A stretch of DNA of 64,000 nucleotides, from the NCBI GenBank assembly GCA_013177825.1, contig JABLXX010000003.1, positions 62,001 to 126,000 of the forward strand, given 5' to 3'. The notes beneath the pieces are model-generated. The model made no database searches. It was not told the origin of the DNA and saw only the letters and a program-made list of their open reading frames with translations. This document shows positions 1-64,000 of this stretch, piece after piece (positions within the stretch are counted from its first letter, which is position 1; the number at the start of each line of letters is the position of its first letter). The position numbers and the translations under genes were made by a program. Source of the DNA: Syntrophaceae bacterium. GTDB taxonomy: Bacteria; Desulfobacterota; Syntrophia; Syntrophales; PHBD01.

Positions 1-42
1 CGGCATTTTCTTTCCCCGTCGATGTCTGTTTTTCCTTGCCAT
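1..42 (-). CDS. start of a basic small phage protein (partial)
   Basis: An ATG at 42 on the minus strand opens a frame that runs off the window edge and begins MARKNRHRRGKKMP. A GGTGGAG ribosome-binding-like sequence lies just upstream, and the gene follows the zinc-ribbon gene after 14 bases in the same direction. Only 14 residues are visible. They are strongly basic, which would suit a nucleic-acid-binding phage protein, but no family can be named. The call rests on the start signal and on position in a tightly packed phage operon. Confidence 0.35.
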   Translation of the reverse strand, partial: MARKNRHRRGKKMP

Positions 43-56
43 TGCCGACTCCACCG

Positions 57-209
57 TCATTCTGCATCGAGGAATTCATCCGCCTGGATGAACGTGAATA
101 TCGAGGCTTCACACCCAGGACACGTCACCGACACTTCAACTTCGTTCTTGCCAACATCCACTTTGAAATCGCTTTCATTCAGTTCCGCATCACACCTCGG
201 GCATTTCAT
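57..209 (-). CDS. small zinc-ribbon protein of Mu-like prophage
   Basis: A 50-residue protein beginning MKCPRCDAELNES. It has a CxxC pair near the N terminus and a second CPGC pair about 30 residues on, the layout of a four-cysteine zinc ribbon. The ATG at 209 is preferred over the longer frame from 275 because AAGGAG lies shortly before it and homology-like sequence starts there. It follows the small membrane-protein gene and the ATPase gene on the same strand, inside the early region of a transposable prophage. Its role is unknown; nucleic-acid binding is only a guess. Confidence 0.6.
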   Translation of the reverse strand: MKCPRCDAELNESDFKVDVGKNEVEVSVTCPGCEASIFTFIQADEFLDAE

Positions 210-296
210 TTTTTTTATCTTCTCCTTTCCTTGCTTGATGAAGGACCAACACCACTTCCGTCTCAGGACTCCCATGGACGTCTCCTTTATCCCAAC

Positions 297-449
297 TCAC
301 CTCAGGATAATCCCCAGGCAGCGCGGGCCAAAGTAGATCACAGCGAAGATGATGATGACCCAACAGATTGCCTTCAGGTACGGTTCCCGCGTCAGCAGCG
401 TCTCGTCCCAGGGTTCATTCTCGATGTACGCTTTGAAACGTTCGATCAT
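297..449 (-). CDS. 50-residue single-pass membrane protein of the prophage
   Basis: The frame reads MIERFKAYIENEPWDETLL, continues to residue 50, and ends just before 297. A charged N-terminal half is followed by a hydrophobic stretch (AICWVIIIFAVIYFG) long enough for one membrane helix, then a short basic tail. AAAGGAG precedes the ATG by about ten bases. The gene lies between the ATPase and zinc-ribbon genes on the same strand. Transposable phages often carry tiny membrane proteins near the transposition genes (for example Mu kil), but no sequence relationship to a named protein is claimed. Confidence 0.55.
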   Translation of the reverse strand: MIERFKAYIENEPWDETLLTREPYLKAICWVIIIFAVIYFGPRCLGIILR

Positions 450-487
450 GGCTCCACAGCTCCTTTCGGGATTCGAGGGCCATCCGT

Positions 488-1738
488 TTACAATCTGTCG
501 CTGCTTTCAATGGCCATGATGATCTTTTCCGTAACCTTCGGTTCTCCAAGCTCATAGGCCTCGTTCATTGCCCTGGCCGCATAGTTGTTCACGATCAGCG
601 GGTAGGCGTGAGAGATGGTCTTGTTCTGTCGGTCCTTCGTCGTAAGGCGCCGGCTGAGGGCCGCGAAGGCGCTCTCATCAAAGATGTCATCCACCTTGGC
701 TCCGATGCGCTTGAACTTCAGCGTCAGATATTCCCTGATGTTCCCGTTCAACCCCCGGATCTCCGCCGTCTGGATCCGCCGGATGACCTCCCGCATATCG
801 ATATGGAGTGTCTCATTGAAAAGGTTCTTGAGCTCCACCTGGCCAACCAGGATGATACCCAACAGCTTCCGGTAGCCATCCTCCAGCTCGTAAAAGCGTT
901 TCAGGTATTTCAGGGTGTTGGTGTGCAGATCGTGGGCCTCCTCGACAATGAGCACGGACCGGAAACCCTGCTTGGCCCGCTCCAGAAGAAGTTTGTGGAC
1001 CTGTCTGGTTTTCGTCTCCAGTTTGATGGCCGGCTTCTGTTCCGAGAGATCCATGATGATCGCGTCGCAGATACTGCCGGCATTGACGCGGGTCTTGTCG
1101 ATCATCTGGGGGAAAATGACGATGACGTCCCCGTCCTTCTTGAGTTGCTCCACCACCTTCCGCCGCATGACCGATTTCCCCGATCCCACCTCGCCGATGA
1201 CGGCCAGGAATCCCCCATGACGCGCCGCGTCGATCATGGCCGCCTCGATGTACCGGTGCTCCTCGCTCATGAAAATGTCCGAATCCTTCTGAATGTCATC
1301 GATAAAAGGATTCCGGAAGATCTTGAAATACTGCAGAGCCTCCTGCTTGATCATTTCACCCTCCACGTGATTGATGAATTGTTCCGGATCTCCCGGAACC
1401 ATCGCCTTCTGTTTCCGGATCGCCCAGAGCCTCGCGCTCTGCCCCCTCGGGAGAATGTTCCGCAGGGTCTTCCCCAGAGGTTGCCAGACGTCCGAAATCT
1501 TCATCTGTCGGGAAATCAGCCAATGCATGGCGTTTGGATGATCCTGCAGCAACTTCTCCACGGCGGACTTCACTTCCGGGTGGTCGATAGGCATGTACCC
1601 GCGATTGAGCATCAGATTGATCGTCGGGCGGGACATGCCCGTTTCCTGGGCGATCCAGGACTGCTTGATGTCACAGTCCAGGACCAGTTCTTTGAGGACG
1701 ATCGGTGCAAATTCCATTTTGTACGCCGTTGCCGTCAC
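488..1738 (-). CDS. MuB-like AAA ATPase, transposition target-capture protein
   Basis: A 416-residue protein starting at a GTG with AAGGAGG seven bases upstream. Residues about 20-50 form a lambda-type helix-turn-helix (IKQSWIAQETGMSRPT). A P-loop follows (GEVGSGKS, about 182-189), then a Walker B VLIVEEAHDL (about 262-271) and a sensor-like LVGQ near 300. HTH followed by an AAA ATPase is the layout of the Mu B / ExeA / TniB group. In Mu, MuB binds DNA with ATP, selects target DNA and stimulates the transposase; that role is inferred from the family and from the gene lying directly after the transposase gene, with an 11-base gap. All ATPase motifs look intact. Confidence 0.85.
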   Translation of the reverse strand: MTATAYKMEFAPIVLKELVLDCDIKQSWIAQETGMSRPTINLMLNRGYMPIDHPEVKSAVEKLLQDHPNAMHWLISRQMKISDVWQPLGKTLRNILPRGQSARLWAIRKQKAMVPGDPEQFINHVEGEMIKQEALQYFKIFRNPFIDDIQKDSDIFMSEEHRYIEAAMIDAARHGGFLAVIGEVGSGKSVMRRKVVEQLKKDGDVIVIFPQMIDKTRVNAGSICDAIIMDLSEQKPAIKLETKTRQVHKLLLERAKQGFRSVLIVEEAHDLHTNTLKYLKRFYELEDGYRKLLGIILVGQVELKNLFNETLHIDMREVIRRIQTAEIRGLNGNIREYLTLKFKRIGAKVDDIFDESAFAALSRRLTTKDRQNKTISHAYPLIVNNYAARAMNEAYELGEPKVTEKIIMAIESSDRL

Positions 1739-1749
1739 GTTTCACCTCC

Positions 1750-3588
1750 TTACCCTGTCGATCCAATCACGCGGCGATCATTCGCCGCCCACGTTCCGTT
1801 TTGGATTGCCGTGATCACCTCCTCCCACGTTCCGTCTTTCATTGCCGCGATCACCTCCTCTGCTTCTTTGATTTCGATGCCCTCGCCATACAGATCCCGC
1901 AGGACCTGGTTTCGCTCCGGCGAGATTCTTCCGGTTTCCGCCCGGAGGCGCCTCAGGAATTCCATAAATGATATGCGCCGTGCGGCGATGCTCCGCGACA
2001 CGGTGGCCGCGTCCATCGTCAATTCCTGATTGTCCGTCAGCTCCGGCTGCCGGATCTCCAGGGGTGTTCCCTTCTTTTCGATGAACTCCAGGTTGCCGAC
2101 CTTGTCAGCCTGGTGCCCGAACACCTGAAGAGGGGAAATGACGCCGGCGGCAGGGGCCTCGGCCCGCCGCTTGTCACCTGTTCCCTTCCAACTCAGGCCC
2201 CACGTCTCGGCCGTCTTCTCCATCTCCGTCTTGGCCTTCTGTGTCGCCGTATGCTGGATGCCGCGATAGGTGCCGTAAGGGACGCCGTTCGTCAGGCGTC
2301 CGAATTGATCTTTCCCGACGGGCTGGCACAGCCAGACATAGCCGTTGAAGTGAACCTCGACGGCGGGATATTCGTAGGGATGGCGGACCACATTGACTTT
2401 CTGGTGGGCAACCTGGGGATCCGGGATTTGATACTGGCGGTTGTCGACGCTGATCAGCCGGGCTCCGTCCGCCGTGCGAGTGATGGTGGGCTCCCGGATC
2501 AGGAGCCGGAAGAGGGATTCCTCCGGACAAAGGCGGAGCTGCTCCGCCGTGATGTAGGACCACAGGACGGAGCGGGGCGCGATATTGCGCATTTTCCGGG
2601 CCGCGTTGGCGTGGATGCACCAGTCCAGCGCCCACCGATTCAATTCATCCAGGCCGGAGGGGCGCTGCAGTTTGAGACGGCCTTCAAATCGATTGATGAA
2701 GTGCATCAATCCTTCGATGGCCCCCTTGGCCCGTGGGTTTCCCGGCAAATGGGTCTGCAGGTCGATCCTGAGGGCGTCAAAAAGAGCCTGATTGGCCTTC
2801 GCCGTTGCAATGGATCCCCGGTCAGCGATCAGAAGGAAGGGGACCCCGTGAAAGCGGTATTTTCCGAGCTTCTCTCCTGATGATCCGTTCCAGGTGTTCC
2901 GGATCAGCTCATCCTTCGGGCGCATGGCCGTGAACAGAAACTGCGAGCCGTCCGTCGCCCGCTCGCCCGTGGAATAGAAATACTGAAAGAAGAAGGCCCC
3001 GCTGCAATGATCCACCACGGCGTAGCGGAGCAGTTCCTTTTTGATTGTCTTGGCCGTCTTCACGATCTTATTCTTGTACAGCGTCATCTCCGCGTCCCGC
3101 TCGCCCAGGCCCTTCTTCTCATCGAGGAAGTACTGGAGGCAGTTGGTCACGTCGAACTGCCAGACGTGGTTGGGGTGATCAGACAGCAGCGTCCGATGAG
3201 GGGAAGGGCGGAGCAGATCCTTTGCCGAGATCTGTTCCTGGCGCATCCGGGTCAGAAACCAGCTCGTTGAGACGCCTGTGTCGATCCCGGAATCCTCCAG
3301 GATCTCCTTGGCATCACAGGCGGGGAGTGGAATCTGTTTTGATGTCCGTTTGGACACCAAGAGCATGGTGGAAGCCCCGAGCAGAACTTCCCGAGTTGCC
3401 CGTGACTGCCCCTTGGTTGCCTTCTCCTTGCGCCAGCGCAACCCGCGCCTGGCGGCCCACCGGAAGACACTCCGCTGTGTCACGCCGTAATGTTCCGCCA
3501 GCTCTTTCGCTTTCTGCGATGCCTCGCCACATGGCAGGTCCCGCAGAGTAGCCTGGACGTGGTCCAGGATGGAGTCTGAGACTGCCAT
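1750..3588 (-). CDS. MuA-like DDE transposase of transposable prophage
   Basis: 612 residues. An N-terminal helix-turn-helix (about 25-55, AEHYGVTQRSVFRWAARRGL) is followed by an rve/RNase H-fold core. Candidate catalytic acids are D146 in WQFDVTN, D256 in LIADRGS and E292 in KGAIEG, with the usual wide D-D and short D-E spacing. A Mu-transposase C-terminal beta-barrel-like part follows. In the family this enzyme cuts and joins the phage ends to target DNA. The C terminus holds a 36-base tandem duplication giving two copies of an (E/A)V-I-x-A-(M/I)-x-(D/N)-G-T-W unit; this is where MuA contacts MuB and ClpX. The gene precedes the ATPase gene in an apparent operon. Confidence 0.88.
   Translation of the reverse strand: MAVSDSILDHVQATLRDLPCGEASQKAKELAEHYGVTQRSVFRWAARRGLRWRKEKATKGQSRATREVLLGASTMLLVSKRTSKQIPLPACDAKEILEDSGIDTGVSTSWFLTRMRQEQISAKDLLRPSPHRTLLSDHPNHVWQFDVTNCLQYFLDEKKGLGERDAEMTLYKNKIVKTAKTIKKELLRYAVVDHCSGAFFFQYFYSTGERATDGSQFLFTAMRPKDELIRNTWNGSSGEKLGKYRFHGVPFLLIADRGSIATAKANQALFDALRIDLQTHLPGNPRAKGAIEGLMHFINRFEGRLKLQRPSGLDELNRWALDWCIHANAARKMRNIAPRSVLWSYITAEQLRLCPEESLFRLLIREPTITRTADGARLISVDNRQYQIPDPQVAHQKVNVVRHPYEYPAVEVHFNGYVWLCQPVGKDQFGRLTNGVPYGTYRGIQHTATQKAKTEMEKTAETWGLSWKGTGDKRRAEAPAAGVISPLQVFGHQADKVGNLEFIEKKGTPLEIRQPELTDNQELTMDAATVSRSIAARRISFMEFLRRLRAETGRISPERNQVLRDLYGEGIEIKEAEEVIAAMKDGTWEEVITAIQNGTWAANDRRVIGSTG
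1790..1861 (-). repeat. 36-bp tandem duplication inside the transposase 3' end
   Basis: Positions 1790-1825 and 1826-1861 are two adjacent 36-base copies that differ at a few bases. The length is a multiple of three, so the duplication is in frame and adds 12 residues, giving two copies of the ITAIQNGTW / IAAMKDGTW type element at the end of the transposase. Confidence 0.85.
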
Positions 3589-3590
3589 GA

Positions 3591-3980
3591 TTAATTGTCC
3601 TTTTTCGATCTCCGGTACTCTAGTTCCGCAGCAATAAACCTCACCAGCGCCAGGTTCTCACAACCGCCTCCGGCCAGGTATTTCCGGGCTTTGTGCAGAT
3701 AATTGGTCGGATCTTTGGGAAAGGCGAAGCTGCTCCTGAAAACGCTCAGATATTTTTCTGCTGCCTCGGCACGTAGCTTGTATTTTCTCATCGGGTGATC
3801 GGGACATTCTTCAATGTGCGTTATCAACGCCTCATGGTTACTCGGCGGTGTTCCAGGCGGATAGACGTGGCCGCAAAAGACACACGTCACTGCCCGGCTG
3901 TCGTTCTGCAGGGCGATCCGCTCGGCCCGCAGGCGTTTATTCTCCGCTCTCAGGGAGAACCACGTTTTAAGCAGTCCCAT
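3591..3980 (-). CDS. small prophage protein with a zinc-finger-like CxxC...H...C cluster
   Basis: A 129-residue protein of unknown function. After a short basic coiled-coil-like start (SLRAENKRLRAERIALQ) it has CVFCGH, then H-x3-C and a further H about 20 residues on, which could hold one zinc ion. The rest is helical and basic. ATG 3980 is preferred over 3986 because AAGGGG is then about eight bases upstream. It overlaps the end of the preceding coiled-coil gene and ends two bases before the transposase start, so the genes are probably co-translated. Confidence 0.7.
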   Translation of the reverse strand: MGLLKTWFSLRAENKRLRAERIALQNDSRAVTCVFCGHVYPPGTPPSNHEALITHIEECPDHPMRKYKLRAEAAEKYLSVFRSSFAFPKDPTNYLHKARKYLAGGGCENLALVRFIAAELEYRRSKKDN

Positions 3981-5016
3981 TTCCATCCCCTTTCTTGCTT
4001 CCGGCTGGCTCGATCTTTTCCTTTGCCGTTCTGCGTTTCTCGATCTTGTCCTTGTAGGCCTTGCCCATCATGTGAGTTGCGGGCATGTTCGCCACAAGGA
4101 CATCATCCGGCGGAATCTCTTCCTCCATGATCTCCCAGGGGACCTCCTCGGCATTCCGATACTCCTCATGCAGGGCCAGCCGCTCTTCCATGACGATCTT
4201 GCCGATAAAGATATAAAGGAAGTAGAGTTGTCGAAGGGCGATCTCCGGGGCCTGGTGCGGGATGATCTTCTTCTTGATGTCCGAGATCCCCTTGAGGAAA
4301 TCTATCTGCACCTGGGCAAGGAGATTGATGGCATCCTGCTCTTCTTCCGTCAGGTCAGTCAGTTCGACCTTCCGTTCCAGGCGCTGCAGGTCCCGCTCCA
4401 TCTGATTGATGACCTTCTCCTTCGCCTTGATGAGGCGGTCCTTCGTTTTGATCGTGGCTTCCGCTTCATCCTTCTCTGCCTTGTGGGATTCTTCGAGGGT
4501 CTCCAGAAGGGCCTGGATCTCGTCTTTGTGATCGGCGTCCAGGGGGATGGTTTCGCCGTTGTAGATGATGGCGTTATCGGCAATTTTGGCGGAATCCGCC
4601 GAAATCGCTTCGCCTAAGTACTTGACTTTATTTATTTGACATCCTGAAAAACTGGCGAAATCCGCCAAAAATTCAGTTCTGAAGGGTTTCAAGTCTATCA
4701 ATTGCTCATCAACCCTTCGCCTATCTACGCCGACATATTCGCAGAACTGTTCCCATGTCATGTTCATCTTAGAACGATATTCTTTCGATTCCTTAACCTG
4801 CTTGAGCATCAGAAGCCCGAAGAAGGCCGATTGTGATTTTTGGAAATTTGTTACTTTAATTTTCCCGGCCATCTCGTAAACATTGGCAATTGCGTCTTCC
4901 TTTTCTTTCTGGATAGCCTCAGCGCTCTTCTCGATGTCCCGTTTCATGATTTCTCGGGATTCCGCTGCATCCGAGTAATTCTTCACAAGCTTGTCCGCGT
5001 CACTGCTGCCTTTCAT
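3967..5016 (-). CDS. coiled-coil early protein of the prophage, unknown function
   Basis: 349 residues with GGGAGG before the ATG. The N-terminal part is helical and charged. The middle (about 165-225) is a long predicted coiled coil rich in K, E and R (EESHKAEKDEAEATIKTKD and following). Around residues 85-105 there is a possible DNA-binding segment (MTWEQFCEYVGVDRRRVDEQ) resembling a short HTH. No family is recognised with confidence. It overlaps both neighbours (5000-5016 and 3967-3980), so it belongs to the early operon that leads to the transposase. Confidence 0.7.
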   Translation of the reverse strand: MKGSSDADKLVKNYSDAAESREIMKRDIEKSAEAIQKEKEDAIANVYEMAGKIKVTNFQKSQSAFFGLLMLKQVKESKEYRSKMNMTWEQFCEYVGVDRRRVDEQLIDLKPFRTEFLADFASFSGCQINKVKYLGEAISADSAKIADNAIIYNGETIPLDADHKDEIQALLETLEESHKAEKDEAEATIKTKDRLIKAKEKVINQMERDLQRLERKVELTDLTEEEQDAINLLAQVQIDFLKGISDIKKKIIPHQAPEIALRQLYFLYIFIGKIVMEERLALHEEYRNAEEVPWEIMEEEIPPDDVLVANMPATHMMGKAYKDKIEKRRTAKEKIEPAGSKKGDGNGTA

Positions 5017-5317
5017 CGTCGCCTCCCGTCAGTTCTGATAACTCTTTCCTCGCCCGGTCTACTTTGGTCTCCGTCAGGGTCTTCCGTCTGGCCCAGACAA
5101 CCGCCAGCCGCATCCCCAGGACGTACCCCTCTCCGATCCGCTCCACCCATCGCAGGTCTTCCATCGTCCCGACCTGGCGAAACACCATGTCCACGGAAAA
5201 CCCGGTGACTCTTGACAATTCAGAAATGCTGAGCGGTTCCTTCGAATCCTGGAGAACCCCCAGGATCCTGTCTGCCGTCGTCAGCACCTCAATTTTCCTG
5301 CAACTCTTTGCTGCCAT
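5000..5317 (-). CDS. IclR-type winged-helix protein of the prophage
   Basis: 105 residues. Residues about 13-65 match a short winged helix of the IclR N-terminal type: TADRILGVLQDSKEPLSISE, then an ISELSRVTGFSVDMVFRQ recognition helix and a wing near WVERIGEGYVLG. There is no effector domain, so this is a stand-alone DNA-binding module. A GGGGGGCGG stretch lies before the ATG. It overlaps the next gene by 17 bases. A role in phage gene control or end recognition is plausible but not shown. Confidence 0.7.
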   Translation of the reverse strand: MAAKSCRKIEVLTTADRILGVLQDSKEPLSISELSRVTGFSVDMVFRQVGTMEDLRWVERIGEGYVLGMRLAVVWARRKTLTETKVDRARKELSELTGGDDERQQ

Positions 5318-5331
5318 TATTTCCGCCCCCC

Positions 5332-5829
5332 TTATCGTCTGATTCCCCGGAACTCCTTCTTCAGCCGTTGCATCTCCGCGATTGCATCATCCAGCTTTCC
5401 GATGGCGAGCTTGCGGACCTCCTCGCCGTTGATGACCCTGGCCTCTTCTGCTTTTGCGAGGGTGGAAATCGTCTCCAAAGAGCCGGTGATGTTCTGGATT
5501 GCGAAGATTAAAACTGCTGGTAGTGGGTATTCTGCGGGTTTCGATAGATAGTGGTTGAACATGTGGATGGACAGGCGTTTGTGCTTGTCCGATGCTCCAA
5601 AGTAGGCATTGATGGCATCAACCATCTCCTCCCTGCTCATGCCTGATGCTCGAAGGGCGCTCTTGACCGTCGCGGCGATCTCGATGCACCCTTCCTCGTA
5701 ACTTTCCATCCGCCCCGATTTCTCCGGAGCAGCCAAAAGCTTCACTCTGAGTGATTCATATTCCTGGATGGGGGTGTCAAAATCAAATGAGCGTTGATTC
5801 GGGTCTAATTTCATTCTCTTTTTAGACAT
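5332..5829 (-). CDS. conserved early protein of Mu-like prophage, unknown function
   Basis: 165 residues, AAAGGA before the ATG. Soluble and helical, with no signal peptide or membrane helix. The pattern around 55-95 (SALRASGMSREEMVDAINAY, then a stretch with SIHMFNHYLSKP) suggests a DNA-binding fold like those of small Mu-family early proteins, but I cannot assign a function. A 54-base gap separates it from the Ner-like gene; this gap carries a copy of the ATAACNGTTA motif also found in the repressor region, so a second control point is possible. Confidence 0.65.
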   Translation of the reverse strand: MSKKRMKLDPNQRSFDFDTPIQEYESLRVKLLAAPEKSGRMESYEEGCIEIAATVKSALRASGMSREEMVDAINAYFGASDKHKRLSIHMFNHYLSKPAEYPLPAVLIFAIQNITGSLETISTLAKAEEARVINGEEVRKLAIGKLDDAIAEMQRLKKEFRGIRR

Positions 5830-5855
5830 TGACTTATCCTTTCCCCCAGTCTATG

Positions 5856-5866
5856 AATAACCGTTA
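5856..5866. promoter_or_regulatory. ATAACCGTTA operator-like site
   Basis: The sequence AATAACCGTTA is, read on the other strand, the same eleven bases as the site at 6408-6418 (TAACGGTTATT). It sits in the short gap before an early gene. Two copies of a dyad motif in the two control gaps of the same phage region suggest one regulator, most simply the Ner-like protein or the repressor. Confidence 0.45.
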
Positions 5867-5883
5867 GAAATGCTTATTCATCT

Positions 5884-6120
5884 TCACCCACAAGCCACCT
5901 TGGACGTTGACCGCTTCGGCGGCTGCAGATAGTACTCGGGGAACACTTGGCGGTGGTCCCTTCCGATCTTGGAAGCGATGGCCTTCATGACCCGGTCCGA
6001 GACGATGATTCGGTGAATGACCTTGGAGACGGTCATCTCGGCAACGCCCAGATCGGATGCGATTGACTTCTGGGTGATGTCGTTTTTCCTCAGTGCTTCC
6101 TGGATCTTGTTGGGGGTCAT
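5884..6120 (-). CDS. Ner-like phage DNA-binding protein
   Basis: 78 residues, mostly a helix-turn-helix: residues 1-55 include KIQEALRKNDITQKSIASDL and VAEMTVSKVIHRI. Length and position directly downstream of the divergent repressor region fit Ner of Mu and the related Nlp/SfsB proteins, which turn down early transcription. Its start codon shares one base with the stop of the upstream gene (TAATG), indicating translational coupling. AAAGGAG is about eleven bases upstream. The gene looks complete. A Cro-like regulator is the alternative name for the same role. Confidence 0.7.
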   Translation of the reverse strand: MTPNKIQEALRKNDITQKSIASDLGVAEMTVSKVIHRIIVSDRVMKAIASKIGRDHRQVFPEYYLQPPKRSTSKVACG

Positions 6121-6353
6121 TATCTTTTCGCTCCTTTGCTTTTTGAAGAAGCTTGCACAACAGGAAACGTTTCCGATGGGCGGGGGAAATAGACGCTTGC
6201 TCTATTAAAAAGATTGGCGATTTTCCTGGTCGCATCCTCTCCAACCAGGTTTTTTAGCTCCTCGTAAATCGGGTGGCCGAGGAAACATTGGTTCCAGTCA
6301 ATGCTTTTAAGTGCTTCTACGGACAGTTCTTTTTTACATTGCTGCTGGTCCAT
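6120..6353 (-). CDS. small Mor-like protein (dimerisation part only), first early gene
   Basis: 77 residues. The segment HPIYEELKNLVGEDATRKI then ANLFNRASVYFPR resembles the N-terminal dimerisation element of Mor/C activators (aliphatic helix, G-x-(D/E)-A-x-(K)-(L/I), then F-x-x-x-x-x-Y-(I/F)-P). The C-terminal helix-turn-helix of Mor is absent; the protein ends in a basic serine-rich tail. AAAGGTG is upstream of the ATG. It is the first gene of the leftward early operon, facing the repressor. Assignment to the Mor family is by eye and uncertain. Confidence 0.55.
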   Translation of the reverse strand: MDQQQCKKELSVEALKSIDWNQCFLGHPIYEELKNLVGEDATRKIANLFNRASVYFPRPSETFPVVQASSKSKGAKR

Positions 6354-6382
6354 GGATTCACCTTTTGATGGTGCGGTTTCGG

Positions 6383-6468
6383 TGTCTATTTTTTACGTGG
6401 GTTTAGATAACGGTTATTTGAATAGTCTAATAATGGGCATGTGTCAAGGGGAATTGTCTATTTTTACG
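6383..6468. promoter_or_regulatory. repressor operator/promoter region with direct repeats and a palindrome
   Basis: This gap lies between the leftward early operon and the rightward repressor. It holds TGTCTATTTTTTACG at 6383-6397 and TGTCTATTTTTACG at 6455-6468, 72 bases apart on the same strand, and a perfect odd palindrome ATAAC-G-GTTAT at 6407-6417. A partial TGTCTA also occurs at 6477. Such repeated sites between divergent early and repressor genes are what a Mu-type operator looks like. Confidence 0.6.
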
Positions 6469-6482
6469 ATGCGGAATGTCTA

Positions 6483-7175
6483 ATGCCAAAAGCGGGTAAG
6501 TTTGGGTTAAGAATCAAGCAGTTAAGAAATGCCGTGAGGCTAAGCCAAAACGCTTTCGCTGCTCGTATACTCCGCAACAGAAGCACCATCGCCAACATAG
6601 AGGGAGGCATCATTGAGTTATCTCCCAAGATAAGACGTGAAATATGTGATGCTTTCAAAGTCAGGGAAGATTGGATTTTAACTGGTGAAGGAGAGATCTT
6701 TGTTGATGGCGATATGTCATCGGATATAAGTGGGACCAGGCAGGTTCAGGATGAGCAAGAAACGTCTAAAAATTCCTTTGCTGATCCGCCACGTCATCCA
6801 GCTGCGGTATTGATACCATCACCGGATACAAGCCAAACTTTCATTGATCCAGCCCTCCAAGCTATGTCGGACATCAAAGATATTTTCGATTCTGGTGATC
6901 CAATTCTAATCCCTGCGATCCAGGCAAATTTGAACGCTTTCAAACGTGCGCTTTTGCGCGAGCGCCAGTTTGCCCAAGTCATTCAGGAGAACAAAGAACT
7001 CAAGGAACGCCTATTAAAACTGGAAGCTCTTTGCATGGACATTCCGAAGTTAAAGAATAAAATTCAGGAACTAGAAAAGAAAAACAGTAGTTTGCAGAAA
7101 GAAGTCAACCGTTTGAAAGCTACCTATGAGGACCCCAATGGAGAAGGAAGACCTCTCGCAAATACATCCGCATAA
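6483..7175 (+). CDS. phage repressor, XRE-type HTH with C-terminal coiled coil
   Basis: About 230 residues from ATG 6483; a GTG at 6441 would add 14 residues but would cover the second operator copy. Residues about 8-65 are a lambda-type HTH (RIKQLRNAVRLSQNAFAARI), followed by a DWILTGEGEI motif typical of phage and Bro/CI-like repressors. A proline-rich linker and a long coiled coil (about 160-225, QENKELKERLLKLEAL) finish the protein, instead of the peptidase domain of LexA-like repressors. It is transcribed away from the early operon and is the likely maintenance repressor of the prophage. The base composition is AT-richer than the neighbouring core genes. Confidence 0.8.
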   Translation: MPKAGKFGLRIKQLRNAVRLSQNAFAARILRNRSTIANIEGGIIELSPKIRREICDAFKVREDWILTGEGEIFVDGDMSSDISGTRQVQDEQETSKNSFADPPRHPAAVLIPSPDTSQTFIDPALQAMSDIKDIFDSGDPILIPAIQANLNAFKRALLRERQFAQVIQENKELKERLLKLEALCMDIPKLKNKIQELEKKNSSLQKEVNRLKATYEDPNGEGRPLANTSA

Positions 7176-7397
7176 GCGAGAATGTTTTTTATTTGTTTCC
7201 TGATCATGCAATAAATCAAGATTTTTTGAAAATGGAGGGAATTAATGGGGAATGAAACTGGTTATCAGCATCCGGATACATTCGTCGTGAGGAGAATCGC
7301 GTCCGCGCATTCTTCTTGATCTGAATATCGGGACAACCAGAACCTTTTGACGTCGATCTTGATCAAGAGTCGATCTGATATAACTAAGGATAAAACA
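7176..7397. other. intergenic region between repressor and cargo gene
   Basis: AT-rich. It contains a possible 24-codon frame at 7245-7319 (ATG with AATGGAGGG upstream) that I do not consider proven, and a CTTGATCAAG palindrome near 7357. No rho-independent terminator with a clear T run is seen after the repressor. Confidence 0.4.
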
Positions 7398-8648
7398 ATG
7401 GAATCATATCAGCTTAAATTTATATCGAACATTATTTCCATTGCTTACGCTGACGGGAAACTGTCTGCCGCTGAATTAGCCCAGATAGAATTGATACGGT
7501 GCGATCTTAAGCTTAAAAAAAGTGATATAAAAGGTGCTATAAGCTCGATTGAGCAAGGAAAGCACGAGATGATACCGGTTGGTTCGTTTGCCGATCAGGT
7601 AAAAAATTTAGAATTGATGCTCCAAGTTGCGTATGCTGATGATGATTTAAATAATGCTGAAAGTGTTTTAATAGAAGATTTCGCAAATAAAGTGGGCATT
7701 CATCATGATCAATTGGGAAGAATGCGTTCAGAGGCAATTGATGCTCTGAAAACCCAAGATAGGATTTGCGTTTCATGCGGTACACTTATTGATGTCGAAG
7801 CTCGTTTTTGCCCAAAGTGCGGAACTGACTTGAATTCAAAAGGCGATTCTATTTCAGTAGATATGGTTATTCCAAGCACTGGTCTATCGATAGAGTTTGC
7901 GGAATCAACAGCAGCCTCCTTTCCTAAAGCATTGGAATTAGCCAAGGCCACCAGTGATTTTAAAAGCTGTTTGAGGAATAAAAAGTCATGGTATTTAGCT
8001 TCTTATCCTTCAGGAGATGTATCGGAGGCAATCAATCTCTGCGAATCTCTTAGCGGTATTCGCAATCGACGAGTTTACATCGACGGGAAAGAGAGGCTAT
8101 GGGACGAAGTATTTGGTTTTGTGTGGTGTGCTGCACGGAGGACAATAGCATATAGACCTATTGAATATTGCTTTGGGAAAGATGATGGTCGGATTAATCC
8201 ATGGGGTTGTAGACAGGCCAATATGGAATGGAATGATTGGTCAAAATGGTTTTGTTATGGTCGATGGGAGAAAGTTGGAATTTTTGGTGGGAAATATCAA
8301 TGGGTATTTGACAAGGATAGGATACATCATGAAATAGCAACAAATGTATATCACTATCGCTTTTGTCCTCACCTTCGGACGGATTTATTCGACGCTGTCA
8401 TAAAAAATCTGCCAATGACAATAATGCCTGATTCTGATCATAATTGGGGATACCGCAGGGCGTATGAACAGGTTCCTGGAGCTATTAAGATCATCGAAAA
8501 GGAAGGATCAGGAAATTATACATATACAAATGAATATTGGTCTGATGGTGTACGCCCGAAAAGTGTTGACCCTATGTTTAAAATCCTTTTGAAATCTTTA
8601 ATGGATATAGGGTGTAACACGACGTTTGTAAATGCTTTGACTAAGTGA
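7398..8648 (+). CDS. TerB-like / zinc-ribbon cargo protein of unknown function
   Basis: 416 residues from ATG 7398 (AAGGAT upstream); a longer frame from 7347 lacks a binding site. Residues about 1-115 are two TerB-like helical repeats, each with an acidic AYAD(G/D) motif, as in tellurite-resistance TerB domains that bind metal. Residues 124-141 are a zinc ribbon (CVSCG...CPKCG). The C-terminal 270 residues are unlike anything I recognise and are rich in W and Y. The gene is much more AT-rich than the core genome and lies between the phage repressor and the presumed phage end, the place where transposable phages carry accessory genes. A defence or superinfection role is a guess from position. 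Confidence 0.7.
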   Translation: MESYQLKFISNIISIAYADGKLSAAELAQIELIRCDLKLKKSDIKGAISSIEQGKHEMIPVGSFADQVKNLELMLQVAYADDDLNNAESVLIEDFANKVGIHHDQLGRMRSEAIDALKTQDRICVSCGTLIDVEARFCPKCGTDLNSKGDSISVDMVIPSTGLSIEFAESTAASFPKALELAKATSDFKSCLRNKKSWYLASYPSGDVSEAINLCESLSGIRNRRVYIDGKERLWDEVFGFVWCAARRTIAYRPIEYCFGKDDGRINPWGCRQANMEWNDWSKWFCYGRWEKVGIFGGKYQWVFDKDRIHHEIATNVYHYRFCPHLRTDLFDAVIKNLPMTIMPDSDHNWGYRRAYEQVPGAIKIIEKEGSGNYTYTNEYWSDGVRPKSVDPMFKILLKSLMDIGCNTTFVNALTK

Positions 8649-8952
8649 TTATTCAGCAAGGAAAGATGATTTGATAGTGCAATCACGCGAGCGATCAAAT
8701 TTCATTTGATTCGCGGTCGAATTTTCCCACCTGTAAAGCTTTCGTAAATCATCGGGGAAGTCAGTTATGACAATTTCAAGCACTTAGTTATGACCCCCCT
8801 GCACATGAAGCTTCAAATAGGGCTTTGTCCCTGGCGATCCTTGTGGCATAAAAGACCTGTCCACCCGGCAGTCGTGTATGACGGTCCGTCATTGTTTTAT
8901 TCGTTCCTGTGCGGTTTCAGAATCTGTTCAACTTCAATAAAGGAGGCAGAGC
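8649..8952. other. non-coding region likely to contain the prophage end
   Basis: No gene is seen. A hairpin ATCAAAT-TTC-ATTTGAT lies at 8694-8710 (extended by GCG/CGC). The nonamer AGTTATGAC occurs twice, at 8763-8771 and 8786-8794, exactly 23 bases apart, close to the spacing of transposase sites at Mu-type ends. Composition changes from AT-rich to the GC-rich core by about 8.95 kb. The phage terminus, expected to end in CA, may be near 8800, but I cannot fix it. Confidence 0.4.
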
Positions 8953-10557
8953 ATGATCGAAGACTGGTACCAGGAGAAGGACAGGGAGAACCGTTTTCCG
9001 AAAGAGCTGGTCATGGGAGAGTTTCTGCGGCGCAACGCCGACCGCTTTCCCAACCGGACGGCGGTTGTGTACGGGGACCGCCGCTACACTTACCGGGAGT
9101 TCAACCTCCGGGTGAACCGCCTGGCCAACGCGCTCCTGGCGCTGGGGCTGAAGAAGGGGCAGCGGGTCGGCATCTTCGCCCACAACTCGGACCGCTGCGT
9201 CGAGGCCGCACTGGCCGTCGCCAAGGCGGGATGCGCCTTTATCCCCATCAACTTCCGGCTGGTCGGCCACGAGGTGGAGTACATCCTCAACTTCAGCGAC
9301 GCGGAGGCCGTCTTCGTCGACTGGCCGCTCCTGGACGTCATCCGGGAAATCCGCGGCAATCTCAAGGCCCGGAACTTCATCGTCATGCGCCCCGAGGGGC
9401 CCGTTCCCGAGGGGATGGTCTCCTTTGACGAAATCGCCGCCGCCGCATCGGAGCTGGAGCCGGCCGTGGACGTCTGGGAGGGCGACCAGGTGGGCCTCGC
9501 CCAGACGGGCGGAACGACGGGACGCCCCAAGGGGGTCATCGTCACGCACCGTTCGCTGTGCAGCATCATCTACCAGATCTGCTTCATTCATAATTACCGT
9601 GAGGAAGACCACGGCCTCCACGCCATGCCCGCCTACAGCTCCGCGGGGATCGCCTACGACTGGGGGGCCACCCTTTTCCACGGGGGCACGCTGTTCATCG
9701 CGCCGCTTCCCCCTTTCGATCCCGCGGCGATCCTGGAGATCGTCACCCGGGACCGGATCAACCATCTCACGCTGGCGCCCGTCATGCTGGACTTCATCCT
9801 CATGGTCCTGGCGTCCGCTCCGGGCAAGTACGACGTCAGCTCCGTCCGGACGCTCATCTCCGTGGGCGCCCCCACGCTGCCGAAGACCCGGGAGGCGGCC
9901 CTCAGGGCCTTCCGGGAAGGGGTCGTCTACATCGAGTACTCTGCCACGGAAATGGGCGTGGCCACCTGCCTGAAACCCGATGAAGTCATGAAATATCCGA
10001 TCAGCTCCGGCCGCGCCGCACTGGGGCAGGAGGTGAAGATCGTCGGCCTGGACGGCAGGGACCTGCCCCGGGGTGAGGTGGGGGAGATCGTCGTGGCCGG
10101 CCCCATGGTGACGCCCGGCTACAACAAAAATCCCGAGGCCAACCGCGCGGCCTTCCATGGGCGCTTCATCGGCATCGGGGACATGGGCTTCATGGACGAG
10201 GAAGGCTACGTCACCATCGTGGACCGCAAGTCCGACATGATCATCAGCGGCGGGGCGAACATCTACCCGGCGGAAATCGAGGAGGTCATGATCCGGAACG
10301 GCAAGATCGCCGAGGTGGCCGTGATCGGCGTCCCCGACGAGAAGTGGGGCGAGTCCGTGAAGGCCCTGGTCCGGCTCCAGCCTGGCCAGGAGGCGACGCC
10401 GGAGGAGATCGTCGAGTGGTGCAAGGGGAAGATGGCGGGCTACCGGATTCCCAAGTCCGTGGAGTTCGTGGCGGACTTTCCCCGCACGGCGGCGGGGAAG
10501 ATCCAGAAGGCGGCCCTCCGCAAGCAGTACTGGGAGGGTGTGGAGCGAAAGATCTGA
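8953..10557 (+). CDS. AMP-forming acyl-CoA synthetase (acid-CoA ligase)
   Basis: 534 residues, AAAGGAGG before the ATG. The ANL-family signatures are present: the P-loop QTGGTTGRPKGV (about 184-195), an EYSATE motif near residue 330 that holds the adenine, the GD-x-G hinge (IGDMGFMDEEGY) and a C-terminal K in RTAAGKIQK for the adenylation step. The enzyme activates a carboxylic acid with ATP and CoA. The substrate cannot be read from sequence; a fatty, aromatic or alicyclic acid would suit a syntrophic degrader. A hairpin follows the gene, so it may be a single transcription unit. Confidence 0.88.
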   Translation: MIEDWYQEKDRENRFPKELVMGEFLRRNADRFPNRTAVVYGDRRYTYREFNLRVNRLANALLALGLKKGQRVGIFAHNSDRCVEAALAVAKAGCAFIPINFRLVGHEVEYILNFSDAEAVFVDWPLLDVIREIRGNLKARNFIVMRPEGPVPEGMVSFDEIAAAASELEPAVDVWEGDQVGLAQTGGTTGRPKGVIVTHRSLCSIIYQICFIHNYREEDHGLHAMPAYSSAGIAYDWGATLFHGGTLFIAPLPPFDPAAILEIVTRDRINHLTLAPVMLDFILMVLASAPGKYDVSSVRTLISVGAPTLPKTREAALRAFREGVVYIEYSATEMGVATCLKPDEVMKYPISSGRAALGQEVKIVGLDGRDLPRGEVGEIVVAGPMVTPGYNKNPEANRAAFHGRFIGIGDMGFMDEEGYVTIVDRKSDMIISGGANIYPAEIEEVMIRNGKIAEVAVIGVPDEKWGESVKALVRLQPGQEATPEEIVEWCKGKMAGYRIPKSVEFVADFPRTAAGKIQKAALRKQYWEGVERKI

Positions 10558-10576
10558 CGAGCGGATGCCGGCGACG

Positions 10577-10607
10577 GTTGGGGGACGGATTTTGATGCGT
10601 CCCCCGA
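10577..10607. terminator. GGGGACG-type hairpin after the acyl-CoA synthetase gene
   Basis: GTTGGGGGACG pairs with CGTCCCCCGAC around a ten-base loop. There is no T run, so it may be a repeat palindrome of the family described in the findings rather than a strict terminator. Confidence 0.5.
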
Positions 10608-10644
10608 CGGAGGCCGAGCCCGGCAACACCATGACAGGGAAACC

Positions 10645-11970
10645 ATGGAACCTTACAATGTCCTGATCATCGGTTCCGGTCCCGCGGGACTCTTCGCGGC
10701 GCTCGAGCTGGAGCGCCTGGGAGTGGATCGCGTCGCCGTGATCGACCGGCGGCCCTATCCGGCCGGGGGGCTGCTCAACGACGGCAAGCTGAATTTTGAC
10801 TACCGGATCGGAATCGATCTGCACGAACTGCAGCTGGAACCGGACTCAGCCCAGCGCCTGATGGCGGAAATCCGCGAGGTCTTTGTCGGATTTCCGGCCT
10901 GCCGGCAGGTTACCTTCATCGACGGAAACGAGAAGATTGCGGCGCTTTCGGACATTGCCCGGGAGCATGGTGCCCTGTTCATCGCGCCGGAGCAGTGGCA
11001 CTGGGGGACGGACAACGGGAAGGCCGTTGTCGACTACCTGAGAAGCCGGCTCACCCGGACGGAGTTTCTTCTTGGAACGGCGGTGACGTCCCTGGCCCGG
11101 CAGGACGGCGGCGGCTGGTGCGTGTCCTGCCTGCAGGGGCGAAAGAAGATTCGCCATGCGGCGAAAATCATCCTGGCCGCCCCGGGGCGGAGCGGCGCCT
11201 ACTGGTTCCGGGACGCCGCTGGAAAGATGGGCGTGCGGCACAACTTCAGTCCCATCGACGTGGGAATCCGCATCGAGTTGAACCGCAAGTTCTACGACCC
11301 GGTGACGGACATCGTCTACGACCCGAAATTCATCTTCCGGACGGCGCGGCACAGGGACCGGGTCCGGACCTTCTGCACGAATCCCGGAGGGCGGGTACGC
11401 CTGGAGAGCTACGACCGCTTCAAGCTGGTCAACGGCGACGCCCTGTCCGGCCGGAAAACGGGCAACACGAACTTCGCCCTCATCAACACGGTTTCCCTGA
11501 CGGAGCCCTTTTCCGATACGACCGAGTTCGGCCACATGATCGCCCTGCAGTTCCACCTGCTGGGGGGAGGGAAGCCCATCGTCCAGAGGGTGGGGGACTT
11601 CCGGGAGGGTCGCAGAAGCTCTTTGCGGACCTTCGACAGCGCGCCCCGGCATTTCGGCGTATGCCGGGCAACCTGCAACGCCACGCCCGGGGACATCACC
11701 CTCGGCCTGCCCGCCCGCATCATCGACAATCTCTGGGAGTCCCTGAAGAAAATGGACAAGATGGTGCCCGGGGTCCTGCACCCCTCCACCCTGCTGTACG
11801 CGCCGGAGATCAAGTTCTTCGACACGCATTTCCCCACGGACGGGACCCTGGAGACGAACGTCGGGGGAATCTTCGTGGCCGGGGACGGCACGGGCAAGAG
11901 CCGCGGCATTGTCGGCGCGGCCATCTCCGGCCTCATCGCCGCCCGGGGGATCGCCGGGAAATACTTCTGA
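10645..11970 (+). CDS. FAD-dependent dehydrogenase (COG2509-like)
   Basis: 441 residues. It opens with the Rossmann dinucleotide motif LIIGSGPAGLFAALELE and closes with a second FAD-binding segment GIFVAGDGTGKSRGIVGAA, the typical ending of the uncharacterised COG2509 dehydrogenases. No signal peptide or iron-sulfur cysteines are seen, so it should be cytoplasmic. Its electron partner and substrate are unknown. The next gene, a peptide transporter, begins only nine bases after the stop, so the two are probably co-transcribed. Confidence 0.75.
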   Translation: MEPYNVLIIGSGPAGLFAALELERLGVDRVAVIDRRPYPAGGLLNDGKLNFDYRIGIDLHELQLEPDSAQRLMAEIREVFVGFPACRQVTFIDGNEKIAALSDIAREHGALFIAPEQWHWGTDNGKAVVDYLRSRLTRTEFLLGTAVTSLARQDGGGWCVSCLQGRKKIRHAAKIILAAPGRSGAYWFRDAAGKMGVRHNFSPIDVGIRIELNRKFYDPVTDIVYDPKFIFRTARHRDRVRTFCTNPGGRVRLESYDRFKLVNGDALSGRKTGNTNFALINTVSLTEPFSDTTEFGHMIALQFHLLGGGKPIVQRVGDFREGRRSSLRTFDSAPRHFGVCRATCNATPGDITLGLPARIIDNLWESLKKMDKMVPGVLHPSTLLYAPEIKFFDTHFPTDGTLETNVGGIFVAGDGTGKSRGIVGAAISGLIAARGIAGKYF

Positions 11971-11979
11971 GGAGACGGC

Positions 11980-13266
11980 ATGCCTTCCCCGCACGATACG
12001 CTCTGGGGGCATCCCAAAGGACTGTACATCCTGTTTTTCACCGAGATGTGGGAGCGCTTTTCCTACTTCGGGATGCGGGCGCTCCTGATCTTCTACATGA
12101 CCAAGCAGCTGATGTTTTCCCACGGCGACGCCTCCCGGATCTACGGCCTTTATACGGGCCTGGTGTACTTCACGCCCTTTTTCGGCGGGCTCCTGGCCGA
12201 CCGGGTCCTGGGGCAGGGCAGGACCCTGATCATCGGCGCCGTGCTCATGGCCGCCGGGCACTTCGTCATGGCCTTCGAGTCCCTTTTCTACCCCGCGCTG
12301 GCCCTGCTGATCGTAGGCAGCGGCGCCTTCAAGCCGAACATCTCCACGCAGGTGGGAAGCCTCTACGAGCCTGGAGACCCGCGGCGGGACCGGGCCTTCA
12401 GCATCTTTTACGTCGGCGTCAACCTGGGTGCGTTTCTTTCCCCGTTCGTGTGCGGCACCCTGGGCGAGGTATACGGCTGGCACTATGGATTCGGCGCGGC
12501 GGGCGTCGGCATGGTGGCCGGGCTGTTCATCTATCTGTGGGGCCGGCGCTGGCTGGCGCCGGACAACCTGCAGTGGCGGGCTGCGCCCGACAGGAAAACC
12601 GATCCCGAAGCCCCCGTCCGGGGCGGCGGCGGCGCGCGGCGCGTTCTCGGGCTGGTTGCCGTCTGCCTCGTCGTCATGCTGTTCTGGGTCGCCTACGAGC
12701 AGCAGGGGAACACCATCGCCCTGTGGGCCGACGCGGATACGGACCGGCATCTCTTCGGCTGGGAGGTGCCGGCCACCTGGTTCCAGTCCCTCAATCCGCT
12801 CTGCATTTTCCTCTTCACACCGCTCATCACGACGTTCTGGGCCTGGCAGGCCCGGCGGGGGCGGGAGCTCTCGACGGCGGCGAAGATGTCTGTCGGCTGC
12901 TTTCTCCTGGGACTTTCCTTCCTGGTGCTTATCCCGGCCGCTTACGCCTTCGACGGGGACGGCGTTCCGGTGAGCATGTTCTGGCTGGTGGGTTTCAGTG
13001 TCGTTCTTACCGTGGGCGAGCTTTACCTTTCACCGGTGGGCCTGTCGCTGGTCACCAAGATGGCCCCGGCGGGAATGATCTCCATGATGATGGGGGTCTG
13101 GTGCCTGGGCCAGTTCGGCGGCAACTACCTGGCCGGCTATCTGGGACACTTCTGGGACCTGCTGCCCAGGGAGCATTTCTTCCTGCTGGTTGCCGCCGTG
13201 GCCGGAACGGCCGGACTGATCATCCTGGTCCTCCTGAAGCCGCTCAAACGGATCATGCAGCAATGA
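11980..13266 (+). CDS. POT/PTR family proton-coupled peptide transporter
   Basis: 428 residues with about 12 hydrophobic segments. The family hallmark E-x-x-E-R is present near the N terminus (FFTEMWERFSYFGMRALL), followed by a loop with LADRVLGQGR and a GAFKPNIST-type motif on helix 4-5 (GSGAFKPNISTQVG), both typical of DtpA-like transporters. These import di- and tripeptides with protons. At 428 residues it is somewhat shorter than E. coli DtpA (about 500), as expected if the two extra helices are missing. It follows the FAD dehydrogenase gene closely; a common function is not obvious. Confidence 0.88.
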   Translation: MPSPHDTLWGHPKGLYILFFTEMWERFSYFGMRALLIFYMTKQLMFSHGDASRIYGLYTGLVYFTPFFGGLLADRVLGQGRTLIIGAVLMAAGHFVMAFESLFYPALALLIVGSGAFKPNISTQVGSLYEPGDPRRDRAFSIFYVGVNLGAFLSPFVCGTLGEVYGWHYGFGAAGVGMVAGLFIYLWGRRWLAPDNLQWRAAPDRKTDPEAPVRGGGGARRVLGLVAVCLVVMLFWVAYEQQGNTIALWADADTDRHLFGWEVPATWFQSLNPLCIFLFTPLITTFWAWQARRGRELSTAAKMSVGCFLLGLSFLVLIPAAYAFDGDGVPVSMFWLVGFSVVLTVGELYLSPVGLSLVTKMAPAGMISMMMGVWCLGQFGGNYLAGYLGHFWDLLPREHFFLLVAAVAGTAGLIILVLLKPLKRIMQQ

Positions 13267-13380
13267 GCAGGGGGACGGATTCGATTATACCGGGCCGCGA
13301 AGAAATAAAACCGATCCTCTCCCGATTTTCTTGAGCTTTCGAAAACGGTCTGCTAATTTTCCCTGACGGAGGATGGAGCC

Positions 13381-13773
13381 ATGAACCGGATCAGAGAGGA
13401 AAGAGGCTTGGCCGTCTCCTGTGTTTTTGCCGTTCTTGTCTGCTTCCTCGCGGCCGTATCCGTCCATGGGACGGAACAGGCTGCTCCGGCCGCCGCCGGA
13501 CTCGAGAGGCACCAGAAGGCGGGCCTGACCTGCAAGAGCTGCCACAAGGAGGAGCCGCCGAAGACCGTCGTGCCGGGCGACCAGTGCATGACCTGCCATG
13601 GAGACTTGGCGAAACTCATCCAGAAGAGCAGCAAGGCCGTTCCCAACCCCCACGCGTCACCCCACATCAACCCGGGCGAGCAGCCCAAATGCGAAGACTG
13701 TCATCACATCCATAAACCGTCGGAAATCAGCTGTCTCAACTGTCACCAGGATTTCAAGTACAAGATGCCGTAA
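13381..13773 (+). CDS. exported tetrahaem cytochrome c
   Basis: 130 residues with an N-terminal signal peptide (hydrophobic 11-28). Four CxxCH haem-binding motifs are present: CKSCH (51), CMTCH (69), CEDCH (104) and CLNCH (118), with further histidines at 44, 91, 95, 109 and 111 that can be second ligands. This is the size and haem count of the cytochrome domain of Shewanella flavocytochrome c3. The next gene is a Tat-exported flavoprotein, so the two genes together encode the split equivalent of a flavocytochrome. Periplasmic electron delivery to the flavoprotein is inferred. Confidence 0.85.
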   Translation: MNRIREERGLAVSCVFAVLVCFLAAVSVHGTEQAAPAAAGLERHQKAGLTCKSCHKEEPPKTVVPGDQCMTCHGDLAKLIQKSSKAVPNPHASPHINPGEQPKCEDCHHIHKPSEISCLNCHQDFKYKMP

Positions 13774-13950
13774 AGGCGGGCCTCGGGAGGCGGAAGATTC
13801 CATTCCAAGCTCCCGATCGTGTTTCGTACGGACGTGGCGAAATCGCGGGAAATCCCTTTCCCTGCCGCTGTCTTTTGCACCGGTGGCGACGGGAGGCGGT
13901 GGATGTGCGATTTCGCATGAAGGGCACTGTTCAGAAGAAGGGAGGCAGGT

Positions 13951-15465
13951 ATGGAGAAGGACAGATTCGGTTCCGTAAACAGGAGGCAGTTCATTCGGGG
14001 TCTGGGGCTGGGTGCGGGGCTGCTCACCCTGGGCAGGATCGACATGGCGCAGGCTTCCCTGCTGCCGAAGGCCAAAAGGACTGAAAAATTCAACGTCGTT
14101 GTCATCGGGACGGGATTCTCCGGGATGGTGGCTGCCGTTGCGGCCTCGAACATGGGCGCCAAAGTGGCCGTGCTGGAGAAGATGCCGGAGAAGGGGCAGG
14201 GCGGCAACTCGATCCTTGCGGGAGGGCTCATCGCGGTGCCCCGGGAAAACAGCCAGGCCGCAAGGGACGAGTACTTCGAGGACTTCATGAAGAAGAGCTC
14301 GGGCAAGGGGAATGCGACGCTGTCCCGGGTGCTGGCCGAACAGTCCATGGACGCCGTCATGTGGCTGAAGGGGCTGGGTGCCGACCTGACCGACCCGATC
14401 ACCGTGGCGGGCTATCGCGTCAAAAGCGTGGTTTTCAAGCCCGGCGCATACAGAGGGATGCCCAAGGGGCTGGAGACGCTCCGGAAGAATCTGAACGGGA
14501 AGGGCGGAAAAATCATTTATGATACCAAGGCCAAGCAGCTGATCATGAACGACAGGGGCGCCGTCGTCGGCGTCCGGGCGGAAGACATGGCGGGACTCAA
14601 GGATTTCATGGCCGATGCGGTGATCATCGCTTCGGGCGGCTACGGAGGAAACCGCGAGATGCTGGAGACCTTCGTCGATCCCAACGCCGACGACATGATG
14701 GTGCGCGGCGTGAAGACGGCGACCGGCGACGGGCTGAACATGGCCCGCGAGGCCGGCGCGATGTGGGTCAACATGGGAGGCATGGCGTCCGTCCATGTGG
14801 CGGCCGTTTCACCGAAGAACACGGCGGCGGGCAATCCCTTCATGGCCATCGCCTATACCCTGGGAATCAACCGGGACGGGAAGCGCTACGTCGACGAATC
14901 CCTGGGGTACGTCGCCAACGGCAAGGCCTCGATGAAGCAGCCCGGCCAGGTCGTGGCCATGATTTTCGACGAGGAGATCAAGAAGCAGGCCGGTGTCGCC
15001 GCCTCGGTGAAGCAGTTTCAAGGCCTCGGCATCGACATCGTGGAAGCGGGCTCCCTGGGCGAACTGGCCTCCAAAATCGGCGTTCCCGCCGCGGCCCTGG
15101 AGAAGACCGTCGCCGACTTCAACGCGGCCGTGAAGGATGGAAAGGCCATGGATGCACAACCCGCCAAGGCCGCCTTCGCATTCAAGGTCGAGGCGCCGAA
15201 GTTCTACGCCTTCTACCCCCTGTCACCGGGGATCACGCTCACCTTCGGCGGGATCCGGACCAACGAAAGGGCCCAGGCCCTGGAAGCGGACGGCAAGATC
15301 ATCCCGGGCCTCTATGCCTCGGGCGAGTGCGCCGGCGGACTCTATTACGAGGACTACATCGGCGGCGCATCCCTGGCGAACTGCCTCGTGATGGGGCGCA
15401 TCGCCGGACAGCAGGCGGCCGGGGCGAAGGCGCCGGCAAAGAAGGGGATGAAGAAGAAAGGCTGA
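13951..15465 (+). CDS. Tat-exported FAD flavoprotein, fumarate-reductase-like enoate reductase
   Basis: 504 residues. A twin-arginine signal (VNRRQFIRGLGLGAG) precedes an FAD domain (VVVIGTGFSGMVAAVAA) and the usual ending (IPGLYASGECAGGL...GGASLANC). This is the fumarate reductase/succinate dehydrogenase flavoprotein fold without its own haem domain; the tetrahaem cytochrome is encoded just upstream. The residues that bind fumarate in Shewanella Fcc3 appear changed: the HH before the GG motif is TL here (SPGITLTFGG), and the usual HGANRLGG reads YYEDYIGG. The substrate is therefore probably another unsaturated acid. A lysine-rich tail ends the protein. Confidence 0.82.
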   Translation: MEKDRFGSVNRRQFIRGLGLGAGLLTLGRIDMAQASLLPKAKRTEKFNVVVIGTGFSGMVAAVAASNMGAKVAVLEKMPEKGQGGNSILAGGLIAVPRENSQAARDEYFEDFMKKSSGKGNATLSRVLAEQSMDAVMWLKGLGADLTDPITVAGYRVKSVVFKPGAYRGMPKGLETLRKNLNGKGGKIIYDTKAKQLIMNDRGAVVGVRAEDMAGLKDFMADAVIIASGGYGGNREMLETFVDPNADDMMVRGVKTATGDGLNMAREAGAMWVNMGGMASVHVAAVSPKNTAAGNPFMAIAYTLGINRDGKRYVDESLGYVANGKASMKQPGQVVAMIFDEEIKKQAGVAASVKQFQGLGIDIVEAGSLGELASKIGVPAAALEKTVADFNAAVKDGKAMDAQPAKAAFAFKVEAPKFYAFYPLSPGITLTFGGIRTNERAQALEADGKIIPGLYASGECAGGLYYEDYIGGASLANCLVMGRIAGQQAAGAKAPAKKGMKKKG

Positions 15466-15485
15466 ACCGGTTGCTCAAGTCGTTA

Positions 15486-15520
15486 AAAAGGGGACGGATT
15501 TCAAATTCGTCCCTTTTTTT
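15486..15520. terminator. bidirectional terminator between convergent genes
   Basis: AAAAAGGGGACGGATT pairs with AATTCGTCCCTTTTTTT around a three-base loop, with one mismatch. A runs on the left and T runs on the right make it usable in both directions, as expected between the flavoprotein gene and the convergent PanE-like gene. It belongs to the GGGGACGGATTT palindrome family. Confidence 0.8.
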
Positions 15521-16460
15521 ATATCTTATCCTTCAGGCTCGCCAGGTGCGGCATGTCCACCCCCAGCGCCTCGCCCGTTTCGAGAACGTCCAGGTAGAAT
15601 CGCTTCATCTCCTCCGGGTTCGCGTCAAGATGGCTGTGGTCCCTGATGCGCTTGTAGTGCGGCACGCCCAAGATGCTCCGCCTCAAGAGCTCCGCCGCCT
15701 TCCCGTCATCTTCGAGGAGAAACAAGGCCGTCTCAGGGTATTTCCCGTACTCGACGCCGCGTGCGGCCAGGACCTTCAGGGCGTCCTTCACGGCCCGGAC
15801 GATGAGAAGCCAGAACTCCATCGGCGTCTCCGTCGAGGGAAACTCGCGCCGGGAATAGATCGTGCCGAGAAGGCCCGCGTTGATCGCCTGGTGGATCCAG
15901 AGCCACTCGATGATGTCTTCCTTGATCTCCGGGTCGATTCCCGCCCTGGAGAAAGTCTCGACGATCCTCTGGAGCCTCTCTGTGTTCTTCCCGTCCACCT
16001 CCCCGATGCGATAGATCTTCTGGATGTTGGCGTACAGCACGCCGTCCTTTCCCTTCGCGCCGCTGAAGACGGAGTAGCCCCAGAGGTAGCGGCTCCTCGG
16101 CAGGAGCGCGTCGATCTCTGCGGGTCCGTTCCAGTTGGCGCAGAAGATCAGGAAATCCGATTCCGGGGCCTCTTCGCGGTACTGCCTCACGGCGTCCACG
16201 ACCTGCAGGTGGTTCGTGGCCACCATGACCAGATCGTACCGGTCGCCGGGGCGGATTTGGTCCACGAGCCGGGGCCGATAGGAGGTCAGGTAGCACTCGG
16301 CGGGATCGCTGCGGAAATCCATGACGTCCATCGTGATGTCGCCCGCATGCTTCGGGAGAGAGCCCTTTCTCACGATGTGGGTCACGTCCACGCCTCCCCC
16401 GGCAAGCGCCCACCCGTGCATCAGGCCGACGTTGCCCATTCCGACGATCAGGATGCGCAT
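15519..16460 (-). CDS. ketopantoate reductase family (PanE/ApbA-like) dehydrogenase
   Basis: 313 residues. The N terminus has the Rossmann motif RILIVGMGNVGLMHG, the usual NADPH-binding start of the 2-dehydropantoate 2-reductase family, and the C-terminal helical domain (IIEWLWIHQAINAGLL, where a catalytic lysine is usually near the N in the family) has the right size. The sequence is divergent from PanE proper, so the substrate may be another 2-oxo or 3-oxo acid rather than ketopantoate. It is a single gene facing away from its neighbours, ending at the shared terminator. Confidence 0.75.
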   Translation of the reverse strand: MRILIVGMGNVGLMHGWALAGGGVDVTHIVRKGSLPKHAGDITMDVMDFRSDPAECYLTSYRPRLVDQIRPGDRYDLVMVATNHLQVVDAVRQYREEAPESDFLIFCANWNGPAEIDALLPRSRYLWGYSVFSGAKGKDGVLYANIQKIYRIGEVDGKNTERLQRIVETFSRAGIDPEIKEDIIEWLWIHQAINAGLLGTIYSRREFPSTETPMEFWLLIVRAVKDALKVLAARGVEYGKYPETALFLLEDDGKAAELLRRSILGVPHYKRIRDHSHLDANPEEMKRFYLDVLETGEALGVDMPHLASLKDKI

Positions 16461-16855
16461 GGCCTTGTCCTCCTTTGAAAAATGAAGAACTCGATTATTT
16501 CATAACACATTCACGATCCGGAGGCACGTCTCCCACAGGGAACGGAAACAGATTTCAACTTGTCCCCTTTGTTATGCATTATGTCAATCATGACACAAGT
16601 ATTATCAACAATATTGATAGGTTCATGTTGCTGTGTTACTGAATCAAGTGTGCAGGCAAAGAACGCATGCCCGTCGCCCGAAGGCGCCGCGATGCCGAAT
16701 CCCGCCGGCGCCGCCTGCGATCGACCCGCCGGCACCTGCTGCGGGAAGAAGCGGTCTCGGGGGCGGAAGGGGGAACAGGAAAACAAGGAGGGTGGCGGAG
16801 GTGTTGATTCAAAAGAGCATGTAAGGTTCGGAAACAGGATTTAAGAGGAATGGCG
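16461..16855. promoter_or_regulatory. 390-base gap with two dyads, no convincing gene
   Basis: Two palindromes lie close together: TGTCA-ATCA-TGACA at 16582-16595 and TATCAA-CAATA-TTGATA at 16603-16619. A half palindrome TTGTCCCC lies at 16559-16566. A 94-codon open frame (16560-16844) is not accepted because it covers these sites, is low in complexity and has no ribosome-binding site. The dyads could be operators for the PanE-like gene or the DUF2726 gene. Confidence 0.4.
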
Positions 16856-17404
16856 ATGTTCGCTCAAATTCTTACCTCGTCGCTGATCATTGTTCTGCTG
16901 GTCGCGATCTTCGCGACTCTCCTGAAGATTTTCCTGTCGATCAAACGCACCACACCACGGGATTTCCCGTATCAACGAGACATGTTTCTTTTCAGTCCGA
17001 CGGAGCGCTCTTTTTTCAGTGCTCTCGAACAGGCCGTGGCCGGGGAATATCGCATCCTGGCAAAGGTTCGCCTGGCGGATGTGATCGGCGTCAAACCGGA
17101 GCTGAGCGGGATCGCCCGCCGCATGGCCGAGAGCAGAATCAAGGGCAGGCACATCGACTTCGTCGCTTACCATCCCCTGACATTCGAAGTGGCGTTTGCC
17201 GTGGCACTCGACGACCGGGGCATCGCCCACTCGCAGTGGCAGCCCCGGGACGAGTTCGTCGACAATGCCCTGAGAAGTGCGGGCATCCCGATCATCCACT
17301 TCAACGTGCACCGGACGTACAAGGTCCGGGAAATCAGAAACGCACTATCCTGGATGTCGTCCATGACGACCGGCAGACAGCTCGATTGGGAGCAGCTTAA
17401 TTAG
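16856..17404 (+). CDS. membrane-anchored DUF2726 protein
   Basis: 182 residues from ATG 16856; AAGAGGA lies seven bases before it, whereas ATG 16850 would be too close. One N-terminal membrane helix (LTSSLIIVLLVAIFATLL) precedes a soluble domain. The domain shows the DUF2726 pattern: FFSALEQAV, then YRILAKVRLADVI, a HIDFVAYHP strand, an acidic VALDDRG and ...GIPIIHF. The fold is thought to be related to PD-(D/E)XK nucleases, with the acid residues in HIDF and LDD as candidates. The function of the family is not known. A hairpin follows the gene. Confidence 0.78.
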   Translation: MFAQILTSSLIIVLLVAIFATLLKIFLSIKRTTPRDFPYQRDMFLFSPTERSFFSALEQAVAGEYRILAKVRLADVIGVKPELSGIARRMAESRIKGRHIDFVAYHPLTFEVAFAVALDDRGIAHSQWQPRDEFVDNALRSAGIPIIHFNVHRTYKVREIRNALSWMSSMTTGRQLDWEQLN

Positions 17405-17407
17405 TCC

Positions 17408-17437
17408 AGGGGGGCAGAATTGAATTACCGCCCCCTC
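17408..17437. terminator. G/C-rich hairpin between convergent genes
   Basis: AGGGGGGC pairs with GCCCCCT around an AT-rich loop that is itself palindromic (AATTGAATT). It lies between the DUF2726 gene and the convergent sigma-54 regulator. No long T run. Confidence 0.5.
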
Positions 17438-17468
17438 GCCCCCCTTTCCCGCAGGCCCTTTTCCCGCC

Positions 17469-18833
17469 TCATCCCTTCAGCTTCCGGTAGAGCCTGGACC
17501 TCGGCATGTTGAGGATCTTCGCCGCCCGGGACTTGTTTCCCTTCGTCTCCTTCAGGGCCGACAGGATCAGCGACCGTTCGTGGGAGGTGTATTCCTCCCA
17601 GGCGCTCGATGCGGTCTTCTCTTCCGCGGCATGGGACCCGAGAAGGGTGCGAACGTCCTCCGAGGTGATGCTGTCCGCGTGGGAGAGGATCGTCAGCCTC
17701 TCCACCAGGTTCCGCAGCTCCCGGACGTTGCCCGGCCAGGAATACCGCTTCAGGTCCTCCAGGGCGTCCGTCGTGAAATCCTTGTTCAGCTTGTATTTCT
17801 GATTCATCCGCGCGAGGAAGTGCCTGGCCATCGGCCAGATATCCTCGGGTCTTTCCCGGAGCGGCTTGATTTTGAGGGGGAAGACGTTCAGGCGGTAAAA
17901 GAGATCCTCCCGGAATGACCCCCTGCGCACCTCCGATTCCATGTCCCGGTTGGTGGCGGAGATGATCCGGATGTTGACGTGCAGCGGCCGGATCCCGCCG
18001 ACTCTCGTGATCTCGCCGGTCTCGATGGCCCGGAGGATCTTCACCTGGATCCGGTAGGGGATGTCTCCGACCTCATCCAGGAAGAGCGTCCCGTCCCGGG
18101 CGATCTCGAACAGCCCGACCTTGCCCCCCTTTGCGGATCCCGTAAACGCCCCCTCCTCGTAGCCGAACAGCTCCGACTCCAGGAGATTCTCCGGGATCGC
18201 GGGAATGCTGATGGGAATGAACGGCGCATCACGGCGCGGGCTGTTCATGTGGATGATCTTGGCCAGCACTTCCTTGCCGACGCCCGATTCGCCCGAGATG
18301 AGGACGGTGCATTCCGTCGGGGAGATCCGCTTCACCGCCTCGAGCATGGCCTTCATCTGGGGGCTTTCGAAGACGAAATCGGACTCGATCAGCAGGACCT
18401 TGCGCAGGTGCTCGATCTCGCGCAGGTATTGATCGGCCTTGCGCCGCTCGCTGTCGAGCATCAGCTTCAGCTCGTTCAGCTCGTTGAGGACCGTCGAGGT
18501 CACGACCAGGAATTTCAGCTCCCCCTGCTCGTCGAAGATGGGGCGGCAGCGCGACAGGGCCTCCAGCCCGTTGCGGCCGTGGATGATGTCGCAGACCTCG
18601 CTCCGGGTCCGGATCGTCTCCTCGACGACGCTCTTGTCGTAATACCCCTCGCTGATGATCTGCCGGGTCGTCTTGCCGACCCAGTCTTCGGGCCGGATCC
18701 TGAGGTAATCGCAAAGGGCCCGGTTGACCATGACGACCCGGGTGTCGGGGCCGTAGACGGCCACGATGTCCGTAAGGCTGTCCAGGACCTTGGTGAGGTT
18801 GTCCCGGACCTCTTTCATCAGCAATTGATCCAT
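17469..18833 (-). CDS. sigma-54-dependent activator with PAS sensor domain
   Basis: About 454 residues from ATG 18833, chosen because GGAG lies seven bases upstream; longer in-frame starts to 19058 lack a site and run through the divergent promoter. Order: a PAS domain (about 15-125, LTDIVAVYGPDTRVVMVNRA), a short coiled coil, the AAA+ domain with Walker A GESGVGKE and Walker B LFLDEVGD, and a Fis-type HTH at the end (NKSRAAKILNMPRSRLYRKL). The sigma-54 contact loop reads GAFTGS rather than GAFTGA. It is divergent from the dehydrogenase/BKACE genes, which have a sigma-54-type promoter, so it very likely controls them in response to a ligand sensed by PAS. Confidence 0.88.
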   Translation of the reverse strand: MDQLLMKEVRDNLTKVLDSLTDIVAVYGPDTRVVMVNRALCDYLRIRPEDWVGKTTRQIISEGYYDKSVVEETIRTRSEVCDIIHGRNGLEALSRCRPIFDEQGELKFLVVTSTVLNELNELKLMLDSERRKADQYLREIEHLRKVLLIESDFVFESPQMKAMLEAVKRISPTECTVLISGESGVGKEVLAKIIHMNSPRRDAPFIPISIPAIPENLLESELFGYEEGAFTGSAKGGKVGLFEIARDGTLFLDEVGDIPYRIQVKILRAIETGEITRVGGIRPLHVNIRIISATNRDMESEVRRGSFREDLFYRLNVFPLKIKPLRERPEDIWPMARHFLARMNQKYKLNKDFTTDALEDLKRYSWPGNVRELRNLVERLTILSHADSITSEDVRTLLGSHAAEEKTASSAWEEYTSHERSLILSALKETKGNKSRAAKILNMPRSRLYRKLKG

Positions 18834-18847
18834 GGGCTGCTCCATTC

Positions 18848-18897
18848 TGTCCCGTATTGTCCGTCTGACCGGAGGCAATATGGGGCAAATCGGGACA
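18848..18897. promoter_or_regulatory. inverted repeat, possible upstream activator site
   Basis: TGTCCCG at 18848-18854 and CGGGACA at 18891-18897 form an inverted pair. Inside it, CCGTATTG and CAATATGG form a second inverted pair. The site is about 95-145 bases upstream of the sigma-54-type promoter at 18992, the usual place for an activator-binding site. Confidence 0.5.
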
Positions 18898-18991
18898 TCC
18901 GGCAACCCCTCTTTTTCGCCGCGGGATAAGCCGATACGCGAATCGCCCGATATCCATGGCGTATTTGCCACGGCACGAACCGCGCGCAGGA

Positions 18992-19007
18992 TGGCACGCT
19001 CGTTGAT
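18992..19007 (+). promoter_or_regulatory. sigma-54 (-24/-12) promoter for the dehydrogenase/BKACE operon
   Basis: TGGCACG-CTCG-TTGAT matches the consensus TGGCACG-N4-TTGCW except for one base in the -12 element. It is 54 bases upstream of the start codon at 19061 and is flanked by the divergent sigma-54 activator gene. Confidence 0.65.
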
Positions 19008-19060
19008 GGGACAATTTTGGCCGGATCGGTCCAACATCACCGGCAAAGGAGGAAACATGC

Positions 19061-20029
19061 ATGGGTGAAGCAGAGAACAGAGCGGTTGCGGTACTGGGGG
19101 GCGGCGGTGTCATCGGATCGAGCTGGGCGACCAATTTCCTGTGGAGAGGCCTGCCCGTGAATGTCTACGACGTCGGCGAGGACTGCCTGAAGACCGCCCG
19201 GGAGCGGGTCGGGGCAAACCTGGACTACCTCGTCGGCAAGGGCCTGCTGCCGCCCGGGAAGAGGGACGAAGCCCTGAAGAGGGCCGTTTATACGACGGAC
19301 ATCGCGGAAGCTCTCCGGGACGTCCGTTTCATCCAGGAGGCGGCCCCGGAGAAGTATGAGGTCAAGCAGGCCCTCCTGGCGGAAGTGGACCGGTATGCCC
19401 CCGCCGACGCGGTTTTCGCCAGCAGCACCTCGGGCCTCCTGATTTCGGAGATCGCCCGGGACTCCGCGCATCCCGAGCGCTGCGTCGGTGCGCATCCCTA
19501 CAACCCGGCCCACCTGATCCCGCTCGTGGAAATCGGGAAGGGCGAGAAGACGTCCGAGGAGACGGTCCGGAAGGCCTGCGATTTCTACAAATCCCTCGGG
19601 AAGGATCCCATCGTGCTGCAGAAGGAGGCCTTCGGCTTCATCGCCAACCGGCTCGCCGTTGCCCTGTATCGCGAGGCCGTCGACCTGGTCGTGCGCGGCG
19701 TCTGCACCCTGGAGGACGTGGACAAGGCGGTGTGCCTGGGGCCGGGACTGCGATACGCGCTGATGGGGCCGAACCTGGGCTATCACCTGAGCGGCGGCGT
19801 GCATGGGATCCGGGGCGTCCTGACCCACATCGGCCCGACGGTCGAGTGGTGGTGGGAAGACATGGCCGCCTGGCATCGCTGGCCCGCCGGCTGGACCGAG
19901 CAGGCCCAGGCGGGGGTGCTCGAGGCCATGGCCAACCGCGATCCCGCGACGGGCCGCACGCCGGAGGAGATCAACCGCTGGCGCGACGACGGCCTGCTTC
20001 TGATCCTCAAGTACCTGAACAAGATCTGA
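19061..20029 (+). CDS. 3-hydroxyacyl-CoA dehydrogenase-fold enzyme, carnitine dehydrogenase-like
   Basis: 322 residues, AAAGGAGG eight bases before the ATG. The Rossmann motif VAVLGGGGVIGSSWA is followed by SSTSGLL (about 125-131), the HPYNP catalytic-histidine motif and EAFGFIANRL. Length and these motifs are closest to L-carnitine dehydrogenase and L-gulonate-type enzymes rather than fatty-acid HADH (which has a different C terminus). It should oxidise a beta-hydroxy acid to a beta-keto acid with NAD. The next gene is a BKACE enzyme that cleaves beta-keto acids, the same pair as in bacterial carnitine breakdown. The betainyl-CoA thioesterase of that pathway is not seen here, so the natural substrate is open. 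Confidence 0.8.
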   Translation: MGEAENRAVAVLGGGGVIGSSWATNFLWRGLPVNVYDVGEDCLKTARERVGANLDYLVGKGLLPPGKRDEALKRAVYTTDIAEALRDVRFIQEAAPEKYEVKQALLAEVDRYAPADAVFASSTSGLLISEIARDSAHPERCVGAHPYNPAHLIPLVEIGKGEKTSEETVRKACDFYKSLGKDPIVLQKEAFGFIANRLAVALYREAVDLVVRGVCTLEDVDKAVCLGPGLRYALMGPNLGYHLSGGVHGIRGVLTHIGPTVEWWWEDMAAWHRWPAGWTEQAQAGVLEAMANRDPATGRTPEEINRWRDDGLLLILKYLNKI

Positions 20030-20057
20030 GACGGTAACGCCGTCGAAAGGAGAGAAT

Positions 20058-21032
20058 ATGGATCACATCTGGGACCACAGGGACATTTACGAGTACGACA
20101 GGAAGCTCAAGGACGGCATGCCGCCCCTGATCATCTCCGTCGCCATCACCGGCGGCGCCGCCGGCAAGGAAGTAAATCCGAACCTGCCGGAGACCCCCGA
20201 GGAGCAGGCAAAGTCCGTCCTGGAGGCCTATCAGGCCGGGGCGTCGGCCGTCCACATCCACGCCCGCGATCCCCTGAAGGGCTATGCCTATTCGTCGGTC
20301 AATCCCGCACACTACCTGGAGATCAACCGGCGCGTCCGGGCGCTCTGTCCGGACATCATCATCAACAACACGACCGGCGCCGGGGCGGGGAACCTCACGG
20401 CGGAGGAGCGGATGCGGTCCCTCGATGCCGGCCCCGAGGTGGCCTCCCTGAACTGCGGGCCCATCATCCTCAAAGGGACCCTGCCGAGGCGGAAGGCGCC
20501 GCTGACGGGGCGCGACGAGCCGATGAACCTCGACGGGTTCATCATCCCCGTCACGGTCTCCGAGATCGAGCTCTTCGCGAAGACCATGACGGAACGGAAC
20601 GTCAAGCCCGAGATGGAGGTCTACAACCCCCAGCAGTTCAACTTCGTGAACATCCTCATCGAGCAGAAGATGATCCGGCCGCCCTACTGGTTCAGCCTCA
20701 TCTTCTCCAACGCCTCCGGCGGCATCGGCGTCTCTTCGCACCCCCGCAACATCGTCAACATGATCGACGCCCTGCCGAAGGAGTCGATCTTCCAGTGCAT
20801 CGGTGTCGGCCCGACGCAGCTCTTCGTCAACACGATGTCGATCATCAGCGGCGGCCACGTCCGGGTGGGCATGGAGGACAGCGTCCTGTACGGGCGGGGG
20901 AAACTCCTGGAGAGCAACGCCCAGGCGGTGGAGCGCATCGTCCGGCTGGCGAAGGAACTGGGCCGGGAAGTAGCCACGCCGGCCGTGGCGAGGAAGATGC
21001 TGGGCATCTCGGAGACGCCCTCGCAGTATTGA
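20058..21032 (+). CDS. BKACE beta-keto acid cleavage enzyme (DUF849)
   Basis: 324 residues with AAAGGAG before the ATG. The zinc-binding HIHARD motif lies at about residues 66-71, and the C-terminal half keeps SGGHVRVGMEDSV, which supplies conserved active-site residues in the family. BKACE enzymes take a beta-keto acid plus acetyl-CoA and give acetoacetate plus a new acyl-CoA; members act on 3-keto-5-aminohexanoate, dehydrocarnitine and others. It is 28 bases after the dehydrogenase gene and shares its sigma-54 promoter. Together the two would convert a beta-hydroxy acid to acetoacetate and an acyl-CoA. Confidence 0.88.
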   Translation: MDHIWDHRDIYEYDRKLKDGMPPLIISVAITGGAAGKEVNPNLPETPEEQAKSVLEAYQAGASAVHIHARDPLKGYAYSSVNPAHYLEINRRVRALCPDIIINNTTGAGAGNLTAEERMRSLDAGPEVASLNCGPIILKGTLPRRKAPLTGRDEPMNLDGFIIPVTVSEIELFAKTMTERNVKPEMEVYNPQQFNFVNILIEQKMIRPPYWFSLIFSNASGGIGVSSHPRNIVNMIDALPKESIFQCIGVGPTQLFVNTMSIISGGHVRVGMEDSVLYGRGKLLESNAQAVERIVRLAKELGREVATPAVARKMLGISETPSQY

Positions 21033-21054
21033 CAACGGCATCATTTGGGAAGCA

Positions 21055-21116
21055 GGGGACAGGTGTCGTCCGTCGACCAGTGCACCGCGCCGGGCCGACG
21101 GTAGCCTGTCCCTTTC
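21055..21116 (+). terminator. long hairpin after the BKACE gene
   Basis: GGGACAGG at 21056-21063 pairs with CCTGTCCC at 21105-21112, and inside it CCGTCG at 21070-21075 pairs with CGACGG at 21096-21101. A short T-rich stretch (TTTCTTAT) follows. This is a plausible terminator and another member of the GGGGAC palindrome group. Confidence 0.6.
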
Positions 21117-21180
21117 TTATCCAAGGCCGGAAATCGGAGGGAAGCATCCTGAATTTTTTTGGAGAAAAAGGTTGTTGTGT

Positions 21181-21231
21181 GTTCATGAATATTGTATGTT
21201 CACAAAAAATGAACAGGCACAAAAAGTGAAC
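21181..21231. promoter_or_regulatory. GTTCA/TGAAC repeat operator of AbiE pair 1
   Basis: The 60 bases before the antitoxin gene hold GTTCATG at 21181, the inverted pair TGTTCA (21197-21202)/TGAACA (21210-21215), and GTGAAC at 21226-21231. AbiEi antitoxins are known to bind inverted repeats in their own promoter, so these are likely autoregulatory sites. Confidence 0.6.
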
Positions 21232-21241
21232 GGTACGTGCC

Positions 21242-22264
21242 ATGAAGAACAATTACCGGGAAGATGACCTGATCGCAGATGCTGTCGGTGCGTGCGCCCG
21301 GGAGACCGGTCTTGATCTGACTGTCGAGGGCGAGGGAGTCGACAGGAAGATCCTGATCGGCAGGCAGGGGGTGGGGATCCGCCTCGATCCTCGATTGATG
21401 CCGGGACTGAGCAGGACGATGGCCATCATGATGACAACGCGGGCGGAGAAAGATTCGGATCGGATCGTCGTGGTGACGCAGCAGGTGAACCGCAAGCTGG
21501 CCGGCCTGTTAAGGCAGTATGGGATCCAGTTTATGGACGAGGCCGGAAATGTCTATCTGAATCAGCCGCCGCTGTTTGTCTTTGTGAAGGGGAACATCCG
21601 CGAGGAGCCGCCCCGGGGGCCTGTCATCGGACGTATCTTCAAGAAGACCGGACTCAAGGTTCTCTTCGCGCTCCTTTGCAATCCGGGAATGGAGCAGGAG
21701 CCGTATCGGGCGATCGCGGCCGGAACGGGGGTCGCCCTGGGCATGGTGAACCGGGTATTCCAGGAGTTGAAGGAACAGGGGTTCCTGCTGGAAACGGCGG
21801 AAGGGCGCAGAAGGAAGGCGCGGCTGGTCGACCGGGACAAGCTTCTGGAGCGATGGATTGCAGCCTTCGGGGAGGAACTTCGTCCCAAGCTGCTGATCGG
21901 ACGTTATCGGGGGCGTGATGAATGGTGGGAAGGAGTTGAACTCGATCCCGCATTGGCCCAGTGGGGTGGGGAAATGGCGGCGGCAAGGCTGACCGGTCAA
22001 TTGAAACCCCAGGACATTCTTCTCTACGTCAATCATCCCCTTTATGCGTCGATTCTCCGGGAACATCGGCTGGTCAAGGACCCGGCCGGCGATGTTATGC
22101 TGCTTGCGCGCTTCTGGAATCCGCAGGCGGTTCCGCCTCAGGGCGACCATGTTCACCCGATCCTGGTGTATGCCGACCTGATGGCGACGGGAGACCAGCG
22201 CAACCTGGAAGCAGCCCGCAGAATTTATGAAACGCATATCATTCAACTTGTCCGGCCGGCTTGA
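21242..22264 (+). CDS. AbiEi-type antitoxin/regulator, type IV TA pair 1
   Basis: 340 residues. The N-terminal part resembles the long AbiEi_2 group (formerly DUF2186): GRQGVGIRLDP, then RYGIQF-like QYGIQFMDEAGNVYL, followed near 150-190 by a winged helix (PYRAIAAGTGVALGMVNRVF). The C-terminal part reads like a degenerate nucleotidyltransferase-associated domain, WWEGVELDPALAQWGGEMAA, found in this family. It is upstream of, and overlaps by 38 bases, an AbiEii-type nucleotidyltransferase gene. Antitoxins of this type repress their promoter, which here has clear repeats. No strong ribosome-binding site is seen before the ATG. Confidence 0.75.
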   Translation: MKNNYREDDLIADAVGACARETGLDLTVEGEGVDRKILIGRQGVGIRLDPRLMPGLSRTMAIMMTTRAEKDSDRIVVVTQQVNRKLAGLLRQYGIQFMDEAGNVYLNQPPLFVFVKGNIREEPPRGPVIGRIFKKTGLKVLFALLCNPGMEQEPYRAIAAGTGVALGMVNRVFQELKEQGFLLETAEGRRRKARLVDRDKLLERWIAAFGEELRPKLLIGRYRGRDEWWEGVELDPALAQWGGEMAAARLTGQLKPQDILLYVNHPLYASILREHRLVKDPAGDVMLLARFWNPQAVPPQGDHVHPILVYADLMATGDQRNLEAARRIYETHIIQLVRPA

Positions 22265-23111
22265 GCCGATCCTCGTCGATGTCCTCCGGCGTATCAATAT
22301 GGCGACGGGAGCCCTGGGGATTCCCTTCTTTGTCGTCGGTGCGACAGCCCGGGATATCCTGCTGGAACACTGCTACGGCATCAAGGCAGGCAGGGCTACG
22401 CGGGACCTGGATATCGGCATCAAAGTGGCCGGCTGGGATGAATACGGGAAACTGACCTCGGCGCTCCTGGACTCAGGCTCATTCACTCTGACTCGCGAGC
22501 CTCACAGAATGTGCTGCGGCATGCTGGAAATCGATATGGTTCCCTTCGGCGCCGTCAGTATCAACGGCCGTGAAATCCGCTGGCCCCCCGATCAGGCAAT
22601 CGTCATGAGTATACTGGGTTTCCAGGAGGCACATGACGCCTCCCTGCTTGTCCGCCTGGCCGTCAACCCCTCGCTGGATGTTAGAGTTCCTACCATTCCC
22701 GGCCTTGCCCTGCTGAAGCTCATCTCGTGGCATGAGAGTTATCCGGGGCGCCCGAAGGATGCAGCCGACCTCCTGCTTCTCATGCTGAGTTATGCAGAGG
22801 CGGGAAATCAGGATCGCTTGTTTGAAGAGGCCGGCTTGATGGAGGCAGAAGACTTCAACCCGACCATGGCTGGTATCCGGCTCCTGGGAAGGGATATGGC
22901 CTCGATGGCAGGCCCGGAGACGTCATCGGTGGCCGCCTCCATCCTGCAAAGAGAGATCAATGCGGATGAAGGCCATCATCGCCTGGTCCGGGACATGACG
23001 CGTGGGAAGGCCGTGTTTCAGCGCAATCTGGCGGAAGCCCGAAGAATGCTGGAAAAGCTGAGCCAGGGATTGTCAGACCGGAACGATAAGGGGGGAAGTG
23101 TTCAGGGATAA
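22227..23111 (+). CDS. AbiEii-type nucleotidyltransferase toxin, type IV TA pair 1
   Basis: 294 residues. The nucleotidyltransferase core is visible as FFVVGATARDILLE (about 34-47) followed by RATRDLDIGI (about 54-63), the GG/GA...D-x-D pattern that binds metal and NTP. The further acidic position LEIDMVPFG follows about 30 residues on. The helical C-terminal domain has the HESYPGRPKDAADL motif typical of AbiEii/AbiGii proteins. It overlaps the antitoxin gene. AbiEii toxins stop growth by modifying tRNA or related targets with nucleotides; the target here is unknown. Confidence 0.8.
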   Translation: MKRISFNLSGRLEPILVDVLRRINMATGALGIPFFVVGATARDILLEHCYGIKAGRATRDLDIGIKVAGWDEYGKLTSALLDSGSFTLTREPHRMCCGMLEIDMVPFGAVSINGREIRWPPDQAIVMSILGFQEAHDASLLVRLAVNPSLDVRVPTIPGLALLKLISWHESYPGRPKDAADLLLLMLSYAEAGNQDRLFEEAGLMEAEDFNPTMAGIRLLGRDMASMAGPETSSVAASILQREINADEGHHRLVRDMTRGKAVFQRNLAEARRMLEKLSQGLSDRNDKGGSVQG

Positions 23112-23611
23112 TCCTGAGCACATCCTTTCCGGAGGCAGCCTGCCCGGCAGTTTCTTACCCAGGACTTAGGACAGCCGGGACAGGGCTGCCACATCACTTT
23201 ACTCCGCCGCTTCCTTCATTCCCGAGCCGCTCTTAGCCATGGCAATGAACCGGGTGCCGTCCATGCGGGCCAGGGAAAACAGGGCTATTTCAAGAGCTGA
23301 TTACGATCTGGAATCATTTGGAACGCTCCTCCCGCTTCCAAATCCACGCCATGGAATTTTCTTCCTGTCAGTAGCGATACCGAAAAATGACATAATAAAC
23401 TATCCGCAGGCATTGCGGTATTCCTGTGGCTGTGCTATCAATCTTCGCCGTGCGGGAAACCTCCATGCTTTCATCACCCGCGGTCACCCGTTACCGACGA
23501 ACAACCAAGGTCTGATACCGGGCTCCTCGACGGCGCTGCCGGACAAGCAACGCCGGGCATTTCTTCATCCGTCGCATTCACCCTAAGCAGAATCTGTGCG
23601 GAGCCAGACAA
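23112..23611. other. 500-base gap with no accepted gene
   Basis: An open frame at 23239-23586 is low in family-like features and has no ribosome-binding site, so it is not accepted. On the minus strand around 23200-23290 a short frame ends ...SLARMDGTRFIAMAKSGSG and stops at TAA; it has no usable start and may be the remnant of a lost gene. No promoter or repeat stands out. Confidence 0.35.
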
Positions 23612-24526
23612 ATGGACAAGACGGAACGCTTCCGTGGCTGTCTCATCGGCCTCGCCGTCGGCGATGCCCTGGGAACGACCGTTGAGTTCAGCGCCCCCGG
23701 CGCCTTCAGGCCCCTCGTGAACATGATCGGCGGCGGCCCCTTCGGCCTGGAGCCGGGCCAGTGGACCGACGACACCTCCATGGCCCTCTGTCTGGCGGAG
23801 AGCCTGATCGCCTGCCGGGGCATGAATCCCAAAGACCAGATGGAGCGCTACCGCCGGTGGTGGCGGGAAGGCTATCTCAGCAGCACCGGGAAATGCTTCG
23901 ACATCGGCTCGACAGTCCGCACCGCCCTCGCGGCCTTCGAGAAGACCGGCAATCCCCTGAGCGGCTCCACGGACCCCTTCTCCGCCGGCAACGGCTCCCT
24001 CATGCGCCTGGCCCCGGTGCCCATGTTCTTCCACCGGGACGCCCGGCAGGCCATCGAGCAGTCCGGTGAAAGCTCCCGCACGACCCATGGCGCCCTCGCC
24101 GCCGTCGACGCCTGCCGCTATTTCGGCGCCCTTCTCTGGGGCGCCCTGAACGGCGCCGGCAAGAATGATCTCCTCACCGATTTCTACTCGCCCGATCCCG
24201 GCTATTGGGAAGAAAAGCCCCTCATCCCGGAAATCGCCGACATCGCCGCCGGATCCTACAAGCGCAAGGAGCCTCCCGAGATCAAGGGCACCGGCTACGT
24301 CGTCCAGTCCCTCGAAGCGGCCCTCTGGGCCTTCCACAAGGGCGGTTCCTTCGAGGAGGGCTGCCTCCTGGCCGTCAACCTCGGCAACGACGCCGATACC
24401 ACCGGCGCCATCTACGGCCAGATCGCCGGGGCATACTACGGAGAGAGGGGCATCCCGGAGGAGTGGAGGAAGAAGGTGGCGATGGGGGAGAGGATCAGGG
24501 GGATGGCGGAAGGGCTGATGTCATGA
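23612..24526 (+). CDS. ADP-ribosylglycohydrolase (DraG-like)
   Basis: 304 residues, GGAG before the ATG. The N terminus has [15 protein letters not shown] and [16 protein letters not shown]; near the C terminus is [22 protein letters not shown]. The paired DD and D-x-D/T positions bind the two magnesium ions in this family. The enzyme removes ADP-ribose from proteins or nucleic acid, as in DraG or in the DarT/DarG and related immunity systems. It is GC-rich like the core genome but sits between the first AbiE pair and the methyltransferase block, so a link to defence is possible. No ADP-ribosyltransferase gene is visible nearby. Confidence 0.88.
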
Positions 24527-24667
24527 CTTTTCATAATAGAAATATTGCAACTAGGATAAATCATATTCGATAATGATGATATGATTAATACTCTGTTGCT
24601 TGGGGAAAAGGTTAGAACATTTTCTAAATCAAAGAATTGGAGATTGGTTGTTTACAACTTGAGATTT

Positions 24668-25726
24668 ATGACTTCGGCCCAACAAACAAGAACATATTCT
24701 AATAAACTGAAAGCAGTCGATCTTTTCTGTGGTTGTGGTGGACTGACTGTTGGTTTGAAAAGAGCAGGATTCCAGGTCGTGGGCGCGGTTGATGTCGATC
24801 CACTATCAATCAAGACCTATAGAGCAAATCATCACAATGTTACATTGTGGGAAACAGACATCAGAAAACTTGAGCCACGGAAACTACTCGATACTCTGGG
24901 ACTGAGGAAAGGTGAGCTCGATCTCCTAGCCGGATGTCCACCATGCCAGGGCTTTTCTACGATGCGGACCAGGAATGGGGCTTTCAGTGTCGATGACCCG
25001 CGAAACGACCTGTTGATAGAGTTTGAACGGTTTGTGAAGGCTCTCCGTCCACGAGCCGTGATGATGGAAAACGTCCCCGGGCTTGCGGGTGACAAACGAT
25101 TCGGGACTTTTTGTAGCAATTTGAAAAGATTTGGCTACCAGGGCGACTATTGCATTCTAAACGCAGCTGAGTATGGGGTTCCTCAACGTAGACGCCGGCT
25201 GATCTACCTGGCTGGAATGGGCATGGATATTCCTTTTGCCGAAAAGAACGGCAGACAAAAGACAGTTAAAGAAGCAATCGGTGGTCTCCCAAAAGCGGGA
25301 CAAAGCGGGGACCCCGTACATGACATGCCCGAGAGTCGGACCCCGAAAGTTTTGGAGATCATCCAGCTTATTCCGAAGGATGGCGGAAGCCGCAGAGATC
25401 TGCCGGTGGAGTTCCAACTCGAGTGCCACAAACGATGTGACGGCTTCAAAGATGTTTACGGGCGCATGGCTTGGAATGATGTTGCCCCGACGATCACTAG
25501 TGGCTGTTTTAATCCGTCCAAGGGTAGGTTCATACATCCGGAGGAGAACCGTGCGATCACCATGCGCGAAGCAGCTCTTCTGCAAGGGTTTCCCCGCCAG
25601 TATAAGTTCCCCACCACTGACAACAAGACCGCCGTGGCCTTGATGATAGGCAACGCATTGCCGCCTCCTTTTATTGCAGCGCACGCCAAGGCCATTTTCA
25701 AACTCCTGCTGCAACAATCAAGATAG
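24668..25726 (+). CDS. C5 cytosine DNA methyltransferase (Dcm family)
   Basis: 352 residues from ATG 24668; an ATG at 24581 would add 29 residues without a better ribosome-binding site. All key C5-methyltransferase motifs are present: I (VDLFCGCGGLTVGLKRAGF), IV with the catalytic cysteine (GCPPCQGFS, C93), VI (MENVPG), VIII (QRRRRL), IX (REAALLQGFP) and X (GNALPP). The target-recognition region between VIII and IX is short. It is the first gene of an AT-rich block and is followed after ten bases by the helicase-nuclease gene, and later by a Vsr gene, so the methylated site probably needs T:G repair. The recognition sequence cannot be read from sequence. Confidence 0.92.
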   Translation: MTSAQQTRTYSNKLKAVDLFCGCGGLTVGLKRAGFQVVGAVDVDPLSIKTYRANHHNVTLWETDIRKLEPRKLLDTLGLRKGELDLLAGCPPCQGFSTMRTRNGAFSVDDPRNDLLIEFERFVKALRPRAVMMENVPGLAGDKRFGTFCSNLKRFGYQGDYCILNAAEYGVPQRRRRLIYLAGMGMDIPFAEKNGRQKTVKEAIGGLPKAGQSGDPVHDMPESRTPKVLEIIQLIPKDGGSRRDLPVEFQLECHKRCDGFKDVYGRMAWNDVAPTITSGCFNPSKGRFIHPEENRAITMREAALLQGFPRQYKFPTTDNKTAVALMIGNALPPPFIAAHAKAIFKLLLQQSR

Positions 25727-25736
25727 GAGGACCGTT

Positions 25737-28700
25737 TTGCCATCCATCAGTGACATATTGTTAATGGGTTTGACGAATAAGCAAGCAGAAGCCGTGAAGT
25801 CTCCCAAGCGGAACGTTCTGGTGGTAGCGGGAGCTGGTTCGGGAAAAACTGAAGTGATGGCCCGCCGCATTGGGTGGTGGGTTGGTGTCGAGGGAGTCTC
25901 TAAGGAAAACATCGTCGCGTTCACGTTTACTGACCGTGCAGCCGAGGAAATGAAGTTTCGGATCCGAAATTGGCTTGATAAAACCTCTTCAGAAGGTGCT
26001 GAAGCTTCATTAGGAGGAATGTATATAGGAACAATTCATGGGTTCTGTTTGGCGAAACTCCGTGAATATTGGCCCGATGAATACCATAATTACGACATAC
26101 TAGACGAGAGCGCACGGGCTGCCCTAATCCTTCGAGGATATCATGGCCTGCTTGGTTTGAATTCACTTAGTACTGCACTTAGCCAAGGACAGTATGCAAC
26201 TTTGAAAAGTTTCACCCAAGCTTATGATCAGCTTCAGGAACATGATCTTTTTCAGATTGAACTGCCTCGTGACGTGCCGCCCTATGAACTCGGTGTTATT
26301 GAGAATCAATGGTGTAAAAAGGCGAGATTGCTCACGGATGTTGGTGATACGCCTGCGGCCGAAGCATTCGCTATTTCAGCGGCCCGCTATTATGCATATA
26401 TTCGATGTCGACGATTTCTGGATTTTAGTTCATCACAAAGCGAGTTCATCCGCCGTCTTCAACAGGACAGTGAAAGGATTAATATACTTGCCGAGCAGGG
26501 AATTCACCTCGTTGTAGATGAGGTGCAAGATATTAATCCGGTTCAGCGGAAACTCATAGAGTTGTTTGTCACAAGGTCAGGACGGCTGACCGCTGTAGGG
26601 GACCATCGCCAGGCTATTTATGGCTTTAGAGGTGCGAAAGTTGAAATTGTCGCCGAACTTTGGGAGCAATTTAAATCAAGGCCCTTGGATTCTGAGGTTG
26701 TCGATCTCCAGGAGAATTTTCGTTCGACGCCAAGGGTCATAAACGTGGCCAATGAATGGGCTGGTACCATTGGACAGGTTCGTTCAATGGAGACACCGGA
26801 AATGAAACACGGGAATACTGGACGGTGTGACCATCATAAATCCCACGTTGCACTGGTTTCTTTCAGCGAGCGCGCACGTGAAGCCAAGTGGATTTCCGAA
26901 GCAATCCGCATATTAGTGCCCTCCGAAGCCGAAGGTGCAAGGCATGATAAAAAGGATGGTTCCCATCGCGGATTAACACTCGCAGATGCAGTTATTCTTG
27001 TCCGCTCATCGACGGATGTTCGGACCTATATGCAAGCCCTTGAAGCAGCAGGCATTCCATGCGTCGTGCGTGCAGGACCCGACTTGTTTTCACAGCCAGA
27101 GGTTCTTTTTTTTGTTGCCGCTTTGGCTGTCTCAGCCGGAGTAAATGCATTCTACGGTTCCAACCATAACCCAAAGAGTCTTCCTAACAGAATCAATTCA
27201 GTCCTCGGGTGCCCCGCGGAGCCGGTGCCTGTTCTTCGGGAAGCGGCGCGAGCGATTCGCCGCACAGGTCTTGCTTTCGGACGAGAAGTCGAAGACAGGG
27301 TTTTTTACGCAGCACAAACACTTCAGGCCCGAATAGCTCAGAATCGCGGAATAACCTCTGCTCAAGCATCGACCTTACTGAGTCCCCAACTACGAGAATT
27401 CGTAACCTCTCGACATGAGCTCCGACGCGTTTTTCCGCAGAAAATTTTCCATATGCTGCTTTCGGAGGCTGAAGTCGCGGCATGGGACACATGTGATGGG
27501 CGTGGACAGTCAGCACTATTCCACTTAGGTGCTTTAAGTAGATTAGTCACCGGCATCGAAACCCCGGGCTGGACAAGTGTTAAAGACTATCCATGGCAGA
27601 TTATAGGCCTTTTCCAATATGGAGCTGAAGAAGGTCGGACAGAGGAACAACCTCTCATGGTACAACCTGAGGCGGTGAGTATCAGCACCATACATGCTGC
27701 AAAGGGCTTAGAATTCCCAATTGTTTTTCTCGCAGACGTGAATGCACGGAGATTTCCAAGCGGTTTTGCCCGTAGAAGACTTAATCTACCTCTTGCTGGT
27801 CGCATCGTTCGGGAATGTGACATCGCTGGGCTGGCCGACAATGAGAATTATGACGGTGAGCGGCGGCTAATGTACGTGGCGATCACGAGATCTGAACGAT
27901 TCCTTTTCGTCAGTCATTCCGGGAGGCAAACATCGCGATTCATCAATGAACTTGGTCCCATGATTACTAAAAGTGGAGGTGTGGTTACTGAAGACCCGGA
28001 GCAGCTCTTGAGCGAACTAAGGTATGCACCCAAAGAGCACCAACGCGACATCAGACTGGCGACCTCTTTCTCCGACCTCCGCTACTATATCGAGTGTCCG
28101 CATGATTTTTATCTTAGAAAGGTGCTTGGTTTCTCGCCCACCATAGACCAGGCGTTCGGCTATGGGCGTGGTGTTCATAACCTAATGCGGGCAATTCACT
28201 CCGAACCGAAGAAATGGGCCGCGCTTGCATCAGACCGCAGTGCCTTGGAACAAGGAATCCGGATATTTATCGAGCGGGGTCTTTTTTACCTTCGTTATAC
28301 GACTGGAGATCCCGCGGCCAGGATGCGCACCAAGGGAGTGCAGATCGTTGCCGACTATGTGACGCAGTACGCGTCAGAGCTTAGCAGACTAACCTTCGAA
28401 CCCGAAAAAGAATTCGAAACGCTTATTGAATATGAAGATGGTAGTGGAGGTGCACTCATTTCCGGGGCGATTGACATCGTCCGGCAGGATGACCCTCCAC
28501 GAGTCACGCTGATCGACTTCAAGTCTGGAGAACCTGAGTCCGACAGTCGCCTTGCGCTTAGTGAAAACGAAATGAAATTACAGATCGCACTATATGCCGT
28601 GGCTGCAAAGAAAGAACTGGAATATCAGCCGGAATTAGGACTCGTTCGGTATCTTGATGCTGATGATTTGTTACGGGCGGAACTACAAGTACCCTTACAT

Positions 28701-28889
28701 AACGATGCTCTTGATGAGGCCAAAAAGGAAATAGCACAGATTGCCGCTAGAATACGTAATCGCGAGTTTAAGGCGGGACCAACGGGTGTGCCACGGAATC
28801 CAACTAACGAGTCACGTTGTTTGGAGTGTGATTTTAATGAATTCTGCGGCATGCAGACAGCAAGGAAATGCCGACATCGACATGGGTGA
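25737..28889 (+). CDS. UvrD-family helicase fused to iron-sulfur PD-(D/E)XK nuclease
   Basis: About 1050 residues from TTG 25737, chosen because AGGAGG lies six bases upstream; ATG 25764 is an alternative. SF1A helicase motifs are intact: I (GAGSGKT, 32-38), Ia (AFTFTDRAAEEM), II (VVDEVQD, 261-265), III (GDHRQAIYGFRGA), V (ISTIHAAKGLEFP) and VI (YVAITRSERFLF). The C-terminal 260 residues form a RecB/Cas4-type nuclease: ECPHDFYLRK, GAIDIV, then LIDFKSGE (D and D-x-K), ending with C-x2-C-x5-C (CLECDFNEFC). One early and three late cysteines are the pattern of the AddB/Cas4 iron-sulfur cluster. It would unwind and cut DNA. Its place between methyltransferase and Vsr suggests the active arm of a restriction-like defence. 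Confidence 0.9.
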   Translation: MPSISDILLMGLTNKQAEAVKSPKRNVLVVAGAGSGKTEVMARRIGWWVGVEGVSKENIVAFTFTDRAAEEMKFRIRNWLDKTSSEGAEASLGGMYIGTIHGFCLAKLREYWPDEYHNYDILDESARAALILRGYHGLLGLNSLSTALSQGQYATLKSFTQAYDQLQEHDLFQIELPRDVPPYELGVIENQWCKKARLLTDVGDTPAAEAFAISAARYYAYIRCRRFLDFSSSQSEFIRRLQQDSERINILAEQGIHLVVDEVQDINPVQRKLIELFVTRSGRLTAVGDHRQAIYGFRGAKVEIVAELWEQFKSRPLDSEVVDLQENFRSTPRVINVANEWAGTIGQVRSMETPEMKHGNTGRCDHHKSHVALVSFSERAREAKWISEAIRILVPSEAEGARHDKKDGSHRGLTLADAVILVRSSTDVRTYMQALEAAGIPCVVRAGPDLFSQPEVLFFVAALAVSAGVNAFYGSNHNPKSLPNRINSVLGCPAEPVPVLREAARAIRRTGLAFGREVEDRVFYAAQTLQARIAQNRGITSAQASTLLSPQLREFVTSRHELRRVFPQKIFHMLLSEAEVAAWDTCDGRGQSALFHLGALSRLVTGIETPGWTSVKDYPWQIIGLFQYGAEEGRTEEQPLMVQPEAVSISTIHAAKGLEFPIVFLADVNARRFPSGFARRRLNLPLAGRIVRECDIAGLADNENYDGERRLMYVAITRSERFLFVSHSGRQTSRFINELGPMITKSGGVVTEDPEQLLSELRYAPKEHQRDIRLATSFSDLRYYIECPHDFYLRKVLGFSPTIDQAFGYGRGVHNLMRAIHSEPKKWAALASDRSALEQGIRIFIERGLFYLRYTTGDPAARMRTKGVQIVADYVTQYASELSRLTFEPEKEFETLIEYEDGSGGALISGAIDIVRQDDPPRVTLIDFKSGEPESDSRLALSENEMKLQIALYAVAAKKELEYQPELGLVRYLDADDLLRAELQVPLHNDALDEAKKEIAQIAARIRNREFKAGPTGVPRNPTNESRCLECDFNEFCGMQTARKCRHRHG

Positions 28890-28919
28890 TGAAAATACAA
28901 AGATTTAAAGAATTTTGAA

Positions 28920-29357
28920 ATGCCAGATAACCTGACACCAGAGCAACGTAGTTACTGTATGTCCCGCATTAAGGGGAAAGATACGGGCCTTGAGGTACGC
29001 GTACGATCAGCGCTCCACAGGAAAGGACTGCGATTCCGAAAACATGTAAAAAGTCTTCCCGGCAAGCCGGATATTGTTTTTAGTAGAGCAAGAATTGTTG
29101 TTTTTGTAGATGGAGATTTTTGGCATGGGTATGGATTTCCTGAATGGGAAAGCAAGGTATCTGATTTCTGGAAAATAAAAATAACTAAAAATCGAGAACG
29201 AGACAACACGAACCATGGAAAACTAAATAAAATGGGATGGAAAGTTATTCGCATTTGGCAGCATGAATTGGAAAAAGACTTTGACGAATGCATTGACAGG
29301 ATTCTTGAAGTAGTTCATATGTCGAAGGTAAAACTAATAAGAGAAGTTAATCAATAA
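28920..29357 (+). CDS. vsr: Vsr-type very short patch repair endonuclease
   Basis: 145 residues. MSRIKGKDTGLEVRVRSALH and LPGKPDIVF are the family motifs; the catalytic-acid region reads VFVDGDFWHGY and the aromatic patch that inserts at the mismatch lies in the same strand-helix region. Vsr nicks DNA at T:G mismatches that arise by deamination of 5-methylcytosine. It belongs with the C5 methyltransferase at 24668. The usual FVHGCFWH reads FVDGDFWH here, so the zinc-binding cysteine of classical Vsr is replaced. No clear ribosome-binding site is seen. Confidence 0.88.
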   Translation: MPDNLTPEQRSYCMSRIKGKDTGLEVRVRSALHRKGLRFRKHVKSLPGKPDIVFSRARIVVFVDGDFWHGYGFPEWESKVSDFWKIKITKNRERDNTNHGKLNKMGWKVIRIWQHELEKDFDECIDRILEVVHMSKVKLIREVNQ

Positions 29358-29367
29358 ATTAATAATT

Positions 29368-29709
29368 ATGTTCAAGAATTCATCAAAATATCTACAACAT
29401 CGTGCATTTTACAAGGCGAAATCTGTTGATTCGGTTAGAATTGATAGATTGATAAGTGTAACTTGCCTTCTGTGTGGACAAAAGGTGTCAAAGAGTAAAA
29501 TGCTCAAGCATTTGGAGAAAGCTCATTCTCTGAATAGTAGGCCCATGCAAGATGACTACTGCAAGTATCTTTACAAGAAAATGTTAAGAAAGATATTTGT
29601 TAAATGTTTAATCTGTAGTAAGAAAATCTCAGAGCATCAAATATCCATCCACCTAAGAAGAGAACATAAGTCGAAAATCAGCTGTCCACTGAATAAGTAC
29701 TTTGTTTAA
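29368..29709 (+). CDS. double C2H2-type zinc-finger protein, unknown function
   Basis: 113 residues, lysine-rich. Two fingers have identical spacing, C-x2-C-x11-H-x4-H: C33/C36/H48/H53 (CLLCGQKVSKSKMLKHL...) and C80/C83/H95/H100 (CLICSKKISEHQISIHL...). This looks like an internal duplication. Such fingers bind nucleic acid or protein in bacteria (as in Ros/MucR, with different spacing). The gene is very AT-rich and follows the Vsr gene by ten bases. There is no clear ribosome-binding site before the ATG, so the start is uncertain. It could provide DNA recognition for the nuclease encoded next, which is a guess from position. Confidence 0.6.
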   Translation: MFKNSSKYLQHRAFYKAKSVDSVRIDRLISVTCLLCGQKVSKSKMLKHLEKAHSLNSRPMQDDYCKYLYKKMLRKIFVKCLICSKKISEHQISIHLRREHKSKISCPLNKYFV

Positions 29710-29831
29710 TAATTGTAATCTCTATATAGATTAATAAATATAATGACAGCAACGGACTTGTTCGTATCAATACTTTTCAAAGAAAGAAGAAATCGGTGGT
29801 TTATGAACCGTTCTTCTGAAAGGGGGCAGCA

Positions 29832-30431
29832 ATGGCTACCAAAGAAGATATTCTTGAGCAGTTAATTGAAGAATATCTTATACACAAAGGATACTTCGTT
29901 CGTCACAACATCAAGTATTTGCCTCGAAAAGATCATCCTGACTTCGTTTCAAATCAAGATTCAAACCACAGCGATATTGACATCCTTGCAATAAATCCCT
30001 TGTTAGAAGGCTCAAATAGGGTTTATGCCGTCAGTTGCAAGAGTTGGCAGAGTGGCTTTAACCCAACGTTTGAGCTTAATTGTATTCGCAATCAAAGGAC
30101 GGTTCGAGGGAGAGAAGCTTGGAGAGGATTCCGTGAACTTGTGATCCCCAAGTGGTCTGAAGCATTTATCAAGGTTATTCAAGATAATACAGGTATGAAA
30201 AAATTTACATACATATTAGCTGTTGCAAAGATTAATGGAGACCGTTCTGTATGGGAAAATGATCAAGAGTTCAGACGTGCACTTGAAGGAAATCCTATTC
30301 GTATTCTAACATTTAAAGAAGTTATTGAAGATATTCTTCCAAATTTAAGGCAAACAGTGGCAGCAACAGAAGTCGGACGTATCCTCCAAATGTTTAAAGT
30401 TAGTGGTGTTCAGATGGAGGGTAACCAGTAG
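29832..30431 (+). CDS. stand-alone PD-(D/E)XK nuclease-like protein
   Basis: 199 residues, GAAAGGGGG before the ATG. After an N-terminal helix (ILEQLIEEYLIHKGYFVRHN) a restriction-endonuclease-like core is visible: SDIDILAINPL (D50 candidate), then VYAVSCKSW with K70. The usual E/Q before the lysine is a serine (S68), so activity depends on whether the D/K pair and another acid suffice. The layout resembles Mrr/restriction-endonuclease-like proteins. It is the last gene of the AT-rich block that starts with the methyltransferase and is thus a candidate effector or an additional nuclease of the same system. Confidence 0.7.
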   Translation: MATKEDILEQLIEEYLIHKGYFVRHNIKYLPRKDHPDFVSNQDSNHSDIDILAINPLLEGSNRVYAVSCKSWQSGFNPTFELNCIRNQRTVRGREAWRGFRELVIPKWSEAFIKVIQDNTGMKKFTYILAVAKINGDRSVWENDQEFRRALEGNPIRILTFKEVIEDILPNLRQTVAATEVGRILQMFKVSGVQMEGNQ

Positions 30432-30459
30432 ACCATAACAACGAAACCGATCGTTGATA

Positions 30460-31422
30460 ATGTGTAAACGCACCTTGGTCAACTTCCCCCCCCCACCAAC
30501 CTTGAAAGGAGGTCTCCGAATCATAACGTCGCGAGAATTTTCCACCATCATTTCCGGCTATGATTTCCTGGAGGCGCCCAGGTGGCATGACGGCCGCCTG
30601 TGGCTTTCGGACTTTTACTCCCATCAGGTGATTGCCGCCGGCATGGACGGCAGTGTGGAGAAGATCGCCACCGTGGAGCAGCAGCCGTCCGGCCTGGGCT
30701 GGCTGCCGGACGGCCGCCTGCTGATCGTCTCCATGCTCGGCAGAAAGGTTCTGCGGCGCGAACCGGACGGATCGCTGGTCGTGCATGCAGACCTGTCGGG
30801 CATCGCCGGGGGCTCGTGCAACGACATGGTGGTCGATGCAAAGGGCCGGGCCTACGTGGGCAACTTCGGATTCGACCTGATGGGAGGCGCCCCCCTGAAG
30901 ACCGCCAAGCTTGCCCGCGTGGACCTGGACGGCAAAGTCAGTGTGGCGGCGGAGGATCTGTTTTTCCCCAATGCGGCCATGATCACGCCCGACAGCCGGA
31001 CCCTGATCGTCAACGAAACCTTCGGAAACCGGATCTCGGCCTTTGACATCAAGGCAGACGGCACTCTGGGGCCGAGGCGTGACTGGGCCTGCTTCGGCTC
31101 TCTCCCCCAGGGGTGCGAACTCGCGGAGGTGTTCCCCCAGGCGAAGGTGGCGCCCGACGGAGGGGCGATGGATGCCGAGGGCGCCGTATGGATTGCCGAT
31201 GCGATCGGCAACCGGTTGCTTCGTGTCGCCGAAGGGGGCCGGGTGCTGGACGAAATCTCCACGGGGAGCCAGGGGGCATATGCTTGTGCATTGGGAGGAC
31301 CGGACCGCCGGACCCTGTTCATCTGCGTTGCCCCGGATTTCCAGGAGCACCTGCGGAAAGGTGCCCATGAGGCCGCCATCTGGGCCCTCAAGGTGGAAGT
31401 GCCCGGTGCGGGGCTGCCCTGA
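30460..31422 (+). CDS. SMP-30/gluconolactonase-like beta-propeller protein
   Basis: The family region runs from about 30530 to the stop: EAPRWHDGRLWLSDFYSHQV, SCNDMVVDAKGRAYVGNFG (the N-D metal motif), and VWIADAIGNRLLR with further blade repeats. These enzymes hydrolyse lactones, with calcium or zinc in the propeller centre. The start is unclear: a perfect AAGGAGG at 30506-30512 is followed after eight bases by ATC ATA ACG, with no ATG, GTG or TTG. The in-frame ATG at 30460 has no binding site and must read through a run of nine C at about 30485. The gene is GC-rich core sequence again, so it marks the end of the AT-rich block. Confidence 0.75.
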   Translation: MCKRTLVNFPPPPTLKGGLRIITSREFSTIISGYDFLEAPRWHDGRLWLSDFYSHQVIAAGMDGSVEKIATVEQQPSGLGWLPDGRLLIVSMLGRKVLRREPDGSLVVHADLSGIAGGSCNDMVVDAKGRAYVGNFGFDLMGGAPLKTAKLARVDLDGKVSVAAEDLFFPNAAMITPDSRTLIVNETFGNRISAFDIKADGTLGPRRDWACFGSLPQGCELAEVFPQAKVAPDGGAMDAEGAVWIADAIGNRLLRVAEGGRVLDEISTGSQGAYACALGGPDRRTLFICVAPDFQEHLRKGAHEAAIWALKVEVPGAGLP

Positions 31423-31448
31423 ACCGATGGACCGGACATGGCTCAGAC

Positions 31449-31482
31449 AAGACACAAGGGGCGTGAGCGCCCCTTTTGTCTT
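31449..31482. terminator. bidirectional terminator
   Basis: AAGACA-C-AAGGGGCG pairs with CGCCCCTT-T-TGTCTT around a TGAG loop. It lies between the SMP-30 gene and the convergent octahaem reductase gene. Confidence 0.75.
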
Positions 31483-31532
31483 GCGTATTGCTGTTTCCGG
31501 AGGGGGGCGGTCAACCGGATCCCGGATCCGGC

Positions 31533-33110
31533 TTATCGCTTGCCCTCCATGGCCTTGGTCAGGACGTCGATGCCCTGCCGGGAGGCGATGATGGAGGCGG
31601 CCAGGCTTTCCCTCGCCAGCTCCGGGTTGTGCCAGCCGTCGCTGTTCTCGGCGGTCCACCATTCCCAGAGGACGTGCGCCTCTTCGTGCTTCTCCCGGGC
31701 CTGTGCGAGGGCTGATTCGGGAACCCCCGTTCTCCGGGCCGTCTCGTAGGTGTCGATCAGTTTCCCCAGCCAGTACTCGGCCTTCCGCATTTTGCCCTTC
31801 GTGTAGTTCTGGACCGTCTCGATCTGGTAGCGCTTCTCTTCCGCCGTGGATTTGGGATGGCAGCCCAGGCAGGCCTCCCGGACCGAGTGGATGGGCCGGA
31901 CGACGGCGTGGGTCGTGTAGCTCTTCCCCGATCCGGCCTTGACCTTCGGCATGTGGCACTGGTGGCACTGGACGCCGGCCCGGTCGTGGGTGCTGCCCCA
32001 GTAGGTCTCCGTCTCCGGGTGCTGCAGCTTGACCAGCCGGGCGCCCGTCACGGCATGCCGGAAATCGTAGAAGTTCACCTTCTTGTAATGGGCCAGGATG
32101 TCCTTCGCGTTCTTCATCGGGTAATGGTTCGTGCGACGGTCCTCGTAGCCCACCTTCTTCCCCGTGGCGAACTCGAACCCGGCGTTGCAGGCGTATTCCA
32201 CGTGGCACTGGGCGCACATCATCCGGGAGTCGGTCTTGCCCAGGACGCCGATCTTCCGGAAGCCCCGGAAATCGACCACCTTCATGTCCGTCTTCCCGTT
32301 CCGGGCGAAGGTCTGCGCGCCTTCCCGGTCGACCGCCTCGATGAGGGCGTCCCGGACGACCCGGGGGGCGGCGCCGTGGCCGTCATGGCAGTGAATGCAG
32401 CCCATGGGGTTCTGCGTCGCCTTGGACATCGCGACGATATCGGACCCCCGGTCCCACTTCGCTTTCGGATCCTTGTCGCCCATGTGCTTCCAGGTCAGGA
32501 TGTGGTCGGAGGTCTTGCACTGGATGCAGGTGGCGTTCCCGGCCTTCGCGGTCTCGGGCAGCTCCCGGCCCGTGTCGACCAGGACGTCCCAGGCCCGGCC
32601 GGTCTGGTTGATGCCGGCAAAGCCCTTCTTGTGCTGGAAGCGGCCGCCGATGAAGCGGTCCACCACGAACTGGTCGGTCAGCATGAAGACGTGCGCCCGC
32701 GGCTCGTTGTGCTCCTTCGTGAAGCCGTGGGGAGCCAGGAGCTTGTCCTGCATGGGGGAGCGGCCGGCGGGCACGCCTTTTTCCTTGCGGGCCTGGGCCT
32801 GGTAGTTGACCATCCGGAAGCTCTCGAACTGGTCGCTGTGGCACCGGCCGCAGACGGGCTGGTCGACGGCCAGCGCGGCCGGCTTGTTGCTGGATTTCTG
32901 CAGGTGCTCCTTCATGCCGCTGTGGCAGGTGCCGCAGGCGAGGGGCGCGTGCCTGGATCCTTCTTTCAGGGATTTGATCTGGGGATGGCATCGGTAGCAG
33001 GTTTCCCGGGAGTCCCCGGCGCCGTTCTTCTGGGCTGTCGAAAATGCCGGAATCAAGAGGGCGATCGACAGGGCGGCCAGGACGACGAATCCGATGTTCC
33101 GTCTGCGCAT
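31533..33110 (-). CDS. octahaem cytochrome c nitrite reductase (ONR/TvNiR-like)
   Basis: 525 residues from ATG 33110 (AAAGGAGG upstream) with an N-terminal signal peptide. Eight haem motifs: C38YRCH, C59GTCH, C87GRCH, C195IQCK, C238IHCH, C299AQCH, C382HQCH and C414LGCH. The fourth is CxxCK, the lysine-ligated catalytic haem of NrfA and of octahaem nitrite reductases, where it is also number four. The catalytic Tyr306 (CHVEYAC) and His364 (LQHPE) regions match NrfA. Cys308 two residues after the tyrosine matches the Tyr-Cys cross-link seen in Thioalkalivibrio TvNiR. The periplasmic enzyme reduces nitrite (and other N/S oxyanions) to ammonia with six electrons. No NrfH-type quinol partner is encoded beside it. 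Confidence 0.9.
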   Translation of the reverse strand: MRRRNIGFVVLAALSIALLIPAFSTAQKNGAGDSRETCYRCHPQIKSLKEGSRHAPLACGTCHSGMKEHLQKSSNKPAALAVDQPVCGRCHSDQFESFRMVNYQAQARKEKGVPAGRSPMQDKLLAPHGFTKEHNEPRAHVFMLTDQFVVDRFIGGRFQHKKGFAGINQTGRAWDVLVDTGRELPETAKAGNATCIQCKTSDHILTWKHMGDKDPKAKWDRGSDIVAMSKATQNPMGCIHCHDGHGAAPRVVRDALIEAVDREGAQTFARNGKTDMKVVDFRGFRKIGVLGKTDSRMMCAQCHVEYACNAGFEFATGKKVGYEDRRTNHYPMKNAKDILAHYKKVNFYDFRHAVTGARLVKLQHPETETYWGSTHDRAGVQCHQCHMPKVKAGSGKSYTTHAVVRPIHSVREACLGCHPKSTAEEKRYQIETVQNYTKGKMRKAEYWLGKLIDTYETARRTGVPESALAQAREKHEEAHVLWEWWTAENSDGWHNPELARESLAASIIASRQGIDVLTKAMEGKR

Positions 33111-33338
33111 GCCGGACCTCCTTTGTCTTGTCGTTCCGTTGTCGGCTGGTGAACCTGGTTGCGGCGCCGAATCTTGCGGAGACCCGGCAACACGGCCTGC
33201 CGGATATTCCAAAACCCTCCCGGGGGAAAACACCCGCGGGACGGTCGGGAGACGAAGGGCGGATGGCAAATCGGGCTCCATCATCGACGAATGCCTGCCC
33301 GATGTCAAGAATTGCGGCCACCATCGGCCCGGATGCAT

Positions 33339-33385
33339 AATTGAGCACAGTAAGTCGACAAAATGTCGACATACCATGCTCAATT
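33339..33385. promoter_or_regulatory. nested palindromic operator of AbiE pair 2
   Basis: Two inverted repeats share one centre at 33362: an outer pair AATTGAGCA (33339-33347)/TGCTCAATT (33377-33385) and an inner pair GTCGACA (33354-33360)/TGTCGAC (33364-33370). All arms are perfect. It lies 36 bases before the antitoxin start and is very likely the autoregulatory AbiEi site; it is also between the divergent reductase and TA promoters. Confidence 0.7.
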
Positions 33386-33420
33386 GTGCTATTTTCTCCG
33401 AAAACCTGACGGACACCTCC

Positions 33421-34080
33421 ATGATCCAGAACATCCGAAACCGCATCACCGGCGAGGAATTCGACTACCAGGCCCTGCTGGACACCTTGCAGCAGTATGC
33501 CCGTCCGCGTGACAAGATCTCGGATCTCCTCCGGCGGGGCGACATCGTTCGCATCAAGAAGGGCATCTACATTTTCGGCTCCGCTTATGCCCGCAGGCCT
33601 TACTCGCGCGAGATCCTGGCGAACATGCTCTACGGGCCGTCCTATGTTTCCCTCGACTACGCCCTGCACTATCACGGCCTGATCCCGGAGCGGACGGAGG
33701 CCGTCACGTCGATGACCTGCGGCCGGAACAGGCGTTTTGCCACGCCCGTGGGCCTCTTTATCTATCGGTCCGTGCCGTTGGCAGGCTACCCTGAGGGGAT
33801 CGACCGTGTGGAAATCGAAGGAGGACGGGCGTTTCTCATGGCGACGCGGGAAAAGGCACTGGCGGACCGGATCCGGGACGACCGGCGCTCGGGCGTTCGT
33901 TCCATGGGCGACATGCGGCGATATCTCCTGGAAAGCCTGAGGATCGATCCGGCCGGCCTGGCGGGCATGGATCCTTCCCGGCTGGAAGCAATGGCGGGCC
34001 TTTACCGCTCCCGGCGGATCCGCCTCGCCGCTTCCGTCGTACGCCAACTGGGTGGAGAGGAGAAGCTGCCGCATGAATGA
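33421..34080 (+). CDS. AbiEi-type antitoxin/regulator, type IV TA pair 2
   Basis: 219 residues from ATG 33421. An ATG at 33376 is in frame but lies inside the operator palindrome, so it is rejected. The N-terminal winged helix (about 20-55, LDTLQQYARPRDKISDLLRR, then GDIVRIKKGIYIFG) and the following YVSLDYALHYHGLIPE segment are the standard AbiEi_4-type pattern. It controls its own promoter and neutralises the toxin encoded directly downstream (8-base overlap). It is a different subtype from the 340-residue antitoxin of pair 1. Confidence 0.82.
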   Translation: MIQNIRNRITGEEFDYQALLDTLQQYARPRDKISDLLRRGDIVRIKKGIYIFGSAYARRPYSREILANMLYGPSYVSLDYALHYHGLIPERTEAVTSMTCGRNRRFATPVGLFIYRSVPLAGYPEGIDRVEIEGGRAFLMATREKALADRIRDDRRSGVRSMGDMRRYLLESLRIDPAGLAGMDPSRLEAMAGLYRSRRIRLAASVVRQLGGEEKLPHE

Positions 34081-34942
34081 GGCCGTCGCCCGCATGCTGG
34101 CCCGCTACGAATGCCGTCGCCTGGAGGACTATACCCGCGCCCTGCGGGAGATTCTGCAGGAGATGGCCCTGCTCGGCCTCTGGCGGAGCCGTTTTTTTGA
34201 AAAGGCCGCTTTCTACGGCGGAACGGCCCTCCGCATCTTTCACGGGCTGGACCGCTTTTCCGAAGACCTGGATTTTTCGTTGCTGGAACCGGATCCCGGG
34301 TTCGACCTTTCCCGTTACACCAGCTCGCTTGAGCGGGAGATCCGGGCCTTCGGCTTTGACGTTACGGTGCAGGAGAAGGCGAAGCAGGCGGCCGGCCCCG
34401 TTCGGTCGGCATTTCTGAAAGCCGACACCATGCGGCAATTGCTGACCGTTCAGGTCGGGTCGGACCTCGTCCGGGAACTGCCCCGGGGCCAGGCAATCCG
34501 GATCCGCCTCGAGGTCGATACGGATCCGCCCCCGGGTTTTTCAACGGAGGCCAGGTATCTTCTCCATCCGATTCCTTTTACGGTTCGAACGTACGTGCTG
34601 CCGGATCTCTTCGCCGGCAAGATGCACGCCCTCCTGTGCCGCCAGTGGAAGACCCGCGTGAAGGGCCGGGACTGGTATGATTTCGTCTGGTATGCGGCCA
34701 ATCACCCGGAGCTGGATCTGCCGCACCTGGAGCAGCGAATGCGACAGAGCGGCCACTGGAAGGAGCAGGCCCCGATGACGAAGACCGACCTGGACCGGCT
34801 GCTCGTCGCGGCCATCGACCGGCTCGATGTCGATCGCGCCCGGAAGGAGGTGGAGCCTTTCATTCTGAATCCCGAGGCCCTGACGGTCTGGTCCCGCGAT
34901 TTTTTTCTCGATGTCGCCGGCCGGATCCGCATTCAATCATAA
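34073..34942 (+). CDS. AbiEii-type nucleotidyltransferase toxin, type IV TA pair 2
   Basis: 289 residues from ATG 34073, with GAGAGGAG about ten bases upstream. The nucleotidyltransferase motif is AFYGGTALRIFHGLDRFSED then LDFSL, i.e. GG-T-A...S-x-D-x-D, followed by DLFAGKMHALLCR and RDWYDFVWY, the conserved middle motifs of AbiEii proteins. The start overlaps the antitoxin stop (ATGAATGA), so the pair is translationally coupled. Toxins of this family transfer nucleotides to essential RNAs and cause abortive infection. Confidence 0.87.
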   Translation: MNEAVARMLARYECRRLEDYTRALREILQEMALLGLWRSRFFEKAAFYGGTALRIFHGLDRFSEDLDFSLLEPDPGFDLSRYTSSLEREIRAFGFDVTVQEKAKQAAGPVRSAFLKADTMRQLLTVQVGSDLVRELPRGQAIRIRLEVDTDPPPGFSTEARYLLHPIPFTVRTYVLPDLFAGKMHALLCRQWKTRVKGRDWYDFVWYAANHPELDLPHLEQRMRQSGHWKEQAPMTKTDLDRLLVAAIDRLDVDRARKEVEPFILNPEALTVWSRDFFLDVAGRIRIQS

Positions 34943-34981
34943 GGAGGCTGACCCCTTGTTCGCCCATTCTCAGGCAACAGC

Positions 34982-35010
34982 CATGAATCGGATTTGAAAT
35001 CCGCTTCATG
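34982..35010. repeat. CGGATTT-G-AAATCCG palindrome
   Basis: ATGAA-T-CGGATTT and AAATCCG-C-TTCAT form a long hairpin with one central base and one mismatched pair. It lies between the toxin gene and the acyl-CoA ligase gene and lacks a T run. Its core is the same as in the intergenic palindrome family. Confidence 0.65.
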
Positions 35011-35044
35011 CCGATCGAATCCCTTTTTTCGGAGGAGGTACGAC

Positions 35045-36739
35045 GTGGCTGACTTTCCCTGGTTCAAAAACTACGACGCGGGGGTGCCCCGCACCCTGGA
35101 GCCCTACCCAGACCGGACCCTGCTGGATCAGGTGTACGACACGGCAAGGCAGCGCCCGGGACACACGATGATGTGGTTCAAGGGAACCGTCATCACCTAC
35201 GGGCAGTTCCGGGCGCACGTGGAAGGAGTGGCGCGGGCGCTCGCCGGGCTCGGCGTGAAGAAGGGCGACCGCGTGGCCCTCATGATGCCCAACATCCCCC
35301 AAATGCTCATCTGCCAGTTCGCCGTCTGGAAAGCCGGGGGCGTTGCGGTGCCGGTCAACCCGCTCTACAACGAAGCCGAGCTTGTGCACACGGTGAAGGA
35401 CTCCGGGGCGGAGATCGCCATCGTCATGACCCCGTTCTACCGCCTGCTGAAGAGCGTCCAGGGCCGGGCCGGCGTGAAGACGATCATCGCCACGTCGGTC
35501 AAGGAGTACCTGGCGCCGCTGAAGCGCTTCCTCTTCGGGCTCCTGATGGAGAAGAAGCAGGGACACCATGTGGAGATCGAGGCGGGCGACCTGTGGCTCC
35601 AGGATGCAATCCGGAAGTACGCAGGCGCCCCGATTCCCGACGTGAAGCTGAGTCAGGACGACACCGGGCTGATCCTCTTCAGCGGGGGAACCACGGGCAC
35701 GCCCAAGGGCGTCATGATCTCCCACGGAAGCATCTTCAAGAACGGCATGCAGACGCGCGCCTGGTTTTCCACGCTGCTTACGGACTGGGACGACGTCACG
35801 ATTCTCCTGATGCCGCTCTTCCACATCTACGGCAACATCATCCTGGTCTCGACCCTGCTGCATGCGCGGGTGCCCATCGTCCTGGTGCCCAATCCCCGGG
35901 ACGTTCCCGACCTCTTGTCCACCATCCGGACGACCCGGCCGCGGTTCTTCCCGGGCATCGCCACGCTGTTCATCGGCCTGATGAACAACCCGGATGTGAA
36001 ATCGGGCAAGATCGATTTCCGGTCCATGAAGATGTGCGTGGCCGCCGCCGCGCCGCTCCTGCCGGAGACCAAGAAAAGCTGGGAGGCCCTCACCGGCGGG
36101 AAGCTCGTCGAGGCCTACGGCCTGACGGAATCGGGCATCATCGCCATGGGACCGATCCTGGGAAAATGGAAGGAAGGGGCCGTCGGACTGCCCACCCCGG
36201 ACGTGGAGGTGAAGATCGTTGACATCCTCGCCGGCGAGAAGGAGATGCCGACCGGGGAAACCGGCGAGATCGCAATCCGGTCGCCACAGATCATGCAGGG
36301 CTACCGGAACAACCCGGAGGCCACCGCGGAGATGCTGCGTGGCGGCTGGCTGTATACCGGCGACGTCGGCCACCTGGACGAGGACGGCTACCTGTTCATC
36401 ACCTCGCGCAAGAAGGAGTTGATCAAGCCCAGCGGCCACCAGGTCTTCCCTGGGGAGGTGGAGGAGGTCGTCGCGAGGCACCCGGCCGTGCTCGAGGTGG
36501 GCGTGGCCGGCGTCCGGGACCCCGAGCAGGGGGAGGCCGTTAAGGCCTGGGTTGTGCTGAAACCGGACCAGAGGTGCACCGCCGAAGAGCTGCAGGCCTT
36601 CTGCAAGGAGAGCCTGACGGCCTACAAGGTGCCCCGGTACGTCGAATTCCGCGAAATGCTTCCCAAGTCGCTGATCGGGAAGGTGCTGCGGCGCGTGCTC
36701 CAGGAGGAGGAAGAGAAGAAACAGCAGTCGGGAAGATAG
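35045..36739 (+). CDS. AMP-forming long-chain fatty acid-CoA ligase family enzyme
   Basis: 564 residues from GTG 35045, chosen because GGAGGAGG lies six bases upstream; the frame extends further up but has no other site. ANL motifs are clear: FSGGTTGTPKGVMISH (about 216-231), EAYGLTESG, the YTGDVGHLDEDGYLF hinge and the late KSLIGKVLRR with the catalytic lysine. It activates a carboxylic acid to its CoA thioester. A stretch rich in lysine at about 170-190 (LMEKKQGHHVE) is a family-variable insert. The substrate cannot be told; the other ligase in this window (8953) is only distantly similar. Confidence 0.87.
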   Translation: MADFPWFKNYDAGVPRTLEPYPDRTLLDQVYDTARQRPGHTMMWFKGTVITYGQFRAHVEGVARALAGLGVKKGDRVALMMPNIPQMLICQFAVWKAGGVAVPVNPLYNEAELVHTVKDSGAEIAIVMTPFYRLLKSVQGRAGVKTIIATSVKEYLAPLKRFLFGLLMEKKQGHHVEIEAGDLWLQDAIRKYAGAPIPDVKLSQDDTGLILFSGGTTGTPKGVMISHGSIFKNGMQTRAWFSTLLTDWDDVTILLMPLFHIYGNIILVSTLLHARVPIVLVPNPRDVPDLLSTIRTTRPRFFPGIATLFIGLMNNPDVKSGKIDFRSMKMCVAAAAPLLPETKKSWEALTGGKLVEAYGLTESGIIAMGPILGKWKEGAVGLPTPDVEVKIVDILAGEKEMPTGETGEIAIRSPQIMQGYRNNPEATAEMLRGGWLYTGDVGHLDEDGYLFITSRKKELIKPSGHQVFPGEVEEVVARHPAVLEVGVAGVRDPEQGEAVKAWVVLKPDQRCTAEELQAFCKESLTAYKVPRYVEFREMLPKSLIGKVLRRVLQEEEEKKQQSGR

Positions 36740-36812
36740 GTCAGGTCGATTGTGCACTGCATATAATCTGGCCAATTTTTATATAAAATCAATAATCAAC
36801 AGGAGGTCGCGC

Positions 36813-37724
36813 ATGGATTGGAGGAAAGAGAAACACACGTATCTGGCTGTTGTGGTCTTATGCAGCCTGGGCCTGCTCCTGCTGGCATTCGGCGAAGCTT
36901 TTGCGGAGCCGTCCACGGCACAGGTAAAGAAGATGTGGGAAGGGCAGAACAACGTCAAGGACCGTGTTCTCAGCATCAAGCGCATGGGCGGACAGCGCAC
37001 GACCAATCAGCTTGACGGCAAGCACTACATCACCCCCGTGGGAACCTGCTGGGACTATGACATCGTCGAGCTGCAGAAATGCGGCTGCCGGCTCTTCCTG
37101 AAGGCCAGCGCCTGCTGCCGCAGGGGATCGTCACGGGAATGCGAGATGCGGGTCGGCAACTCGAAGATGGTGGACTGCTCCCCTTACGGGAAGCCGAAAT
37201 TCGGGCTCGCGGGCAACACCGAGCCCGCCGACTGCAAGACGCAACGCATGCAGTCCGAGTGCTGGCACCGCAAAGACCTGCTTTTCGGAGCCGGTGTCGT
37301 CATCGGACCATGCATGGGAAGCAATGAGAAACAGGACTGGCCGCCCACATTCACCTGCCCCAAAGGCCAGGCAGCCGTTCAGGATTTTCTGAATAAAAAG
37401 TGCGGGCCGACACCGGAAGACTGCGGTTGCACAATCGTCGAAGAGTGCTCATCCGAAGGAGGGCTGAAGTGCTACAACGATTGGAAATCGAACAAGGCCG
37501 CCGTCGATTGTTTCTACAATCCCATCTATAAATCGGGTTACGAACAGGATAAATGCTACAAGGCCGTGATGGCGGGCGGCTCTTCCGAGGGTGCGAAGGA
37601 AGCTGCCGCCGGTGCTGCCGACTCGGTGAAGGAAGAGGCCTCCAGTAGCGGAAGCGCGGCAAAGTCAAAGGCCGGAAGTGTTGCCGACACGGCCGTGGAC
37701 GCCTTGAAGAGGATCTGGAAGTAA
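36813..37724 (+). CDS. secreted cysteine-rich protein, unknown function
   Basis: 303 residues, AGGAGG before ATG 36813. A signal peptide (about 9-29, LAVVVLCSLGLLLLAFGEAF) is followed by a domain with about 20 cysteines between residues 75 and 250, including CGCRLFLKASACC, CGC and CxxE-type clusters. In the periplasm or outside these would form disulfides or bind metal. The last 60 residues are rich in A, S, G, K and E and could be an amphipathic or surface tail ending in a helix (VDALKRIWK). No family is recognised. It is a single gene with an AT-rich promoter region. Confidence 0.65.
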   Translation: MDWRKEKHTYLAVVVLCSLGLLLLAFGEAFAEPSTAQVKKMWEGQNNVKDRVLSIKRMGGQRTTNQLDGKHYITPVGTCWDYDIVELQKCGCRLFLKASACCRRGSSRECEMRVGNSKMVDCSPYGKPKFGLAGNTEPADCKTQRMQSECWHRKDLLFGAGVVIGPCMGSNEKQDWPPTFTCPKGQAAVQDFLNKKCGPTPEDCGCTIVEECSSEGGLKCYNDWKSNKAAVDCFYNPIYKSGYEQDKCYKAVMAGGSSEGAKEAAAGAADSVKEEASSSGSAAKSKAGSVADTAVDALKRIWK

Positions 37725-37760
37725 TTCGATCCGCGGTTCGGTCCGGGGCTTCGGCGGCAC

Positions 37761-38726
37761 TCACCAGCCGCCGGACGCCCCGCCGCCGCCGGAGGATCCG
37801 CCGCCGCCGGAGAAGCTCGATCCTCCGGAAAAGCTCGATCCGGAACCGCCCCCGGATGTGAACGTGAATCCGCCGATGGTGGCGCTTCCCTTGGTGTTGA
37901 ACCCATCCTTCAGCTTCTTGCCCAGGTTCGACCTGGCGAGCAGGATCTTGGCGATGGGGAACCCGATCACGTAGGTTCCCAGCAGGTAGAACGCGCCGGT
38001 CGTGCCGACGACGACAATCGGAAACATGGCCCAGAACGGGATCAGGAAGAAGTAGAGGAACCAGCCCGCTCCGGGCGTCAGGACGCCGATCACCGTAAAC
38101 AGGCCGATGATGCCGAAAATGAAGGCGCCCAGCAGGATGCGCTCGATGATGGAAAGCTCCGGTCCTTCCAGCACAAAGCCGGACGAGGCGGGCTTCCGGC
38201 CGGCTCCCGTTTCCCCGGACGCCGTCTCTCCGGCATCGGGCCCCTTGCCCCCCTCCAGCACGCCGATCACCTCTTTAACGCCCGCCGCGACGCCGCCGTT
38301 GTAATCCCCGTCCTTGAAACGGGGTGTCATGGCGGTCCGGATGATCCGGCCGGCCATGCCGTCGGTGAGCGTGCCTTCGAGGCCGTATCCAACCTCGATG
38401 CGCATGCGCCGGTCGTTGGGCACGACAACGATCAGGATGCCGTTGTCCTTCCCTTTCCGGCCGAGCTTCCATGACTCGAAGACACGGACGGCGTAATCCT
38501 CGATGCTCTCCTCCACGATCGTGGGCACGGTGAGCACGGCGATCTGGTTGCTCGTCCGCTCCTCGTGGCTTTTGAGCTGTTCGGTCAGCGAGCGGCGCAC
38601 CTCCGGCGAGAGAATCTCCGCATTGTCGGTCACGCGGCCGGAGAGGTAGGGGACGTCCGCGGCCGCGGCGAGCACGGCCGCCAGGAGAATCGCCGCAATG
38701 AGTGCAAGTCGCAGGGCTTTTCTCAT
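37761..38726 (-). CDS. TPM-domain membrane protein (YgcG-like)
   Basis: 321 residues. A signal peptide is followed by a TPM domain (about 24-160): YLSGRVTDNAEILSPEVR, then TSNQIAVLTVPTI, ...GILIVVVPNDRRMRIEVGYG and a GLEG-x-L-T motif. Two hydrophobic helices follow (about 195-255), then a C-terminal Gly/Ser tail (GGGSSFSGGSSFSGGG...). This layout is typical of YgcG-type proteins. TPM domains are linked to photosystem repair in plants and to unknown envelope functions in bacteria. It overlaps the next gene by four bases; the LemA gene often found upstream is missing. Confidence 0.82.
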   Translation of the reverse strand: MRKALRLALIAAILLAAVLAAAADVPYLSGRVTDNAEILSPEVRRSLTEQLKSHEERTSNQIAVLTVPTIVEESIEDYAVRVFESWKLGRKGKDNGILIVVVPNDRRMRIEVGYGLEGTLTDGMAGRIIRTAMTPRFKDGDYNGGVAAGVKEVIGVLEGGKGPDAGETASGETGAGRKPASSGFVLEGPELSIIERILLGAFIFGIIGLFTVIGVLTPGAGWFLYFFLIPFWAMFPIVVVGTTGAFYLLGTYVIGFPIAKILLARSNLGKKLKDGFNTKGSATIGGFTFTSGGGSGSSFSGGSSFSGGGGSSGGGGASGGW

Positions 38727-39361
38727 GGACCCTTCTCCTCGATGACCCCGTCGGGAAGCTCGTTTTCCACGGGTTCCCCGGTTGCTGTGCGGGCCAGAAA
38801 CTCCTGCAGGGCATCCAGCCCGTCTTCCAGGGCGCGGGAGACCTGGCCGCCCTTGAGGGAAGCCGTCATCCGCGCAATGACCGCCTGCAGGTCGTCCCTG
38901 CTCAGTCGCCGGCCTGTTCCCGTGTCGGGAAGGATGACCACCTGCCGCTCGAACAGGCTGACGAGGAGCAGAATGCCCGTCCGCCTGCGGGTGGCGAAGA
39001 TTTCACGGGAGAGGAAAAGGTCCGAGGCGGATTGCCGCACCTCGTCGGAAGCGCGATGCGTGTCGAGGAAGAGCCGGGCGAAAGCGGGAAGGCAAACGCA
39101 CAGGAGGGCGCAGGCGACGCCGGCTGCAAGCGTCAGTGCCAGGGAGAGCATGACCTCGGATCCCGAATACCATCCGGGCTGCAGCATCGCCCCTGCGGAA
39201 ACCGCGAGTCCTGCGACGGCCGATCCCAGGGCGAAGGCCTTCCACGGCAGTTCGGGATAGGAGTCGCACCGTTCGACGACCGCCAGGACGATCTGGGCGC
39301 CGGTCCGCTTTTCCGCTTCCGCGATCCGGGGATCGAGATGGGTAAGATCGTGTGTTTTCAC
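38723..39361 (-). CDS. second TPM-domain membrane protein
   Basis: 212 residues from GTG 39361. A short TPM-like start (HLDPRIAEAEKRTGAQIVLA), two membrane helices (about 45-95), and a second TPM part (FATRRRTGILLLVSLFERQV, VILPDTGTG). In many genomes it follows the YgcG-like protein; here it is transcribed first and overlaps it by four bases. The upstream -10 box ends six bases before the start codon, so the mRNA probably has no 5' leader and no Shine-Dalgarno sequence is seen. Confidence 0.78.
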   Translation of the reverse strand: MKTHDLTHLDPRIAEAEKRTGAQIVLAVVERCDSYPELPWKAFALGSAVAGLAVSAGAMLQPGWYSGSEVMLSLALTLAAGVACALLCVCLPAFARLFLDTHRASDEVRQSASDLFLSREIFATRRRTGILLLVSLFERQVVILPDTGTGRRLSRDDLQAVIARMTASLKGGQVSRALEDGLDALQEFLARTATGEPVENELPDGVIEEKGP

Positions 39362-39367
39362 GGAGCG

Positions 39368-39396
39368 AGTATAAAAAGCGCTTCCTTATGTGTCAA
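39368..39396 (-). promoter_or_regulatory. sigma-70 promoter of the TPM gene pair
   Basis: On the minus strand TTGACA (39396-39391), 17 bases, then TATACT (39373-39368). This is near-consensus. The start codon GTG begins at 39361, seven bases past the -10 box, so transcription should begin at the start codon itself. Confidence 0.8.
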
Positions 39397-39491
39397 TTTA
39401 ATTAGTCATTCGGAGGTGTTTTGATTACTATTCGGAACAGACCTGGGCAAGAGCCGGGCATTCCAACTCCAACGTTTCTGTTCCTATTTGA

Positions 39492-39520
39492 TTGACACGC
39501 AGGACCGATCTTCATACACT
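39492..39520 (+). promoter_or_regulatory. sigma-70 promoter for the exported-protein gene at 39603
   Basis: TTGACA (39492-39497), 17 bases, TACACT (39515-39520). It gives a leader of about 75 bases before the start codon. Together with the minus-strand promoter it forms a divergent promoter pair. Confidence 0.7.
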
Positions 39521-39602
39521 CCGCGTAAATATCGGAAAAGGAACGGGTTTGTTCATGCGGGGCAACAATGAACCAACTCGTTTCGGGAGACAGAGGACGA
39601 CC

Positions 39603-40583
39603 ATGAAAAAGACGTTCCCGGCCGTGATCGTTGCGGTGCTTCTGGCGGTAAGCTGCGGGCATGCGTTCGGTGAAACGGCCGGCGAGCCGGATATCCAGGA
39701 TCTGGTCCGGCTGGCGCCCCGCATCTCCCTGGAGGACGGGAAAATCTCGACCTTCGAGGTCAGAGGCACCCTCGACATCGACGGCATTCTGCTGCGGTTC
39801 ATGGTCGCGGGGAAACAGCCCGGCAGGCACAGCCTGTATGTCCTGGACCCCCGCGACGGGATGCCGATCCTGGTCGGTGCCGGGAAGTCCTACCTGTTTT
39901 ACGATCCTGTCGCCTCGGAAGTCCTGCTGGGCAAGGCGGCGCCGCAGTTTGTCCTTCGGATGGATTCCGCCGACGAGAGCCTGAAGCTTGGATTCGGGGT
40001 TCATCAGCCGGAGGACGGCAAGGGGAACAGGGAAGAGGCAAGGCCCGACGACGTGGTCGTCGACCTCCGTTCCGTCATGGCCGGGGCGGATCAGGCAGTA
40101 GGGATTGCCAAGGCGGAGGGAAACCGCTTTGTCGTCGAGGGGAAGACCCGGCGGGGGGGACGGTTTCTGGCGTACGTGACGCCGTCGAGAAGCGAGGGTC
40201 CCTTCAGCCGTGTCGAGTTCTTCAAGGCCGACATCAACGCGGCCCGGCCGTTCCTCGTCCTGGATGAAATCGCGCTGAACCGGCCGCTCCCGGACGAACG
40301 CTTTGCTCTCTCCGAAGAGAAGCTGCTGGCCGCCGTTCCCGCCGCCAGGCGGGTGTCGGATGACATGACGGTCAAGAGGGACGTCTCGCTCGGCGCCTTC
40401 TACCAGGCCCTCGTGACCCGTTTTGTCCTGGCGGATCCGGCGAACCACAGGCTGAAGCCGGTCGTCGAGAAGATGGCCCGGCATGTCATCGACTGGGAGC
40501 AGGTGAAGAAAAAGGACGCGGCGATTGCGCCGGTCCTGATGGCCGTTTTCAAAGATCTGGCAGTTGGATCGGTCAGGCCGTAG
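39603..40583 (+). CDS. exported protein of unknown function
   Basis: 326 residues from ATG 39603 with a signal peptide (KKTFPAVIVAVLLAVSCGHAFG). The mature part is beta-rich for about 200 residues (ISTFEVRGTLDIDGILLRFM, FVLRMDSADESLKLGFG) and helical at the end. A strong hairpin follows the gene. The family is not recognised; a distant resemblance to lipoprotein-carrier-like half-barrels (LolA/DUF4412) is possible but weak. Confidence 0.65.
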   Translation: MKKTFPAVIVAVLLAVSCGHAFGETAGEPDIQDLVRLAPRISLEDGKISTFEVRGTLDIDGILLRFMVAGKQPGRHSLYVLDPRDGMPILVGAGKSYLFYDPVASEVLLGKAAPQFVLRMDSADESLKLGFGVHQPEDGKGNREEARPDDVVVDLRSVMAGADQAVGIAKAEGNRFVVEGKTRRGGRFLAYVTPSRSEGPFSRVEFFKADINAARPFLVLDEIALNRPLPDERFALSEEKLLAAVPAARRVSDDMTVKRDVSLGAFYQALVTRFVLADPANHRLKPVVEKMARHVIDWEQVKKKDAAIAPVLMAVFKDLAVGSVRP

Positions 40584-40592
40584 CGCCGAAGC

Positions 40593-40634
40593 GCCATGAA
40601 AGGGGACGGATGTTATTCCGCCCCCTTTCATGGC
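40593..40634 (+). terminator. very strong hairpin (17-bp stem)
   Basis: GCCATGAAAGGGG-A-CGG pairs with CCG-C-CCCCTTTCATGGC with one mismatch and an eight-base loop. It contains the GGGGACGG core of the palindrome family and separates the exported-protein gene from the next gene. No T run follows. Confidence 0.65.
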
Positions 40635-40667
40635 ATGGTCGTTATCAGGATGAACGGAGACGACGGG

Positions 40668-41171
40668 ATGTTGAATATCAGAAACGAACCCAGGTACAAA
40701 GGCAGGCTGATCAGGGCAATACGGTCGACACTGGAGCATCGGGCCACCTGGCTGTATCTTCTCCTGGACGAAGCGGAAAAGCAGGGCATCCGGACGGAGG
40801 AATTCGCGAAAGCGGCGATCATGCGATGCGGGTGCTTCCAGGGCGAGCAGCTCGTTGCCGATGCGCGCACCCAAAGCCTGAAAGGGCTGAAGAAAAAGCT
40901 TTTCACCCTGCCGGCGAGGATTGTCTTCGAGATGAAGATCCTGTCCTGCACGGACGACCGGCTGGAGATCGACTTTCACTATTGTCCGCTCATGGCGGCA
41001 TGGCAGTACTGGGGAGCTTCGGATGATCAGATCGCAAGGCTCTGCGATATCACCATGCAGGGAGACCGGGGCATTGCCGCGTCATTCGGCTGCGAACTGG
41101 AGCTGGGCAGGACCATCGCCAAGGGGTATGACCGGTGTGAGATCCGGTTCAAAAGGCTGAAAGAGGGATAA
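40668..41171 (+). CDS. ATC hydrolase-like protein (L-2-amino-thiazoline-4-carboxylate hydrolase family)
   Basis: 167 residues from ATG 40668, preferred over in-frame starts at 40596 and 40635, which would lie in the hairpin; GGAGA is upstream. The conserved motif FHYCPLMAAWQYWG, a helical N terminus and the late DRCEIRFKR match the PF14196 family of small proteins with a conserved CPL motif. The named member hydrolyses 2-amino-thiazoline-4-carboxylate to cysteine, but most members are uncharacterised. The assignment is to the family, not to the activity. Confidence 0.65.
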   Translation: MLNIRNEPRYKGRLIRAIRSTLEHRATWLYLLLDEAEKQGIRTEEFAKAAIMRCGCFQGEQLVADARTQSLKGLKKKLFTLPARIVFEMKILSCTDDRLEIDFHYCPLMAAWQYWGASDDQIARLCDITMQGDRGIAASFGCELELGRTIAKGYDRCEIRFKRLKEG

Positions 41172-41229
41172 AGGAGCCGGGCATTTTTTCGCAAGGCAAA
41201 AAACATCTGACCATTTTTTGGGAGGGCGT

Positions 41230-41571
41230 ATGAAAAGAGCGCATCGGATCGTATTCGCGGTGGCGGCGGCCGTCGTGCTGTTTGCGGCCGTGTCCGTCCT
41301 CTGTCCCGTGGCGGCCCAGGCCAGATCGGCCGTGGCCGTGGAAGGTGCGAAGTTCGAGACGGCCGGTTCGATCAGGGACAACCTGAAGATCTATGCCGGC
41401 AAGAACGTGGTGATTCACCTCCGTTCGGGGAAAACCCTTCAGGGTTCCGTCAAATCCATCGGCGATCACCTGATCCACCTGGAGAAGCTGTCCGGCCGGG
41501 ATTTTTATGACGCCCTGATCCGCCTCGAAGACATCACTGCCTTCGAGGCCCGGTTCCGGGAACTGAAGTGA
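41230..41571 (+). CDS. exported small protein with Sm/LSm-like fold
   Basis: 113 residues from ATG 41230, GGGAGGG upstream. A signal peptide (about 5-32) is followed by a 60-residue beta domain: NLKIYAGKNVVIHLRSGKTL, then GSVKSIGDHLIHLEKL and ALIRLEDITAFE. The alternation and the G-x-x-L-x-G step look like an Hfq/LSm-type beta barrel. In the periplasm such a fold would not act on RNA; its role is unknown. It begins a run of exported-protein genes. Confidence 0.65.
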   Translation: MKRAHRIVFAVAAAVVLFAAVSVLCPVAAQARSAVAVEGAKFETAGSIRDNLKIYAGKNVVIHLRSGKTLQGSVKSIGDHLIHLEKLSGRDFYDALIRLEDITAFEARFRELK

Positions 41572-41608
41572 CAATCCAGAGACATTGAATCGAAACAGGT
41601 GAACCGTC

Positions 41609-42097
41609 ATGAAGAAGTACCTCGTGGTGACCGGCGTCGCAATCCTGCTGGTAATCGTGTTGATCGGGTGGTGGATCGTCAGTCGCCCCGAGCGCGGGAC
41701 GACCGGCTCGGTGAGCACCCAGTTCCGGTGGATCGGTCCCAATGACAAGATCGTCGTGGACGGCTTCGACGATCCCAAGGTGCAGGGCGTGGCCTGCCAT
41801 ATCTCCCGGGCCCAGACCGGCGGCGTCAAAGGCGCCATGGGCGTGGCGGAGGATACGAGCGACGCCGGCATTGCCTGCCGCCAGATCGGGCCGATCCGGT
41901 TCGTGGGAGAGCTCAAGGACGGTGAGCGCGTCTTTGACGAACAGCGCAGCCTTGTTTTCAAGTCGCTTCAAGTCGTTCGTTTCTATGACCGCAAACGCAA
42001 CGTTCTGGTCTACGTATCCTACAGCGACCGGATCATCTCGGGCAGTCCGAAGAACAGCATCAGCACGGTGCCCATCATGGGATGGCAGTCTCCATGA
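41609..42097 (+). CDS. creA: CreA family exported protein
   Basis: 162 residues with an N-terminal membrane anchor or signal ([20 protein letters not shown]). The CreA pattern is clear: [52 protein letters not shown] and [15 protein letters not shown]. CreA is a conserved periplasmic or inner-membrane protein of unknown function, near creBCD in enterobacteria. Here it is among other exported proteins, without creBCD. Confidence 0.88.
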
Positions 42098-42155
42098 CCC
42101 CTCTCTGAAATCGGCCGCGTTCCGGAGCCGGCCGGGAAAGTCGAGGTTTGAGGCA

Positions 42156-42971
42156 ATGAAGCACGGTATCGGAGCTCTTCTGGTCGCACTGGCCGTCGTG
42201 TGTTCCGTCATGCCGGCGGCCGCCGAAAGCGGAGACGGCGGGAAAACCCGGATCTACCAGGTCTCGTGGCAGGGCGGGAACGTCAGCGGCCGGCTCATGA
42301 TCAACGGTTTCACTGTCAGCGAGTTCAAGGGGGGGCCGGTCACCGGCACCGCCGCCGTGAACATCTGGCTGACCGGCGGCAACGAGATCAAGGCGGTCCT
42401 CGGCAAGAAGGACCTGAAAGCCCCGGCTAATTTCTCCGTGGGAGTCTCCGAACTGTTTATGGGCGATATCACCAGCACCGGCGACAGGGGAAAACTGCTC
42501 AACATGGAGCTGACCGACGCCGACCTGTCCGGCGGATCGCTGAAGGCCGTCAGCAGAACGTTCCAGTCCGACCTGGACTTCAGCAGCCATCTGCTGTCCG
42601 CGAAGCCATCGCGTTTCCGCGAAAAGGAGGTCCTGGAATACGCGGTCAGGTTCTACGGCCTGTTCCGCAAGAAAGACGCCGGATCGATTCTCCAGGCGAT
42701 GGCCGTCAAGGTGGAAGACTACGCCCGGGCTTACGGGCGGCCACCGGCGGAGATGAAGGAGGGGCTTGCTTCCATGCTGAAGGAAGATATTTTCAAAAGC
42801 AGGCTGGCCGTAATCGACCGCAGGAAGCTGAAGGCGTCGAAGGTGAACAATCTCTGGCATATATACGATGGGAGCGAGGAGCTGATCCGGAGCAAATCAA
42901 CGGACGGCTCGACGTCGGAGCTGCCGGTCTTCATCGGTGACATCGACGGTAAACTGATGGTGGTCCGGTAA
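42156..42971 (+). CDS. exported protein of unknown function
   Basis: 271 residues from ATG 42156, with GAGG upstream. A signal peptide (HGIGALLVALAVVCSVMPAAAE) is followed by a beta-rich first half (RIYQVSWQGGNVSGRLMING, AAVNIWLTGGNEIKAV) and a helical second half. It is 58 bases after creA and 25 bases before the M24 peptidase gene, in the same direction. No family is recognised. Confidence 0.65.
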   Translation: MKHGIGALLVALAVVCSVMPAAAESGDGGKTRIYQVSWQGGNVSGRLMINGFTVSEFKGGPVTGTAAVNIWLTGGNEIKAVLGKKDLKAPANFSVGVSELFMGDITSTGDRGKLLNMELTDADLSGGSLKAVSRTFQSDLDFSSHLLSAKPSRFREKEVLEYAVRFYGLFRKKDAGSILQAMAVKVEDYARAYGRPPAEMKEGLASMLKEDIFKSRLAVIDRRKLKASKVNNLWHIYDGSEELIRSKSTDGSTSELPVFIGDIDGKLMVVR

Positions 42972-42996
42972 AGAACAGATCGGAGGAGACAGGGAA

Positions 42997-44154
42997 ATGA
43001 TCGAACCGGTCAAGATACCCCCGCCAGGGGAGGAACTGGAACTGCGGATGAACAAGGTCCGCGCCCTGATGGCCCGGGAAGGGCTGGATTGCTATGTCGC
43101 CGGACATACCGACAACGTGTATTACCTGACCAACTTTGCCTATGTCCCCTTTGAGCGCCCCTTTTTCCTGGTGATCCCCCTGGACGGCGTCCCCGTGCTG
43201 ATCCTGCCGGGGCTCGAAGTGAGCCATGCGGAAAGCCGGGTCCTGCTTCCGGTGGAATACCGTACCTATTATGAATTTCCGGCGCCCAAGGGGCGGACGT
43301 ATGTGGACGTGCTCAGGGACGTCATTCCCGGCGGGGCGCGGGTCGGTATCGAACCGTCGCTGAGCATTGCCCAGCAGGCCGTCATGCCCGGCCGGCTCAA
43401 GGCCGTCGACGTGATCGACGAGGCCCGCCTGGTCAAGACGGATTACGAAGCGGGCCGCATTGCCTATGCCTCTCGGGTCGTGAATGCCGGACTGGCCAAA
43501 TGCTTCGAGCTGAGCAAGCCGGGCGCCATGGAAATGACCCTGTACGGCGACAGCGTCCGCCAGATGATGGGGGTGGTTCTCATGGAAATTCCCAACGCCA
43601 ATCTCCTGGTCTCGAAGTTCCTCTGCGCCGTCTGGCCGAAAAAACTATCCGCCCAGCCCCATTCCGTGCCCGGGTTGTTCGAGCAGCTCGAGGAGGGCGG
43701 TCCCAACGTCGTCATCGTCACGGCCCAGGCCGACGGCTATTCCGCCGAGCTGGAGCGCACGTATTTCCTGGGCCGGGTCCCGGAGGACTCGCGTCGCCCC
43801 TTTGAAGCCTGCATGGAGGCGCGGGCCCTGGCCTACGAGCTGGTCAAGCCCGGCGCCGTGGCGGCCGAAGTGGATGAGGCCGTTCTGAACCTCCTGAAAA
43901 GGCGGGGATACGGCGATGCCATCCTTCACCGAACCGGTCACGGCTTCGGGATTACCGGTCACGAGCCCCCCTGGATCGCCTTGGGCTCCGGCGACGTGCT
44001 GGAGAAAAACATGGTGATCAGCATCGAGCCGGGCATTTACCTGCCGGACGTCGGCGGATTCCGCCATTCTGACACGGTGCTGGTGACGGGCGACGGATGC
44101 CTTTCCCTCACCACGGCCCCGGACCGGCTCGAAGAGGTCGTGCTGCCGGTCTGA
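42997..44154 (+). CDS. M24 (aminopeptidase P/creatinase-like) homologue with altered metal site
   Basis: 385 residues, GGAGACAGGG before the ATG. The creatinase N-terminal domain (about 15-145) and the pita-bread domain are both present. Of the five M24 metal ligands only two are kept: H315 (HRTGHGFG) and E344 (ISIEPGIYLP). The first Asp position is hydrophobic (near I240), the second is E251 (GYSAELERT instead of GYxxDxxRT), and the last Glu is S358 (RHSDTV instead of RxEDTV). It may be a metal-free hydrolase like creatinase rather than a dipeptidase. The gene is downstream of exported-protein genes but has no signal peptide. Confidence 0.8.
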   Translation: MIEPVKIPPPGEELELRMNKVRALMAREGLDCYVAGHTDNVYYLTNFAYVPFERPFFLVIPLDGVPVLILPGLEVSHAESRVLLPVEYRTYYEFPAPKGRTYVDVLRDVIPGGARVGIEPSLSIAQQAVMPGRLKAVDVIDEARLVKTDYEAGRIAYASRVVNAGLAKCFELSKPGAMEMTLYGDSVRQMMGVVLMEIPNANLLVSKFLCAVWPKKLSAQPHSVPGLFEQLEEGGPNVVIVTAQADGYSAELERTYFLGRVPEDSRRPFEACMEARALAYELVKPGAVAAEVDEAVLNLLKRRGYGDAILHRTGHGFGITGHEPPWIALGSGDVLEKNMVISIEPGIYLPDVGGFRHSDTVLVTGDGCLSLTTAPDRLEEVVLPV

Positions 44155-44207
44155 CCCGGTAAAGGGGGGCCGACCCTTTTCGCAGTCAGGGCAATCGGGG
44201 TGAAATC

Positions 44208-45308
44208 ATGAAGACACGCCCTGAAGAGGAAGTTCACAGGATCCAGGCCGCCGTTCTGCGCCGGCGGGGCGGGCCGCTGACGATCGAGACCCTCGAACTG
44301 GAAGGGCCCCGGGACGACGAGGTCCTGGTGCGTCTCGTCGCCTCGGGCATCTGCCACACGGATATTTCGTACATCGACGGCTGGGACGAATCCGATGGGG
44401 CGCTGGTGCTGGGCCACGAAGGGGCAGGCGTCGTGGAGCGGGCGGGGTCGGGCGCAAAGGGCGTCCGGACCGGCGATCCCGTCGTCCTCTCGTATCAGTC
44501 TTGCGGCCGGTGCCGTCCCTGCCGGAGCGGCCGTCCCGCCCGCTGCAGCCGCTTTGGGGAAGCAAATTTCGGCTTCCGGCGCCTCGACGGCAGCAATGCG
44601 CTGCATCGAAGCGGCGTGCAGGGCCACTTCTTCGGCCAGTCCTCCTTTTCCACCCACGCCCTTGTCACGGAGAGAAACCTCGTCCGGGTCTCCGGGGACC
44701 TGCCGCTGGAGGTCCTGGCCCCGCTGGGCTGCGGTGTACAGACCGGGGCCGGCACGGTGATGAATTCGCTCAAGGTTGCAAGCGGGGAAAGCATCGCCGT
44801 GTTCGGAACGGGGGCGGTGGGCCTTTCTTCCGTCATGGCGGCGAGCCTTGCCGGCGCCGGTCCGATCATCGGTGTGGACATCAAGCCGGGAAGGCTCGGG
44901 CTGGCCATCGAACTGGGCGCCACCCACATCATTGACAGCCGCCGCCGGGAGGTCGCGACGGGCATCGCGGCAATCACCGGCCGCGGCGTTGATTACGTGG
45001 TGGAGACGACGGGCGATCCCGGCATGCACCGGATCGCCGCCGCCGTCCTGAATCCTCGCGGCACCGTGGCGCTCATGACCGGCGAGGAGGGCGAAAGGCT
45101 GCCGGGAAGGCGGAAAACCGTCGGCATCATCCAGGGCGACGCCGTGCCGCAGCAGTTCATCCCGAGGCTGATCGAGCTGTACCGGGCCGGGCGGTTTCCC
45201 TTCGACCGGCTGATGAAATTCTATGCCTTCCGGGATATCAACCGGGCTATCGCCGATTCCCGCCGGGGCGGCGCCGTCAAGCCCGTACTTCGGATCGGTG
45301 GGGCATAG
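44208..45308 (+). CDS. zinc-dependent alcohol dehydrogenase, aryl/benzyl-alcohol type
   Basis: 366 residues. MDR-family motifs: catalytic zinc C-H near SGICHTD, GHEGAG with the second histidine, a structural zinc lobe with four cysteines (CGRCRPCRSGRPARC), and the NAD domain GTGAVGLSSVMAA followed by an acidic D (IIGVDIK) that favours NAD. GEANFGFRRLDGS and the FFGQSSFSTHA segment are typical of the benzyl-alcohol/aryl-alcohol dehydrogenase branch. It would interconvert an alcohol and aldehyde in the cytoplasm. It is a separate gene after the M24 homologue. Confidence 0.87.
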   Translation: MKTRPEEEVHRIQAAVLRRRGGPLTIETLELEGPRDDEVLVRLVASGICHTDISYIDGWDESDGALVLGHEGAGVVERAGSGAKGVRTGDPVVLSYQSCGRCRPCRSGRPARCSRFGEANFGFRRLDGSNALHRSGVQGHFFGQSSFSTHALVTERNLVRVSGDLPLEVLAPLGCGVQTGAGTVMNSLKVASGESIAVFGTGAVGLSSVMAASLAGAGPIIGVDIKPGRLGLAIELGATHIIDSRRREVATGIAAITGRGVDYVVETTGDPGMHRIAAAVLNPRGTVALMTGEEGERLPGRRKTVGIIQGDAVPQQFIPRLIELYRAGRFPFDRLMKFYAFRDINRAIADSRRGGAVKPVLRIGGA

Positions 45309-45326
45309 GATGAAAGGAATCAGGCC

Positions 45327-45821
45327 ATGCTGCAGTGCAAAAATAAATCAGACCTGTTTTTGAGGCGTGGGTTTACCCTCGTCTCTATCGTGCTGGTACT
45401 GGTCGTCCTGTGCGTTCTGGCGCTGTACGCGATCCCCGGGTTTCTAGGGCCCCAGGGGCGGAAAGACGCGGACAAGATCGAGGCGGGCAGACCCGCCGCC
45501 GGCCCGGGTCTGCAGCAGCCGATTGCGGGAAGGGAACCCCCCCAGAACGACGCTCGGAACATCGCCGGCATGAGCGCGCTTGCCGCAGCGGCGTCGAATG
45601 TCCAGATCGCTCAGGCGAAAATGACGGTCAGCAATCCGTCAGGCAGGGCCGTTACGAACGCGGACGTCGCAAACCTGCTCAACTCCGATTACACGGCCGT
45701 CGGCGATTACATCGTATCGTACGCTCCCTCCGGCACCGACAAAATCGTGATCACCCTTCAGCCCGGTTCCAAAGGCAAATTCGGGACGCCGAATTCAAGG
45801 GAAATTACGCTCAATCGATAG
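45327..45821 (+). CDS. pseudopilin-like protein lacking the usual Glu5
   Basis: 164 residues, AAAGGA before the ATG. The short basic leader ends in RRG and is followed by FTLVSIVLVLVVLCVLALYA, a type IV prepilin cleavage site and hydrophobic helix. Position 5 of the mature protein, normally glutamate, is serine here. The C-terminal 90 residues form a small beta-containing domain (QIAQAKMTVSNPSGRAVTNA) as in minor pilins. No other pilus or secretion genes are near. It may be an orphan minor pseudopilin or a pilin-like surface protein. Confidence 0.65.
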   Translation: MLQCKNKSDLFLRRGFTLVSIVLVLVVLCVLALYAIPGFLGPQGRKDADKIEAGRPAAGPGLQQPIAGREPPQNDARNIAGMSALAAAASNVQIAQAKMTVSNPSGRAVTNADVANLLNSDYTAVGDYIVSYAPSGTDKIVITLQPGSKGKFGTPNSREITLNR

Positions 45822-46002
45822 TGCGACGCCGTCTGGAACGCTGGGAATCCAGCCTTTTCACTGAAAAACACGCCGGTTTCCCGGGGAGCAGGCCGCCCGC
45901 TGGAGAACCGTTTCATCCCTCGCCGAAACGTGATAGGGTCGGAAAAACATCGAACATGTATCCCTCCCGCAGTCCCTCTTGTTCGTGAAAGGAGGCTGAA
46001 CG

Positions 46003-47157
46003 ATGGGCAACCTGAATCGAAGAGAATTCCTGCAACTCGGCGTGGCGGGAACCACGACCGCCCTTCTGGGATGGGAAGGCGTCGCGGGTGCCGTCCAGGG
46101 CGTCTCGCCGGCGGCGTTCGTCTTCCCGAAGCCCGTTTACCGGACGCTGGGCCGAACGGGGCTCAAGATCACGGTCATCAGCTTCGGGGCGATGCTGACG
46201 CCGGAGGCGGAGGTGCTGGAGACGGCCTTCGACCACGGCGTCAATTACGTCGATACGGCCAGGGTCTACATGGGCGGCCGGAATGAGGAGATCGTCGGGA
46301 GGGCGCTGAAGGGCAGGCGGGACAGGGTCCATGTCGCGACGAAAACGACCGGGCGATCTGGAAAGCAGGTCATCCGAGACGTGGAAACAAGCCTGAAGGA
46401 ACTCGACACGGACCATATCGACGTCATACAGCTCCACAGCCTCAGCAGCCGGCAGGACCGCATCTTCAACCCCGACATCCGGGAAGCCCTCACGAAGTTG
46501 CGGCAACAGGGGAAGGTGCGCTTCTTCGGGGTGACCTCCCACCGAAACGAGGCGGAGGTGCTCAACGCGCTGGTCGACGACAAGGAGCGGTTCTTCGACG
46601 TTGCCCTCGTGAAGTACAACTTCCAGAGCGACGCGCAGACAACCCGGGCTGTGGCCCGGGCTGCCGGGGCCGGCGTCGGGATCATCTCCATGAAAGCACT
46701 GGCCGGAGGCTACCGGACGGGCGCCCTGGGGCCGCTCACGCCCTACCAGGCCGCCCTCAAATGGGTCCTCAAGAACAGGAATGTGGCCGCGATCATCCCC
46801 GGCATGAGGGACATGGCGGAACTCAGGGAAGACATCGCCGTGATGGGGATGCCCTTCGGGCCCCTCGACCGGGTTCTCCTGAAACGTTACGAGGCCTCCA
46901 TCCGCCCTTTCTATTGCCATTTCTGCGGGCAATGTGAATCCACCTGCCCGCACGGCGTCGAGATCAGCACCGTCAACCGCAGCCTCATGTACGCGGAGGC
47001 GTACCGCGACCACGCGCTTGCCCGCTCCACCTACCGCCTGCTCCCTTCCTCCTCTTCCGCGTCCGTATGCCTGAACTGCCCGGAATGCGTGGCGAAATGC
47101 GTCAACCGGCTCGATATCCGGGCGAAAATGGAGCGGGCCGGAAAGCTGCTCGCATAG
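46003..47157 (+). CDS. Tat-exported aldo/keto reductase with [4Fe-4S] C-terminus
   Basis: 384 residues. A twin-arginine signal (NRREFLQLGVAGTTTALL) is followed by an AKR TIM barrel: YRTLGRTGLKITVISFG, NYVDTARVY (catalytic D-x5-Y), HVATKTTGR with the lysine, and DVIQLHS. The C terminus has CHFCGQCESTCPHG and CLNCPECVAKC, two ferredoxin-like cysteine groups. This is the common Deltaproteobacterial AKR-ferredoxin fusion; the partner and substrate are unknown. The Tat signal places it in the periplasm with its cofactors bound before export. Confidence 0.87.
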   Translation: MGNLNRREFLQLGVAGTTTALLGWEGVAGAVQGVSPAAFVFPKPVYRTLGRTGLKITVISFGAMLTPEAEVLETAFDHGVNYVDTARVYMGGRNEEIVGRALKGRRDRVHVATKTTGRSGKQVIRDVETSLKELDTDHIDVIQLHSLSSRQDRIFNPDIREALTKLRQQGKVRFFGVTSHRNEAEVLNALVDDKERFFDVALVKYNFQSDAQTTRAVARAAGAGVGIISMKALAGGYRTGALGPLTPYQAALKWVLKNRNVAAIIPGMRDMAELREDIAVMGMPFGPLDRVLLKRYEASIRPFYCHFCGQCESTCPHGVEISTVNRSLMYAEAYRDHALARSTYRLLPSSSSASVCLNCPECVAKCVNRLDIRAKMERAGKLLA

Positions 47158-47204
47158 GGCCGTCCGGCCGCCGTTGGGCTCACGCCCGACAGGAGAGGAA
47201 AGCA

Positions 47205-48125
47205 TTGATCCGAGTCAAGGCAATCCTTGCCGTCCTGGGCTGTGCCGTCGCCTTTTTCCTGGCGGCGGCCGTTCCTGCATGGTGTGAAGACGGCGCCCTG
47301 CAAAGCGTGCTTCCCCGGCCGGGATTCGCCGGGGGCTGGACGGCGACGGAGCCGGCAAATCTCTACGACCGAAACACGCTTTTCGAGCACATCAACGGCG
47401 AGGCGGAGCTCTTCATGCCCTACGGATTCGATCTGCTCGCCACATCGACCTACGCAAGCGCAGCGGACCCGGACGTGTGGATTGTCGCCGACGTCTACCG
47501 AATGGGGTCCGTCCTCGACGCGTTCGGAATTTACGCCAATTTCCGCCGGGCCAGGGCGGACCGCGTCGCCATCGGCGCGGACGGCTTTATCCTCCCCACC
47601 CAGATGATGTTCCATCAGGACCGGTATTTTGTCCGGCTCCAGGTAACCGGGGCGAACAGCCTTCCCCGGAGCGATTTCATGGCCTGCGGACAGGCGATCT
47701 CGCAGCGGTTGCCGCAGAACAGCCGGCCGCCGCAGGAGCTGGAGACGGTTCGCATACCGGCCCTCGTGTCCGGGAGCGAGCGGTACGTCACGCCCAGCCT
47801 TCTCGGATACGCCTTTTTCCGGCGGGGGATTGTCGCCGACGCCGTTCTGGACGGGAAACACATGCAGATCTTCGTGGTCCTGAACGATGATCCGGACGCC
47901 GCCCGGGAAGCGTTTTCCCGATACCGTTCCTACCTGGCGGCGGAGGGCCGGGACCTGCGGAATGGAGATACGCCCGATTCCCTGACCGCCATCGATCCCC
48001 TCTACGGGACAGTGCTTGCGGAGCAGGCCGGCCGGTATGTTGCCGGCATGATCCGGATCGGAGACGCCGCCGCGGCGGGACAAATCGTCAAGCAGTTGCG
48101 GGCGCGAATCGCAGCCTGCAGGTAA
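47205..48125 (+). CDS. exported DUF6599-type protein
   Basis: 306 residues from TTG 47205, chosen because AGGAGAGGAAAG is just upstream. A signal peptide (AILAVLGCAVAFFLAAAVPA) precedes the family pattern NLYDRNTLFEHINGEAELFM, PYGFDLL, then AFGIYANFRRA and FVRLQVTGA. The family is found widely in anaerobic bacteria and has no known function. It is followed within 22 bases by the first hybrid histidine kinase. Confidence 0.7.
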   Translation: MIRVKAILAVLGCAVAFFLAAAVPAWCEDGALQSVLPRPGFAGGWTATEPANLYDRNTLFEHINGEAELFMPYGFDLLATSTYASAADPDVWIVADVYRMGSVLDAFGIYANFRRARADRVAIGADGFILPTQMMFHQDRYFVRLQVTGANSLPRSDFMACGQAISQRLPQNSRPPQELETVRIPALVSGSERYVTPSLLGYAFFRRGIVADAVLDGKHMQIFVVLNDDPDAAREAFSRYRSYLAAEGRDLRNGDTPDSLTAIDPLYGTVLAEQAGRYVAGMIRIGDAAAAGQIVKQLRARIAACR

Positions 48126-48147
48126 AAAGGAAAAGGAGTCCGATTCA

Positions 48148-51100
48148 TTGAGAGACACCGATAAAACAAGGGAACAGCTCATCGAGGAACTGGAGGCCCT
48201 TCGCCGGCGGCTCGCCGGGACAGACAACCCGGGCGAAGACGGTCGCGGTGAAGCGGGAGGATACTCGGGGTTCTCCACCTTCCATGAATTTCTCCTGGAG
48301 AGCATCGACGAAGGAATCTGGGTGGCCGACCGGCACGACCGGATTCTTTTCGCCAACAGCCTGGTGGTAAAGATCACGGGCATTCCGAAGGAGCGGATGA
48401 CCGGGATCGACGTCCTTTCAGACCGGGTCCAGGACCGATGGAGCGAACTCCAGTCCCTCTACCGGAACGCGAAAAGCAGCCTCCGCCCGGTCATCTACGA
48501 TAACACGCCCGTTCAGACCCCGGGCGGTTTGATCCTGCTTTCCGGCAAGCTGGTGCCGGTTTTGGCGGACGGCCGTTTCCACGGAATGATCTGTACGGCC
48601 AGCGACGTAACGGAGCTCCGGCAGGCGGAGGAGGCGTTGACTCATGCGGAGGAGCGCTTTGCCACCGCCTTTCGCTCCAGTCCCGACGCCATCGTGATCA
48701 GCCGGGAAAGTGACGGCTGGATCATCGATTTGAACGACGCCTGGGAGACCGTTACCGGATACAGCCGCCGGGAGTCACTCGGCCGGAGCTCTAATGACCT
48801 GGGAATATTCATTCGTCCGGAGCAGCGGCGTGAACTGGCCGAGAGGATCGCCGAACAGGGGCAGCTGCAGGATTACGAGATGGAAATCCGTCACAAGTCG
48901 GGAGAACTGCGACGGGTAAGCCTGTCGGTGGGGCGGATCCGGCTCCAGCATCAGGAATATATGCTGAGCATCATCCGCGACGTCACGGAGCGCAAGCGCA
49001 CGGAAGAAGCGCTCCGCGAGAGCGAGGAACGTTTCCGCAAAGCCTTTCTGACGAGTCCGGACGCCATCAATATCAACCGGTTCGATGATGGAACCTATGT
49101 CGACGTAAATGAAGGATTCATGGCCCTGACGGGTTTCACGCGGGAGGATGTCGTCGGGAAAACCTCCGTGGAATTGAATGTCTGGGTCGATCCGGCGGAC
49201 CTGAGGAAGCTGATCGACGGGTTGAGGGAACACGGGCGGGTCAGCAATATGGAGGTCCGGTTCCGGATGAAGGACGGTACCATCTTGGCCGGCTTGGTGT
49301 CCGCCACGATTCTGACATTGAAGGGAGAGACACACGTCCTCTGCGTCACGCGTAACGTCGAGGAAATGAAGAAGACCCAGGATGCGCTGCGCGACCGGGA
49401 GGAAAAATACCGGGGACTGTTCGAAAACGCCCTGGTGGGGATTTACCAGTCCACTCCCGAAGGCCGGTTCCTGTCGGCGAACCCGGCCCTGGCCCGGATC
49501 TATGGATACGATTCCCCCGAAGATCTGATCGAAAGCGTCACGGACATCGCAACGCAGATCTTCTTGGATCCCGGGGACCGCACAGAGATCCTGCGCATCA
49601 TGGATGCCGATGGAGTTCTCCCGGCCTACGATGTCTGGCACCGCCGGAAGGACGGGACACCCGTCCGGCTGTCCCTGCATTCGCGGGGCATCCGGGACGA
49701 GACGGGATGCATCGTCCGCCTGGACGGTCTGGCGGTGGACATTACCGAACAAAAGCGGGCTGAAGATGAGCTGCGGCGCCGGGAAGAGATCCTCAGCGGC
49801 ATCTTCAAAGCGACCCCGATCGGCCTGTGCATCATGAAAGACCGTGTGTTTGAGAGCGCCAACAAGGCCTGGTATGACGTCTACGGCTATTCCGAATCCG
49901 AAATGATCGGTCATACGCCACGCATGCTGTATGACGATGAAGAGGAATATCGGCGCGTCGGACGGGAGCTGTATGCGGGCCTCGCGGAGCGCGGTCTGGC
50001 CATGGCCAGAACAAGACTGATGCGGAAAGATGGAGTGTTTCGGGATTCCATCCTGATTGCCGCTCCTCTCCCGTCGGACGACGAGGCCCTGCGTGCAATC
50101 GTTGCGATCCAGGATGTGACGGAGCAGACGCGCATCCTGGAAGAACTGCGGGAGAGCCGCCGGCAGCTGAGGGATATCATCGAATTCCTGCCCGACGCGA
50201 CCCTCGTCGTCGACCAGGAGGGCAGGGTCATCGCGTGGAACCGGGCGATTGAAAACATGACGGGCATCAAGGCGGAGGAGATGATCGGCAAGGGGGATTA
50301 TGAATACGCCCTTCCCTTTTACGGCTTCCGGAGACCCATCCTGATCGATCTCGCGCTTCATCCGGACCGGGATATGGAGCGGCAATACACGGCCATCCAC
50401 AGGGTGGGGGAGATCCTGTTCGGCGAAGCCTATACGCCGAACCTTCCGCCCGGTGACCGGCACCTGTCTGCCACCTCCTCCGTCCTTCGCGACTCCAGGG
50501 GCCAGATCACCGCCGCCATCGAGTGCATCCGGGACAACACGGAGCGGAAACGGATGGAGGAACGGCTGAACCGGGCGGAGAAGATGGAAATCCTCGGCAG
50601 GTTGGCCGGTGGCGTGGCCCACGACCTCAACAACGTCTTGGGCGTGCTGACCGGATATTCGGAGCTGCTGGCGGAGAAGCTTCCCGAGGGCTCCCCCACG
50701 AGAAAGTATGCCGAAAACATATTGCAGTCCAGCATCCGGGGAGCCGCCATCATCCAGGACCTGCTGACCCTGGCCAGGAGAGGGGTGGCCGTTTCCGAAG
50801 TGGTCAACCTGAGCCGTGTGGTTTTCGATTATCTCCGGACGCCGGAATTCGAGAAACTGAAAGCAGGCCATCCGGCCGTGAAAATCTGGACCAACCTCGA
50901 TCCCGAGAACCAGCTTCTGAACATCAAGGGGTCTCCTGTTCACCTGGGCAAGACGGTGATGAACCTGGTCTCGAACGCCGTGGAGGCCATTTACGGCGAC
51001 GGGGAGGTGACAATCCGGACGGAAAACCGGTACCTGGACCGGCCGATCAGGGGGTATGACGATGTGAATGAAGGGGATTACGTCGTGCTCACCGTGTCCG

Positions 51101-51720
51101 ACAGCGGAAAGGGGATCTCCGCGCAGGACATCGGGAAGATCTTCGATCCCTTCTACACGAAGAAGGTGATGGGGAGGAGCGGCACAGGACTGGGACTGAC
51201 CGTCGTCTGGGGAACCGTGAAGGATCACAGCGGGTATATCGACGTGCATAGTGAAGAGGGGAAAGGGAGCACGTTCTCGGTCTATTTCCCGGTGACGAGG
51301 GACGAGCCCTCGGCCGCCGGTGCAAAAATGGAGATGTCCGCCTACATGGGGCGGGGCGAGTCCCTCCTGGTCGTCGACGACATGAAGGATCAGAGGGAAG
51401 TGGCCACGAGCATGCTGAAACGGCTCGGCTATCGGGTCGAGGCGGCCTCCAGCGGGGAGGAGGCCGTGGAGCGTATCAGGGAGAAGCCTTTCGGCCTGGT
51501 CGTCCTCGACATGATCATGGACCCGGGCATGGACGGCCTGGAGACCTACCGGAAAATCGTTGAGATCCGGCCGAAGCAGAAAGCCGTGATTGTGAGCGGA
51601 TTCTCCGAGTCCGACCGGGTCAGGCAGGTCCTGGAACTCGGCGCCGGTGTTTTTGTCAGGAAGCCTTACATCCTGGAGAAAATCGGTGCCGCCATTCGCA
51701 GCGAACTGGACCGGAAATAG
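48148..51720 (+). CDS. hybrid histidine kinase with multiple PAS domains (copy 1)
   Basis: 1190 residues from TTG 48148 with AAAAGGAG upstream. About six PAS domains fill residues 40-810, each ending in a DVTE-x-(K/R)-R-type motif. The kinase core follows: H-box GGVAHDLNNVLGV (H825), N-box MNLVSNAVEAI, G1 VSDSGKGIS and G2 GRSGTGLGL. A receiver domain at the end has acceptor D1121 (LVVLDMIMDPGMDG). No membrane segment is seen, so it is a cytoplasmic sensor. The downstream gene is a close paralogue. The target of the receiver is not encoded nearby. Confidence 0.9.
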   Translation: MRDTDKTREQLIEELEALRRRLAGTDNPGEDGRGEAGGYSGFSTFHEFLLESIDEGIWVADRHDRILFANSLVVKITGIPKERMTGIDVLSDRVQDRWSELQSLYRNAKSSLRPVIYDNTPVQTPGGLILLSGKLVPVLADGRFHGMICTASDVTELRQAEEALTHAEERFATAFRSSPDAIVISRESDGWIIDLNDAWETVTGYSRRESLGRSSNDLGIFIRPEQRRELAERIAEQGQLQDYEMEIRHKSGELRRVSLSVGRIRLQHQEYMLSIIRDVTERKRTEEALRESEERFRKAFLTSPDAININRFDDGTYVDVNEGFMALTGFTREDVVGKTSVELNVWVDPADLRKLIDGLREHGRVSNMEVRFRMKDGTILAGLVSATILTLKGETHVLCVTRNVEEMKKTQDALRDREEKYRGLFENALVGIYQSTPEGRFLSANPALARIYGYDSPEDLIESVTDIATQIFLDPGDRTEILRIMDADGVLPAYDVWHRRKDGTPVRLSLHSRGIRDETGCIVRLDGLAVDITEQKRAEDELRRREEILSGIFKATPIGLCIMKDRVFESANKAWYDVYGYSESEMIGHTPRMLYDDEEEYRRVGRELYAGLAERGLAMARTRLMRKDGVFRDSILIAAPLPSDDEALRAIVAIQDVTEQTRILEELRESRRQLRDIIEFLPDATLVVDQEGRVIAWNRAIENMTGIKAEEMIGKGDYEYALPFYGFRRPILIDLALHPDRDMERQYTAIHRVGEILFGEAYTPNLPPGDRHLSATSSVLRDSRGQITAAIECIRDNTERKRMEERLNRAEKMEILGRLAGGVAHDLNNVLGVLTGYSELLAEKLPEGSPTRKYAENILQSSIRGAAIIQDLLTLARRGVAVSEVVNLSRVVFDYLRTPEFEKLKAGHPAVKIWTNLDPENQLLNIKGSPVHLGKTVMNLVSNAVEAIYGDGEVTIRTENRYLDRPIRGYDDVNEGDYVVLTVSDSGKGISAQDIGKIFDPFYTKKVMGRSGTGLGLTVVWGTVKDHSGYIDVHSEEGKGSTFSVYFPVTRDEPSAAGAKMEMSAYMGRGESLLVVDDMKDQREVATSMLKRLGYRVEAASSGEEAVERIREKPFGLVVLDMIMDPGMDGLETYRKIVEIRPKQKAVIVSGFSESDRVRQVLELGAGVFVRKPYILEKIGAAIRSELDRK

Positions 51721-52003
51721 TGAAAAAATAGGTCAGCAATATCAGGGGAATAATTACTCCTTGCAATTGTCAGGCAATTGTGATGGCACTTCCCGCGCCT
51801 GCAAGAAAGCAACATCCCCCGAAACAGATCGGTCCGTCCTCGGTTGTCTGTAGCACTCGTTCGGATGAATTCCATTGTTCAGGTAGGCGGAAGAGCCCTG
51901 TGTAAGGCCATGCATATTTAGCATAGCCATAGAAGCAGCGAAACAACACGCCGTTTTCCCGGGACGGCGCAATCCTTGTTCATTGGGCTGCGGAGGAGGA
52001 ATC

Positions 52004-55000
52004 GTGAGCGGCGGTGACGGAAAGAAAGACCCGTTTGACGGGGAAGTGGCGATTCCTCAGGAATGGCATGAAAAATCGGAATGTCCTGAAGGACTCCGCC
52101 TGGAGACGGGAGCCCCTTTTGCGGACCCCGCTGCTTTCTACAGGCTTCTCCTGGAGAATATCGATGAAGGGATCCTGGTGACGGACAGAGACGACAGAAT
52201 CGTCTTCGTGAACGACCCGATGGCGAGAATTGCCGGTGTTCCGAAAGAACAGATCATGGGTGCCGTCATCGTAAGGAACTTTCCCGAAGACACGCTGAAG
52301 TATTTCCGACCCCAATATCTTGCGGCCAGGGAAACCCTCCGGTCCGTTTCTTTCGACGGCATTCCCGTCGTCACCCCGGCAACCAGGAAGACCTTCCAGT
52401 CGGGAAGCATGGTTCCCCTGATCCATGACGGCCGATACGACGGCATGATCTGCACGATCCACGACGTCACCGACCGCCGGAGCGCCGAGGAGGCCCTCCG
52501 GGAGAGCGAGTACAAGTACAGGCTCATCACCGAAAAAATGACGGACATCGTCTGGATTGCAGACATGAACCTGCAGACCGTCTACGTGACTCCCTCGGTA
52601 CAGACGGTGCTGGGATATACCCGGGAAGAGCGGATGTGCCAGAGCATTACGGAGCAATTCACGCCGGATTCCCTGGCCTTCGGACTGGAGGCCATGGCCG
52701 GGGAACTTGCCATGGAGGAACAGGGGAAGGGGGACCCCGCCAGGACCGCAACGCTGGTTCTGGAATATCTCCACAAGGACGGCTCGACCCGCTGGATGGA
52801 AACCCTCATGAGCGGGATCCGCGACGAGCGGGGCATGCTGATCGGGCTTCACGGCGTTTCCCGGGACGTCACCGGCCACAGGCGGGCCGAGGAGGCGCTG
52901 CGCAGGAGCGAGGAGTATTTCCGCGCCATCACCGAGAATGCCTCCGACATCCTGTTCATAACGGATGAATGGGGAGTCATCCGCTATGTGACGCCGTCCG
53001 TCGAGCGCATCGCCGGCTATCGGCCGGATGAGCTGCTCGGGACAAGCACGTTCGACCTGTTTGTGCCGGAAGATCTTCCCAGGGCCGTCGCGGATTTTGA
53101 AAAGGCCCTCCGGACGAAGGACGTCGCCATACCAAACCGTTTCCGAATCCGGCACAAAGACGGGTCCGAGCGCATCATGGAGGGGGTCGGCAAGAATCTC
53201 CTGCACAATCCTGCCATTGCGGGATTTGTGGTGAACGTCCGCGACGTCACCGAGCAGAGACGCGTCGAGGAAGCCCTGCGGGCGACGGAGGAGCGATTCC
53301 GGCTGATCACGGAAAACGTGCAGGACACCGTCTGGCTCATGGACAAGAACCTGAAACTCACCTGGATATCCCCGTCGGTGGAACGGATGCAGGGCTATAC
53401 CGCGGAGGAGCTGCTCGGACTCCCCCTGGAGCGGCAGGTAACCCCGGAATCCCTCCAGGCAGCTTTCGGATTGATCGAAAAAAATCTCGTCCCGGAAAGG
53501 ATTGCCAATCCCCGGGACGAGATCACGGCATCGATGGACCTGGAGGTCTACCGGAAGGACGGATCCACGTTCTGGGCCGAAGCGGTCATCACGATGCTCC
53601 GGGACGGACAGGGTGCCCCGGTCGGTTTCCTCGGCATTTCCCGGGACACGACCGAGCGCCGGGCGATGGAATTGGCGCTGCGGGAAAGCGAGGAAAAGCA
53701 TCGCCTGCTGTTCGCGAGCGCCGGGGAGGGGATCATGATCATCCAGGATGAAGTGACCCGTCTGGCCAACCCGGCCCTTTCCCAGATCCTGGGCTACCCG
53801 ATCGAGACAATCACGTCGCGGCGATTCGGGGCCTTCATCCATCCGGATGACCGCGACATGGTCATCGACCGCCACCGGCGACGGATGCGCGGGGAGGCGG
53901 TGGAAACGGGCTATCCGTTCCGGATCGTGACGGCGGACGGCAGGGAGAAGTGGGTGGAGATCCATTCCCGCCGGATCGTCTGGGATGATGCTCCGGCTTC
54001 CCTGAGCTTTGTCATGGACATTACGGAGCGCAGGCAGATGGAGGAGCGCCTGGCCCGTGTCGAGAAGATGGAGGCCCTGGGCACCCTGGCAGGCGGCGTG
54101 GCCCACGACCTGAACAACGTCCTGGGAGTTCTGGTCGGCTACTCGGAGCTGCTGGCGGAAAAGCTGCCGGAGGGCAGCCAGATGAGGCGGCATGCAGAAA
54201 ACATCCTGCAGTCGGGCATCAAGGGAGCGGCCATCATCCAAGACCTGCTGACCTTGGCCAGGAGGGGGGTCGCCGTCTCGGAAGTCGTCGATCTGAACGG
54301 GATCGTCGAGGATTATCTCCGATCGCCGGAATATGAAAAACTGACTTCCTATCACGGGGAAGTCGTCGTCCGCCCGGAGCTTGCCGAAGGGTTGCTGAAT
54401 ATCAAGGGGTCGCCGGTTCACCTGGGAAAGACGGTGATGAACCTGGTGTCGAATGCCATGGAAGCCATATCCGGAAAGGGGATCGTCACGATCCGGACGG
54501 AAAACCGCTACCTGGACCACCCTGTCCAAGGCTACGATGAGATGCAGGAGGGGGATTACGTCGTGCTTACCGTCTCCGACTCGGGCCGGGGCATCGCCCC
54601 CCGGGACATCGGCAAGATCTTCGAGCCCTTCTACACGAAGAAGGTCATGGGGAGAAGCGGCACGGGCCTGGGGCTGGCCGTCGTCTGGGGAACCGTGAAG
54701 GATCACAGCGGCTATATCGACGTCCAGAGCGAAGAGGGCGCCGGGACCACCTTCACCCTTTATTTCCCGGTGACCCGGGACGTCCCGGCGACGGCCGTGG
54801 AGCCCCATTCGCAACCTTCCTTCCTGGGCAGGGGGGAATCCATCCTTGTGGTCGACGACGTTCAGGAGCAGCGGGAACTGGCCGCCAGCATGCTGGGGAG
54901 GCTCGGGTACCGGGTGGATACGGTTTCCTCCGGGGAGGAGGCGGTTGCCTGGTTGAGCAGGAACAGGGCCGATCTGATCGTGCTGGACATGATCATGGAA

Positions 55001-55198
55001 CCGGGCATGGACGGACTGGAGACCTACCGGCGGATCGTCGAGATCAGCCCGGGCCAGAGGGCAGTCATTGTCAGCGGTTTTTCGGAGACGGAGCGGGTGC
55101 GCAAGGCCCTGGACATCGGCGCCGGCGAGTTTGTCAAAAAGCCGTACATCATGGAAATCATAGGGCTTGCCATCAGAAGGGAACTGGACCGGAAATAA
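52004..55198 (+). CDS. hybrid histidine kinase with multiple PAS domains (copy 2)
   Basis: 1064 residues from GTG 52004, chosen because GGAGGAGG is four to five bases upstream; an in-frame TTG at 51983 would lack a site. Four to five PAS domains (about 30-680) precede an H-box GGVAHDLNNVLGV (H701), the ATPase motifs (MNLVSNAMEAI, VSDSGRGI, GRSGTGLGL) and a receiver with D995 (IVLDMIMEPGMDG). The core from the H-box onwards is almost the same as in copy 1, so this is a tandem duplication; the PAS parts differ more. No membrane helix is seen. Confidence 0.9.
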   Translation: MSGGDGKKDPFDGEVAIPQEWHEKSECPEGLRLETGAPFADPAAFYRLLLENIDEGILVTDRDDRIVFVNDPMARIAGVPKEQIMGAVIVRNFPEDTLKYFRPQYLAARETLRSVSFDGIPVVTPATRKTFQSGSMVPLIHDGRYDGMICTIHDVTDRRSAEEALRESEYKYRLITEKMTDIVWIADMNLQTVYVTPSVQTVLGYTREERMCQSITEQFTPDSLAFGLEAMAGELAMEEQGKGDPARTATLVLEYLHKDGSTRWMETLMSGIRDERGMLIGLHGVSRDVTGHRRAEEALRRSEEYFRAITENASDILFITDEWGVIRYVTPSVERIAGYRPDELLGTSTFDLFVPEDLPRAVADFEKALRTKDVAIPNRFRIRHKDGSERIMEGVGKNLLHNPAIAGFVVNVRDVTEQRRVEEALRATEERFRLITENVQDTVWLMDKNLKLTWISPSVERMQGYTAEELLGLPLERQVTPESLQAAFGLIEKNLVPERIANPRDEITASMDLEVYRKDGSTFWAEAVITMLRDGQGAPVGFLGISRDTTERRAMELALRESEEKHRLLFASAGEGIMIIQDEVTRLANPALSQILGYPIETITSRRFGAFIHPDDRDMVIDRHRRRMRGEAVETGYPFRIVTADGREKWVEIHSRRIVWDDAPASLSFVMDITERRQMEERLARVEKMEALGTLAGGVAHDLNNVLGVLVGYSELLAEKLPEGSQMRRHAENILQSGIKGAAIIQDLLTLARRGVAVSEVVDLNGIVEDYLRSPEYEKLTSYHGEVVVRPELAEGLLNIKGSPVHLGKTVMNLVSNAMEAISGKGIVTIRTENRYLDHPVQGYDEMQEGDYVVLTVSDSGRGIAPRDIGKIFEPFYTKKVMGRSGTGLGLAVVWGTVKDHSGYIDVQSEEGAGTTFTLYFPVTRDVPATAVEPHSQPSFLGRGESILVVDDVQEQRELAASMLGRLGYRVDTVSSGEEAVAWLSRNRADLIVLDMIMEPGMDGLETYRRIVEISPGQRAVIVSGFSETERVRKALDIGAGEFVKKPYIMEIIGLAIRRELDRK

Positions 55199-55969
55199 AA
55201 GCGAAACAGATCAGATCTTTTTTGCCCAGCAGAATCAATCCGACCTGTTTCTTGCCGACCTGTTTTTCTCCTTTTACCACCATGCCTCACCCTGGAGGCC
55301 TGCCGTAAAGCCGGAGGTCTCTCCGATGTAGGTAGTTCCTCCCACGCGATCCTGGAGTCCGCTGCCCCAGGCGGCATAGGTCGCAAAGACGCGAAGAACG
55401 GGACGGGCAAAGAAGTCCGCGTCCATGCGAAGTTCCGGCATCACGATCCTCCTTCGAACATGCGAGAAGTTCATCCCCGGCAGGTGTCCGTAGCGCGGAT
55501 CATTCAGAGGTTTGCTTGTCGGTGAAACGGGGACAGCGGGTGGAAAGCGGGAGAGACATAGGGCAGAAACGCAATGAAATCAGTGCATAAAGTGCTTGTA
55601 TGGAGTGTGTGTCCCCTTTAGGCCTGTCCCAGGCCGGCCCGGGTGCATTGCGATTTGATAAAAATAGCTATATATATCAATAACAAACAGGCATGTTGCA
55701 GACAGGAAGGGGACTGAAACCGGATTCCGGTTACGGATAAGGCGTGTTCCTCTTGACCCGGAGAGCCTGAAAAATACGACTTTGCGCAGCCGACCGTATA
55801 CCACGGAACGGAAAAGACGCCGGCACAAGGGGAAGGATCCGGAAAGCCTGTTCCGGCATCGCGAGGAAACTCGGAGGATCAGCCGTAGCGGCGGACGTCG
55901 CAGGCATCGACATCTCCGGAAGGATGATTATCATAGACGGAAGCAACGCTGTGAGGGAGGAGGCGAGCC
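55199..55969. other. 770-base region with a porin fragment and no intact gene
   Basis: Two CCGACCTGTTT copies lie at about 55240-55270. A minus-strand porin fragment lies at 55274-55441. The rest is without an accepted gene. Half palindromes TGTCCCC and CCTGTCCC lie near 55610-55630. Confidence 0.45.
55274..55441 (-). pseudogene. C-terminal fragment of a maltoporin/LamB-like porin
   Basis: 55 codons from ATG 55441 to a stop. The reading ELRMDADFFARPVLRVFATY, then ETSGFTAGLQGEAWW at the end, is the typical C terminus of LamB/maltoporin-type outer-membrane channels (two last strands, ending in an aromatic residue). The 350 or so residues that should precede it are absent. AAGGAGG lies six bases before the ATG, which may be chance or may mean the remnant is translated. 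Confidence 0.5.
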
Positions 55970-56359
55970 ATGATCAGCTACGGCTTTACGAAGGAGCTGG
56001 ACCTTTCATTCGACCGGGTCCGGGAATTGGTGACGGAGGAACTGAAGAAAGAAGGCTTCGGGATTCTCACGGAGATCGACATCCGGGAGAAGTTCAGGGA
56101 GAAACTGGGAATCGATTTCAGGAAATATGTGATTCTGGGAGCCTGCAATCCGCCGAATGCGCACAAATCCATTCTGGCTGAAGAAAATATCGGGCTGATG
56201 CTTCCCTGCAACGTCATTGTTTACGAGAGGGGCGATAAAATGGTTCTCTCGATCGTCAAGCCGACGGTTGCCATGCAGATGATCGACAATGAGGAACTGC
56301 GACCGGTTGCCGTGTTCATCGAGGAAAAATTGAAACGGGTTTTTGACGCCGTTCAATAG
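55970..56359 (+). CDS. DUF302 domain protein
   Basis: 129 residues, GGAGGAGG before the ATG. The whole protein is a DUF302 domain: YGFTKELDLSFDRVRELVTE, GFGILTEIDIREKFREKLG, YVILGACNPPNAHKSILAE, IGLMLPCNVIVYERGD. No signal peptide, so cytoplasmic. The family function is unknown; it often accompanies metal-stress or heavy-metal genes. It is the first of three closely spaced genes with SHOCT and DUF2202 proteins. Confidence 0.88.
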   Translation: MISYGFTKELDLSFDRVRELVTEELKKEGFGILTEIDIREKFREKLGIDFRKYVILGACNPPNAHKSILAEENIGLMLPCNVIVYERGDKMVLSIVKPTVAMQMIDNEELRPVAVFIEEKLKRVFDAVQ

Positions 56360-56370
56360 GGGAGGAGACC

Positions 56371-56682
56371 ATGAAAACGATCCGCTTGCCGGTTCTTTTG
56401 CTGTCTCTGGTTTCCCTGGCTGCCTGCGCCCGCGATTATCCCTACGGTCCGGGAGGCGGCTGGGGACACATGATGTATTACGGATATGGAGGAGGGTTTA
56501 TGTGGATTCTGTTCATCGTCGTCATCGGCGTGCTGATCTATCTGCTGATTCGGAACGCCAAGGCAAAGGGAGGCACAGGGGGCGCCGGAGAACCCCCCCT
56601 GGATATCCTGAAAAAACGTTATGCCAGGGGTGAAGTGACCAAGGACGAGTTTGACCGGATGAAAAAGGAGTTGTCCGAGTAA
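56371..56682 (+). CDS. lipoprotein-like SHOCT-domain membrane protein
   Basis: 103 residues, GGGGAGGAG before the ATG. A lipobox-like SLAACA ends the signal sequence. A Gly/Tyr-rich stretch (YGPGGGWGHMMYYGYGG) leads to a membrane helix (FMWILFIVVIGVLIYLLI) and a C-terminal SHOCT motif (LDILKKRYARGEVTKDEFDR). SHOCT domains are thought to mediate oligomerisation. The second of the three-gene group. Confidence 0.82.
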   Translation: MKTIRLPVLLLSLVSLAACARDYPYGPGGGWGHMMYYGYGGGFMWILFIVVIGVLIYLLIRNAKAKGGTGGAGEPPLDILKKRYARGEVTKDEFDRMKKELSE

Positions 56683-56724
56683 ACGACTGAAAACCTTTAA
56701 AATGAGATGAACAGGGAGGCCGAT

Positions 56725-57399
56725 ATGAAGAGAAATCTGATGCTGATAGGGGTGGTTCTGGTTGTCTTGTTTCTGGCATTGCCGGCGCTGTCCCAGCCCC
56801 GTTACGGCTATGGGCCGGGATATGGAGATGAGTACGACTCCGGCGGACCCTGGATGGGACGCGGTATGGGGCCGGGTTACGGAATGGGGCCCGGCGGGAT
56901 GATGGGGTATGGAACGTGGGGTTATGTGCCCCAGAAACTGCCGGCTCCGAAAAATCCGGAATGGGTGAAAAAACTTCGTGAGATCCTGGTACTGGAAAGA
57001 CTTTCGTTCGAACAGTACCAGGCGGATGCAGACAAGTACAACACCTACATGCCGTATAGAATGGTCATCCCGCAGGAGCAGGACCACGTCATGACGATCG
57101 AGCGGCTCTTTGCCGCCTACGGCCTCCCGGCGGATGGCAAGCCGGCGGCCTTGACGGACACGAAGACACTCACGGAAGCTTATGAGCTGTGCGTGAAAAT
57201 GGAACGCGACCTGATCCCGCGCTACGAATGGCTGGTCAAGAACGCAGAAGATCGTGATACAGCGGGCGTTCTCAACAATCTCCTCATTCAGACGCGGTAT
57301 CACCTCGCCATGTTCGAGCACGCCCTGCAGGTCGGCGGCGGCGGAATGGGGAGGTGGGGCTGGCGAGGCCATGGGCCCGGCATGATGCGTGGCTGGTAA
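56725..57399 (+). CDS. exported DUF2202-like ferritin-fold protein
   Basis: 224 residues from ATG 56725, GGGAGG upstream. A signal peptide (MLIGVVLVVLFLALPALS) leads to a Gly/Met/Tyr-rich segment (GPGYGMGPGGMMGYG), then a helical domain with E-x-x-x-F-x-x-Y (LVLERLSFEQYQADADKYNT) and E-x2-H-type motifs (PQEQDHVMTIERLF), as in DUF2202, a ferritin-like fold. A Gly/Trp/Met-rich tail ends it. The Met/His-rich flanks could bind copper. A terminator follows about 75 bases on. Confidence 0.75.
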   Translation: MKRNLMLIGVVLVVLFLALPALSQPRYGYGPGYGDEYDSGGPWMGRGMGPGYGMGPGGMMGYGTWGYVPQKLPAPKNPEWVKKLREILVLERLSFEQYQADADKYNTYMPYRMVIPQEQDHVMTIERLFAAYGLPADGKPAALTDTKTLTEAYELCVKMERDLIPRYEWLVKNAEDRDTAGVLNNLLIQTRYHLAMFEHALQVGGGGMGRWGWRGHGPGMMRGW

Positions 57400-57472
57400 A
57401 TGACTTCTCACGGGGTGCGATCCGCGGAGATTTTCCGGGAGAGCGCTCCGAGGTGTATATGACAGGGCGGTG

Positions 57473-57504
57473 AAGGCAGGGCCGGACGCGGTCCTGCCTT
57501 TTTT
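57473..57504 (+). terminator. rho-independent terminator
   Basis: AAGGCAGG pairs with CCTGCCTT around a 12-base loop, followed by TTTTTTG. It ends the DUF302/SHOCT/DUF2202 operon. Confidence 0.8.
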
Positions 57505-57679
57505 GTCGGGGATATCCATGCGGGATCATGTGCCGAGGTCTGCCTCACGGGGAATGGGAGGAGGAATAGGTATTTATTGTGCATCACAATGGTTGTCTGT
57601 CTTCCTGTTTCCTTGTAAAGTGCTCTTTATAAATCCCTCTCTGCCGAAATCGTATCATAAGGAGATAGATAAGCGCATC

Positions 57680-58594
57680 ATGTCCAGGCATGCCGAACCC
57701 AATCAAATCGTGAAGACCGTGGATCATGAGCCTTCGGAGACCGCGATGGGGGCTGCTTTCCTGCGGGCCATGTCGGCGGTGGACAGGCGGATCGGGATCC
57801 GGGGCCCCGATTCCCTCGCGAAACTGTTCCTGCCTGAGAGCCGCAGGATCATCCTCGACGATCCCGCGTTGCGGGGATGGGTGATCCGGAACGCCGTTTC
57901 GCCCGGCATGTACGAGTTCATGATCGCGCGGACGGCTTTCTTCGACGATATGTTCAAGCAGGCGCTGGCCGCGGGCGTTCCCCAGATCGTATTCCTGGGA
58001 GCCGGATACGACAGCCGGTCCTGCCGCTTCCGGGACTTCCTGGGCGATGTCCGGATCTTCGAACTGGATATGCCGGAGACCCAGCGACACAAGCAGGAAT
58101 TGCTCAACACGGCGGGCGTTCCCATCCCGGAACAGCTCACCTTTGTTCCCATCGACTTCCGGACCGGAGGCATCGGCAGCAAGCTGCGCAAGGCGGGATT
58201 CGATGCAGGCCGGGAAACGCTCTTCGTCTGGGAAGGGGTTACGTATTATCTCCCCCCCAGGGTGGTCGGCGATACGCTCAAGGTCATCAAAACATCCTCA
58301 TCAGCGGGAAGCTCCGTCTGTTTCGACTATGCCTCCCATTCCATTGAAAAGCTGGAGCAGGACCGGGTGATGCGGTTGAGGGAGACGATGAAGATGAATT
58401 ACCCCGGCGAGCCGACCTGCTTTTCCCTGCGGGACGGGGAAATCGAAGCCTTTCTTTCGAAGCGGGGTTTCCGGATCCTGGAGCATCTTACGTCGGAGGA
58501 GATGGAAGCGAGATACCTGAACCTGCCCGACCGTTCCCTGGCGGGGGTGATTCCCGGCGTATTCTGTTTCGTCCATGCCGCCTTTCCCGGCTAG
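57680..58594 (+). CDS. SAM-dependent methyltransferase, LCM/PPM family
   Basis: 304 residues from ATG 57680; AAGGAG is 15 bases upstream, which is long, and no nearer start exists. The family motifs are present: AFFDDMFKQAL, PQIVFLGAGYDSRSCRF (SAM binding), FELDMPETQRHKQELL and LFVWEGVTYYLP. These are the leucine carboxyl methyltransferase-like class I enzymes, which in bacteria methylate small acids or unknown substrates. Upstream DNA from 57505 to 57679 has no gene. The gene ends before a 195-base gap that leads to the formate dehydrogenase. Confidence 0.8.
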   Translation: MSRHAEPNQIVKTVDHEPSETAMGAAFLRAMSAVDRRIGIRGPDSLAKLFLPESRRIILDDPALRGWVIRNAVSPGMYEFMIARTAFFDDMFKQALAAGVPQIVFLGAGYDSRSCRFRDFLGDVRIFELDMPETQRHKQELLNTAGVPIPEQLTFVPIDFRTGGIGSKLRKAGFDAGRETLFVWEGVTYYLPPRVVGDTLKVIKTSSSAGSSVCFDYASHSIEKLEQDRVMRLRETMKMNYPGEPTCFSLRDGEIEAFLSKRGFRILEHLTSEEMEARYLNLPDRSLAGVIPGVFCFVHAAFPG

Positions 58595-58789
58595 CCTTGC
58601 CATACAGGAGGTCCGTTCTTGAAACCGTGCCTGCTCCATATGCGCCGTTTGGGGATCTCCGCGCCTGCCCCCCGATAACCCCCGACTTTCTTGACTTTAC
58701 AGCCGACAACCTGTAGAAAACGTCGCGTATTCTGTCGCACATGGCATCGTTTTCGATGGCAGGCGATTTTCCAAGGGGGGAAACTCTGC

Positions 58790-61477
58790 ATGAATTCCTT
58801 TGTTCTGAACGGGAAAGAAGCGGCATTCACACCGGGCCAGTCAATCCTGGATGCGGCCCGGGACAACGGGGTCGAGATCCCGACCCTCTGCTTCCTCAAA
58901 CAGAATGTTCCCACGGGGGCCTGCCGGGTCTGTCTTGTCGAGGTGGCCGGAGCCCGCACCCTCATGGCATCCTGCTCGACGCCGGTGACAAGGGGTATGG
59001 AGGTCCGGACGGACAGCGAGCGTGTTCACGGCGCCAGAAAGCTGGTCGTGGAGCTCCTGCTGGCCAGCGGTCGCCATGACTGCCTGGTCTGCGAAGCCAA
59101 CGGAAACTGCCGCCTTCAGGATCTCGCCTATCGTTACGGGATTGGGGAGCTGAAATTCCCCCGCTCCGAGGAGCAGTATCCCGTGGAGGATGAGAATCCC
59201 TTCATCGTGCGGGATTTCAGCAAGTGCATCCTCTGCGGACGCTGCGTCCAGGCCTGCAACGAGGTCGTCGTCAACAGGGCGATCAGCCTCGGCTATCGCG
59301 GCGCCAGGAGCAAGATCGTCACCGGCGGCGACCTGCCTTATCACGAGAGCGAGTGCGTGATGTGCGGCCAGTGCGTGCAGGTCTGCCCGGTCGGGGCGCT
59401 GACGGAGAAAAAGGCCGCGGGGCTGGGCCGCTCCTGGGAAACGGAGAAGATCCGCACCACCTGCCCCTACTGCGGTGTCGGCTGCCAGATTCATCTGCAC
59501 GTCCGGGACGGCCGGATCGTCAAGGCTACCGGCGTGGAGGAGGCGGAGCCGAATCACGGGCGCCTCTGCGTCAAGGGTCGCTTCGGTTACGACTTCATCT
59601 ATTCCAGGGAGCGGCTCACGACGCCCCTGATCCGCGAGGGCGACGGCTTCCGCAAGGCCTCCTGGGACGAGGCACTCGATCTCGTCGCCGCCCGCCTGAA
59701 GGAGATCATCGCCAAGCATGGCCCCGACAGCGTTGCCGGCGTCAGTTGCGCCCGCAGCATCAACGAAGACTCCTACCAGATGCAGAAACTCTTCCGGGCG
59801 GTCTTCAGGACGAACAATATCGATCACTGCGCCCGAACCTGACACGCCCCCACCGTCGCCGGTCTGGCGACAGCATTCGGTTCCGGGGCCATGACGAACT
59901 CCTTCGCCCACTTTGCGAAGGCGAAGATGATCTTCGTCATCGGCTCCAACATGACGGAGGCCCATCCCGTCGCGGCGACCTTCGTCAAGGAGGCCGTCAC
60001 GGGCGGCGCCCAACTCATCGTCGTCGATCCGAGGAGAACGGGACTCTGCGATTTCGCGCGAATCCACGCACAGATACGGGTCGGCTCGGACGTCGCCTTC
60101 CTCAACGGCCTGATGAACGTCCTGATCGGCGAGGACCTGTACGACAAGGACTATGTCGCTTCCTGCACGACCGGCTTCGACGAGCTGAAGGACAAGGTGA
60201 TGGAGTATCCGCCGGAGCGCGCCGCCGAGATCAGCGGGATCCCCGCCGACCGGATCCGCGAGATCGCCCGCACCCTGGCCTCCGTCAAGCCGGCCATGCT
60301 CATGTATACGCTGGGCATCACGGAGCACACCTGCGGGGTGAACAACGTCCTTTCCTGCGCGAACCTGCAGATGCTCCTCGGCAACGTCGGCTTCGAGTGC
60401 GGCGGCGTGAATCCGCTGCGGGGCCAGAACAACGTCCAGGGGGCCTGCGACATGGGCGCCCTGCCCAACGTCTTCCCCGGGTACCAGAGGGTCGACAATC
60501 CCGAAGCGCGGGCGAAATTTGAGCAGGCCTGGGGCGTGGACGATCTGCCCGCCAAGCCCGGCCTGATGATTCCCCGGATGCTCGACGGACTGACGGACGG
60601 AACGGTGAAGGCCTTTTACGTCTTCGGGGAGAACCTCGCCAACACGGAGCCGGACATCCGGCACGTGGAGCACTGCCTGGAATCGGCGGAGTTCCTGGTC
60701 TGCCAGGACATCTTTCCCACCGAGACGACCCGGTTCGCCCACGTGATCCTGCCGGCGGCGGCCTGGAGCGAGAACGACGGAACATTCACGAGCAGCGAGC
60801 GCCGGGTGAACCGCGTCCGCACCGTGTGCGCCGCCCCCGGGGAGGCCCGGCCCAACTGGTGGATCTTCCGGGAACTGGCCCGGCGGTTCGGCCATTCCTG
60901 GGAATCGGACAGCGCCCGGGAGATCTGGGACGCCGAGGTGTCCCGGCTGGCCCCGTCCATGGCCGGCATCCGGTATGCCCGCCTGGAGGGAGACGGCCTC
61001 CAGTGGCCGGTCCCGAGCGAAGAAAGCTGCGGGACATCATTCCTGCATCATGACGGATGTTTTACCTGCGGACTCGGTGTTTTCTCGCCCGTCGACTGGA
61101 CGCCCCCGGCGGAGACGCCGGATCGCGAATACCCCTTCGTACTCAGCACCGGCCGGCGCCTCTACCATTACCATACGCGCACCCAGACGGGACGCTGCGC
61201 GGGCCTGAACGACCTTCTCGGGGAAGAGACGGCGGACATCAGTCCGCAGGATGCAGAGAGACTGAACATCGGCCACGGGGAGATGATCCGGGTGCGGTCC
61301 AGGCGGGGGGAGGTGACCGTCCGGGCCAATGTGACGGGGCAGGTGCCGTCCGGCATGGTCTGGATGGCCTTTCATTTCCGGGAGGCCTGCGCCAACTGGC
61401 TTACGAACCCGGCCTTCGATCCGCTCACGCAGACCGCCGAATACAAGGCCTGTGCGGTGGGAATCGAAAAGATATGA
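58790..61477 (+). CDS. fdhA: selenocysteine formate dehydrogenase, catalytic (alpha) subunit
   Basis: 895 residues with an in-frame TGA at 59840-59842 read as selenocysteine 351. The context CART-U-HAPTVAGL is the conserved active site of FdhF-type enzymes. The N terminus has a [2Fe-2S] domain (CFLKQNVPTGACRVC), a His-Cys cluster motif (HDCLVCEANGNC), two ferredoxin sites (CILCGRCVQAC, CVMCGQCVQVC) and then the molybdopterin domain with its [4Fe-4S] (CPYCGVGC). This is the soluble NAD- or ferredoxin-linked type with N-terminal electron-transfer domains. ATG 58790 has AAGGGGG upstream. No beta/gamma diaphorase subunits follow here. It should interconvert formate and CO2, central in syntrophy. 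Confidence 0.93.
59840..59880 (+). promoter_or_regulatory. bacterial SECIS element for UGA decoding
   Basis: Directly after the TGA, GTCGCC (59855-59860) and GGCGAC (59866-59871) form a stem with the loop GGTCT. The loop GGUCU and its distance from the TGA match the E. coli fdhF SECIS, the SelB recognition hairpin. Confidence 0.88.
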
Positions 61478-61481
61478 AAAA

Positions 61482-61510
61482 CGGGGGGAAGATTTCAAAT
61501 CTGCCCCCCG
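61482..61510. terminator. palindrome between convergent genes
   Basis: CGGGGGG-A-AGATTT-C-AAATCT-G-CCCCCCG, stem of 13 pairs with one mismatch and a one-base centre. It lies just after the formate dehydrogenase gene and before the convergent DUF6515 gene. Same core (GATTT/AAATC flanked by G/C runs) as the palindrome family. Confidence 0.65.
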
Positions 61511-61571
61511 CTCTGTTTGCCTGTTTCCTTATTCGGTGACGGGTGAAAACCTGTCCTCGAATGAGGTTTTT

Positions 61572-62255
61572 TTATTTTACGGTGTACCCCCGCCCGTCGA
61601 GGCAGGCGCTCATCGCCCGCTGATAATCGGCGCGGTCCTTCTGTTTCTGATTCCGGGACACCGCACCCGGGGGCTGCGTCGGATCGAAGCCCGTCTGGCT
61701 CACGGCCCAGCGATGGCAGGCATATCGGTCGTCCGCCTGCTGCTTCTCGCTCTGTCCCTGGCGGGGATAGACGAACATCTCCTCCGCGGGCGGCGGGGCC
61801 TGGCTGGCTTCTTCCTTCGGCGGCGCCACGACCATGTAGCCGTCGCCCCGGTGCGTGTAATACACCTCGTTGGCATAGTAGTAGGGAACACGGCCCACCC
61901 AGACCGTCGTGTAGTACGGGGGCAGGAAGGGAACGACCAGACCGACCGGCGGCGCGACGATCATGAAGCGCGGTCCCGACGGGAGATACCAGGCGCCGTC
62001 ATAGAAGTAGTAACTCAAGCCGCCATAAACCACGATGCGGTGACGCGGAGGCAGGACCCTGATGTACTGGCCGCGGGCCGGGTACATCCGGTTGTGATGG
62101 TAGCGCGAATCCCTGAATTCCCGGTGGCGGGACCAGTCGGGAGGCGGCGGTTGTGCCGCAGCCGTCTGCATGGTCACAGACAACAGGATTCCGGACAGGA
62201 CGGCCGCCAGAAACCAGAATGCAAATCCACGATATTTAAAGCGAATATTTGACAT
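61572..62255 (-). CDS. exported DUF6515-type envelope protein
   Basis: 227 residues from ATG 62255, nine bases after GGGAGGA; ATG 62261 is too close. A signal peptide (FWFLAAVLSGILLSVTM) leads to a Tyr/Pro-rich domain (VVYGGLSYYFYDGAWYLP, FLPPYYTTVWVGRVPYYY), as in DUF6515. A C-terminal module follows: MFVYPRQGQSEKQQADDRYA, CHRWAVSQTGFDP, and RAMSACLDGRGYTVK at the end. The same module occurs in the next gene. Probably an outer-envelope or surface protein of unknown function. Confidence 0.75.
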   Translation of the reverse strand: MSNIRFKYRGFAFWFLAAVLSGILLSVTMQTAAAQPPPPDWSRHREFRDSRYHHNRMYPARGQYIRVLPPRHRIVVYGGLSYYFYDGAWYLPSGPRFMIVAPPVGLVVPFLPPYYTTVWVGRVPYYYANEVYYTHRGDGYMVVAPPKEEASQAPPPAEEMFVYPRQGQSEKQQADDRYACHRWAVSQTGFDPTQPPGAVSRNQKQKDRADYQRAMSACLDGRGYTVK

Positions 62256-62270
62256 GGCCATTTCCTCCCC

Positions 62271-62897
62271 TCATTTCACGGTGTAGCCGCGCCCTTCCAG
62301 GCAGGCGGACATGGCGCGCCGGAAGCGAAGCTCCTGCTCCTGCAGCTGTGCATTCCGCGCCTGATCCTGCCGGGCGTATGCCTCCTCCATCTGCCGGGCC
62401 GACTCCTGCCTGGCCGCGTCGGACATCGCTCCGGCAATGGCACCGCCGGCCGCGCCGATCAGGGCTCCGCCCCCGGCATGTCGGTGCCCGCCGATCAGGG
62501 CGCCCAGAACCGCCCCGGCAATGGCCATCCTGACGGTTTCGAACCCCGGCGGGGGTAACGGGACCACCTGGATGCGCTGCTCCAGGGGGATGGCCGACCG
62601 GCCCGGATCGAACCCGGTCTGTTTCACCGCCCAGTTGTAGCACTCGTAGTGGTCGCGGGACTGCTGCTCATCCGTCTGGCCCGCCTTCGGGTAAAAGTAG
62701 ATCTGGGTAAGAGGAGTCCTTTGGCTCACGGCCGGTTTTTCGGGCGTGGCCGGCGAGACCTCGCGATAAGGCGCCCGGTGGTAGCAGGCGGACAACGCAA
62801 AGACGGATAGAAGAGCAAGCACCCCGAGACCGGTCCCGGTGAACCGCCGCCTGGATCCCTGCCCGATAGACGATGCCGCATGGTCTGAAGTCTTCAT
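62271..62897 (-). CDS. glycine-zipper lipoprotein-like protein
   Basis: 208 residues, AAGGAG nine bases before the ATG. A signal with a lipobox-like LSACY is followed by IYFYPKAGQTDEQQSRDHYE, CYNWAVKQTGFDP, then a glycine zipper (AIAGAVLGALIGGHRHAGGG, ALIGAAGGAIAGAMSD) of the kind that inserts in membranes, and a coiled end closing in RAMSACLEGRGYTVK. The neighbour shares both the start and end of this module but has a different middle. It is upstream of, and 9-15 bases from, the DUF6515 gene. Confidence 0.8.
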   Translation of the reverse strand: MKTSDHAASSIGQGSRRRFTGTGLGVLALLSVFALSACYHRAPYREVSPATPEKPAVSQRTPLTQIYFYPKAGQTDEQQSRDHYECYNWAVKQTGFDPGRSAIPLEQRIQVVPLPPPGFETVRMAIAGAVLGALIGGHRHAGGGALIGAAGGAIAGAMSDAARQESARQMEEAYARQDQARNAQLQEQELRFRRAMSACLEGRGYTVK

Positions 62898-63342
62898 TTC
62901 ATCACTCCTTCGTTGTTTCGCGCCGCGGAAGCGTCGATACGGTCCGGCGGCGGATCCACGGCTCCCGGTTCGTTATCCTCTCGGGAAAGCTTGGACCTCT
63001 TCCATGGGAAAAGCAATCCCTATGCCAGATCCGTGCTACCATACGGTATTGCATGGATATCATGAAGAATATGGTTAGGTCGATCCGGAGCGGACGATCC
63101 GGGATGAAATGAAAAACGGGTAAAAAGTACACAATCTGCATGTCCCGCCCGTGTACAAAGTATACACCCGCAGCCAGGGTCGCGACTGACCTCCGGTCGA
63201 AAAAAGATGATTGAGCGCCCCTCCATATTGGCATATGATGCGCGCCACGGAATGGAGGCGCCCGCAATCGGCGGCGTTCTCGATGGATTAACGGCGGCAG
63301 GTCTTGGAGGCAAGTCTGCCGGGTTTTCGGGAAGGAGGATGT
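62898..63342. promoter_or_regulatory. 445-base gap with a GTACAC/GTGTAC inverted repeat
   Basis: GTACAC at 63127-63132 and GTGTAC at 63151-63156, with a further GTATACAC at about 63160, are arranged as an inverted pair plus a third copy. They could be operators for the crotonase gene about 190 bases downstream. No gene is accepted in this gap. Confidence 0.4.
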
Positions 63343-64000
63343 ATGTCGTTTGACGATATTTTCAAAGTGGAGATGGACGGCCATATCGCGTGGCTGGTGC
63401 TGAATCGTCCGGAGAAACGGAACGCCATGGGGTTCGCTTTTTATCAGGGGTTGAAAGAGCTTTTCACCCGTTTCGATCAGGATCCGGATGTGCGGGTTGT
63501 CGTGATCCGCGCCGAGGGCAAGAGCTTCACCGCCGGGACCGATCTGGCCGAGCTGGGGGGCGCCTGTGCGGATCCCAGTACCGCCACGCGGGAGAAGTTC
63601 CGCATGATGATTCTCGAGGCGCAGGACGGCATCAACGCCGTCGAGCTGTGCAAAAAGCCCGTCATCGCCGCCATCCATGGCCATTGCATCGGCGGCGGCG
63701 TCGATTTCGTCTGTGCCGCCGATGTCCGGTTCGGGACCCGGGACGCCCTGTTCAGCATCCGGGAGACCCGCGTCGCCTTCATCGCCGACGTGGGCACCCT
63801 GCAGCGCATGCCCCACATCATCGGGCACGGCTGGTTCCGGGAACTGGCCCTTTCGGGGCGGGACTTCGGCGCCGAGGAGGCCCTGAAGATGGGATTCCTG
63901 ACGAGGGTCTGCGAAGACAAGGACGCCCTGTACCGGGAGGCGGGAAAGCTCGCCGCCGAGATCGCAGGCTGCGCTCCCCTGGCCGTGCAGGGAACCAAGG
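63343..64000 (+). CDS. crotonase, dienoyl-CoA isomerase-like (partial, runs off the window)
   Basis: 219 codons are visible from ATG 63343 (AAGGAGGAT upstream). Crotonase motifs: WLVLNRPEKRNAMG, then SFTAGTDL (first oxyanion-hole NH), AIHGHCIGGGVDFVCAADVR (second) and ETRVAFIADVGTLQRMPHII. The ADVGTLQR segment is typical of delta(3,5)-delta(2,4)-dienoyl-CoA isomerases, which carry an Asp there for catalysis. The gene is cut by the window end. An enoyl-CoA hydratase or a ring-CoA hydrolase is possible. It fits fatty-acid or aromatic-acid breakdown. Confidence 0.85.
   Translation, partial: MSFDDIFKVEMDGHIAWLVLNRPEKRNAMGFAFYQGLKELFTRFDQDPDVRVVVIRAEGKSFTAGTDLAELGGACADPSTATREKFRMMILEAQDGINAVELCKKPVIAAIHGHCIGGGVDFVCAADVRFGTRDALFSIRETRVAFIADVGTLQRMPHIIGHGWFRELALSGRDFGAEEALKMGFLTRVCEDKDALYREAGKLAAEIAGCAPLAVQGTK

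What the first reader, a model, noticed from the sequence alone, without database searches (positions are those of the whole stretch)
13381..15465. Split flavocytochrome whose flavoprotein lacks the fumarate-binding residues
A tetrahaem cytochrome and a Tat flavoprotein are encoded side by side, like a divided Shewanella Fcc3. By eye, the two His before the GG motif and the Arg of HGANRLGG are replaced (TL and Y). The enzyme is then unlikely to act on fumarate; another enoate, perhaps an aromatic one, is more likely as periplasmic electron acceptor.
Basis: partly seen in the sequence, partly recalled or inferred. Interest (0 to 1): 0.55.

Follow-up and report, generated by a model that had tools for sequence, protein, structure and literature searches.

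The report
Exported TcuA-like flavoprotein with tetrahaem cytochrome
Two neighbouring genes look like a divided fumarate reductase, but the flavin enzyme's active site is of the tricarballylate-dehydrogenase type, so this anaerobe probably uses it to discharge electrons outside the cell membrane onto a different, still unidentified unsaturated compound.

Summary
A Sec-exported tetrahaem cytochrome (13381-13773) is followed by a Tat-exported FAD protein (13951-15465). The Fcc3 residues His503, His504 and Arg544 are T429, L430 and Y469.

This is not a damaged Fcc3. In 54 homologues the two positions nearly always change together: 23 are Tyr/Tyr, 21 Arg/Arg. The tree places the six-member window clade with TcuA (tricarballylate dehydrogenase) at 95/99.9 support, and rejects a window+Fcc3-type clade (AU p = 1.6e-5). 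Window clade, a small related pair and TcuA (17 of 17) share R252-G253, a hinge His, Y320, T429 and Y469. The two Tyr coincide with Tyr318 and Tyr487 of 3-ketosteroid dehydrogenase. The hinge His (H282) aligns with Fcc3 His365, so one fumarate-site residue is probably kept.

Best reading: an exported, cytochrome-linked cousin of TcuA that reduces an unsaturated acid other than fumarate (aconitate is one candidate), fed by menaquinol through multihaem cytochromes. Substrate and direction are inferred. Structure prediction failed (pLDDT 33), so pocket geometry is untested. New variant of a known kind; moderate interest.

The parts
13381..13773 (+). Tetrahaem c-type cytochrome (130 aa), Sec-type N-terminus, like the haem domain of Fcc3; proposed electron donor
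   Evidence: orthologue adjacent in G059, G154, G049
13951..15465 (+). Tat-exported FAD flavoprotein (504 aa) with a TcuA-type active-site constellation
13978..14001 (+). Twin-arginine motif NRRQFIRG (residues 10-17)
   Evidence: Tat motif in the 5 other clade members
14704..14709 (+). R252-G253, shared with the TcuA set (9 of 9) and the L073 pair (2 of 2); R252 absent in 6 other Tyr/Tyr and 21 Arg/Arg homologues
14794..14796 (+). H282, on Fcc3 His365 by phmmer and hhalign
14908..14910 (+). Y320, in place of the catalytic acid Arg402; equals KstD Tyr318
15235..15240 (+). T429-L430, in place of His503-His504
15355..15357 (+). Y469, in place of Arg544; equals KstD Tyr487

Best explanation
A two-component periplasmic oxidoreductase. 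Menaquinol passes electrons through membrane and periplasmic multihaem cytochromes to the tetrahaem protein, which reduces the FAD of the Tat-exported flavoprotein. Reduced FAD gives a hydride to the beta carbon of an alpha,beta-unsaturated substrate, Y320 gives the proton to the alpha carbon, and Y469 plus the backbone at A473 hold the carbonyl or carboxyl oxygen, as Tyr318, Tyr487 and Gly491 do in ketosteroid dehydrogenase; R252 and H282 hold a second anionic group. The enzyme is an exported, cytochrome-linked relative of TcuA working in the reducing direction, not a fumarate reductase. Shown: gene pair, export signals, haem motifs, family placement, residue equivalences by alignment. Inferred: electron route, direction, role of each residue, substrate (an unsaturated acid, possibly aconitate).
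For: Window clade + L073 pair + TcuA set form one side of a branch at 95/99.9 even with the signature columns left out; window + Arg/Arg clade rejected, p 1.6e-5. TcuA is the best NCBIfam hit (263 bits) and its set gives a higher profile-profile score (599) than the Fcc3 set (455), the other Arg/Arg set (430) or the KstD-like set (295). R252, G253, a hinge His, Y320, T429, Y469 in 17 of 17 of that branch; R252, the His and T429 in 0 of 6 other Tyr/Tyr; R252 in 0 of 21 Arg/Arg. KstD matches. All 6 clade members have Tat motifs (window, five). A tetrahaem gene is directly upstream in 4 of 5 members whose flank can be read, window included. In G049 the pair follows, by about 50 bases, a nine-haem cytochrome-b-like protein, with a homologue in all 6 genomes.
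Against: No structure: the AlphaFold job failed (mean pLDDT 32.8), so whether R252 and H282 reach the pocket is unknown. MAFFT and hhalign disagree on the exact partner of H282. Below every NCBIfam cut-off shown. Direction cannot be read from sequence; TcuA itself oxidises. G040 has the flavoprotein without a neighbouring tetrahaem gene. No conserved neighbour points to a substrate. No NapC/NirT-type quinol dehydrogenase was found in the genome.
Confidence: 0.55

Rival explanations
1. The enzyme runs as a dehydrogenase: it oxidises a saturated acid such as tricarballylate in the periplasm and passes electrons out through the tetrahaem cytochrome to other carriers or a partner cell.
For: The nearest named family, TcuA, works in this direction (title of Lewis and Escalante-Semerena 2006, seen in a reference list; the paper itself is not held). 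Multihaem cytochromes sit next to the pair in G049.
Against: The window's genome carries three Arg/Arg flavoproteins, two beside multihaem genes (L002, L003) and one without a haem gene in the fetched flank (L004), which suggests that such proteins serve as reductases here; the tetrahaem partner resembles the Fcc3 haem domain. Neither point is strong.
Confidence: 0.18
2. One reading: a divided Fcc3-type reductase whose site was altered for an aromatic or other mono-enoate.
For: Fcc3-like layout and tetrahaem partner; conserved aromatic residues in the FYAFYPL and YEDY segments.
Against: A clade with the Fcc3/Arg-Arg group is rejected; R/H/Y/T/Y constellation shared with TcuA. UrdA, which takes an aromatic mono-enoate, keeps Arg411, Arg560 and His520 (passages of PMC7921117).
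Confidence: 0.15
3. A neutral enone, lactone or steroid-like reductase, as the ketosteroid dehydrogenase Tyr pair and Cgr2 might suggest.
For: Y320 and Y469 equal Tyr318 and Tyr487 of KstD1. Cgr2, a digoxin reductase, shares the Tyr/Gly pair with ketosteroid dehydrogenases, though mutating its Tyr did not matter (passages of PMC5953540).
Against: The branch carries an extra Arg and His that the other six Tyr/Tyr proteins lack; KstD score 115 against a cut-off of 788.
Confidence: 0.1

Closest known systems
TcuA, FAD-dependent tricarballylate dehydrogenase (NF006130)
   Same: Best NCBIfam hit; one branch in the tree; same R252-G253, hinge His, Y320, T429, Y469 constellation
   Different: 263 bits against a cut-off of 369; of 8 TcuA-set loci scanned none has haem motifs or haem genes in the fetched flank and 7 have no Tat motif; the Thalassospira TcuA is paired with TcuB; the window protein has a Tat start and a tetrahaem neighbour
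Shewanella flavocytochrome c3 fumarate reductase (Fcc3/Ifc3)
   Same: FAD-protein homology, tetrahaem electron donor, a His at the His365 position by two aligners
   Different: Two polypeptides; Arg402, His503, His504, Arg544 replaced; separate clade
Methacrylate redox system Mrd/Mcc of Geobacter sulfurreducens AM-1 (PMC4427408)
   Same: Tat flavoprotein plus separate tetrahaem cytochrome in one operon (passages read)
   Different: Mrd keeps His461, Arg501 and Arg353, which the paper likens to Shewanella fumarate reductases; no Mrd sequence was aligned here
3-ketosteroid delta1-dehydrogenase (KstD1)
   Same: Tyr318 and Tyr487 positions
   Different: KstD-like L132 lacks the Arg/His/Thr signature; score 115 against a cut-off of 788
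Cgr1/Cgr2 digoxin reductase (PMC5953540)
   Same: Tat flavoprotein with a partner protein, lacks fumarate-reductase residues, Tyr/Gly as in KstD (passages)
   Different: Cgr2 activity depends on [4Fe-4S] clusters (section heading seen); not compared by sequence here

Membership tests
Flavocytochrome c / Fcc3 fumarate reductase (TIGR01813) | Score over the curated cut-off 285.45 | tested here: not met
   252.4 bits
Flavocytochrome c / Fcc3 fumarate reductase (TIGR01813) | Catalytic Arg402 | tested here: not met
   Y320 by phmmer, MAFFT and hhalign
Flavocytochrome c / Fcc3 fumarate reductase (TIGR01813) | His503-His504 and Arg544 | tested here: not met
   T429-L430 and Y469
Flavocytochrome c / Fcc3 fumarate reductase (TIGR01813) | His365 | tested here: inconclusive
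   H282 by phmmer and hhalign; shifted one column in MAFFT
Flavocytochrome c / Fcc3 fumarate reductase (TIGR01813) | Tetrahaem cytochrome domain or partner | tested here: met
   Separate gene, four CxxCH, matches Fcc3 haem domain
Flavocytochrome c / Fcc3 fumarate reductase (TIGR01813) | Same clade as Fcc3 | tested here: not met
   AU p = 1.6e-5 for window clade + Arg/Arg group
TcuA (NF006130) | Score over the curated cut-off 369 | tested here: not met
   263.1 bits
TcuA (NF006130) | Active-site constellation R252-G253/His/Y320/T429/Y469 (defined here, not from a paper) | tested here: met
   17 of 17 in window clade, L073 pair and TcuA set
TcuA (NF006130) | tcuB beside it | tested here: not met
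   No 4Fe-4S protein among the 10 window proteins scanned between 8953 and 22264
TcuA (NF006130) | Converts tricarballylate to cis-aconitate | not testable with these tools
   Needs an assay
KstD (NF005882) | Tyr318 and Tyr487 | tested here: met
   Y320 and Y469
KstD (NF005882) | Score over the curated cut-off 788 | tested here: not met
   114.9 bits
Methacrylate reductase Mrd | His461, Arg501, Arg353 equivalents | tested here: inconclusive
   No Mrd sequence was aligned; the paper likens them to the Fcc3 catalytic residues, which are absent here
Urocanate reductase UrdA | Arg411, Arg560, His520 binding the carboxylate | tested here: inconclusive
   Inferred through the Fcc3 correspondence given in PMC7921117; UrdA itself was only a weaker PDB hit whose alignment was not printed

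The most novel reading that the evidence does not exclude
An aconitate reductase: TcuA chemistry moved to the periplasm, coupled to a tetrahaem cytochrome and reversed, so that Syntrophales-type anaerobes respire cis- or trans-aconitate to tricarballylate. It would be a respiratory flavocytochrome line separate from the Fcc3/UrdA/Mrd line.
Probability: 0.17. Interest if true: 0.62.

Novelty: new variant of a known kind. Interest (0 to 1): 0.42.

Why it matters
Exported flavoproteins of the FAD_binding_2 family are easily named fumarate reductases. This case shows that a two-gene flavocytochrome can be built on a different branch, with a Tyr/Tyr site, and that two alignment columns (Fcc3 402 and 544) separate the two site types almost completely in the sampled set. 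If the reducing direction is right, an anaerobe of syntrophic kin has an electron outlet that current annotation hides.

Tried and rejected
Structure prediction from five near relatives gave mean pLDDT 32.8, pTM 0.28; no fold search was run on it.

Substrate from neighbours: the CoA ligase, BKACE, 3-hydroxyacyl-CoA dehydrogenase and sigma-54 regulator around the window pair suggested carnitine-like metabolism, but none recurs beside the orthologues in G059, G154, G040, G049 and G122 (blastp of neighbour ORFs against a greedy set of window ORFs; that set picked some antisense ORFs in this G+C-rich DNA, so a weak match could have been missed). Loss by decay or chance was rejected because the replaced residues are invariant in six members down to 48% identity (L430 is Ile in one).

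Viral contigs: no relative. Literature: ten searches listed no paper on an exported cytochrome-linked TcuA relative or an aconitate reductase; the term 'aconitate reductase' had no occurrence in the ten papers listed. The library holds few subscription papers, and the TcuA paper PMC1540016 is not held.

Rows dropped: three long-branched rows (Cupri_L133, L007, L054) were left out before the tree and AU test; one search holds them. In one search the duplicate L001 was removed. All homologues come from searches with the window protein or its profile, so the Tyr/Tyr and Arg/Arg counts are not an unbiased sample.

Full report
What is there. At 13381-13773 (+) lies a 130-residue protein with a Sec-type start and four CxxCH motifs. 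Pfam calls it Cytochrom_c3_2, and its best matches among solved structures are the haem domain of Shewanella Fcc3. At 13951-15465 (+) lies a 504-residue FAD_binding_2 protein with a twin-arginine start. The two genes are on one strand, 177 bases apart. The finding's coordinates are right. That the two starts are Sec and Tat signals was judged by eye, not by a predictor.

Residues. It also has Y320 for Arg402, the suggested proton donor of Fcc3 (role as stated in PMC7921117, passages). The PDB list even contains a Fcc3 chain with Tyr at this place, 1jrz (seen in the alignments; that it is an engineered mutant is recalled). H282 falls on Fcc3 His365 in phmmer and hhalign but one column off in MAFFT. 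So the clamp for the reacting carboxylate and the proton donor are gone, while the distal His is probably kept. The numbers 402, 503, 504 and 544 are recalled Fcc3 numbering, fixed to the alignments by motif.

Which branch. I aligned 54 sequences: the window, Ifc3, 48 further homologues from the session's searches, and four plasmid-borne references. At the columns of Arg402 and Arg544, 23 have Tyr/Tyr, 21 Arg/Arg and 10 something else. All 21 Arg/Arg have His at the 503 column; none of the 23 Tyr/Tyr do. In a tree of 51 rows (three long branches left out, seven signature columns removed) the window clade, the pair L073/L078 and nine TcuA-type proteins are one side of a branch (95/99.9); the Arg/Arg group with two relatives is another (99/97). 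Holding the window clade with the Arg/Arg group costs 51 log units (p-AU 1.6e-5). The TcuA set is so named because L071, L081, L082 and the Thalassospira protein L131 pass the NF006130 cut-off, L131 beside tcuB; the other five were put there by motif and tree only.

Shared site. R252-G253, a His within columns 276-284, Y320, T429 and Y469 occur in 6 of 6 window-clade, 2 of 2 L073-pair and 9 of 9 TcuA-set proteins. R252, the His and T429 occur in 0 of 6 other Tyr/Tyr proteins. R252 and T429 occur in 0 of 21 Arg/Arg proteins; a His within 276-284 occurs in 5 of 21. K289 is invariant in the window clade and meets an Arg of the Thalassospira TcuA in hhalign but is not conserved across the TcuA set in MAFFT. 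In the alignment of a KstD-like protein (L132) to solved ketosteroid dehydrogenases, the same two Tyr columns are NESLPY and FYPGPG; counting along that chain and allowing a recalled 20-residue tag gives Tyr318 and Tyr487 of KstD1, whose roles are given in PMC5348764 (passages).

Distribution and context. Orthologues were found in 6 of 155 genomes of the order, the window's own included: G059 86%, G154 84%, G040 70%, G049 65%, G122 48% identity. In a sample of 395 genomes of the phylum only G000 and G040 had one. The scan of genome contigs found four, titled as Syntrophus sp., Syntrophales bacterium, Deltaproteobacteria bacterium and uncultured delta proteobacterium. The tetrahaem gene lies directly upstream in the window, G059, G154 and G049; G040 has none nearby; in G122 the contig ends about 190 bases upstream. 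No other neighbour was found to be shared, so the pair behaves as a self-contained module. In G049 it follows, about 50 bases on, a 628-residue protein with nine haem motifs and a weak cytochrome b561 match (27.4 bits, below the 30.1 cut-off); homologues at 52-56% exist in the five other genomes. NapC/NirT was not found in the window's genome. L073 and L078 also have a tetrahaem gene beside them, so cytochrome pairing occurs in two lines of this branch. Of eight TcuA-set loci scanned, none has haem genes within the fetched flank and seven lack a Tat motif; L082 matched the pattern; L131 was not in that scan.

How it most likely works. Menaquinol, multihaem cytochromes, tetrahaem protein, FAD, substrate: hydride from FAD to the beta carbon, proton from Y320, carbonyl or carboxyl oxygen held by Y469 and the backbone near A473, and R252/H282 holding a second anionic group. 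Only the gene layout, the export and haem motifs, the tree and the alignments are shown. The electron route, direction, residue roles and substrate are inferred. Aconitate is proposed only because TcuA makes cis-aconitate from tricarballylate (title seen).

Verdict. Observation confirmed; interpretation partly supported; a new variant of a known kind: an exported, cytochrome-linked relative of TcuA. The weakest points are the missing structure and the unknown direction.

Noticed in passing
window 31533-33449 (-): Protein of 638 aa matching cytochrome c552 (PF02335), in a genome where no NapC/NirT-type quinol dehydrogenase was found.
   Followed up: no
G000:C3:25148-26842 (L005-L007): A Tat flavoprotein with Ala/Tyr at the two key columns lies beside another tetrahaem gene, about 50 kb from the window pair; neither Arg/Arg nor Tyr/Tyr.
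   Followed up: partly
L139 and L140: In two other genomes of the phylum a Tyr/Tyr flavoprotein with an RRGMMK start is followed by a tetrahaem cytochrome gene, the reverse gene order of the window pair.
   Followed up: partly
L061 and L021: Homologues with Thr/Thr at the two key columns and RK at the His-His place, a third site type.
   Followed up: no
L137:2837-9615: Run of ten-, seven- and nine-haem cytochromes with two rhodanese genes just before the tetrahaem/flavoprotein pair in G049.
   Followed up: partly
window 17469-21032: Sigma-54 regulator next to a carnitine-dehydrogenase-like 3-hydroxyacyl-CoA dehydrogenase and a BKACE enzyme; no match beside the orthologous loci.
   Followed up: partly
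window 48148-55198: Two successive large multi-PAS hybrid histidine kinases.
   Followed up: no
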